Shown here: in pieces, positions 1-32,985 of the stretch | How the letters are laid out: each line of letters starts with the position of its first letter | Numbering within the stretch: the first letter of the stretch is position 1 | NCBI GenBank assembly: GCA_017461005.1 | Contig: JAFTZU010000004.1 | Location: 1 to 32,985 of the forward strand | Length of the DNA: 32,985 nt | Source: Clostridia bacterium | GTDB lineage: Bacteria; Bacillota; Clostridia; Oscillospirales; Acutalibacteraceae | Reading direction: 5' to 3' | Made by a program: the position numbers and the translations under genes | Notes under the pieces: model-generated | Databases searched by the model: none | Seen by the model: the letters and a program-made list of their open reading frames with translations, nothing else | What the model was told of the DNA's origin: nothing

Positions 1-236
1 CCAAAACACGTACCAGAAATCGCTTCATCTGACCCTCTGTTAGTGACCAAGGTACGTGTTTCTCTCTATTTTTGGAGAAACACGTACCAACCGAGCGTTT
101 TATCCTTTGCAATCACGACTGAGAGGTACGTGTTTCTTTGATTTTTCCATCAAACACGTACCTCGCGTCGTCTTGGCGGTTGTCTGAACTCGAATGTTGG
201 TACGTGTTTTTGCGATTATTTGCCGAAACACGTGCC
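1..236. repeat. Regular array of palindromic hairpins, exact 74-bp period
   Basis: Three complete hairpins (51-88, 125-162, 199-236) and the right arm of a fourth (4-14) are visible. Each has arms GGTACGTGTTT and AAACACGTACC around a 16-nt T-rich, variable centre. The last copy has one change (CACGTGCC) that keeps a G-T pair. Hairpins are all 38 bp, and the three spacers (15-50, 89-124, 163-198) are all exactly 36 bp and unrelated, giving a 74-bp period. In the first copy pairing extends to 14 bp. The array runs off the left edge. No gene was found in it. Function is unknown. It has CRISPR-like regularity, but the repeat core is not conserved, so a CRISPR call is not supported. Confidence 0.93.
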
Positions 237-240
237 TTTG

Positions 241-346
241 CCTGCTCATGGGCAGGATAAAAGCTCAGCTGGGGCGAGGAGGCGCCGCAGGTTCTGTACC
301 AAGGGGCATGTGCCCCGACTCCATGAACCTCCGACGAAGCCCCAGC
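241..346. ncRNA. Compact structured element, possible small RNA
   Basis: Between the hairpin array and the mfd stop lies a sequence that folds well on either strand. An outer 8-bp helix GCTGGGGC/GCCCCAGC (268-275 with 339-346) encloses a 6-bp helix AGGTTC/GAACCT (289-294 with 325-330) and an apical hairpin GGGGCA/TGCCCC (303-308 with 311-316), separated by two internal loops. A small hairpin CCTGC/GCAGG (241-245 with 252-256) lies beside it. There is no coding potential worth calling. The long rod with internal loops is faintly 6S-like when read on the minus strand, but at about 80 nt it is too short for a normal 6S RNA. It could also be the 3' region of the mfd transcript. Confidence 0.25.
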
Positions 347-374
347 GTCGATCACATCGATAGATTTCAGTTTG

Positions 375-3300
375 TCAGTGGGTGGAGCGCTCGGCTTCCC
401 GCTTGCTGGCTGCCATGAGGAGGAGGCAGGTCTTGAGGTCTTTGATGGTGTCGGCGGAGTCCTGCTCGGCGACCATGGAGGTGTGCTCGACCTTGAAGGT
501 GACGTAGGGCTTGGCACCGCCGCTGACCATGAGCCGGCCGCGGAACTCCTGCGAGGCGCGGGCGACGGCTTTCATGTCGATATCGTCCCACCAGAGGAGC
601 AGCGAATCGCCGCGCTGGGTGATCTCGTAGATGCCGAGGAGCGCTGCCGTGTTGCGGAGCAGGGCGACCTCGATGAGGCCTTCGACCGCGACGGGCGGGT
701 CGCCGAAGCGGTCGATGAGTTCGTCCGTGACGTCCATCGCATCCTCGCTCGTGCGGATGTCGGCGATGCGCCGATACATGGCGAGACGGTGCGGGATACT
801 CTGGATGTAGTCCTCCGGGATGTGCGCGTCGACCTGGATGTCGACGAGGCATTCGCGTTTGGGCGTATAGGTTGCTTTCCGGGAAGCTTCACCTGCCGAA
901 GCGCCATTGGCGTCAGAAGTATCGGAGCCGCCGGTACTCAGTAAAGAACTGCCGTCTGAGGAGCCGCCGTCCGCGCCGTTCAGGGCCTTCTGTTCTTCGA
1001 TGGCCTCCGCGAGGATCTTGAGGTACATGTCGTAGCCGACGGCTTCCATGTGGCCGTGCTGCTGCGCGCCCAGGATGGAGCCGGCGCCGCGGAGCTCGAG
1101 GTCGCGCATGGCGATCTTGAAGCCGGAGCCGAACTCGGTGTACTCGCGGATGGCGGAGAGCCGCCGCTGGGCGATGTCCGTCAGTTCCTTGCCGCCGTAG
1201 AACGTGAAGTAGGCGGAAGCGCGGCGGGAGGAGCGGCCGATGCGGCCGCGGATCTGGTGCAGCTGCGAGAGGCCGAACCGGTCGGCGTTCTCGATGATCA
1301 GCGTGTTGACGTTCGGGATGTCGACGCCCGTCTCGATGATCGTCGTGCAGACGAGGATGTCGATCTCGCCCTCCATGAGGTCCCGCCAGACAGCGGACAG
1401 CTGTTCTTCCGACATCTTGCCGTGGGCGATGCCGATGCGCGCCTCGGGCACGAGTTCGTGCACCTTCGCGGCGCAGTGGGTGATGCCCTCGACGTTGTTG
1501 TAAAGGTAATAGACCTGGCCGCCGCGGCGCAGTTCCTTCTCGATGGCCTGGGCGATGATGCCCGGGTCGTACTCGAGGACGAAGGTCTGGACCGGGTGGC
1601 GATCCATCGGCGCCTCTTCGATGATCGACATGTCGCGGATGCCGCTCATCGCCATATTCAATGTTCTCGGGATGGGCGTCGCCGACAGGGTCAGGACGTC
1701 CACGTTCGGGAACTTCTGCTTGAGTTTTTCTTTCTGCGCGACGCCGAACCGCTGTTCCTCATCGACGATGAGGAGGCCGAGGTCGCGGAACTCCACGTCC
1801 TTCGAGATGAGACGGTGCGTGCCGACGAGTACGTCGATGTTGCCCCGGCGGACCCGGTCGAGGATCTTCTTCTGCTGGGTGGGCGTGCGGAAGCGGGAGA
1901 GCATCTCGACTTCCACCGGGAAGCCCTCGAACCGCTGCATGATCGTGTTGTAGTGCTGGAACGCGAGGATGGTCGTCGGCACGAGGATGGCACACTGCTT
2001 TCCGTCCGCGATGCACTTGAAGGCGGCGCGGAGCGCGACTTCGGTCTTGCCGAACCCTACATCGCCACAGAGGAGGCGGTCCATCGGGTAGGCCCGCTCC
2101 ATGTCCGACTTGATCTCGTGGATGCAGCGGAGCTGGTCATCGGTCTCATCGTACTCGAACCGGCGTTCGAAGTCCGACTGCATGTCGATGTCCGGCGAGA
2201 ACGCGTAGCCCGGCGCCTTCAGGCGGGTCGCGTAGAGCTCGGTGAGTTCCTTCGCCATATCCTTGACGGCCGCCCGGACTTTGCTGCGGGACTTCTCCCA
2301 CTCCTTCGAGCCGAGGCGATTCACCTTGACTCTGCTCGTGTCATCCTTCGGGCCGATGTATTTGGAGACAAGGTCCAGCTGCGTGACGGGGACGTACAGG
2401 GCGTCGCCCTTCGCGTAGCGGATCTTCAGATAGTCTTTCGTGACTCCCGTGACGGTCATCTTCTCGATGCCCTCGAAGATGCCGATGCCGTGGAGGGAGT
2501 GGACGACATAGTCGCCCTTATGGAGTTCGTCGAGGCTGTGGAAGGCGTTCGCGGCGTTGCGGTTGCGGATGTGTTTCCGCCGGTTCGTCGCGGCCTTGTT
2601 GCCCTGGGAGATGATGAGGAACTTCGACTCCCGGAACATGACCCCGGCGCTGAAGTTGCCGGGCAGGACGGAGATAGCGCCCTTCGGGAACTCGTTCGGG
2701 ATGACCGAGAAATAGAACGCCTTGTACCCTGCCTCCTCGAGGTCGTCCGCCAGCTGCCTCGCGGCCTTCTCCGTGCCCGCCGTGACGACGGTCGTGTACT
2801 CCCGGATGCCGCTCGGGAAGCAGTCCTGCTCGAGGGACGAGAAGGTGCCGTTCCACTGGGGCGTCTGGCCGAGGGTGAGGCTGTAGAGTTCCTTCACCGG
2901 CAGGTCGAAACTGCCCCGGGCGAAGTTGTCCATGTAGACGAGGTCCGCGTGCTCGTAGTCCGAGACGAGGTCCTGGTAGGAGATCATGAGGTCGCCGAGG
3001 GCCTTGACGTACTCGCCGGTCGCGAGGGCCGCTTTCAGGTCCTCCCGGTACAGCTTCACGGCGCCGTTCACCCGCTCCTTGACCGTACCGCTCTCCGCGG
3101 CGATGAGCAGGTCGCCCTCCCGCAGGTACCCGAGAGGCGTGCAGGCGTTCTCATAGTAGAGGTTGATGTACTTGTCCGGGCACAGGTCCCGTCCGGTGAC
3201 GATGGCGTCGGCGTCCTCCTGGAGTTTCGCCTTCGCCTGGTCCGCGTTCTTCGAACGCACCTTTTTGGCGATCTGCCGGATCTGTTCCGCAACGGCTTCC

Positions 3301-4025
3301 GCAGAGTCCTCTTCCCCGTCGCCGGCGATGATCTCCGCCGAAGGCGTCAGGAGCACTTCGTCCACGAGGTCCGTGCGGCGCTGGGACTCGACTTCGAACT
3401 CCGCGATGGTGTCGATGGTGTCGCCCCAGAGCTCCATGCGCAGGGGCAGCTCCCGCTCCGGCGGGAAGAAGTCCACGATGCCGCCGCGGACCGAGAACTG
3501 GCCGTGGCCTTCGACCTCGTCCGCCCGCTTGTAGCCGGCGGCCACGAACCTGCGTTTGAGGTCGTCGAGGGAGATGTCCTCCCCGACTTTGAGGTCGATC
3601 ATGCGGTCGGCGAGCACAGTCGGCGGGACGGTCTTCTGGACGGCGGCTTCGGCGGAGACCAGCAGCACGTCCACCGTGCCGAGGACCCAGGCGGACAGCG
3701 CGCCCATGCGCTGCTGTTCGTACTCCCGGGAACGGACCTGGTCCGTCAGGAACGTGAGGTCCTTGGCCGGGAGCACCGCCGCCTTCGTGTCCATGGCGGC
3801 GAAGTCCTCCATCATGCGGGTGGCGGTGCCTTCGTCCGGGACCAGCACCATGGCGCGCCGGCGTCCGCCGTCCTCGTTCAGGGACGAGAGCAGCGAATGG
3901 AGCAGGAAGACTTTGTGCATCCCGGTCGTGCCGAGGACGCCGAAGGGGAACCGGCCCGCCCGGATGGCAGACAGGATCTCTTTGTAAGTCTCATGTTGTG
4001 CGATGCTTTTGGAAAAGCCGGACAT
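375..4025 (-). CDS. mfd: Transcription-repair coupling factor Mfd
   Basis: This 1216-residue protein is full length for Mfd, the ATP-driven translocase that removes RNA polymerase stalled at DNA damage and recruits UvrA. In order it shows a UvrB-like N-terminal region and a CarD-like polymerase-interaction domain (KGDYVVHSLHGIGIFEG, about residues 500-560). The helicase core follows, with Walker A GDVGFGKTE (about 657), DEEQRFGV (about 753), the TLSATPIPRTL motif and GRIGRSSR. A C-terminal TRCF domain begins near 1045. A Ser/Gly-rich linker of about 35 residues before the last domain is probably flexible. The start ATG has a well-placed GAGGTG site. It is the last gene of a minus-strand run RING protein, glmU-like, pth, mfd, 94 bp after pth. 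Confidence 0.97.
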   Translation of the reverse strand: MSGFSKSIAQHETYKEILSAIRAGRFPFGVLGTTGMHKVFLLHSLLSSLNEDGGRRRAMVLVPDEGTATRMMEDFAAMDTKAAVLPAKDLTFLTDQVRSREYEQQRMGALSAWVLGTVDVLLVSAEAAVQKTVPPTVLADRMIDLKVGEDISLDDLKRRFVAAGYKRADEVEGHGQFSVRGGIVDFFPPERELPLRMELWGDTIDTIAEFEVESQRRTDLVDEVLLTPSAEIIAGDGEEDSAEAVAEQIRQIAKKVRSKNADQAKAKLQEDADAIVTGRDLCPDKYINLYYENACTPLGYLREGDLLIAAESGTVKERVNGAVKLYREDLKAALATGEYVKALGDLMISYQDLVSDYEHADLVYMDNFARGSFDLPVKELYSLTLGQTPQWNGTFSSLEQDCFPSGIREYTTVVTAGTEKAARQLADDLEEAGYKAFYFSVIPNEFPKGAISVLPGNFSAGVMFRESKFLIISQGNKAATNRRKHIRNRNAANAFHSLDELHKGDYVVHSLHGIGIFEGIEKMTVTGVTKDYLKIRYAKGDALYVPVTQLDLVSKYIGPKDDTSRVKVNRLGSKEWEKSRSKVRAAVKDMAKELTELYATRLKAPGYAFSPDIDMQSDFERRFEYDETDDQLRCIHEIKSDMERAYPMDRLLCGDVGFGKTEVALRAAFKCIADGKQCAILVPTTILAFQHYNTIMQRFEGFPVEVEMLSRFRTPTQQKKILDRVRRGNIDVLVGTHRLISKDVEFRDLGLLIVDEEQRFGVAQKEKLKQKFPNVDVLTLSATPIPRTLNMAMSGIRDMSIIEEAPMDRHPVQTFVLEYDPGIIAQAIEKELRRGGQVYYLYNNVEGITHCAAKVHELVPEARIGIAHGKMSEEQLSAVWRDLMEGEIDILVCTTIIETGVDIPNVNTLIIENADRFGLSQLHQIRGRIGRSSRRASAYFTFYGGKELTDIAQRRLSAIREYTEFGSGFKIAMRDLELRGAGSILGAQQHGHMEAVGYDMYLKILAEAIEEQKALNGADGGSSDGSSLLSTGGSDTSDANGASAGEASRKATYTPKRECLVDIQVDAHIPEDYIQSIPHRLAMYRRIADIRTSEDAMDVTDELIDRFGDPPVAVEGLIEVALLRNTAALLGIYEITQRGDSLLLWWDDIDMKAVARASQEFRGRLMVSGGAKPYVTFKVEHTSMVAEQDSADTIKDLKTCLLLMAASKREAERSTH

Positions 4026-4062
4026 AAGTCACCTCGTGAAACGTGGAGTATAACAGGGAGTG

Positions 4063-4093
4063 CCCCCAACCCGGTTTCGGGTGGGGGTCTTTT
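4063..4093. other. Hairpin between pth and mfd
   Basis: A GC-rich inverted repeat (CCCCC-AA-CCCG with CGGG-T-GGGGG, 4063-4073 and 4078-4087, one bulged A) lies in the 94-bp pth-mfd gap. The T-run TCTTTT follows it on the plus strand only, so it resembles a terminator for plus-strand (antisense) transcription rather than for the pth-mfd messenger. On the minus strand it may be an RNA processing or stability hairpin upstream of mfd. Confidence 0.4.
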
Positions 4094-4119
4094 ATGCTCT
4101 GAACGGTCGCCCGTTCGTC

Positions 4120-4716
4120 TTAGTTGAAGAGGTTCATCGCCTCATTGACATCGCCGGCAATGATGAGTTCCGCCGCTTTTGCCGCGTTCTTCATGGCTTT
4201 GTCGATGTCTTCCTGCTCGGACTTCGGGAACTTGCCGAGGACGTAGTCCGCAAGGTCCATGTCCGGGTGGGTCTTCCCGCCGATGCCGAGCCGGATGCGG
4301 GGGAAGTCCTCGGTGCCCATGCACTGGATGATGGACTTGAGGCCGTTGTGGCCGCCCGCTCCGCCCTTGCGGCGGATGCGCATTTTCCCGGGCGCCAGGT
4401 TGATGTCGTCGGAGATGACGATGACGTTCCCGGTGGGGATCTTGTAGAAGGACCGCGCTTCCTCGATGGCCTCACCGCTGTTGTTCATGTAGGTGGTGGG
4501 CTTCATGAGGAGGACCTTCTCCCCGTTCAGGACGCACTGTCCGGTGAGAGCATGGAACTTCATGCGGTCCACCGAGACGCCCTGTTCTCTCGCCAGTTCG
4601 TCCAGCGCGAGCCAGCCGATGTTGTGGCGGGTGTTCTCGTATTTGGAGCCCGGGTTCCCGAGCCCCGCGATGATATACATGGGTCGGTTTCCTTTGAATC
4701 TGTCAAAAAAACTCAT
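4120..4716 (-). CDS. pth: Peptidyl-tRNA hydrolase
   Basis: Pth cleaves peptidyl-tRNA released from stalled ribosomes in the cytoplasm. The 198-residue frame has the family's N-terminal AGLGNPGSKYENTRHNIGW with its catalytic His, the substrate-binding MKPTTYMNNSGEA, the SDDINLAPGKMRIR segment with the catalytic Asp, and GGAGGHNGLKSI. The ATG at 4716 overlaps the upstream stop as ATGA and has GGAGG seven bases upstream, which implies translational coupling. This start adds a short MSFFDRFKGNRP extension before the usual MYIIAGLGNPG. An internal ATG at 4680 with AAAGGA upstream is an alternative start giving the canonical length. Confidence 0.95.
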   Translation of the reverse strand: MSFFDRFKGNRPMYIIAGLGNPGSKYENTRHNIGWLALDELAREQGVSVDRMKFHALTGQCVLNGEKVLLMKPTTYMNNSGEAIEEARSFYKIPTGNVIVISDDINLAPGKMRIRRKGGAGGHNGLKSIIQCMGTEDFPRIRLGIGGKTHPDMDLADYVLGKFPKSEQEDIDKAMKNAAKAAELIIAGDVNEAMNLFN

Positions 4717-5465
4717 TTCACAGCCTCCGGGAAGTTCCGGGCCGCGATGTCGTTGAGGGCCTGCAGCTGTTCCCGGTCGTTCGCGCCGAGGACCACGTCC
4801 GCATTCTCCGTGACGAAGACGCCGGCGTTCTTCCCTTCCTGCTTCAGGATGTAGATGGTGTCGGTCAGGTAGTACTCGCCTGCCGCGTTGTCGGTCGTCA
4901 GCTTGCCGAGGGAGGCGATGAGGTCTTCCCGGCGGAACCAGTAGGCGCCGGAGTTGACGTTCTGGATGGCCTTCTCCTCCTCGGTCGCATCCTTCTGTTC
5001 GACGATGCGCTCGAAGTTGCCGTCGGCGCCCTGGACGATGCGGCCGTAGCCGAAGGGTTCGTCGAGGCGGGCAGAGATGACGGTGACCGCGTTGCCGTTC
5101 GCTTCGTGCAGCGTGAGGCTGTCCGCGATGGTGGCGGCGTCCATGAAGGGCGCGTCGCCGTTCAGGATGAGGACGTTGTCCGCGTCGGAGGCGTTCAGGT
5201 AGTCGAGGGCCATCATGACGGCGTGGCCGGTGCCGAGGCGCTCTTTCTGCCAGCAGATGGCGGAGCGGTCGCCGCAGTGGTCGACGAGCTGTTCGCCGTA
5301 GGCGCCGACGACGAGGATGGTGTCTTTGACGCCGCTGGCATCGACCGCGTCGAGGACCCAGTCGATCATCGGACGGTCGAGGACCTCCATCATGGGTTTC
5401 GGTTTATTGGCTTTCATGCGTTTTCCTTCGCCGGCGGCGAGGATGACGGCACAATTCTTAGACAT
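4713..5465 (-). CDS. GlmU-type nucleotidyltransferase, uridylyltransferase domain only
   Basis: This 250-residue protein matches the N-terminal pyrophosphorylase half of GlmU, which makes UDP-GlcNAc from GlcNAc-1-phosphate and UTP. Visible motifs are LAAGEGKRMKANKPKPM (nucleotide loop), QKERLGTGHAV (base recognition), LNGDAPF (metal site), GYGRI, and VNSGAYWF. Normal GlmU is about 450-460 residues, with a left-handed beta-helix acetyltransferase. Here the frame stops at a clean TGA that overlaps the pth start, with no hexapeptide repeats after it, so the protein appears naturally single-domain. The position next to pth-mfd is typical for glmU in Bacillota. The acetyltransferase step must be encoded elsewhere, or this enzyme uses another sugar phosphate. 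Confidence 0.85.
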   Translation of the reverse strand: MSKNCAVILAAGEGKRMKANKPKPMMEVLDRPMIDWVLDAVDASGVKDTILVVGAYGEQLVDHCGDRSAICWQKERLGTGHAVMMALDYLNASDADNVLILNGDAPFMDAATIADSLTLHEANGNAVTVISARLDEPFGYGRIVQGADGNFERIVEQKDATEEEKAIQNVNSGAYWFRREDLIASLGKLTTDNAAGEYYLTDTIYILKQEGKNAGVFVTENADVVLGANDREQLQALNDIAARNFPEAVK

Positions 5466-5468
5466 GGA

Positions 5469-6545
5469 TCAGTTCCTCCAGAGGGCGATGAGTGCTTCCT
5501 GTGCGTTCTTCGCGGCTTTCGTGGCCGCTTCGGCTGCCTTCGTGGTGGCCTCGGCCATCTCCTGGCCGTAGCCTCTCTGCATGCCGATGCTCACGATGAG
5601 GTTCAGGAGCGTATACAGGATGGCGGCGAACAGGACGGCCGCGATGACGCTGGTGCCGCCTCTGCGCTTGATGAACTGGGCGCGTTCGTCCGCGTTCTCG
5701 ATGGCCTTCGCCTTGCTCAGCAGCTGTTCGCAGCGACGCTTGTAGAGCGTGTTCGCGAAGATGCCCATGAGGACGTGGATCGCCATGATGATGTAGTGGT
5801 TGATCTGCAGGGCGACCGGCGGCTCCGGCATCTTCTCCATGAGCGCTGCCATGGCCTCTTCGGCGGCTTCCTCATCGGTGGCATTGGTCATCACGTACTG
5901 GCGGGCCAGCGTGGCGGCCTCGCTGTAGTACTCGACGACGCTGTCGAGGGCGGCGAGGGGCACGATGAACTGGAGGATGACCAGGATGATGGCCACTCCG
6001 TACATCCGGCGGTAGGCGCTCCACAGGGTGGGGGCGATGAACGCCGCGAAGTTCCCGACGAAGTTCCGCTTCGTGCGGTCCATGATGAAGAACTTCGGGA
6101 TGTACTTGTTCTTGTTCTTCTGGATGACGTCTCCGTACTCCCGGACCCGGAAGTCGCCGAGCATCTCGTCCGGCCCGATGACCCGCATGGTGGGTTTCAT
6201 CTCGCCGTGGTCGCCGGTAGTGTAGGAGGCGTAGTTGCCGTATTCGTTGTCGAAGGGCATGCCGTCGGGACGGGTGTCTCTCCCGCCGTTGCCGGAGCCG
6301 AAGGTGGCCGCTCTCTTGCGCTCGGCCTCCTCTTCCCGGGCCTTCTGTTCGGCCTCTTCCCGCTCTTTGGAGTAGGGGATCTGCCAGACGAACCCGGAGG
6401 CGTGTTTGTTTTCATAGAGACAGTGACCGTTCTGCTTCCAGCAGGCGCGGTGGGCAGGGGTGCCGCATTCGGGGCAGACCACCACGTCGTCCGTTTCCTG
6501 GAAGGGCTTTAAGCAGTAAGGACACTGGACGTATTTCAGATCCAT
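5469..6545 (-). CDS. RING-like zinc-finger membrane protein (DUF2628-like)
   Basis: The N-terminus carries a RING-like zinc module, CPYC then CPECGTPAHRACW and later a His/Cys pair (residues about 6-45), of the kind called prokaryotic RING finger. Next come a charged Glu/Lys/Arg-rich stretch (about 60-85) and a soluble linker. A membrane region follows: hydrophobic segments at APTLWSAYRRMYGVAIILVI and onward, then NHYIIMAIHVLMGIFANTLY, then VIAAVLFAAILYTLLNLIV. The tail is Ala/Lys-rich and probably helical. The membrane part resembles DUF2628. The start at 6545 has AAAGGA upstream; the longer frame from 6590 lacks support. The stop lies 3 bases before the glmU-like start, so it leads that operon. 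Molecular role unknown. Confidence 0.8.
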   Translation of the reverse strand: MDLKYVQCPYCLKPFQETDDVVVCPECGTPAHRACWKQNGHCLYENKHASGFVWQIPYSKEREEAEQKAREEEAERKRAATFGSGNGGRDTRPDGMPFDNEYGNYASYTTGDHGEMKPTMRVIGPDEMLGDFRVREYGDVIQKNKNKYIPKFFIMDRTKRNFVGNFAAFIAPTLWSAYRRMYGVAIILVILQFIVPLAALDSVVEYYSEAATLARQYVMTNATDEEAAEEAMAALMEKMPEPPVALQINHYIIMAIHVLMGIFANTLYKRRCEQLLSKAKAIENADERAQFIKRRGGTSVIAAVLFAAILYTLLNLIVSIGMQRGYGQEMAEATTKAAEAATKAAKNAQEALIALWRN

Positions 6546-6578
6546 AGAAATTGTTCCTTTCTGTGGTAAATCGCCGAC

Positions 6579-6629
6579 ATTATACCGCAAACAAAACTTC
6601 TTTACAACATTTCAAAGGTCTTATATAAT
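6579..6629. promoter_or_regulatory. Divergent overlapping promoters for the RING operon and prfB
   Basis: Plus strand (prfB): TTTACA at 6601-6606, 17-bp spacer, TATAAT at 6624-6629. Minus strand (RING/glmU-like/pth/mfd operon): TTGTAA at 6607-6602, 17-bp spacer, TATAAT at 6584-6579. The two -35 elements occupy almost the same six base pairs, so only one polymerase could probably bind at a time. Confidence 0.75.
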
Positions 6630-6677
6630 ATCTAAAGTTTCCAAACGAAAGACCAAACGACAAAGGAAGGGAATTCC

Positions 6678-7802
6678 ATGCTGCAATACGAAGAACTGCG
6701 CCTCGCCGTTCTCGAGAACGAAAAGCCGCTGCAGGAGCTCAAGGAAGCTCTCGGCTACGACACCATGAAGGAAGAAGTGGCCAAACTGGAAGCGGAAGCC
6801 GCGAAGGACGGGTTCTGGGACGACGTCGAAAACTCCCAGAAAGTCCTGAAAGAGACGAGCCGGCTGAAGGCGAAGATCGCGAAATATGACAAGCTCGAGA
6901 GCCTCTACGAGGACACTCTCGTCATGATCGAACTCGCGGACGAAGAGGGCGATGAATCCCTCTACGACGAGTGCAAGGAGAGCGCCGACCAGGTCAAGAG
7001 CGACCTCGAGGCCATGACCCTCTCCACCCTGCTCTCCGGCGAATACGACGAGTCCAACGCGCTCCTCACGTTCCACGCGGGCGCCGGCGGCACCGAAGCC
7101 CAGGACTGGGCCTCCATGCTGTTCCGTATGTACAACCGCTGGGGCGAGCGCCATGGTTTCAAGGTTAAGACCCTCGACTACCTCGACGGCGACGAAGCGG
7201 GCCTCAAGTCCGCCACCATCCTCATCGAGGGCGAGAACGCTTACGGATACATGAAGAGTGAAGCGGGCGTACATCGCCTCGTCCGTGTCTCCCCCTTCGA
7301 CTCTCAGGGACGTCGTCACACGTCCTTCGCGTCCGTCGAAGTCATGCCCGAGATCGACGACAGCATCGAAGTCGACCTGCGGCCGGAAGACATCGAGATG
7401 GAAGTGTACCGCGCGTCCGGCGCCGGCGGCCAGAAGGTCAACAAGACCTCTTCTGCCGTCCGTCTCATCCACAAGCCCACGGGCATCGTGGTCAGCTGCC
7501 AGGTCGAGCGTTCCCAGCACCAGAACAGAGAAGTCTGTATGCGCATGCTGAAGTCGAAGCTCATCGAGATCAAAGAGCGTGAGCACCTCGACAAGATCGA
7601 GGACATCAAGGGCGACCAGCTGCAGATCGCCTGGGGTTCCCAGATCCGCTCCTACGTCTTCATGCCCTACACCCTCGCGAAGGACACCCGTACCGGCTAC
7701 GAGATGGGCAACATCAACGCGGTCATGGACGGCGACATCGACGGCTTCATCAACGCCTACCTCAAGATGAAATCCCTGGAAGCGATGGAAAAGGGAGAGT
7801 AA
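6678..7802 (+). CDS. prfB: Peptide chain release factor 2
   Basis: RF2 recognises UGA and UAA stop codons and triggers release of the finished protein. The 374-residue frame contains the RF2-specific SPF tripeptide ([18 protein letters not shown]), the catalytic GGQ loop ([17 protein letters not shown]) and a family-typical C-terminus. GAAGGGA precedes the ATG. The gene is open in one frame from start to stop. Around the place where many bacteria have an in-frame UGA and a programmed +1 frameshift (before the GYDTMKEEV segment) there is no UGA, so the usual RF2 autoregulation is absent. It is transcribed from its own promoter at 6601-6629. No clear terminator follows; a C-rich tract is found right after the stop. 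Confidence 0.97.
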
Positions 7803-7817
7803 AGTCCCCCTCCCCCC

Positions 7818-7854
7818 CATTAGGCGAAGTTGACGAATGGGGCAAGCGTGCTCT
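7818..7854 (+). repeat. Displaced 37-bp copy of an internal rpsF segment
   Basis: These 37 bp match rpsF codons at 8111-8147 in 36 positions; the only difference is A7837 versus G8130. In rpsF this stretch encodes LGEVDEWGKRAL. Here it lies between the prfB stop and the rpsF promoter, 293 bp upstream, directly after a C-rich tract, and is not in a frame with a start codon. It is best read as a duplicated fragment left by a local rearrangement. Confidence 0.9.
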
Positions 7855-7867
7855 ATATAATATTTTA

Positions 7868-7896
7868 TTGACAATTAAAATTTCACTTGTTATAAT
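7868..7896 (+). promoter_or_regulatory. Consensus promoter of the rpsF-ssb-rpsR operon
   Basis: Perfect TTGACA (7868-7873), 17-bp spacer, perfect TATAAT (7891-7896), in an AT-rich patch. This is the strongest promoter match in the window, as expected for ribosomal protein genes. Confidence 0.93.
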
Positions 7897-7900
7897 GATT

Positions 7901-7970
7901 GCCCGCGTGAAGAGTTTTCACGCGGGCTTACTCATGTAAGAAAATCCTTGCTCCGGACGAAGCAAGATCC
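7901..7970 (+). promoter_or_regulatory. Structured rpsF leader, possible S6:S18 autoregulatory RNA
   Basis: The leader begins with a perfect 11-bp hairpin (GCCCGCGTGAA, 7901-7911, with 7917-7927). A second stem CTTGCT/AGCAAG follows (7947-7952 with 7961-7966), closing an 8-nt loop that contains CCGGAC and flanked by a bulged C and further pairing. S6 and S18 are known to bind a leader RNA with a conserved CCG element in many bacteria; the second stem may be that site. No T-run follows the first hairpin, so it is not a terminator. Confidence 0.45.
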
Positions 7971-8001
7971 GGGGCCACAAGACCAAAAGGAGGTGCAACT
8001 A

Positions 8002-8286
8002 ATGGCTACCAAAAACTATGAAATCATGATGGTTTTCTCCGTCAAAGATGGTGAAGAGGCTGCAAAGGCTCTTCAGGAGAGATTCCAGGGTCTCATCGAG
8101 CAGAACGGCACATTAGGCGAAGTTGACGAGTGGGGCAAGCGTGCTCTTGCTTATCCGATCAACGACGAGCCGGAAGGTTACTATGTCGTCGTCAAATACT
8201 CTGCCGAACCGACGTTCCCGATGGAACTTGAGCGTCGTCTCAAGATCACCGAAGGCGTTCTGAGATTCCTCAACATCGCCGAGTAA
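8002..8286 (+). CDS. rpsF: 30S ribosomal protein S6
   Basis: S6 is a small-subunit protein that binds 16S rRNA together with S18. The 94-residue product starts MATKNYEIMMVFSVKDGEEA, contains GEVDEWGKRALAYPIND and EGYYVVVKYSA, and ends RRLKITEGVLRFLNI, all typical of S6. The ATG at 8002 follows AAGGAGGTG. An upstream in-frame ATG at 7948 lies in the leader and has no ribosome site. It is the first gene of the rpsF-ssb-rpsR operon, 12 bp before ssb. Confidence 0.97.
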   Translation: MATKNYEIMMVFSVKDGEEAAKALQERFQGLIEQNGTLGEVDEWGKRALAYPINDEPEGYYVVVKYSAEPTFPMELERRLKITEGVLRFLNIAE

Positions 8287-8298
8287 GGAGGTCGAACC

Positions 8299-8769
8299 AT
8301 GCTTAACTGTGCAGTCATCATGGGTCGCCTTACTGCCGACCCCGAACTTCGCACGACCGGCAACGGCATCAGCGTCACCAGCTTTTCCGTCGCTGTCGAC
8401 CGCAATTACCAGAGACAGGGCCAGGAGAGACAGACGGACTTCATCAACGTCGTCGCCTGGAGACAGACCGCAGAATTCGTCAGCCGTTATTTCCGCAAAG
8501 GTCAGATGATCGCAGTCCAGGGTTCCATCCAGACCCGCAACTACGAAGACCGCAACGGCAACAAACGGACCGCTGTCGAGATCGTCGCGGACAATGTCAG
8601 CTTCTGTGGCTCCAAGGCCGAGACCGGTGCTTCCACCGCTCCTGCCGGCTACAATATAGCGCCCCAGGCCGCTCCCGCAGCACCCGCTGCCCCGCAGGCC
8701 CAGTCCTTCTCCACCGCAAGTGCAGACGACTTCTCATCCGTCGAAATGGATGACGAACTCCCCTTCTAA
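8299..8769 (+). CDS. ssb: Single-stranded DNA-binding protein
   Basis: SSB coats single-stranded DNA during replication, recombination and repair. The 156-residue product has a complete OB-fold domain (MLNCAVIMGRLTADPELR through about residue 105, including FINVVAWRQTAEFVSRYFRKG and VQGSIQTRNYEDRNG). An Ala/Pro-rich flexible tail follows, and the acidic tip MDDELPF is the conserved docking site for partner proteins. GGAGG precedes the ATG. It is placed between rpsF and rpsR, as in most Bacillota. Confidence 0.97.
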   Translation: MLNCAVIMGRLTADPELRTTGNGISVTSFSVAVDRNYQRQGQERQTDFINVVAWRQTAEFVSRYFRKGQMIAVQGSIQTRNYEDRNGNKRTAVEIVADNVSFCGSKAETGASTAPAGYNIAPQAAPAAPAAPQAQSFSTASADDFSSVEMDDELPF

Positions 8770-8801
8770 GGAGAGCATCTTAACAAGGAGGTAATACCAT
8801 C

Positions 8802-9035
8802 ATGGCATACGATAGAAACCGCCGCCGTGGACGCCGCAAGGTTTGCGCGTTCTGCGTCGACAAAGTCGAAAAGATCGATTACAAGGACACCGCCCGTCTT
8901 CGGAAGTTCACTTCTGACCGCGCGAAGATCCTTCCCCGTCGTGTCACCGGTACCTGCGCTTACCATCAGCGTGAGCTCACCACCGCCATCAAACGCGCAA
9001 GACACGTCGCTCTTCTGCCCTACACCGAAGGCTAA
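8802..9035 (+). CDS. rpsR: 30S ribosomal protein S18
   Basis: The 77-residue S18 has the basic N-terminus [15 protein letters not shown], the core [13 protein letters not shown] and the [18 protein letters not shown] segment. The Cys-x2-Cys together with a later Cys-x2-His makes a likely zinc site (the Cys-containing form of S18). AAGGAGG stands before the ATG. It is the last gene of the operon, followed by a strong terminator. rplI, often the next gene in this operon, is not present. Confidence 0.97.
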
Positions 9036-9062
9036 GCTCTTCCGGGCAGCACAAAGCAAAAC

Positions 9063-9097
9063 AAAAGACCGAAGCCATCCGGCTTCGGTCTTTTTTA
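9063..9097. terminator. Bidirectional terminator, rpsR / Ldh_2 gene
   Basis: Perfect 10-bp stem GACCGAAGCC/GGCTTCGGTC (9067-9076 with 9081-9090) with an ATCC loop, followed by TTTTTT and preceded by AAAA. It lies between the convergent rpsR (+) and dehydrogenase (-) genes and can serve both. Confidence 0.93.
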
Positions 9098-9110
9098 TTA
9101 TGTTTCTACT

Positions 9111-10235
9111 TTAAGAATAGATGCTCGAGAACGTCGAGGTGTCGAGGTCGAGCTCTCCGAAGTAGGACGCGAAGTCCATGCCGAGGTGGTCGGCCATCTG
9201 TTTCATCTCGATGACGGTCTTGACGTCGACGGGGACACCGTTCTCCTTGACCCGTTCGACCGCCAGGGCCTCTTTCTCGCCGTGGGTGTAGATGCGCTCG
9301 GCGCCTTCCGCCTTCGGGGCGTCACGCAGTTCCTGCAGGAAGGTGGAGAAGTGCTCCTTCAGCGCCTCCGGGTCTCCGAAGATGGCGGGGTCGAGGGCGA
9401 TGAACCCGTGGCAGGTGCCGCCCTTGCCGTTCATGTGCGTGTGGTTCGAGGTGATGCCCATGGAGGCGATGGACGACAGCAGCTCGACGAGCATGCCGTA
9501 GCCGTAGCCCTTGTGGGAACCGAGTTTTTCGGTGCTGCCGCCGAGGGGCATGATGCCGCCGCCGGCTTTCGCGACGATATTCTTGAGGACATCGTCCGCG
9601 TCCGTGGAGGGCTTGCCGTACTTGTTGAGGGCCCAGCCGTCCGGAAGTTCCTTCTCGGCCTTGCGGTACATCTCGAGCTTGCCGCGGGTGACGACCGTGG
9701 TGGAGGCGTCGAAGAAGAAGGGATAGGGTTCCGCCGGGACCGCAACGGCCAGCGGGTTGCTGCCGAGCATGGCCTTCGACGCGAAGGTCGGGACCATGAT
9801 GGCTTCCGAGTTTGTGGTGCTGAGGCCCACGAGGCCTTCCTTGACGGCCATCAGGGCATAGTAGCCGGCGATGCCGTAGTGGTTGGAGTTGCGGACGGAG
9901 ACGATACCGATGCCGCTCGTCTTCGCTTTTTCGATGGCGAGTTCCATCGCCTTGTGGCCGATGAGCTGGCCCATGCCGTCGTGGCCTTCGATGACCGCCG
10001 AGATGGGAGTCTCGAACACGACTTCCGGTTTGGCTTCGAGTTTGATGAGTCCGCTCTTGAGTCCGTTGTCATAACGGGACAGACGCTGCATGCCGTGGGA
10101 CTCGATACCGTACATGTCAGCGGTCAGAAGGACGTCCGTGATGATCGCCGCTTCGTCTTTGGTGAACCCGAAGGTCTGGAACGCGTCGCCAACGAACTTT
10201 TCCAGGACCGGGAGTTGGAAATACATGTGAGCCAT
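9111..10235 (-). CDS. Malate/L-lactate dehydrogenase family oxidoreductase (Ldh_2)
   Basis: The 374-residue product belongs to the Ldh_2 family of NAD(P)-dependent 2-oxo/2-hydroxy acid dehydrogenases, which share no fold with classical LDH. Recognisable are DVLLTADMYGIESHGMQRL with the catalytic-region ESHG, the VRNSNHYGIAGYYA motif, the GSNPLAVAVP segment and LGSHKGYGYGMLVELL. Members reduce or oxidise malate, lactate, ureidoglycolate, sulfolactate and similar acids; the substrate cannot be read from sequence. AAGGAGG precedes the ATG. It is a single-gene unit with its own promoter and terminator. A role in making or using a 2-hydroxy acid for the dehydratase further right is possible but speculative. 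Confidence 0.88.
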   Translation of the reverse strand: MAHMYFQLPVLEKFVGDAFQTFGFTKDEAAIITDVLLTADMYGIESHGMQRLSRYDNGLKSGLIKLEAKPEVVFETPISAVIEGHDGMGQLIGHKAMELAIEKAKTSGIGIVSVRNSNHYGIAGYYALMAVKEGLVGLSTTNSEAIMVPTFASKAMLGSNPLAVAVPAEPYPFFFDASTTVVTRGKLEMYRKAEKELPDGWALNKYGKPSTDADDVLKNIVAKAGGGIMPLGGSTEKLGSHKGYGYGMLVELLSSIASMGITSNHTHMNGKGGTCHGFIALDPAIFGDPEALKEHFSTFLQELRDAPKAEGAERIYTHGEKEALAVERVKENGVPVDVKTVIEMKQMADHLGMDFASYFGELDLDTSTFSSIYS

Positions 10236-10288
10236 AATAGCCCTCCTTTACTATGTCATGAGACAGTGTCTTCTCCTGTTCATCCTCT

Positions 10289-10318
10289 ATTATATAAGAG
10301 ATAAGGAAAGGCATACAA
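10289..10318 (-). promoter_or_regulatory. Promoter of the Ldh_2 gene
   Basis: On the minus strand TATAAT (10294-10289) stands 18 bp downstream of TTGTAT (10318-10313), giving a leader of about 50 nt before the ATG at 10235. Confidence 0.5.
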
Positions 10319-10332
10319 TCGGGAAACTGACC

Positions 10333-10362
10333 AAAAAAACGCCCTGCCGTTTGGCAGGGCGT
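10333..10362 (-). terminator. Terminator of the rlmB / P-type-ATPase-like unit
   Basis: Minus-strand stem ACGCCCTGCC/GGCAGGGCGT (10362-10353 with 10348-10339) with a four-base loop, followed by seven T residues (10339-10333). It lies 30 bp after the stop at 10393. Confidence 0.92.
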
Positions 10363-10392
10363 TGTCCGTATAACGTTGCAGTGATCGGCAGA

Positions 10393-13300
10393 CTACTTGC
10401 CGACGGTACGGCTGCGGAGCGCGGGCAGACCGGCGCCGAGGAAGGTGAAGACGGCCTGGAAGATGAGCAGCTTCGCGTCGGACAGGGCCTCGACACCGAG
10501 GATGGCGAGGGCGATGCCGACGATGCCGGCGATGACCGCGAAGGCCATGGCGAGGATGTTGTTGATGGAGACACCGTCGTACAGGCGGCGGGCCTCGTAG
10601 AGGGTCTTCATGGAAGACTCGATGCTGCCGTTGTGCAGGATGCCGGACGTGGAGAAGGGTTTCTCCGCCTCGAAGTACTTGCCGACGACGTCGCCCTGGA
10701 CCGGGCCCAGGACCTTGACCGCCGTGACGGGCAGGTGGTAGTACTTCGCGACCATCTCTTCGTTGATGTTGCAGTCAGTGTTGCGGACGAGGATGGTGAT
10801 GCCGGCGCGGTCGATGTTCTGCAGGTAGCGGCGGTACTGCTTGACCGGACGGTACTTGACGACGAACATGGCAGCCACCTTGCCGGAGATGGCGAGGTAG
10901 TTGACCTTGCGGCCGTTGATGGTGTACTGCTTCTCGAAGTCTTCGTCCGGCAGGTCGACATTGTGATTCAGGAGCAGGTTGCGGTTGCCGAAGAGGACGC
11001 GGCGTTCGCCGATCCAGGCGGAGAGGCCGAGGCGCTCTTCATAGGCAAGACCGTCGACGCTCGGGAGCAGGTCGTACTTGCCGAGGATGACGTTCTGGAA
11101 CTCGTCGGCCAGAGGACCTTCGGAGCCGATGACGAGGGCCGCCGCGTAAAGGATGGCGTCGTCGATGCGCATGTTGTGGAAGGTCTTGATGCCGATGATG
11201 TGGCAGGAATCTTTCGTGAAGATCTCTTTGCTGTCGATGGCAAAGGTGTTGACGTAGGCGCTCTGCTCGACGGCGCGGTGGCCGAGGACGGCGGAACCCT
11301 TTCGGGAGAAGCGCTTGTCATCGATGTACAGCGAGATGTTGGAGGCCAGCAGCGCGAAGGCCGGGATGGCGATGGTGACGATGGCGGCGAAAACGCTGAC
11401 ACCGAAGACCGCGCTGTGGCGGACGAGGCCGAAGATGAGGGCCGCGAGGAGGCCGACACCGAGAGCTGCCAGGGTCGGCAGGTGAGCGTTCTGGTCGGCG
11501 GGGTCGTCGGCGAAGGAGTCTTCGACGAAGCGGGGCTGGTCGGCGATCGGCGCGTTGTAGGCGACGACCGGGTTCTCGAGCTGCATGCCGCGGGTGACTT
11601 CCGCCGCGTCCCGCTCGTTCGGGATGACCTCGGTGCTGTACATGTGGATGCCGCTCGTCAGGAGCCGCAGGTTGTCGAGGGCCCGGCGGAAGGACAGGTG
11701 CCGCGCCACGTTGGACAGCAGGACCGTAAAGGTGGCCGCCGCGGTGAACAGGGCAACGGTGACGCCGGTCGACCGGGATGCCAGCAGATAGATGAGGTCG
11801 GCGATGAGGTTCGCAAGGACGACGACCGTGACCGCGCTGGAGGCGTTGAGCCGCAGGCGGGCGATGCCGAGGACGCCCTTGATGATGGTCTTGTAACTGA
11901 GGGCGGCAGCCAGGACGAGGATGCCCATGGCGACGCCGACGGTGATGCCGGCGCTGCCGGCGAAGGTCTCGAGGTTGTAGCCGTTGGAGGCGAGGATGCC
12001 GGACAGGACGAGCCCGACGACCACCAGCACGGCCTGGATGATGGACGTGATGAAGGTGAAGCGGACTTTCCGCTCGAGGGAATACTCGATGCGGTCTGCG
12101 TCGAGCTCGGCGGACTCGTACTCGTCGTTCAGGTAGTCGCCGACATAGGTGTCATGGTCGACGAAGCGTTCATCGCCGAGGGCGAAGCGAAGGTCCTCGT
12201 TGACCGTGTTCGGGTCGTAGTCGAGGGGTTCCTCCTCCCGCTGCGGGACGTCCGGTTCGTCGTCTTCACGGCGGTTCAGCTTGAAGCCCTTGACCTGTTC
12301 GGCGCGGCGCTTCAGGAGCTGTTCCTCCGTGGCGTCCTCGTCCACCTGGACGGGCTGGACTTCGGGGTTCTCGTCGTCGAAGCCGAAGAGTTTGATCTGA
12401 CCGTCGATCTCTTCGTTCTCTTCATGCTCGATCGTCTTGTTGTCGCCCTTCGCGACGATGATCTTGTCGAAGGTGTTGAGTTCGGCGTCGGCCGCGATGA
12501 TCGTCGGGATGGGTTCGAGGTCCGCGGTGTTCGTGAACTTCCGGGTCTTGTCGACCGCGGGGACTGCCGCGACGCCTTCGGTGACCTCCTGGGGAACGTC
12601 GGGCTCCGGAGCCGGTTCCTCTTCCCCGCGGACCGCACGGACGGCGGCAGCGGCAGCGGCGGCGACAGCGGCGCTGGCGGAGGCAACGGTGGTCGTGCCC
12701 TTCGGCTTGGTCTCTACGTTATTGTCGGCACTCGGCATCTCTTCGTCCTCGAGTTTCGTGAACTCGGCGGTCGTCTTCTCGATGCGAGTCGTTAAGATCT
12801 GATGTTCGATGTTGGCATTGCGGATGGGTCGGATGCCGACGGTCTTCTGGGCCAGGGCCTTCTTGTCTTCCGGCGCCTGAGGCTTGTCGTCCGCCAGTTC
12901 CATGATCATTTTGGGCGATTCCGCATTTTCGTCGATGCCCTTGAAGAGGGCACCCTTGTTATGGACGTCTTCCACCTGCCGCGGCGTGGACGGTGCAGAG
13001 TCCGCCAGCGGGTCGAAGACCTTGGTCTTCTGGGAGGCGAGTTCGCGGTCCATGAATTTTTCACGGCCGGTCATCCGCTGGACGCCGTCTTCGGCGCGGG
13101 GCGCGGGAGCGAGACCGTAGTCCTCGTCCGTGAACTCCTCTTCCTCGCCGGCGTTTTCGACGACGTGGATGAAGCTTTCGCGGAAGGCGCGCAGCTTGTT
13201 CATGAAGCCGCCCTTTCCGCCGTCTTCTTCGACTTCGTCATCGATGACGACATCGTCGTCGACAAAGCCGGGCACGTAGTCGGTCTCGTCCGTCAGGTTC

Positions 13301-13686
13301 TCCTGCGCGGCCTTCGCCTGTGCGGCATAGTTCACGACGTGGGACGCGGCGGGTGCCTCTTCCACGGGAGCGTCGACGGTTTCCGGTCCCGGTTCGACAG
13401 GGGCCTCCTCGACGGGAGCCTCCTCTTCTGCCGGGGCCGCGAACATATCGTCCACGCCCTCTACGTCCGGACCTTCGTCTTCGTCGAAGTCGTCGTAGTC
13501 ATAGTCGTAGTCGTCGTCGAAGTCGTCCTCCTCGTCCAGGACGGGAAGGGTCGTCTCTTCGACCGGTTCGGCTTGTTCAACTGTCGCGGATTCGCCCATG
13601 AGTTCCGCGACCAGGTCCGAGACCCCGTTCTCCTGGGTGGTTTCCAGGAGGTTGTCGATCTCGTCCATTGACCATTGTTTCGCCAT
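10393..13686 (-). CDS. Large membrane protein, degenerate P-type ATPase-like
   Basis: This 1097-residue protein has two halves. The first 540 or so residues are low-complexity and very acidic (runs of Asp/Tyr near 55-75, Ala/Pro/Glu repeats, an Ala-rich run near 345), so probably disordered and cytoplasmic. The second half begins with paired transmembrane segments (from about 542), has more near 725-775, then a soluble region, and ends in two more helices. The soluble region follows the layout of a P-type ATPase catalytic domain, but the phosphorylation motif DKTGTLT reads DSKEIFT (about 817). TGD appears as RNTD, and no MVGDGxND is seen. It therefore probably neither pumps nor autophosphorylates. 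It follows rlmB by 55 bp, with an AGAGG site. Confidence 0.65.
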   Translation of the reverse strand: MAKQWSMDEIDNLLETTQENGVSDLVAELMGESATVEQAEPVEETTLPVLDEEDDFDDDYDYDYDDFDEDEGPDVEGVDDMFAAPAEEEAPVEEAPVEPGPETVDAPVEEAPAASHVVNYAAQAKAAQENLTDETDYVPGFVDDDVVIDDEVEEDGGKGGFMNKLRAFRESFIHVVENAGEEEEFTDEDYGLAPAPRAEDGVQRMTGREKFMDRELASQKTKVFDPLADSAPSTPRQVEDVHNKGALFKGIDENAESPKMIMELADDKPQAPEDKKALAQKTVGIRPIRNANIEHQILTTRIEKTTAEFTKLEDEEMPSADNNVETKPKGTTTVASASAAVAAAAAAAVRAVRGEEEPAPEPDVPQEVTEGVAAVPAVDKTRKFTNTADLEPIPTIIAADAELNTFDKIIVAKGDNKTIEHEENEEIDGQIKLFGFDDENPEVQPVQVDEDATEEQLLKRRAEQVKGFKLNRREDDEPDVPQREEEPLDYDPNTVNEDLRFALGDERFVDHDTYVGDYLNDEYESAELDADRIEYSLERKVRFTFITSIIQAVLVVVGLVLSGILASNGYNLETFAGSAGITVGVAMGILVLAAALSYKTIIKGVLGIARLRLNASSAVTVVVLANLIADLIYLLASRSTGVTVALFTAAATFTVLLSNVARHLSFRRALDNLRLLTSGIHMYSTEVIPNERDAAEVTRGMQLENPVVAYNAPIADQPRFVEDSFADDPADQNAHLPTLAALGVGLLAALIFGLVRHSAVFGVSVFAAIVTIAIPAFALLASNISLYIDDKRFSRKGSAVLGHRAVEQSAYVNTFAIDSKEIFTKDSCHIIGIKTFHNMRIDDAILYAAALVIGSEGPLADEFQNVILGKYDLLPSVDGLAYEERLGLSAWIGERRVLFGNRNLLLNHNVDLPDEDFEKQYTINGRKVNYLAISGKVAAMFVVKYRPVKQYRRYLQNIDRAGITILVRNTDCNINEEMVAKYYHLPVTAVKVLGPVQGDVVGKYFEAEKPFSTSGILHNGSIESSMKTLYEARRLYDGVSINNILAMAFAVIAGIVGIALAILGVEALSDAKLLIFQAVFTFLGAGLPALRSRTVGK

Positions 13687-13741
13687 TCGTACTAACCTCT
13701 TTCAAACATCGGTTTCGTGGTTGCCCATTTTTGTATTGCCG

Positions 13742-14503
13742 TCACTGAGCGCTGAGGCCCAGTCTCTGGCGATGTACCTCATACATGACGATGCCGGCGG
13801 CAACGGATGCGTTGAGGGACTGGATGTTACCGGACATCGGCAGGGACAGGATGAAGTCACACTTCTCCCGGACCAGTCGGCCCATGCCTTTACCTTCATT
13901 GCCGACCACCAGGGCCATCGGACCTTTCAGGTCGGTCTGGCACCAGGTCTCGCCTTCCATGTCGGTACCGTAGATCCAGACGCCCCGTTCCTTCAGTTCC
14001 TCCATGCAGGCAGGAAGGTTGGAGACCCGGGCGACGGGAAGGTACTCGAGCGCGCCGGCCGACGTCTTGTCCACCGTGTAGTTCAGGGTGGCGCTGCGGC
14101 GCTTCGGGACGATGACCCCGTGGGCGCCGGCACATTCGGCCGTGCGGATGATGGCTCCGAGATTGTGCGGGTCGGAGACCTCATCGGCAATGATGAAGAA
14201 GGGCGGTTCCCCTTTTTCCTCTGCGCGGGCGAACAGGTCGTCCACCGTCGCGTATTCGTGGGCCGCCACCTTGGCGATGACGCCCTGGTGGTTGGCGTTG
14301 CCGCACATGAAGCCCAGCTTTTTGGGGTCGGTCTCCTTGATGAGGACGCCGGCGTCCCGGGCGGTCGCAATGATCTTCCCGATGGACCCCTGCCGCTCTC
14401 CCTTGGAGACGAAGATGGTGTCGATGTTCCGTCCGGCTTTCAGAGCCTCCATGACAGGGTTCCTGCCGATGATGAGCTCATCGCGGACTTGTTTCTCTTC
14501 CAT
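13742..14503 (-). CDS. rlmB: 23S rRNA 2'-O-methyltransferase, TrmH/RlmB family
   Basis: The 253-residue protein is a SPOUT-class RNA 2'-O-ribose methyltransferase. It has the N-terminal substrate-binding domain (IIGRNPVMEALKAGRNIDTI) and the three SPOUT motifs: DPHNLGAIIRTAECAGAHG, VVGNEGKGMGRLV and LPMSGNIQSLNASVAAGI, which form the S-adenosylmethionine knot. RlmB methylates G2251 of 23S rRNA in E. coli; other family members act on different sites, so the exact target is inferred. The gene leads a two-gene minus-strand unit and has an extended -10 promoter upstream. Confidence 0.88.
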   Translation of the reverse strand: MEEKQVRDELIIGRNPVMEALKAGRNIDTIFVSKGERQGSIGKIIATARDAGVLIKETDPKKLGFMCGNANHQGVIAKVAAHEYATVDDLFARAEEKGEPPFFIIADEVSDPHNLGAIIRTAECAGAHGVIVPKRRSATLNYTVDKTSAGALEYLPVARVSNLPACMEELKERGVWIYGTDMEGETWCQTDLKGPMALVVGNEGKGMGRLVREKCDFILSLPMSGNIQSLNASVAAGIVMYEVHRQRLGLSAQ

Positions 14504-14562
14504 GTGGTGATAAACCCTTCTTATAGATATATTTACTCATAGTAAGGCATTATATTTAAAAC

Positions 14563-14571
14563 ATTATACCA
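14563..14571 (-). promoter_or_regulatory. Extended -10 promoter of rlmB
   Basis: Minus strand TGGTATAAT (14571-14563) is a full extended -10 element. The -35 region at 14591-14586 (TTGTGT) is weak. It lies about 60 bp before the rlmB start. Confidence 0.55.
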
Positions 14572-14676
14572 GAACTTGGGGTGTAACACAATAAAGCACC
14601 CATCATCTTGACGCATAAACTCTGGTCTTTTTTCCATCAAAAAAATGTTAGCTTTGACGGAGACGCCTGTCCGAAA

Positions 14677-14721
14677 TGAATATTTATGCAGAAATTATGC
14701 AGTTTTCTGAATTTTTATGCA
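14677..14721 (+). promoter_or_regulatory. Two ArgR/AhrC box-like sites before argG
   Basis: TGAATATTTATGCA (14677-14690) and TGAATTTTTATGCA (14708-14721) are near-identical, resemble the ARG-box consensus TGAAT-N4-ATTCA with one change each, and are 31 bp apart, about three helical turns. A further half site TTATGCA lies between. The second box ends 8 bp upstream of the -35 element, so arginine-dependent repression by an ArgR-type protein is likely. The rest of the 307-bp rlmB-argG gap is AT-rich with no gene. Confidence 0.65.
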
Positions 14722-14729
14722 ATTAGCCC

Positions 14730-14758
14730 TTGACTTTTAAATAGGGCGTTCCTATAAT
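14730..14758 (+). promoter_or_regulatory. Promoter of argGH
   Basis: TTGACT (14730-14735), 17-bp spacer, TATAAT (14753-14758). A short hairpin CCCGC/GCGGG (14781-14785 with 14790-14794) lies in the leader, just before the GGAGG ribosome site. Confidence 0.9.
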
Positions 14759-14810
14759 GTGTATCACAACTTAAAAACCACCCGCTGACGCGGGATCTGG
14801 AGGAATAAAC

Positions 14811-16061
14811 ATGGCAATCGCAAAGAAGAAAAAAGAAGACATCAAAAAGGTCGTTCTCGCCTACTCCGGCGGCCTCGACACATCCATCATCATCCCCTGG
14901 CTGAAGGAGAACTACAACAACTGTGAAGTCATCGCCGTCTCCGGCAATGTCGGCCAGGCATCCGAGCTCGAAGGCCTCGAAGAGAAGGCCCTCAAGACCG
15001 GCGCTTCCAAGCTCTACATCGAAGACCTCACCGACGAATATGTCGAAGACTTCATCATGCCCTGCGTCAAGGCCGGCGCCAAGTATGAAGACTATCTGCT
15101 CGGCACGTCCCACGCCCGTCCGATCATCGCGAAGAGACTCTGCGAGATCGCCCTCAAGGAAGGCGCGGACGCCATCTGCCACGGCTGCACCGGTAAAGGC
15201 AACGACCAGGTCCGTTTCGAACTGACCATCAAGGCCTTCTGCCCCGACATGACCATCATCGCCCCCTGGCGGGAGTGGGACATCGTCTCCCGTGAGCAGG
15301 AGATCGAGTATGCGGAAGCCCATAACATTCCTCTGAAGATCAATCGCGAGACCAACTACTCGAAGGACAAGAACCTCTGGCACCTGAGCCATGAGGGCCT
15401 TGACCTCGAAGACCCGGCCAACGAGCCCCAGTATGAGAAGGAAGGCTTCCTCGAGATGGGCGTCTCCCCGCTCCAGGCTCCGGACGAACCCACCTACATC
15501 ACCCTCGACTACGAGCAGGGCATCCCGGTCGCTCTGAACGGCGAGAAGATGAGCCAGAAGGACATCGTCCTGAAGCTCAACGAGCTCGGCGGCAAGAACG
15601 GCATCGGCCTCCTCGACATCGTCGAGAACCGTCTCGTCGGCATGAAGAGCCGCGGCGTCTATGAGACCCCCGGCGGCACCATCCTGTACCATGCCCTGAA
15701 CTACCTCGAGACCATCTGCCTCGACAAGTACGCCGCTCACAAGAAAGCGGAGCTGTCCATCACCTACGCGGACCTCGTTTACAACGGCCAGTGGTTCACC
15801 CCGCTGCGTGAGGCCCTCGACGCCTTCGTCGACAAACTCGAAGAGCGCTGCACCGGTACGGTCAAACTGAAGCTCTACAAGGGCAACATCATCAACGCCG
15901 GCGTCACCTCTCCGTACAGCCTCTACAACCCGGGCCTTGCCACCTTCGACGAGGACGAAGTCTACGACCAGACCGACTCCGCCGGTTTCATCAACCTGTT
16001 CGGTCTTCCCATCAAGGCTCAGGCGATGAGCGCTCAGGCTTACAAGCTGGAGGAAGAATAA
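14811..16061 (+). CDS. argG: Argininosuccinate synthase
   Basis: ArgG joins citrulline and aspartate using ATP, the seventh step of arginine synthesis. The 416-residue product carries the N-type ATP pyrophosphatase loop [15 protein letters not shown] near the N-terminus, the [14 protein letters not shown] and [15 protein letters not shown] substrate segments, and [20 protein letters not shown], all diagnostic of the family. The Lys-rich start ([13 protein letters not shown]) is a short extension. GGAGG lies 7 bases before the ATG. It is the first gene of argGH; argH follows after 21 bp. Confidence 0.97.
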
Positions 16062-16082
16062 GCGAAAGGAACGCTGACACTC

Positions 16083-17456
<1,374 letters not shown>

Positions 17457-17490
17457 CACGGCGTACATCGCCCAAAAGAATACAGAAAAA

Positions 17491-17524
17491 CGCCCCCTGA
17501 ACGAATCAGGGGGCTTTCTTGTTT
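17491..17524 (+). terminator. Terminator of argGH
   Basis: Perfect 9-bp stem GCCCCCTGA/TCAGGGGGC (17492-17500 with 17506-17514) followed by TTTCTTGTTT. An A-rich tract on the other side lets it also serve the convergent small gene on the minus strand. Confidence 0.9.
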
Positions 17525-17535
17525 GTTTCGGACGC

Positions 17536-17733
17536 TTAGTCGTAAATGTCCTCTTTCATGTCGTACGGGATCTCGACGATGTTCCGACGGCCTTCGATAT
17601 TGTCATAGTGCTTGCACATGAGCGGCTCATAGACATAGTACAGAAGTTTGCCGTCCAGGTCGAAATAGAAGACCGCGAAGAGCGCCGCAAAAACGATCGC
17701 GAAGATACGGATGATCTTGAAAATGATTTTCAT
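17536..17733 (-). CDS. Small single-span membrane protein
   Basis: The product is 65 residues: a short basic start MKIIFKIIRI, one hydrophobic helix (FAIVFAALFAVFYF), then a hydrophilic tail with LYYVYEPLMCKHYDN and an acidic end. I do not recognise a family. The ATG at 17733 is chosen because AAGAGGTGG lies at the right distance; a GTG at 17742 is the alternative. The ribosome site overlaps the end of the dehydratase subunit gene, so it is probably the third gene of that operon, perhaps a membrane anchor or partner. Confidence 0.6.
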   Translation of the reverse strand: MKIIFKIIRIFAIVFAALFAVFYFDLDGKLLYYVYEPLMCKHYDNIEGRRNIVEIPYDMKEDIYD

Positions 17734-17749
17734 TCGGTCCACCTCTTTC

Positions 17750-19438
17750 TTACCAGGTCAGACTGTCATCGAAGTCGAGCAGCGACGGGTCGAGAGGCTC
17801 TTCGTGCATGACGTCGATCATGTAGTTGCTGATGCAGTCGCGGATCTCCGCGCGGGAGACGGTCCGCTTGTCCGGCAGAGCGTGCGGGAACCAGATGGCA
17901 TGGATGCCGCGCTCACGGAACTCGTCCTCGAACATGCCTTTGATGCCCTGCATACCCTTGCACTGAAGCTGGTCATACATGACGACCATGTCACAGTTGA
18001 ACTGCTCCATGTAGTCCCACAGCTGGAAAATATGCTTGTGACCGCCGACGGCCATGGCCCGCATGGGAGCCAGCTCGTTGTACCAGCTGAGGTCTTCGAG
18101 GGCGTGCTCATAGGTGTCTGTGCGGATCTCTTTATCGAACATGAGCGAGTCCATGTTGATGATGGTGTTGAGGCCCCAGCAGTTGTAGGCCCAGGTGCAC
18201 CAGTTGGAATAGTAGAGCGGTGCGCAGGACCAGGCGATGACGCGGTGGCGGGTCTTCGGGAAGGTGTCGATCTGCTTCGTGACACACTCTTCCATGATCT
18301 TGCGGACACGGCCGTCCAGTACCTGCCAGGTCTTGTTCCAGCCATACTGCGAATAGTAGATGCGGTAGAGAGCCTGCGCGACACCGTTGATGGGATAGCT
18401 GTTCGTTCTGGCGGCAACATCCCATTTTTCCCGTTCGAAGTAAAGCTGCTCATTCTGCAGTTCCGCATATTTTTTGAAGCTTTCCCAGCTGAACGGGACA
18501 CCGGTCTGTTCTTCGACGAACTTCCAGCAGCCTTCGATCTCCGCCTGGCACCGTTTCTGGACCAGCGGGTCGTCATACTGCATCGGCTGCGGCATCGCGT
18601 ACAGAGGCCGGTTCAGGAACCAGTCCTGGATGATGGATGTGGCAACGGACGCGTCGCAGGCCTCGTTGGTGGTCACGAAACAGGGTGCCGAGTCCGGATA
18701 GTCATCCATGATGCCGACACCGGCTTCCGCCTGACACATGGGGCACGGGTCGGAAGGCAGGCCGAGGGACTGGATGGCATCGATGTAGTGGAGGACCGTA
18801 TTCGAGTTGACGTGGCAGGTGACGAAGTACGGGATCATCTCCAGCGGGATATCGACGAGGCCGCCGTCCCGGAACGGGTAGAAGACGCTGCCGGACACGG
18901 TCTCGTTGTGAAGGACCGTCTTTTTCCAGAGCTCGGTCTCTTTCCCGTCGTTGAACCGGAGGTCTCGGGCAAACATGCGCATGAACTGTTCGATCGTGGA
19001 ATAAGTCATGCCGCGGTAGTGCCACGCAGACGCGCGCAATGCGGGGCCTCGCATGCCTTCCATGCCGCGGTCATACCAGTGGAGGACCGGGATGTAGGTC
19101 TGTCCGACCCAGCGGTACCGCCAGAGGCCCTTGAAGAAGGACAGCGGTTTTTCAGACGTCAGGATATCTCCGACCATGGTGCCGTACGTGTAGCACCAGA
19201 CACAGGTGAAATAATATAACGTGTCTTTCAGGCCGCGCCACTCGCGATGGCGGTAGAGGCCTGTCGGCTGGATATACAGGTCGCCGAGGTTCCGGCGTTC
19301 ATGTTCTTTTCCGTAAATAAAGTCTTTGCATGCCTGCTTCGGGTCATCGGCGATGTACTTTACAAAGTTTTTCAAATCGCCTTTTCTGTAGCCGAGCTTT
19401 TCGGACAGTGACATTTTCGTCATTCTCTCTTCTGCCAT
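17750..19438 (-). CDS. 2-hydroxyacyl-CoA dehydratase family, larger subunit
   Basis: The 562-residue product resembles the HgdA/B, FldB/C and benzoyl-CoA-reductase-type iron-sulfur subunits. These remove water from 2-hydroxyacyl-CoA or reduce acyl-CoA through ketyl radical chemistry in strict anaerobes. It is rich in Cys in plausible cluster-ligand settings: FTCVWCYTYG, DPCPMCQAEAG, WSCAPLYYSNWCTWAYNCWG and DQLQCKGMQG, the last being the usual late D-x-L-x-x-K-like region. It is longer than typical subunits (about 400-480 residues). The start codon shares its A with the upstream subunit's TGA, so the two are coupled and likely form a heterodimer. No ATP-dependent activator gene lies nearby. 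Substrate unknown. Confidence 0.75.
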   Translation of the reverse strand: MAEERMTKMSLSEKLGYRKGDLKNFVKYIADDPKQACKDFIYGKEHERRNLGDLYIQPTGLYRHREWRGLKDTLYYFTCVWCYTYGTMVGDILTSEKPLSFFKGLWRYRWVGQTYIPVLHWYDRGMEGMRGPALRASAWHYRGMTYSTIEQFMRMFARDLRFNDGKETELWKKTVLHNETVSGSVFYPFRDGGLVDIPLEMIPYFVTCHVNSNTVLHYIDAIQSLGLPSDPCPMCQAEAGVGIMDDYPDSAPCFVTTNEACDASVATSIIQDWFLNRPLYAMPQPMQYDDPLVQKRCQAEIEGCWKFVEEQTGVPFSWESFKKYAELQNEQLYFEREKWDVAARTNSYPINGVAQALYRIYYSQYGWNKTWQVLDGRVRKIMEECVTKQIDTFPKTRHRVIAWSCAPLYYSNWCTWAYNCWGLNTIINMDSLMFDKEIRTDTYEHALEDLSWYNELAPMRAMAVGGHKHIFQLWDYMEQFNCDMVVMYDQLQCKGMQGIKGMFEDEFRERGIHAIWFPHALPDKRTVSRAEIRDCISNYMIDVMHEEPLDPSLLDFDDSLTW

Positions 19439-20646
19439 CAGCCAACACCCCTTTCTGCCTGTTCACTCTGCAGTTTCTTGAGTTCCACACTTTCGATGAA
19501 GGCCTGGAACCGCGTGCGCAGCTGTCCGGTGGCACCATTGGTATATTCTTTTTCAATGGAGCAGACCGGAATGCCATAGTCGCGGCGAAGGACGAACGTG
19601 TCGATCATGCGCTCATAGCTCCAGTATTCACAGAACTTCATCTGTTCGATGATGATACCGTCTGCTTTATACTCTTTGACGATGCCTGCAAGCGTCTCTT
19701 TGCGCTGCCGCATGATGTGCTGTTCCATAAAGCGGGTGCACTGGCTCGTCGTGAGATAATGGCGCGCCACCGCTTCGAGCGCGGTCTCGCCCTCTTTGAT
19801 CACGATCTCTTCCCGTCCGGGAATCGAACCATAGCAGTAACGGTCTGCCACGACTCGGGCGCCGCACTCTTCGATGAGCTGGATGAAGTACGGGTCATCG
19901 TTTTCCGAACCGGCGACCACGACCTTGATCCGGTAACCCGGTTTCGGATCGGGTTTCCGCGTCTTCAGGTCTTCCAGCGTCTCCTTCAGTTTCGGAAGGA
20001 TCAGGTAGTGCGGGCAGGCGATGGCGACCAGCTGGCAGAGCGCAAACTCGAAGCCGGTGATGGTCGGATTGTCGAGTTTCCGGAACTCACCGATCTCCCG
20101 GATGACACGGTTGATCTCGTTCTGTTCCTCGATCGCCTTGCGAATGGCCTCATCCGACGTGTCGACTCCCAGTTTTTCATGGAGGACATCGAGGACATGG
20201 GCCTGAAGCTGATCTTTGTAGTGGAGGATGGAGTTGTCGTTCTTTTTGAACGGAACATCGGTGAACTCGCAGAAGAAATTCGGATTGTTGATCAAACCCG
20301 GCATCATCTGCATATGTTCCTGGAACCGGCAGGTGACCGTGCAGGTCTCCGTGGCAAGCTGAGCGTCCAGGAAATTGAAACCACCCTCGAGAGCGCGTTC
20401 CATCAGTGCCCTTCCGTACATACAAGTACGGCCTGACATGTAGTAAGTCGCCATGTCCGGAGAAGCGCTTCGCGGCGCGCGCAGCCGCACAGAGAAGCAT
20501 CCGGGGAGGTTCAGTAGAACTTCCGGCATGAAGTAGCATGTGTAACCGAGCGCGTATTTTCCCTCGTCTTTGGCCTGACGAACCAGATCGTTATAGGCCT
20601 CGAGCAGAAGATCTTCGAACTCGATCATATTTTTCAGATCTCGCAT
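19438..20646 (-). CDS. 2-hydroxyacyl-CoA dehydratase family, smaller subunit
   Basis: This 402-residue protein is the partner subunit. It has the family's YTCYFMPEVLL, SGRTCMYGRALME, TETCTVTCRFQEH, KVVVAGSENDDPYFIQLIEECGARVVADRYCYG and ADGIIIEQMKFCEYWSYE segments, which place several Cys residues for a [4Fe-4S] cluster. The ATG at 20646 is chosen for the AAAGGGTG site; the longer frame to 20718 runs into the AT-rich upstream region. It leads the unit dehydratase small, dehydratase large, membrane protein. The upstream region holds several palindromes but no single convincing promoter. Confidence 0.78.
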   Translation of the reverse strand: MRDLKNMIEFEDLLLEAYNDLVRQAKDEGKYALGYTCYFMPEVLLNLPGCFSVRLRAPRSASPDMATYYMSGRTCMYGRALMERALEGGFNFLDAQLATETCTVTCRFQEHMQMMPGLINNPNFFCEFTDVPFKKNDNSILHYKDQLQAHVLDVLHEKLGVDTSDEAIRKAIEEQNEINRVIREIGEFRKLDNPTITGFEFALCQLVAIACPHYLILPKLKETLEDLKTRKPDPKPGYRIKVVVAGSENDDPYFIQLIEECGARVVADRYCYGSIPGREEIVIKEGETALEAVARHYLTTSQCTRFMEQHIMRQRKETLAGIVKEYKADGIIIEQMKFCEYWSYERMIDTFVLRRDYGIPVCSIEKEYTNGATGQLRTRFQAFIESVELKKLQSEQAERGVG

Positions 20647-20897
20647 GTGTTCTGTTTCACCCTTTCCCAAAATCAATATACCTAAACCTAACACTGTTGC
20701 AGTCCCATTCTGCAACATGATTATTGAACTACCGTCCCATTTTTATGCACTGCTATGCACATAAGTTTTACACATAACGACGATATTTCAGTAACCTTGT
20801 ACAATTTCAGTATAGAATGAAACGAATGGTAAATCCAGTACAAACATGCCCTGTACGTGTGTAAATAGTTTACAAATGTCGACTTTTTCACATAAAA
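20647..20897 (-). promoter_or_regulatory. Regulatory region upstream of the dehydratase genes
   Basis: This AT-rich gap holds no gene. It contains the palindrome TGTAAA-TAG-TTTACA (20860-20874), a second inverted repeat GTACA/TGTAC (20838-20842 with 20852-20856), and a direct repeat TATGCAC (20744-20750 and 20754-20760). A possible -10 TATATT lies at 20679-20674 on the minus strand, with only a poor -35. The first palindrome is reminiscent of Rex or catabolite operators without matching either. Confidence 0.4.
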
Positions 20898-20932
20898 ACA
20901 ACACTGAGTCGGAATTTCCGACTCAGTGTTGT
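20898..20932 (-). terminator. Terminator of the SDR gene
   Basis: A perfect 16-bp stem ACAACACTGAGTCGGA (20898-20913) with 20917-20932, three-base loop, with a T-run on the minus strand (20898-20894). It follows the SDR stop at 20960. Confidence 0.92.
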
Positions 20933-20959
20933 TCGTTTTTGTATGATGAGGTTTTGGAA

Positions 20960-21796
20960 TCAGTCTTTGAACACGTCCTGGAAAATATCGACGTTCGCGA
21001 CCTTCATGACGGTGCTGAAGAGGGTGGAACCGAAGACCGGGAAGAGACGGGCAAAGATGTCCATTGCCCAGGCGTCGAAACCGCGGACCATCATGGGTTT
21101 CTTGTTCTCGATGCCCTTGAAGATCCAGTCGACCATCGTTTCGCAGCTGGTGGAGACCATGGAGACGATCTTCATCGTGTTGCTGGAACCGGCCTGGTCT
21201 CTCATGATGTCAGTCGCCGTGAAGCCGGGACAGACGACGCTGAAATAGCACTTGCCGCGGAACTCGTAGCGCAGCGCTTCCGTGTATGTGCGAAGGGCCG
21301 CTTTCGAAGCGGAGTAGAAGGAGGTTCCGGCAAGCGTCATGAGCGATGCGCTGGACGCCACATTGATGATGGCCGGGTCATTCTGGGTCAGAAGGACCGG
21401 CAGCATCACCTGTGTCGCATAGACGATCGAGAAGAAGTTGATGTTCATCGCCTGATCGATCTCTTCCTGCGTATAGCGGTCTGTTCTCTTGAACTTCGGC
21501 AGGATGCCGGCGTTATTGATGAGAACACTCGGGACTTTCCCGGAAGCCTTCATTTCCGCCGCGAAGTTCTCCCAGTTCTCTTTAATGGAAACATCAAACA
21601 GACGATAGTCGAAATGATCCGCGTAAGAGCCCAGTTTTTCCACGAACTTCTTCATTTTCGCTTCGGACCGTGCGATACCGATGACGTAGCAGTTGTGTTC
21701 TTTGATGAGTTTTTCAGCAAGACCTGCACCAAGGCCGCCGGATGCTCCGGTTACGACGACGGTTTTGTTGTTGAGCCATGCCCCTTTGTTTGCCAT
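20960..21796 (-). CDS. Short-chain dehydrogenase/reductase
   Basis: The 278-residue product is a classical SDR. It has the cofactor loop TGASGGLGAGLAEKL, the NNAGILPKFKR motif, the catalytic Ser (INVASSASL) and YSASK with Tyr and Lys, then PGFTATDIM. An Ala-Arg stretch after the first strand (IGIARSEAKMKKF) favours NADP over NAD. The C-terminus has hydrophobic, possibly membrane-associating helices (IFARLFPVFGSTLFSTVMK). Such enzymes interconvert hydroxyl and keto groups; the substrate is not evident. AAGGAA precedes the ATG at 21796; the longer frame has no ribosome site. It is a single-gene unit with its own promoter and operator-like palindrome. Confidence 0.88.
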   Translation of the reverse strand: MANKGAWLNNKTVVVTGASGGLGAGLAEKLIKEHNCYVIGIARSEAKMKKFVEKLGSYADHFDYRLFDVSIKENWENFAAEMKASGKVPSVLINNAGILPKFKRTDRYTQEEIDQAMNINFFSIVYATQVMLPVLLTQNDPAIINVASSASLMTLAGTSFYSASKAALRTYTEALRYEFRGKCYFSVVCPGFTATDIMRDQAGSSNTMKIVSMVSTSCETMVDWIFKGIENKKPMMVRGFDAWAMDIFARLFPVFGSTLFSTVMKVANVDIFQDVFKD

Positions 21797-21828
21797 GGGT
21801 ATTCCTTCTTTCTTTGTAATCATTATTT

Positions 21829-21886
21829 CGACAAGTGTCGGACATATTTCTTTAATATAGTACAGAGTTTATTCGTTTATTGTCAA
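21829..21886 (-). promoter_or_regulatory. Promoter and operator-like palindrome of the SDR gene
   Basis: Minus strand TTGACA (21886-21881), 18-bp spacer, TACTAT (21862-21857). A perfect palindrome CGACA-AG-TGTCG (21829-21840) lies in the early transcribed region, a typical place for a repressor such as a TetR-family protein. Confidence 0.55.
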
Positions 21887-21938
21887 ACTTGTTTTGATAA
21901 GCAGACAATGTCACATCTCAGAAGAAAAACAAAACTAC

Positions 21939-21970
21939 GAAAAGCCTCTGTCATTCGACAGTGGCTTTTC
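21939..21970 (-). terminator. Terminator of lipase-like gene 1
   Basis: Stem GAAAAGCC-CTGTC with GACAG-GGCTTTTC (21939-21952 with 21957-21970, one mismatch), followed on the minus strand by a T-rich tract. It lies just after the lipase stop at 21985. Confidence 0.85.
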
Positions 21971-21984
21971 TGATGGAGAGGTAT

Positions 21985-23235
21985 TTATTTACTGACGCTC
22001 TCTCCGTCAGGGAGACGTCTGCAAAGGTCTGAAATGTTGTCCCAGACACGGAACAGTTCTTTTTTCATCATGCCCATACCGTTCCAGCACATGTGGTCGT
22101 GGTTTTCCACCGGCATGTTGTACCAGATGCCCGGCTTAAAGGAATCCATGTCCCAGGTGCCGTCTTCCTGCGGAGCACCGATGGGAGCGGACAGACCCTT
22201 CAGGTTGACGAAGCCGTCGTTCGGGCCCCACTGCTCGAAGTACTCGTCCCCTCGTTCCGGGACATACTTCTGGATGCGGGGCGCCAGGATGCGGGTCATG
22301 GCCGATGTGACCGGTGCGACAACGAACGCCATCGGGTTCATCTTGGGACCCGGGATGCCAAAACTGCCGGGACCTTTGAGGGTGCTGGCCGCACGCTGGG
22401 CGAAGTAGTAGACCGTGTCGCCTTCCTTCTGGTTCGGATTGATCTCCGTCTGAACGACTTCGACCTGCATCTCATGCATGACGTGGTCGAACCCGTCGTT
22501 GCGGTTGTAGTTGCGGATCTCCGCGGCTTTGGCGAAGGGAGAACGCCAGTTCCAGCCGGTGATGTCCTCCACTTCCGGCATGATGCCCCACTGCTGGGTC
22601 ATCAGGTCGACGCCGCGCATGAGCGGTGTATCGCCGATCACGGTATTGATGCCGAGCAAGACATCGTAAAAGATCTTGGCACCGCGTTTGCCGAACATGG
22701 ACGCCAGAGCGGTACCGTTGTTGACACCGGACAGCGTATGGGCACTGTGGATCAGGTTGCCGTGGCCGCCTTCGAAGAGCGGGGACAGTTCGTCTGCCGG
22801 GGTGCCGGCACGTTCTTCTTCAGAACCGTTGACGAAGAGGTTCGCGATCTCCTTGACCGTGGGGCCGCCGAAGGAATGACCGAAGATGTTGATCTTCTTG
22901 TGGGGGCCTTCCTGACCGAGGTCTTTCAGGACACCGGGGTAAGTGCGGCCGTAGCGGGCATGGCCATACTTCTCAGCATGGACTTTTCCGTAGTCGACGC
23001 GGCCTCCGAACAGGTAGGCCCAGAGGATACAGGCTCTGTCCCATCCGGAATTCCAGGGACCGAGGGACGGGTGGAACACTTCAAACCCCTTCTCCTCGAG
23101 ATGCGCAATGAGGTCGCCCGACGTAAAGAAGTTCCAATACGGGAACTGACCCTTCGCGTCGATCGAATCGTGTTCGCCCCAGCCGTTCCAGCCGGAAAGC
23201 AGCACGAGCGGATAATTGTTGTAATACTGGCCCAT
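21985..23235 (-). CDS. Family I.5-type lipase/esterase, no signal peptide (paralogue 1)
   Basis: The 416-residue product is an alpha/beta hydrolase of the Bacillus/Geobacillus thermostable lipase family. Seen are the nucleophile elbow GHSFGG (Ser about 120), WDRACILWAYLFGGRVDYG and AEKYGHARYGRTYPG with Asp and two His matching the family's structural zinc site, LSPLFEGGHGN, the acid region GPNDGFVN and the catalytic His region ENHDHMCWNG. The first residues (YYNNYPLVLLSGWNGWGE) align directly with the mature enzyme, so no secretion signal exists. The oxyanion HG is changed to SG. GGAGGTGG supports the ATG at 23235 over a GTG three codons earlier. Substrate unknown; intracellular esters are inferred. 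Confidence 0.85.
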   Translation of the reverse strand: MGQYYNNYPLVLLSGWNGWGEHDSIDAKGQFPYWNFFTSGDLIAHLEEKGFEVFHPSLGPWNSGWDRACILWAYLFGGRVDYGKVHAEKYGHARYGRTYPGVLKDLGQEGPHKKINIFGHSFGGPTVKEIANLFVNGSEEERAGTPADELSPLFEGGHGNLIHSAHTLSGVNNGTALASMFGKRGAKIFYDVLLGINTVIGDTPLMRGVDLMTQQWGIMPEVEDITGWNWRSPFAKAAEIRNYNRNDGFDHVMHEMQVEVVQTEINPNQKEGDTVYYFAQRAASTLKGPGSFGIPGPKMNPMAFVVAPVTSAMTRILAPRIQKYVPERGDEYFEQWGPNDGFVNLKGLSAPIGAPQEDGTWDMDSFKPGIWYNMPVENHDHMCWNGMGMMKKELFRVWDNISDLCRRLPDGESVSK

Positions 23236-23484
23236 TGGACCCACCTCCAGAGTTTTAGTAACTTTATTTTATAAAGGTTCTCTGTAGCGATTCTTTAAAA
23301 AGCCCGCAAAACCGGCATGTGTAAACGCATCCGATACATTCAGTTTTTGTGTTATGCTAGGTTTTCTTACACCTGCCCGACACTTTGCGATTTATGTTGT
23401 GTGACTAAGTCACATACTTCTTCGGAGAAGTTTTATAAAGTAAGGCTGAAGAACGGTTTAAGAAGACCGATCCGCATAAGCCTA
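23236..23484. promoter_or_regulatory. Divergent regulatory region with a CRP/FNR-like palindrome
   Basis: This gene-free region separates lipase 1 (-) from the CoA-disulfide reductase fusion (+). TGTGACT-A-AGTCACA (23400-23414) is a perfect palindrome close to a CRP-type site, but with 5 rather than 6 bases between TGTGA and TCACA. A small hairpin ACTTCT/AGAAGT with TCGG loop (23416-23431) is followed by TTTTA. A GTAAACGC sequence near 23321 resembles half a cre site. No strong lipase promoter was found on the minus strand; a TATAAA lies near 23270. Confidence 0.5.
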
Positions 23485-23513
23485 TTGACTTGGTAGGTTT
23501 TAGGGTTTATGAT
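23485..23513 (+). promoter_or_regulatory. Promoter of the CoA-disulfide reductase fusion gene
   Basis: TTGACT (23485-23490), 17-bp spacer, TATGAT (23508-23513), about 34 bp before the ATG. Confidence 0.8.
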
Positions 23514-23546
23514 GTTCCAAACAGCAAAGATAAAGGAGGTTTCCTG

Positions 23547-26051
23547 ATGAAAGTTGTCATTGTCGGCGGCGTGGCAGGCGGGGCCGGTTGTGCGGCCAGA
23601 CTGCGCAGACTCGATGAAGAAGCCGAAATCGTCATGCTCGAGCGTGGAGACTATATCTCTTACGCCAACTGCGGACTGCCGTACCATGTCGGCAACGTCA
23701 TCCGCTCGAGAGACTCCCTGCTCGTCACTCCGGCGCAGCAGATGAGAGACCGCTTCCGCGTAGATGTACGGACCCACAACGAGGTCACGGCGATCGACCG
23801 CGTCAACAAGACGGTCCTCGTCCACAACAGCGACACGGATGAAGACTACACCGAATCCTATGATAAACTGGTCCTCGCGACCGGTTCCTCTCCCCTGCGG
23901 CCGCCCATCCCGGGCATCGACTCGCCTCGCATCCACACCCTCTGGACCGTCGCGGACACAGACCTGTTCCGCTCCATGGTCTATGAACAGAAGATCCAGA
24001 CAGCTGTCGTGGTCGGCGGCGGGTTCATCGGCCTCGAGATGGCGGAGAACCTGAAAGAAGCCGGCGTCGACGTTACCATCCTCGAGGCGGCGGACCAGGT
24101 CATGGCGCCCCTCGACTTCGAGATGGCGCAGATGCTCCACGGTGAGATCCGTGACAAGGGCGTCCGCCTCGAGCTGGGCGACCCGGTCGCCTCCTTCGAA
24201 GACAAGGGCAGCACCGTCGTCACGACCCTGAAGAGCGGCACCTCCGTCGAAGCAGAACTCGTCGTTCTGTCGATCGGCGTTCGCCCAAACAGCGGCATCG
24301 CGAAAGACGCTGGCCTGCCCCTCAACCAGCGGGGCGGTATCATCGTCGACGACTACATGCAGACCGAGGACCCGAACATCTTCGCCGTGGGCGATGTGGT
24401 CGAAGTGCTCGACGCCAACACCGGCGGACGGACCATGGTCCCGCTGGCGGGGCCCGCCAACAAGCAGGGCCGCATCGTGGCGGACAACATCGCCGCCACC
24501 GCGAAGGGCGAAAAGCCACACATCCTGTATGCCGGAACGCAGGGCAGTTCCGTCGTCAAGGTCTTTGACTACACTGCCGCGTCCACCGGTCGGAACGAGA
24601 AGCAGCTCATCGCCGCAGGACTCAAAAAAGGGAAAGACTACGAAGTCGTCTATGTCACCCAGAACCACCATGCGGGCTACTACCCCGGTGCCCTGCCGAT
24701 GGTCATCAAACTGATCGTCGAGAAGGCGGCACCCGTGGACAGCCACATCCTCGGCGCGCAGATCGTCGGCTACGAAGGCGTCGACAAGCGGATCGACACC
24801 CTCGGTGTTTCGCTCCGACTGGGGGCCACGGTCGATGACCTCACCGACCTCGAGCTCGCTTACGCTCCGCCGTACTCCTCCGCGAAAGACCCCGTCAACA
24901 TGGCCGGCTTCGCGGCACAGAACGCGCTTGAAGGCCTCGTGACATTCTCGGACTGGAACTTCGACGAAACGACCCCCGACGCGGTCATCCTGGACATCCG
25001 GGAAGACGCGGAGCGGATGGTCTCGAAGCTTCCGGATGCCGTCGAGATCCCCCTCGGAGAACTCCGGAACCGGATGGACGAACTCGACAAAGACAAGACC
25101 TACGTGGTTTTCTGCGGCATCGGCGTCCGCGCGTACAACGCGACTCGGACCCTCGCCAACCACGGGTTCAAGCACGTCCTCGTCTACCCCGGCGGCACCC
25201 GCCTTTACCACGCAACCCATAAAAAACCGGTCCCGGTCATCCAGCTTCCGACGCTGGAGCAGCCGATCGCCAACAAGGAGGAATTCACCATGCCTGCGGA
25301 CGTCAAAAAGATCTCCCTCGACTGCATCGGCCTGCAGTGCCCGGGCCCGATCGTCAAGGTCTATGAGGCCATCAACACCATGAACGACGGCGACACTCTC
25401 GAAGTGTCCGCCTCCGACCCCGGCTTTGTCCGCGACATCGGCGCCTGGTGCCAGACCACCGGCAACACGCTCATCTCCGCCGGCAAGGAAGGGACCGAGT
25501 ACAAAGCCGTCCTGATGAAGGGCCTTACCGGAGGGGCTGCCGCCGCCGAGACAGGCACTGCCGTCGTCCCCGGACGGACCGACAGTGAAAAGACCATCGT
25601 CGTCTTCTCCGGCGATATGGACAAGGTCATGGCCGCGTTCATCATCGCGAACGGCGCCGCCGCCATGGGCAAGAAAGTCACGATGTTCTTCACGTTCTGG
25701 GGCCTTGCGGCACTCCGGAAACGTCCCGCTCCCAAAGTTTCCAAAGGACTCATTGAGCACGCGTTCGGCATCATGCTTCCGAAGGGCGTTGCCCACATGG
25801 GCATCTCCAAGTGGAACATGGGCGGCATGGGCGGCGCCATGATGCGCTGGGTCATGAAGCAGAAGAACGTCGACACGCTGCAGGACCTCATGGACACCGC
25901 CATGAAGAACGGTGTCACCATCCAGGCCTGCTCCATGAGCATGGACGTCATGGGCATCAAGGAAGAGGAACTCATCGACGGCATCGAAATCGTCGGTGTC
26001 GGCACCTACCTTGGCGCCGCGGAGACCGCGAACCACAACCTGTTCATCTGA
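23547..26051 (+). CDS. CoA-disulfide reductase / rhodanese / TusA / DsrE fusion protein
   Basis: The 834-residue protein joins four sulfur-handling modules. Residues 1 to about 450 are a CoA-disulfide reductase/NADH oxidase: FAD loop VGGVAGGAGCAARLRRLDE, redox Cys in SYANCGLPYH (about 43), NAD loop VVGGGFIGLEMAENL, and FAVGDVVEV. A rhodanese domain follows (about 470-560) with active Cys in FCGIGVRAYNATR. A TusA-like domain (about 585-660) has LQCPGPIVK. A DsrE-like domain (about 680-834) has the Gly/Met-rich MGGMGGAMMRW. Such fusions are known in anaerobes and are thought to pass sulfane sulfur between Cys sites while reducing CoA-linked or polysulfide disulfides. AAAGGAGG fixes the start at 23547. 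Confidence 0.93.
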   Translation: MKVVIVGGVAGGAGCAARLRRLDEEAEIVMLERGDYISYANCGLPYHVGNVIRSRDSLLVTPAQQMRDRFRVDVRTHNEVTAIDRVNKTVLVHNSDTDEDYTESYDKLVLATGSSPLRPPIPGIDSPRIHTLWTVADTDLFRSMVYEQKIQTAVVVGGGFIGLEMAENLKEAGVDVTILEAADQVMAPLDFEMAQMLHGEIRDKGVRLELGDPVASFEDKGSTVVTTLKSGTSVEAELVVLSIGVRPNSGIAKDAGLPLNQRGGIIVDDYMQTEDPNIFAVGDVVEVLDANTGGRTMVPLAGPANKQGRIVADNIAATAKGEKPHILYAGTQGSSVVKVFDYTAASTGRNEKQLIAAGLKKGKDYEVVYVTQNHHAGYYPGALPMVIKLIVEKAAPVDSHILGAQIVGYEGVDKRIDTLGVSLRLGATVDDLTDLELAYAPPYSSAKDPVNMAGFAAQNALEGLVTFSDWNFDETTPDAVILDIREDAERMVSKLPDAVEIPLGELRNRMDELDKDKTYVVFCGIGVRAYNATRTLANHGFKHVLVYPGGTRLYHATHKKPVPVIQLPTLEQPIANKEEFTMPADVKKISLDCIGLQCPGPIVKVYEAINTMNDGDTLEVSASDPGFVRDIGAWCQTTGNTLISAGKEGTEYKAVLMKGLTGGAAAAETGTAVVPGRTDSEKTIVVFSGDMDKVMAAFIIANGAAAMGKKVTMFFTFWGLAALRKRPAPKVSKGLIEHAFGIMLPKGVAHMGISKWNMGGMGGAMMRWVMKQKNVDTLQDLMDTAMKNGVTIQACSMSMDVMGIKEEELIDGIEIVGVGTYLGAAETANHNLFI

Positions 26052-26108
26052 CGGGTCCACAATGCCACTGCTCCCCTGAGCGCTGGATAAAACATCCAAA
26101 CATGATAG

Positions 26109-26140
26109 AAAGACCACCGCTTCCAAACGGTGGTCTTTTT
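26109..26140. terminator. Bidirectional terminator after the fusion gene
   Basis: Stem AAAGACCACCG/CGGTGGTCTTT (26109-26119 with 26128-26138), 8-base loop, then TT. It lies between convergent genes and can also serve the FAD oxidoreductase on the minus strand. Confidence 0.88.
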
Positions 26141-26183
26141 CTGCGTTGTGTTCTATTGCGTTTTTTCTTTCACTGGAATGCTG

Positions 26184-27521
26184 TTACTTCAGCAGAGCAT
26201 CGTACTTTTTCTGCCACTTGCGGACCTTGCGGGCGTTGTACTTCTTCGGCATGCGCAGGGCGATGAGCAGACCGTGGCCCGCGGTGCCGAGGGCACCGAA
26301 CAGTCCCGGGATGAGCCCGTCGACGGCCGTGATGAGCTTGATGCGGCGGACGATGTCGGCGGGGGTGATCTTGTAGTTCTGGGACTCGCCGCTCGAGTCG
26401 GTCGAGAGGAGTTTCATGTCTTCGTTGGTGACGGCGCCGCAGCCGAGGAGGTAGTTGACCGTCTCCGGGGTCTGGGTGAGCACCCAGCGCTTGGCGAGGT
26501 CGATGGCGTAGTAGATGTTGCCGAGTTCCTTGAAGTACGCGACCTGGTAGGGCCAGAGGTCCTTTGCCTTCAGCACGCCCTTCTTGTCCCCCGCGTCGAT
26601 GACGGCCTTTGCCAGAATGTTGCCGGCCTTCATGGCGGCCTCGATGCCGGAGCCGAGGAACGGCATGGTCATGTAAGCGCTGTTGCCGACGGCGGCGTAA
26701 CCGTCCGCCACCATGACGGACAGCGTGCAGCGAACGCCGAGTTCGACCCAGCGGTCGACGATCTTTTTGTCCGACAGCACTTCGTTGCGTTCCCGCAGGT
26801 CTTTCAACGCTTCCTTCTGCTGCTCCTTCGTCTGGCCGCCGAATGTGCCGATGAGCACGTCGACTTCGTCCCGTTCGTTGAGGTTGCACCAGGAGATGCC
26901 GCAGCGGTCCATGTGGAAGAGCGTGAGCACGCTCTCCGGGTCCGGTGTAGCGGAGCCGGGAACTCGCTCGAAGAAGCCGCGGTAGACGTCGAAGACTTCG
27001 CTGTCCTTCGGCTGTGCTTCGATGTGGAACTTCTTCGGCACCTGGGCACGGAAAGGCGAGCGCAGACCGGACGCGTCGATGACGAGGTCCGCTTCATACT
27101 TTCTGCCCTTCGAGGTCTTTGCGCCAACGACCTGGTTCTTCTTCACGATCAGCTCTTTGACCTTGACGCCGAACTTCACGTCCGCGCCGGCCTCCCTTGC
27201 GAGCTTCGTCAGGTGTTTCGTGAGACCGCGGCGGGACACGGAGATCTCCTCCATGGGCGGCAGCGGCGGCACGATGAGGTTGCTCTGGTTGTCCGGGGAC
27301 CAGAAGATCCATTTGCTCTTCTGGCAATAGTCCTCCCGGGGCGGCTCGGGGATGTCGACGAGTTCAAAAATGTCGTGACGGATGTCGTCATACCAGGGGT
27401 AGCCTGCCTCCGCCTCTTTTGCAGCCTCCAGCACCGTGACATCGCAGCCGGCCTCCGCCAGTTTGATGGCGGCCACCATGCCGCCCTGCCCTGCGCCGAG
27501 GACGAGGATCTTTTTCTTCAT
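26184..27521 (-). CDS. FAD-dependent oxidoreductase, geranylgeranyl reductase/FixC-like
   Basis: The 445-residue product has the N-terminal FAD loop LVLGAGQGGMVAAIKLAEAG ending in an acidic residue (VTVLEA), a central DLVIDASGLRSPFRAQV segment, and the late FAD motif YAAVGNSAYMTMPFLGSG followed by IEAAMKAG. This layout fits the geranylgeranyl-reductase/FixC branch of flavoproteins, which reduce double bonds or pass electrons; the usual GD of the late motif is GN here. The C-terminus is basic. The start at 27521 has AAAGGAG upstream; the longer frame to 27905 runs into the neighbouring gene region. It is a single-gene unit with its own promoter. Electron donor and substrate cannot be told. Confidence 0.82.
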   Translation of the reverse strand: MKKKILVLGAGQGGMVAAIKLAEAGCDVTVLEAAKEAEAGYPWYDDIRHDIFELVDIPEPPREDYCQKSKWIFWSPDNQSNLIVPPLPPMEEISVSRRGLTKHLTKLAREAGADVKFGVKVKELIVKKNQVVGAKTSKGRKYEADLVIDASGLRSPFRAQVPKKFHIEAQPKDSEVFDVYRGFFERVPGSATPDPESVLTLFHMDRCGISWCNLNERDEVDVLIGTFGGQTKEQQKEALKDLRERNEVLSDKKIVDRWVELGVRCTLSVMVADGYAAVGNSAYMTMPFLGSGIEAAMKAGNILAKAVIDAGDKKGVLKAKDLWPYQVAYFKELGNIYYAIDLAKRWVLTQTPETVNYLLGCGAVTNEDMKLLSTDSSGESQNYKITPADIVRRIKLITAVDGLIPGLFGALGTAGHGLLIALRMPKKYNARKVRKWQKKYDALLK

Positions 27522-27581
27522 TTCATGTTCTCCTTTCCGGGGTACATCGCCCCAGCTTTGTCCGTACATGTAACCAAGCTC

Positions 27582-27611
27582 ATTATAATGCAAAAAGGCC
27601 ACGCAACACAA
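27582..27611 (-). promoter_or_regulatory. Promoter of the FAD oxidoreductase gene
   Basis: Minus strand TTGTGT (27611-27606), 18-bp spacer, TATAAT (27587-27582), about 60 bp before the ATG. Confidence 0.7.
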
Positions 27612-27620
27612 TAACGGGCA

Positions 27621-27651
27621 AAACAAAAGAGCCCCTCCGAAGAGAGGCTCT
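27621..27651 (-). terminator. Terminator of lipase-like gene 2
   Basis: Minus-strand 10-bp stem starting AGAGCC and closing GGCTCT, with a TTCG tetraloop (27651-27628) and one G-T pair, followed by TTTGTTT. It lies just after the stop at 27661. Confidence 0.9.
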
Positions 27652-27660
27652 GCGTTCGTT

Positions 27661-28869
27661 TTAGTCGAGGTTTTCGAGGATAGCGATGTGGTTTTTGAAG
27701 AACTTGCGGGTGTGGCCCGGGTTGTAGATGCCGCGGACACCGAGGCCGACGACTTCGCCGTGGTCCCCCTGATAGACCGGCATGACGTTCCAGATGCCCT
27801 TCTGCAGGTTGTCTTTCGAGTCTTTGTAGTCGACCCAGGGTTCGTCATCCGGATGGAGCGCGGAGACGGTGTTGGAACAGCCGTCGGAAGCCTTCCACTC
27901 TTCACCGAGTTCCTGACCCATGGTGTCGTCGTAGTGGTAACGGCCCATCATGTTGCCGGTGATCTGGAAGGCGAAGAACGTGGACAGTTTCATTTTGTAG
28001 TTGCCGTTCCTCTTGCGCTTCGAGGCGTCCGTCGAAATGGCGAACTGGTACGCGTCAGGGTTCGACTCGAAGAACTCGTTGAGTTCATGGGCACCGGCCA
28101 GGCACAGGTCCCAGAAGCAGTCGTCGTGGGACGTCCAGAACTTTTTGATGCGGCCGAGGCGATTGATGCGGGTCGGATGGATTTTGCCATAGCGGTCCGA
28201 AGTGATTTTCCACTGGGTGAGCTGCATGTCATAGATCTTGCGGAAGGGTGTATTGCCGGCAATGCTGGCAGCGCCCCAGAACGCGATGACCTTCAGCGTC
28301 GGGACCAGGATACCGATGGCCCGGATGACGGTCGTGCCGTTGAATGGGCCGGCAATAGTGGTAACGGACTTGATCCAGTCGCCATGGCCGCCGGCGAACA
28401 GCGGAGACAGTTCTCCTTCCGGAGTGGCCGCCCGCTCCTCTTCGGAGCCATACGCCATGAGGTGGGACAGCATGCGGACCGTAGCGCCGCCGAAGCTGTG
28501 ACCGATGATGTGGACTTTTTTCTTCTCGCCGTTCGGAAGCGTTTTGCCCCAGTCCGGGACTCTCGCCTGCGGATACGTGATGCCGTAGCGGGCATGACCG
28601 TACTTTTTGGAATGAGCCACGCCATAGTCCACCCGGGTGCCGGTCAGGGCAGCATAGAGTTCACAGGCCCGGTCCCAGGCAGAGCTGATGCCGCTGAAGC
28701 TCGGGGCACAGACATCGTACCCCTCTTCTCTCATACGTTTGACGACGCTGCCACTGGTGCCGCCCCAGTAGGGCATGACCTTGTAGAGCGCTTCATCTTC
28801 GCCGAAGCCCAGCATGCCGTGGACAAAGACGAAGGCGTCGTTGGTTTTCGGCTGGTTCTTTTTTGCCAT
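27661..28869 (-). CDS. Family I.5-type lipase/esterase, no signal peptide (paralogue 2)
   Basis: The 402-residue product is a second member of the same hydrolase family: FVFVHGMLGFGEDE (the oxyanion HG kept), WDRACELYAALTGTRVDYG, AHSKKYGHARYGITYP with the zinc His pair, GHSFGGATVRML with nucleophile Ser near 123, LSPLFAGGHGDWIKS, acid region SDGCSNTVSAL and His region QGDHGEVVGLG. It starts in a polar MAKKNQPKTND segment with no signal peptide, so it should act inside the cell. The start at 28869 follows GGGAG; the longer frame adds 16 residues without a ribosome site. It is divergent from paralogue 3, and similar in length and layout, so local duplication is likely. Confidence 0.85.
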   Translation of the reverse strand: MAKKNQPKTNDAFVFVHGMLGFGEDEALYKVMPYWGGTSGSVVKRMREEGYDVCAPSFSGISSAWDRACELYAALTGTRVDYGVAHSKKYGHARYGITYPQARVPDWGKTLPNGEKKKVHIIGHSFGGATVRMLSHLMAYGSEEERAATPEGELSPLFAGGHGDWIKSVTTIAGPFNGTTVIRAIGILVPTLKVIAFWGAASIAGNTPFRKIYDMQLTQWKITSDRYGKIHPTRINRLGRIKKFWTSHDDCFWDLCLAGAHELNEFFESNPDAYQFAISTDASKRKRNGNYKMKLSTFFAFQITGNMMGRYHYDDTMGQELGEEWKASDGCSNTVSALHPDDEPWVDYKDSKDNLQKGIWNVMPVYQGDHGEVVGLGVRGIYNPGHTRKFFKNHIAILENLD

Positions 28870-28912
28870 AGTTTCACATCTCCCTTGTTCATTGATACGT
28901 TCCATACACGCT

Positions 28913-28947
28913 TGCAAGCGTTTGGTTTACGAAAGTAAACGTTTGCA
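28913..28947. promoter_or_regulatory. LacI/CcpA-like operator palindrome upstream of lipase 2
   Basis: GTTTAC-GAAA-GTAAAC (28925-28940) is a perfect inverted repeat, flanked by TGCAA (28913-28917) and TTGCA (28943-28947). The stretch AGTAAACGTTTGCA (28934-28947) matches the cre consensus in 12 of 14 positions, suggesting catabolite or LacI-family control. The rest of the 363-bp gap to lipase 3 holds another inverted repeat, TAAGACTT/AAGTCTTA (28952-28959 with 28993-29000), and no gene. Confidence 0.45.
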
Positions 28948-29115
28948 CTTGTAAGACTTTTCCATCTTGACCGTACAACAGTTTGCTTAAGGAAGTCTTA
29001 ATTTTCTTATACGCAACCAGTTAACTATACGAATAATTTTCCCTGCCACAATTTTCACAAGCGTGTAAGGTTTTCATTTCCATGGTTATAAGACATTTCC
29101 CGCTCGGAGCGTTCT

Positions 29116-29143
29116 TTTACAGGTGTCCACACCGTGCTACAAT
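29116..29143 (+). promoter_or_regulatory. Promoter of lipase-like gene 3
   Basis: TTTACA (29116-29121), 16-bp spacer, TACAAT (29138-29143). Confidence 0.7.
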
Positions 29144-29164
29144 GAAAAGCGGTTAATGTTCGGA

Positions 29165-29212
29165 CAGCGGCAACGGCCTGATCGAGCTTCGGCGGTTGCT
29201 GCTGGATCTTTT
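29165..29212 (+). promoter_or_regulatory. Leader hairpin of lipase-like gene 3
   Basis: A 10-bp stem (29165-29174 with 29195-29204, one G-T pair) closes a 20-base loop with possible inner pairing, and TCTTTT follows shortly before the AAGGAG ribosome site. It could be an attenuator or a stabilising 5' structure. Confidence 0.4.
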
Positions 29213-29232
29213 AGAAAAAGGAGAGTTTACCC

Positions 29233-30450
29233 ATGAGCTACAAAAACAAGTACCCCTTCGTGTTCCTCGGCGGCATGCTGAGCTGGGGCGAAGAGAACAT
29301 CATGTACAAAGGCTGGCCCTACTGGGGCATGGTCGCCGGCAACCTGTGCCGCCAGCTTCGTGAGACGAACATCGAAGCGTACGGCGTCCAGGTCGGTCCC
29401 GCGAACAGCGCCTGGGACAGAGCCTGCAACCTTTATGCCATGCTGACCGGCACCACCGTCGACTACGGTGTCGCCCATTCGAAAGCCCACAAGCATGACC
29501 GTTACGGCCGCACCTATGAGAAACCACTGGTCGAAGGCTGGGGCAAGCCCATGGCCGACGGCGGTATCAAGAAGGTCCACCTGCTGGGCCACAGCTTCGG
29601 CGGCGTCACCATGCGTCTTCTGGAAGAGCTCCTGACCAACGGTTCCGAGGAAGAACGGAAGGCGACGAAAGACGGCAGCTTATCGCCCCTGTTCGAGGGT
29701 GGCCACGGCGATATGATCGCCTCCATCACCGCCATCTCGGCTCCCCATGACGGCACCACGTTCGTCCACGCCTTCGAGCCGATGATGAAAGTCCTGACCG
29801 TCGGTGTCCTCGGCTTGTTCGCGGTCCTCGGCAACACCCCGGCGAACAAGTTCTACGACAACTACATGGAGCAGTACCACCTGACGGTCCCGGCCGGCCA
29901 GACGAACTGGAAAAACATCCTGGACCCGCGGCAGCTGCTGCGCATCCGCAACGTCATCAAGACGGGAGACCACGTGTTCCACGACCTGCGGATCGATGAG
30001 GCGTCGAAGATCAACGACTTCATCCACTGCAGCCCGGACATCTACTATTTCTCGGTCACCGGTAACGGCACGAAGCCCGCGAAGGACAACCCCGAGAACC
30101 AGGTCCGCGCACCCATCATGATCTTCGCGTTCATTCCCTTCGCAAAAGTCATGGGCAAGTTCCCGGCCCAGAAGATCGGCGACTACTATGTCGACGCCTC
30201 CTGGCACGCGAACGACGGCCTCGTCCCGACCGAGTCCGGCCGTTACCCGCACAAAGAGCCCCACGTCATGTATGAAGACGTGAAGGGTCAGCCGCTGAAG
30301 AAAGGCGTCTGGCATGTCCTGCCCGACTACATCGCCGACCACGGCACTGTCATCGGCGGTTCCCTCTCCTACATCGGCCCGGGCAAGCCGGACATCTACC
30401 GCACCTACTGGCGCAACCACCTCGACATGCTCATGGGCCTCGAGGACTGA
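29233..30450 (+). CDS. Family I.5-type lipase/esterase, no signal peptide (paralogue 3)
   Basis: The 405-residue product begins MSYKNKYPFVFLGGMLSWGE, which is again the start of the mature hydrolase fold. It has WDRACNLYAMLTGTTVDYG, AHSKAHKHDRYGRTYE with the zinc His pair, GHSFGGVTMRLLEELL with nucleophile Ser near 121, LSPLFEGGHGDM, HDGTTFVHAF, the acid region HANDGLVPTESG and the catalytic His in IADHGTVIGG. The oxyanion HG reads GG. AAAAGGAGA precedes the ATG. It is the closest of the three to the Geobacillus-type motifs (ISAPHDGTT). It is transcribed alone from its own promoter and ends at a strong terminator. Confidence 0.86.
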   Translation: MSYKNKYPFVFLGGMLSWGEENIMYKGWPYWGMVAGNLCRQLRETNIEAYGVQVGPANSAWDRACNLYAMLTGTTVDYGVAHSKAHKHDRYGRTYEKPLVEGWGKPMADGGIKKVHLLGHSFGGVTMRLLEELLTNGSEEERKATKDGSLSPLFEGGHGDMIASITAISAPHDGTTFVHAFEPMMKVLTVGVLGLFAVLGNTPANKFYDNYMEQYHLTVPAGQTNWKNILDPRQLLRIRNVIKTGDHVFHDLRIDEASKINDFIHCSPDIYYFSVTGNGTKPAKDNPENQVRAPIMIFAFIPFAKVMGKFPAQKIGDYYVDASWHANDGLVPTESGRYPHKEPHVMYEDVKGQPLKKGVWHVLPDYIADHGTVIGGSLSYIGPGKPDIYRTYWRNHLDMLMGLED

Positions 30451-30486
30451 CATACGAAATACGTTGGTGAATCGCCAAAGAGAATG

Positions 30487-30514
30487 CCGCCGGCTCGTTC
30501 GAGTCGGCGGTTTT
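30487..30514 (+). terminator. Terminator of lipase-like gene 3
   Basis: Stem CCGCCG-G-CTC with GAG-T-CGGCGG (30487-30496 with 30501-30510, one G-T pair), GTTC loop, then TTTT. The same CCGCCGGCTC...GAGTCGGCGG design recurs at 32262-32286 and, cut short, at 32827-32844. Confidence 0.92.
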
Positions 30515-30519
30515 GTTGA

Positions 30520-30549
30520 TTGACGGGGCATTCTGGGCGGGTGTACAAT
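30520..30549 (+). promoter_or_regulatory. Promoter of the CaiB-like gene
   Basis: TTGACG (30520-30525), 18-bp spacer, TACAAT (30544-30549). Confidence 0.7.
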
Positions 30550-30563
30550 TTTAGTGTATGATC

Positions 30564-30577
30564 GTCAACTTGTTGAC
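30564..30577 (+). promoter_or_regulatory. Operator-like palindrome before the CaiB-like gene
   Basis: GTCAAC-TT-GTTGAC is a perfect 14-bp palindrome about 15 bp after the -10 element, where a bound repressor would block transcription. No regulator gene is seen in the window. Confidence 0.5.
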
Positions 30578-30616
30578 AGATAACGAAACGGAAACTTTTC
30601 AGAGGAGGAAACGCTT

Positions 30617-32239
30617 ATGTCCAAGAAACCTCAGTCCCCGCTGCTGACGAAAGCGGAGCAGGCGCAGGTCATCTTTGAGGACCTCGTAAATCGCCAGAAC
30701 ATCAAGGCCATCCCGACCACCTTCGTCGCCGACGATGACCGTGAGAAACAGTTCAAGAAACAGATCAAAAAAGAGAACCCGTTCCCGGGCCCCTTCGGTA
30801 TCGTGCTCGTCGGCAAACGGAAACCAGCGGTCAACCAGCTCTTCGAAGAGGAGAAGGTCCTTCAGACTCCGGCCATCGCGGCCGTCCTGTCCGCCTGCAG
30901 CTCCGTCGCCACCGAGATCGGCGGCCTGCGCGGCGACAACGTCAAGAACGCCGAGACCACCTGCGACATCGCGTTCGCCGGTCTCCAGGCCATCCGTCTT
31001 TACATGGCCGACTACTCCGGCCTCCGGTTCAAACTGTCCCGGCTCCAGTCCGCCATCCGCGTCGACAACGCCTGGAACGGCTCCTTCTACAAGTACCCGT
31101 CCAAGGACGGCCGTCAGGTCTCCTTCCACGTCTACTATCAGGACCAGCAGCGCAAACTCGTTGCCGCGCTTCCCACGAAGAAGGCGTCTGAGAAATACAA
31201 CATGTTCTCCATCGGCAAAGACCGCAAGGAGATCACGAAGATCTGCAAAAAGCAGAACGCCGTCGACCTCGAGGAACTGTCCTTCGAGAACGGCGCCTGC
31301 GGCTGCATGATCCGTTCCCGCGATGAGTGGGAGGCCACCGAAGTCGGTAAGGCCGTCTGCGCCATGCCGCTCATCACCACCGAGAAGTTCGGCGGCGGCA
31401 AGAAGAAAAAGTACGGCAAGCCCGGCAAGGAAGGCCCACTGTCCGGCATCAAGGTCCTCGACCTCACGCACATCATCGCAGGCCCCGCCTGCTCCCGTGT
31501 CCTCGCCGAGTACGGTGCCGACGTCCTCATGGTCCGCCGCGGAGACTTCCTCCACCAGGAACAGGCCATGCTCGAGCTCGACGGCTGGGCCGGCAAGAAC
31601 TCCATTCAGCTCGACTTCAACGACCCGAAGCAGCTGGCGAAATGCAAGGAGCTCATCAAGAAGGCCGACGTCATCACCTACTCTTACCAGAACGGCACCC
31701 TCGACAAGTTCGGCCTGTCTGAAGCGGACATCCGCGCGCTGAACCCGAACATCATCTACTCGAACCTCATGTGCTTCTCCGACACCGTCTGGAAGCAGCG
31801 CCCGGGCTGGGCTCCCTGCGCCGAAGACATCACCGGTCTGTCGGTCCGCAACGGTTCCCTCGAGAACCCCGTCAACCTCAACGGTGTCCCCCTCGACTAC
31901 TTCCCCGGCATGGTCCTCGCCCTCGGCACGCTGCAGGCCATCGCGCAGCAGCTGAAGGAAGGCGGCGGGTACAAGGTCACGACGTCCCTGACCCGCGGTG
32001 CCCAGTACCTGCACGAGTGCACGGACGTCTGTGAGGAAGGCAAAGTCAAACCGACCCTCTCTAAGGTCTCCACCAAGTCCAACGAGAAAGTCTGGGACAA
32101 GGTCCTCGTCACCGCCAAGGGCAACTCCACCGGCGGTTCCGTCGGCTTCCCCGGCCCCGCCACCGTCAACAGCTGCTACCCGACCCGCGTCGCGAACATG
32201 CAGTTCAAGGACGGCCGCAAGGACTGGAAGCAGAAATAA
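30617..32239 (+). CDS. CaiB/BaiF-family CoA-transferase with rearranged halves
   Basis: The 540-residue product has a clear CaiB/BaiF N-terminal domain, but only from about residue 273: GPLSGIKVLDLTHIIAGPACSRVLAEYGADVLMV, then NSIQLDFNDPKQLAKCKELI, FGLSEADIRALNPNIIYSNL, and PLDYFPGMVLALGTLQAIAQQ. Residues about 70-270 look like the C-terminal half of the same family (KDGRQVSFHVYYQDQ, DEWEATEVGKAVCAMPLI). The order is thus the reverse of the usual enzyme, like the middle of a double-length fusion. Family members move CoA between carboxylic acids in the cytoplasm. The catalytic Asp cannot be placed with confidence. AGGAGG precedes the ATG. It may supply CoA esters to the nearby dehydratase. Confidence 0.75.
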   Translation: MSKKPQSPLLTKAEQAQVIFEDLVNRQNIKAIPTTFVADDDREKQFKKQIKKENPFPGPFGIVLVGKRKPAVNQLFEEEKVLQTPAIAAVLSACSSVATEIGGLRGDNVKNAETTCDIAFAGLQAIRLYMADYSGLRFKLSRLQSAIRVDNAWNGSFYKYPSKDGRQVSFHVYYQDQQRKLVAALPTKKASEKYNMFSIGKDRKEITKICKKQNAVDLEELSFENGACGCMIRSRDEWEATEVGKAVCAMPLITTEKFGGGKKKKYGKPGKEGPLSGIKVLDLTHIIAGPACSRVLAEYGADVLMVRRGDFLHQEQAMLELDGWAGKNSIQLDFNDPKQLAKCKELIKKADVITYSYQNGTLDKFGLSEADIRALNPNIIYSNLMCFSDTVWKQRPGWAPCAEDITGLSVRNGSLENPVNLNGVPLDYFPGMVLALGTLQAIAQQLKEGGGYKVTTSLTRGAQYLHECTDVCEEGKVKPTLSKVSTKSNEKVWDKVLVTAKGNSTGGSVGFPGPATVNSCYPTRVANMQFKDGRKDWKQK

Positions 32240-32257
32240 GAAACCAACACAACATAG

Positions 32258-32290
32258 AAAACCGCCGGCTCGCTGGGAGTCGGCGGTTTT
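32258..32290. terminator. Bidirectional terminator after the CaiB-like gene
   Basis: AAAACCGCCG/CGGCGGTTTT (32258-32267 with 32281-32290) enclosing GCTC-GCTG-GGAGT. It can end both the CaiB-like gene and the convergent small gene at 32329. Confidence 0.9.
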
Positions 32291-32328
32291 ATCGTGTTAT
32301 AACTGTTTTATTTTATAACCTGGCCTGT

Positions 32329-32655
32329 TTACAGGAGGCCGAGGAAGATGGCGATGATGATGAGCAGCAGGGCGGCGGCAAGCCAGAACCACCACTGCAG
32401 ATAGAATGGTTTTTTTCGAGATCCACTGACCCAGCGGCGTTCACGCTGTGGAGTGTGATACTCAAGGTCAGCATACGAAAGGACATTTGAGGAGCGGAGC
32501 GCCTGGTCAGGTTGCGGAACGTTTGGCGCCGCCTGTGCCTGTTGAACTTGCTGTGTCTGTCGGTCTTGCTTCGCCTGCAGAGGGGCGGCCTCTTTCGCAG
32601 CCGAAGCATGTACTGCTTTGACCGTTTTCACTTTTTTCTGTTGCTGTTCCGGCAT
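32329..32655 (-). CDS. Small tail-anchored-like membrane protein
   Basis: The product is 108 residues with no recognised family. Residues 1-60 are polar and rich in Gln, Ala and Lys (QQVQQAQAAPNVPQPDQ), probably disordered. A basic RRWVSGSRKKP precedes one C-terminal membrane helix (LQWWFWLAAALLLIIIAIFLGLL) that reaches the last residue, as in tail-anchored proteins with the bulk in the cytoplasm. GGAGG lies before the ATG. An extended -10 TGGTACAAT (32699-32691, minus strand) is the likely promoter. Confidence 0.65.
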   Translation of the reverse strand: MPEQQQKKVKTVKAVHASAAKEAAPLQAKQDRQTQQVQQAQAAPNVPQPDQALRSSNVLSYADLEYHTPQRERRWVSGSRKKPFYLQWWFWLAAALLLIIIAIFLGLL

Positions 32656-32690
32656 TGTGATCGACCTCCGTGCCGTTTGTGCTGGTGCTC

Positions 32691-32699
32691 ATTGTACCA
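32691..32699 (-). promoter_or_regulatory. Extended -10 promoter of the small membrane protein
   Basis: Minus strand TGGTACAAT, about 36 bp before the ATG; no good -35. Confidence 0.5.
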
Positions 32700-32821
32700 T
32701 AAACCGACGCCAAATACTTAGACAGATGTTAAACTAATGTCTTTGATTTCAACACAAATGCAAGTGGTTGCTTTTCTGCCAGGAGCAAAAAGCTGCCGTG
32801 TACAGAAAGCGGCCGGCAAAG

Positions 32822-32844
32822 AAAAACCGCCGGCTCGGAGGAGT
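32822..32844. terminator. Terminator hairpin cut by an insertion sequence
   Basis: AAAAACCGCCGGCTC, loop GGAG, then GAGT match the terminator design seen at 30487 and 32262, but the expected CGGCGGTTTT arm is missing. It is replaced at 32845 by TGCACTAGTCAACA, the presumed end of the adjacent insertion sequence. The sequence between 32700 and 32821 holds no gene that I can support. Confidence 0.65.
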
Positions 32845-32985
32845 TGCACTAGTCAACATATTTCGTACAGTGTTCATAATTTAAGACAGCGTGATCAGTT
32901 CTTAGACATCGCTGCAAAAAAGTGCAAATCCTTGTATTGCTTTGGCGTCAGATAGTTTAAAGAATACGCAGGCCTTTCTTCGTTA
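32845..32985 (-). mobile_element. End of an IS3-like insertion sequence
   Basis: Starting at 32845, TGCACTAGTCAACA has the terminal TG expected of IS3-type ends. About 50 bp inside it is the stop codon of a transposase reading leftward (32895). The other end and most of the element are outside the window. Confidence 0.65.
32895..32984 (-). CDS. IS3-family transposase OrfB, C-terminal fragment
   Basis: The last 29 codons on the minus strand encode a protein tail beginning NEERPAYSLNYLTPKQYKD and ending in MSKN. The xERPxxSLxYLTPxxY pattern is the hallmark C-terminus of IS3/IS150-type integrase-core transposases (compare the common RPHSALGYLTP). The gene continues past the right edge. It is too short to assign a subgroup. 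Confidence 0.75.
   Translation of the reverse strand, partial: NEERPAYSLNYLTPKQYKDLHFFAAMSKN

Follow-up and report, generated by a model that had tools for sequence, protein, structure and literature searches.

The palindrome array lies at the start of the window, by which we mean the whole 32 985 nt stretch that was analysed, and is followed by a GC-rich module (module A) and by mfd, the gene for the transcription-repair coupling factor (Table 1). It forms the middle of a modular, non-coding mosaic element that is dispersed in one bacterial genus and that, in the window, runs on the minus strand in the same direction as mfd. The source genome (G000) is a 2.1 Mb draft of 200 contigs and the window opens at base 1 of contig C172, so the array is truncated on its left; what is present is three full palindromes and one arm, with a period of 74 bp and with mutually unrelated spacers. 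This geometry had been described in an earlier note made from the letters alone, and it was borne out, a pattern scan allowing up to three mismatches giving three matches in the window and none in 100 shuffles. The slight decay reported for the last copy proved to be a single change in the right arm (AAACACGTGCC), and the array does continue past the left edge, where the palindrome owning the first half-site is cut at contig base 1. The earlier note had counted four units, which holds for three full palindromes, the fourth being present as its right arm alone.

Table 1. Features of the array, the element and the adjoining host gene in the window
Feature	Position	Strand	Remarks
Right half-site of a cut palindrome	4–14	.	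At contig end
36 bp spacer	15–50	.	Also carried by C59, with two point differences
Palindromic dyad, GGTACGTGTTT-16-AAACACGTACC	51–88	.	Two 11 bp arms flanking a 16 nt centre
36 bp spacer	89–124	.	Absent from the stretches of C59, C113 and C27 that were read
Palindromic dyad	125–162	.	Two 11 bp arms flanking a 16 nt centre
36 bp spacer	163–198	.	Also carried by C59, C113 and C27
Palindromic dyad, one change in right arm	199–236	.	Two 11 bp arms flanking a 16 nt centre
Module A, GC-rich	255–374	-	Whole or partial copies at nine places in G000; weak evidence that the minus strand folds slightly better as RNA
Element left terminus, CAAACTGAAATC on the minus strand	363–374	-	Directly after the mfd stop codon
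mfd, transcription-repair coupling factor	375–4025	-	Host gene adjoining the element; G002 has an element in this slot too

The full window palindrome occurs 12 times in the genome when up to three mismatches are allowed (on C172, C59, C27, C113, C141 and C197), and when the centre is freed to 8–30 nt, 12 exact inner palindromes are found, all of them with a 16 nt centre. The spacers had been called unique, which is true within the window, but two of the three recur on other contigs of G000; the copies on C59 differ from the window by point changes, and exactly one 74 bp unit, that with spacer 89–124, is missing there. Several contigs of G000 terminate inside such arrays. Only two of the 18 exact matches to the half-site GTACGTGTTT fall outside arrays, one of them apparently within a coding sequence, and the scan, which covered this word, therefore gave no sign of an ordinary operator set. 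On C27 (L029:5900–6008) part of the GGTACGTGTTT array is inverted relative to the C172 and C59 copies, which, if the contig is not chimeric, looks like the outcome of an inversion between palindromes. One and the same insertion-sequence-like end, with an open-frame tail, was seen in two different arrays (L028:1–120, on C59, and L031:1–140, on C141), and comparison with C197 indicates that in C141 it apparently sits inside a palindrome.

Arrays of the same plan, built from other palindromic words, are carried by copies of the element in G000, G001, G002, G004 and G007. We delimited 23 word sets by hand, 14 of them in G000; as some sets from different genomes share a word or have related ones, the distinct words number about 20. 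The sets comprise 203 unit calls, with some units entered under two related words; an earlier automatic dyad finder took some wrong registers, and the counts rest on a fixed-geometry finder. The words are 8–11 bp long, and the units of an array retain both the word and the half-site gap but come to have unrelated loops and spacers. Once a few spurious finder pairings are set aside, the gap varies by no more than about 1 bp among the units of a word set, even where the centres are unrelated; for the word CCATACAAA it is 17 in G000 and 18–19 in G001.

The dyad centres are separated by roughly whole numbers of helical turns, for example 63, 74 or 84 bp. The 149 adjacent centre distances in 45 arrays reduce to 60 non-redundant ones, still partly dependent because arrays share ancestry and related word sets overlap in part, and 53 of these depart by no more than 1.5 bp from a multiple of 10.5 bp, where 17.1 would be expected, the best-fitting single period being 10.8 rather than 10.5. 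The same test without the 72–76 class gave 20 of 26 (7.4 expected), and the set-level phases cluster (R 0.87, 23 sets). A different palindrome array, ATCTTCT-3 nt-AGAAGAT with 14 nt spacers, was seen in two blocks on contig C8 of G000 (L199, approximately 1565–1650 and 1895–2070); counted by eye, its period is approximately 31 bp, or nearly three turns of the helix.

The words are also the part of the array that changes least. Between unit pairs of the same set with unrelated spacers, differences amount to 1106/9882 (11 %) in the words, a figure biased downward because units were located through the word itself, 6354/10 665 (60 %) in the centres and 10 837/15 232 (71 %) in the spacers; in homologous unit pairs the corresponding values are 115/2394 (4.8 %, with the same bias), 379/2647 (14.3 %) and 464/3612 (12.8 %). 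Alignment was feasible for one orthologous array, on C159 of G000 and C38 of G002, which is 77 % identical over 2755 bp including its flanks. Here the aligned differences are 5/96 (5 %) in the words, 50/128 (39 %) in the centres and 88/240 (37 %) in the spacers (P 2e-11), and the gap columns number 2, 33 and 42, respectively. For the same two genomes, 82 of 423 fourfold sites differ in the C-terminal part of mfd, and divergence in the left flank of the array locus is 272/1268. The words of this array thus diverge less than mfd synonymous sites, while most of the intervening sequence has changed. In the young arrays on C53 and C67 of G002 the units, of 73 and 64 bp, are near-identical, which suggests that arrays are born by tandem duplication. 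Copies of an array's own word elsewhere in the same element, which would be guide-like, were found in 16 of 54 tests as against 133 of 1050 for other words; this excess may come from decayed units that were not masked, and we make no claim for it.

When many copies are read in the same orientation, the order is left terminus, left module, palindrome array, right module, right terminus. The left module is module A reversed, a variant of it, or a module C, and the right module is either C reversed or module B, which is longer than A and lies on the far side of other element copies, at ten places in G000 by one query and 12 by a longer one. Some copies have the array on the opposite side of A, and the copy on C178 has none. 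The eight elements for which a script found both ends are 454–1585 bp long, the ends, CAAACTGAAAT and (reversed) CAACTCCGAATTTGTC, are alike only in part, and no target-site duplication was seen by eye at the printed element flanks. By nucleotide search, module B is present in six of eight genomes of the genus (G000, G001, G002, G004, G005 and G007, but not G003 or G006) and in none of 52 others. A covariance-model survey, with stricter filters, of 300 genomes from 135 genera of the family found it in three, each a member of this genus; four genomes of the genus are among those listed in the sample, which leaves 277 genomes with no match unlisted. Bare palindrome matches in Gleimia and Actinomycetaceae come from three stretches (L013, L014 and L015) with single GGTACGTGTTT hairpins beside genes, their centres being 21, 16 and 15 nt and several GGTACGTGCTT words lying nearby in one of them; by eye the printed stretches hold no 74 bp array and no module A or B, and these hairpins are probably a separate repeat.

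Comparison of species reveals that arrays are replaced at fixed places. Thirteen positions, recognized by flank matches between genomes and with words assigned by our own reading, have readable arrays in at least two species, and 12 of them show either different words or the absence of an array in one species. At mfd, G000 carries GGTACGTGTTT and G002 carries TCACGCTAA. The other switched positions are C104/G002:C71, C168/G002:C125, C184/G001:C69, C4/G002:C92, C53/G002:C47a, G002:C47b/G007:C102, G001:C141/G004:C9, G001:C73/G007:C74, G002:C53/G007:C61, the triple switch G002:C67/G004:C8/G007:C108 with three different words, and C178, which is without an array at the place of the six units on G002:C116. 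For seven of the 12 (mfd, C168, C184, C4, C53, G001:C141 and G001:C73) only one flank was matched. The word is retained only at C159/G002:C38. Positions at which one array lies beyond a contig end or was unread were left out of the count (e.g. C76/G004:C9, C58/G002:C109, G004:C40/G007:C82, G004:C41/G007:C74 and G001:C73/G002:C90). The elements on G000:C6 and G007:C102 are approximately 97 % alike in content, and they have no flanks in common in the fetched DNA. Downstream of mfd there is no such element in the fetched DNA of G003, G006 and G004, nor in the approximately 150 bp that remain before the contig end in G001. At the post-mfd position of G004 and G001 (L148 and L149) another shared intergenic module, CCCGAAGCCCACAGCCCTTTGGTTCGCG ... 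TTGGAAACGCCGG, was seen. As to the recombination-site array suggested in the earlier note, array content is clearly exchanged, but no recombinase was linked to it.

Our current working hypothesis, to which we give about an even chance, is that a BOX-like mosaic element carries the arrays, and that these offer dimeric DNA-binding proteins a series of helically phased sites. A binding array was among the possibilities raised by the earlier note, and as a class it is supported by the word conservation, the fixed half-site gap and the helical spacing. We hypothesize that each palindrome is a putative site for a dimeric, sequence-specific protein, and that the dimers would stack along one face of the helix into a single nucleoprotein complex, much as ParB is held by sopC of the F plasmid. 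A protein family that has diversified may provide the readers, with a different member for each word. A new array would arise by tandem duplication of one unit, after which the sites would be maintained as the spacers decay, and arrays may shift as a whole between fixed positions via recombination in the shared terminal modules. Candidate roles of such a complex are DNA organization, transposition or recombination, and local regulation.

The strongest rival is a neutral one. Quasi-palindromes are corrected by template switching, and switching between neighbouring inverted copies could keep the arms of a mosaic repeat complementary and alike with no binding protein and no function. Each arm has inverted copies on both sides, here 16 and 36 bp away, so that such repair could homogenize a whole array, and the difference between C178 and G002:C116 indicates that arrays are dispensable. 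Neutral maintenance thus accounts for the identity of the arms, but it predicts neither the helical spacing nor the nearly constant half-site gap, and we regard it as unlikely.

Somewhat less probable still is a long structured RNA running from the left to the right module, in which the hairpins of the array would act as RNA. Module B has features expected of such a molecule: in 29 copies and 40 pairs, 15 pairs have both members changed (mean of 500 shuffles 9.1, none of them reaching 15; 1 to 8 in slid controls), the covariation score is 0.286 as against 0.122 for shuffled alignments (none of 500 as high), and the forward strand of the element has 103 G-U and 6 A-C cells, a count favoured by the folding program, which permits G-U. 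The evidence for module A is weak and mixed. Its 12 copies give 38 G-U and no A-C cells in the forward direction of the element, with no pair having two Watson–Crick types, and 8 G-U and 10 A-C cells in the opposite direction, with three such pairs. With flanking modules that look RNA-like, the whole element may act as RNA. The arms of the array, however, lack a G-U bias. The fixed-geometry count of unique arm mismatches is 40 G-T and 46 A-C (53 and 67 for all mismatches), superseding counts from the earlier finder of 48 A-C and 20 G-T, and with no G-T excess the conservation is unlike that of an RNA hairpin and looks like that of a DNA site array. The small hairpin RNAs proposed in the earlier note thus find no support as far as the array is concerned, and the spacing follows turns of the DNA helix. 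No sigma-70-like promoter was found in positions 1–1200 of the window, which says little, and no Rfam family reached the gathering score in the window and five element loci. Our own reading of these sequence patterns is that the element combines an RNA-like end module, B, with a DNA-like middle.

It is also conceivable, but improbable, that the arrays are decoys, each word mimicking the site of a phage or plasmid replication or partition protein and titrating that protein. This would fit the many words per genome, their rapid turnover at fixed positions and the near-identical content of G000:C6 and G007:C102, which occupy different positions in their respective species. Against it, the words have nearly the same geometry, and the searches of mobile DNA were unproductive. 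The comparison with phage and plasmid sequences proposed in the earlier note gave no match for the window array, and none was found for module A in plasmids or module B in phages. In viral contigs, the exact module-B string was without a match, as were three of four dyad patterns, and the fourth gave a single match inside coding DNA that looks like chance; a viral or plasmid origin was accordingly rejected. The CRISPR-like memory array considered in the earlier note, which regular spacing and unrelated spacers within one array had recommended, has next to no probability left and was rejected, since only the 11 bp arms are constant while the palindrome centres differ, spacers recur between loci with point changes and are near-identical in young arrays, as after tandem duplication, and the array matches no phage or plasmid sequence. 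The window-side neighbour is mfd and the array side lies off the contig; no defence gene was matched in ten open frames near five element copies, a search that says little because several of the frames are probably antisense.

Known systems each share a part of this organization. The BOX element of Streptococcus pneumoniae consists of boxA, repeated boxB and boxC, boxB being one module family, and has a predicted RNA structure, with other module sets in Streptococcus suis (PMC3049150). Like BOX, the element described here is modular and intergenic, a pair of terminal modules encloses tandem internal units that vary in number, there are many copies, and it is BOX-like as judged by organization; unlike in BOX, all that the middle units retain is a palindromic word, which varies between copies, at helical spacing and with unrelated spacers. 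The F-plasmid centromere sopC is a tandem series of 12 43 bp units, and in every unit a dimer binds an inverted repeat (PMC9178275). It resembles our arrays in its tandem units each holding an inverted repeat, but it has one word and one cognate ParB, whereas here there are many words per genome at chromosomal intergenic positions and no known link to a ParB. REPINs, in which two inverted words surround a highly diverse short centre, are duplicated by RAYT (PMC8049555). The inverted arms around diverse centres are alike, but the arrays lie between dedicated modules, and a Y1 transposase is present in only one of the eight genomes of the genus (G007); as it is absent from G000, a REPIN–RAYT system was rejected. 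The neisserial intergenic mosaic elements also combine short inverted repeats with variable longer repeats, but have the single dRS3 pattern ATTCCC(N8)GGGAAT (PMC3898611), whereas here there are helically spaced dyads and a word that varies from array to array. In the open library, and with the terms used, the searches turned up no account of an element of this kind.

The usual picture of an interspersed repeat in bacteria is of a single sequence present in many copies. In the present element the geometry stays the same but the recognized word differs between copies, and the cassettes are swapped at fixed chromosomal addresses. What counts against the hypothesis of phased binding sites is that about a dozen or more words in a single genome would need as many proteins or a programmable reader, that the half-site GTACGTGTTT is so seldom found outside arrays, and that the best-fitting period is 10.8 and not 10.5. 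We suggest tentatively, and with more doubt than attaches to the binding sites themselves, that the approximately 20 private DNA words of this genus, set out as helically phased dyad arrays in exchangeable cassettes at fixed slots and replaced between species, may constitute an undescribed multi-code addressing system, read by a large, diversified family of DNA-binding proteins or by one programmable reader. If a reader exists, there would be many specificities within one genome.
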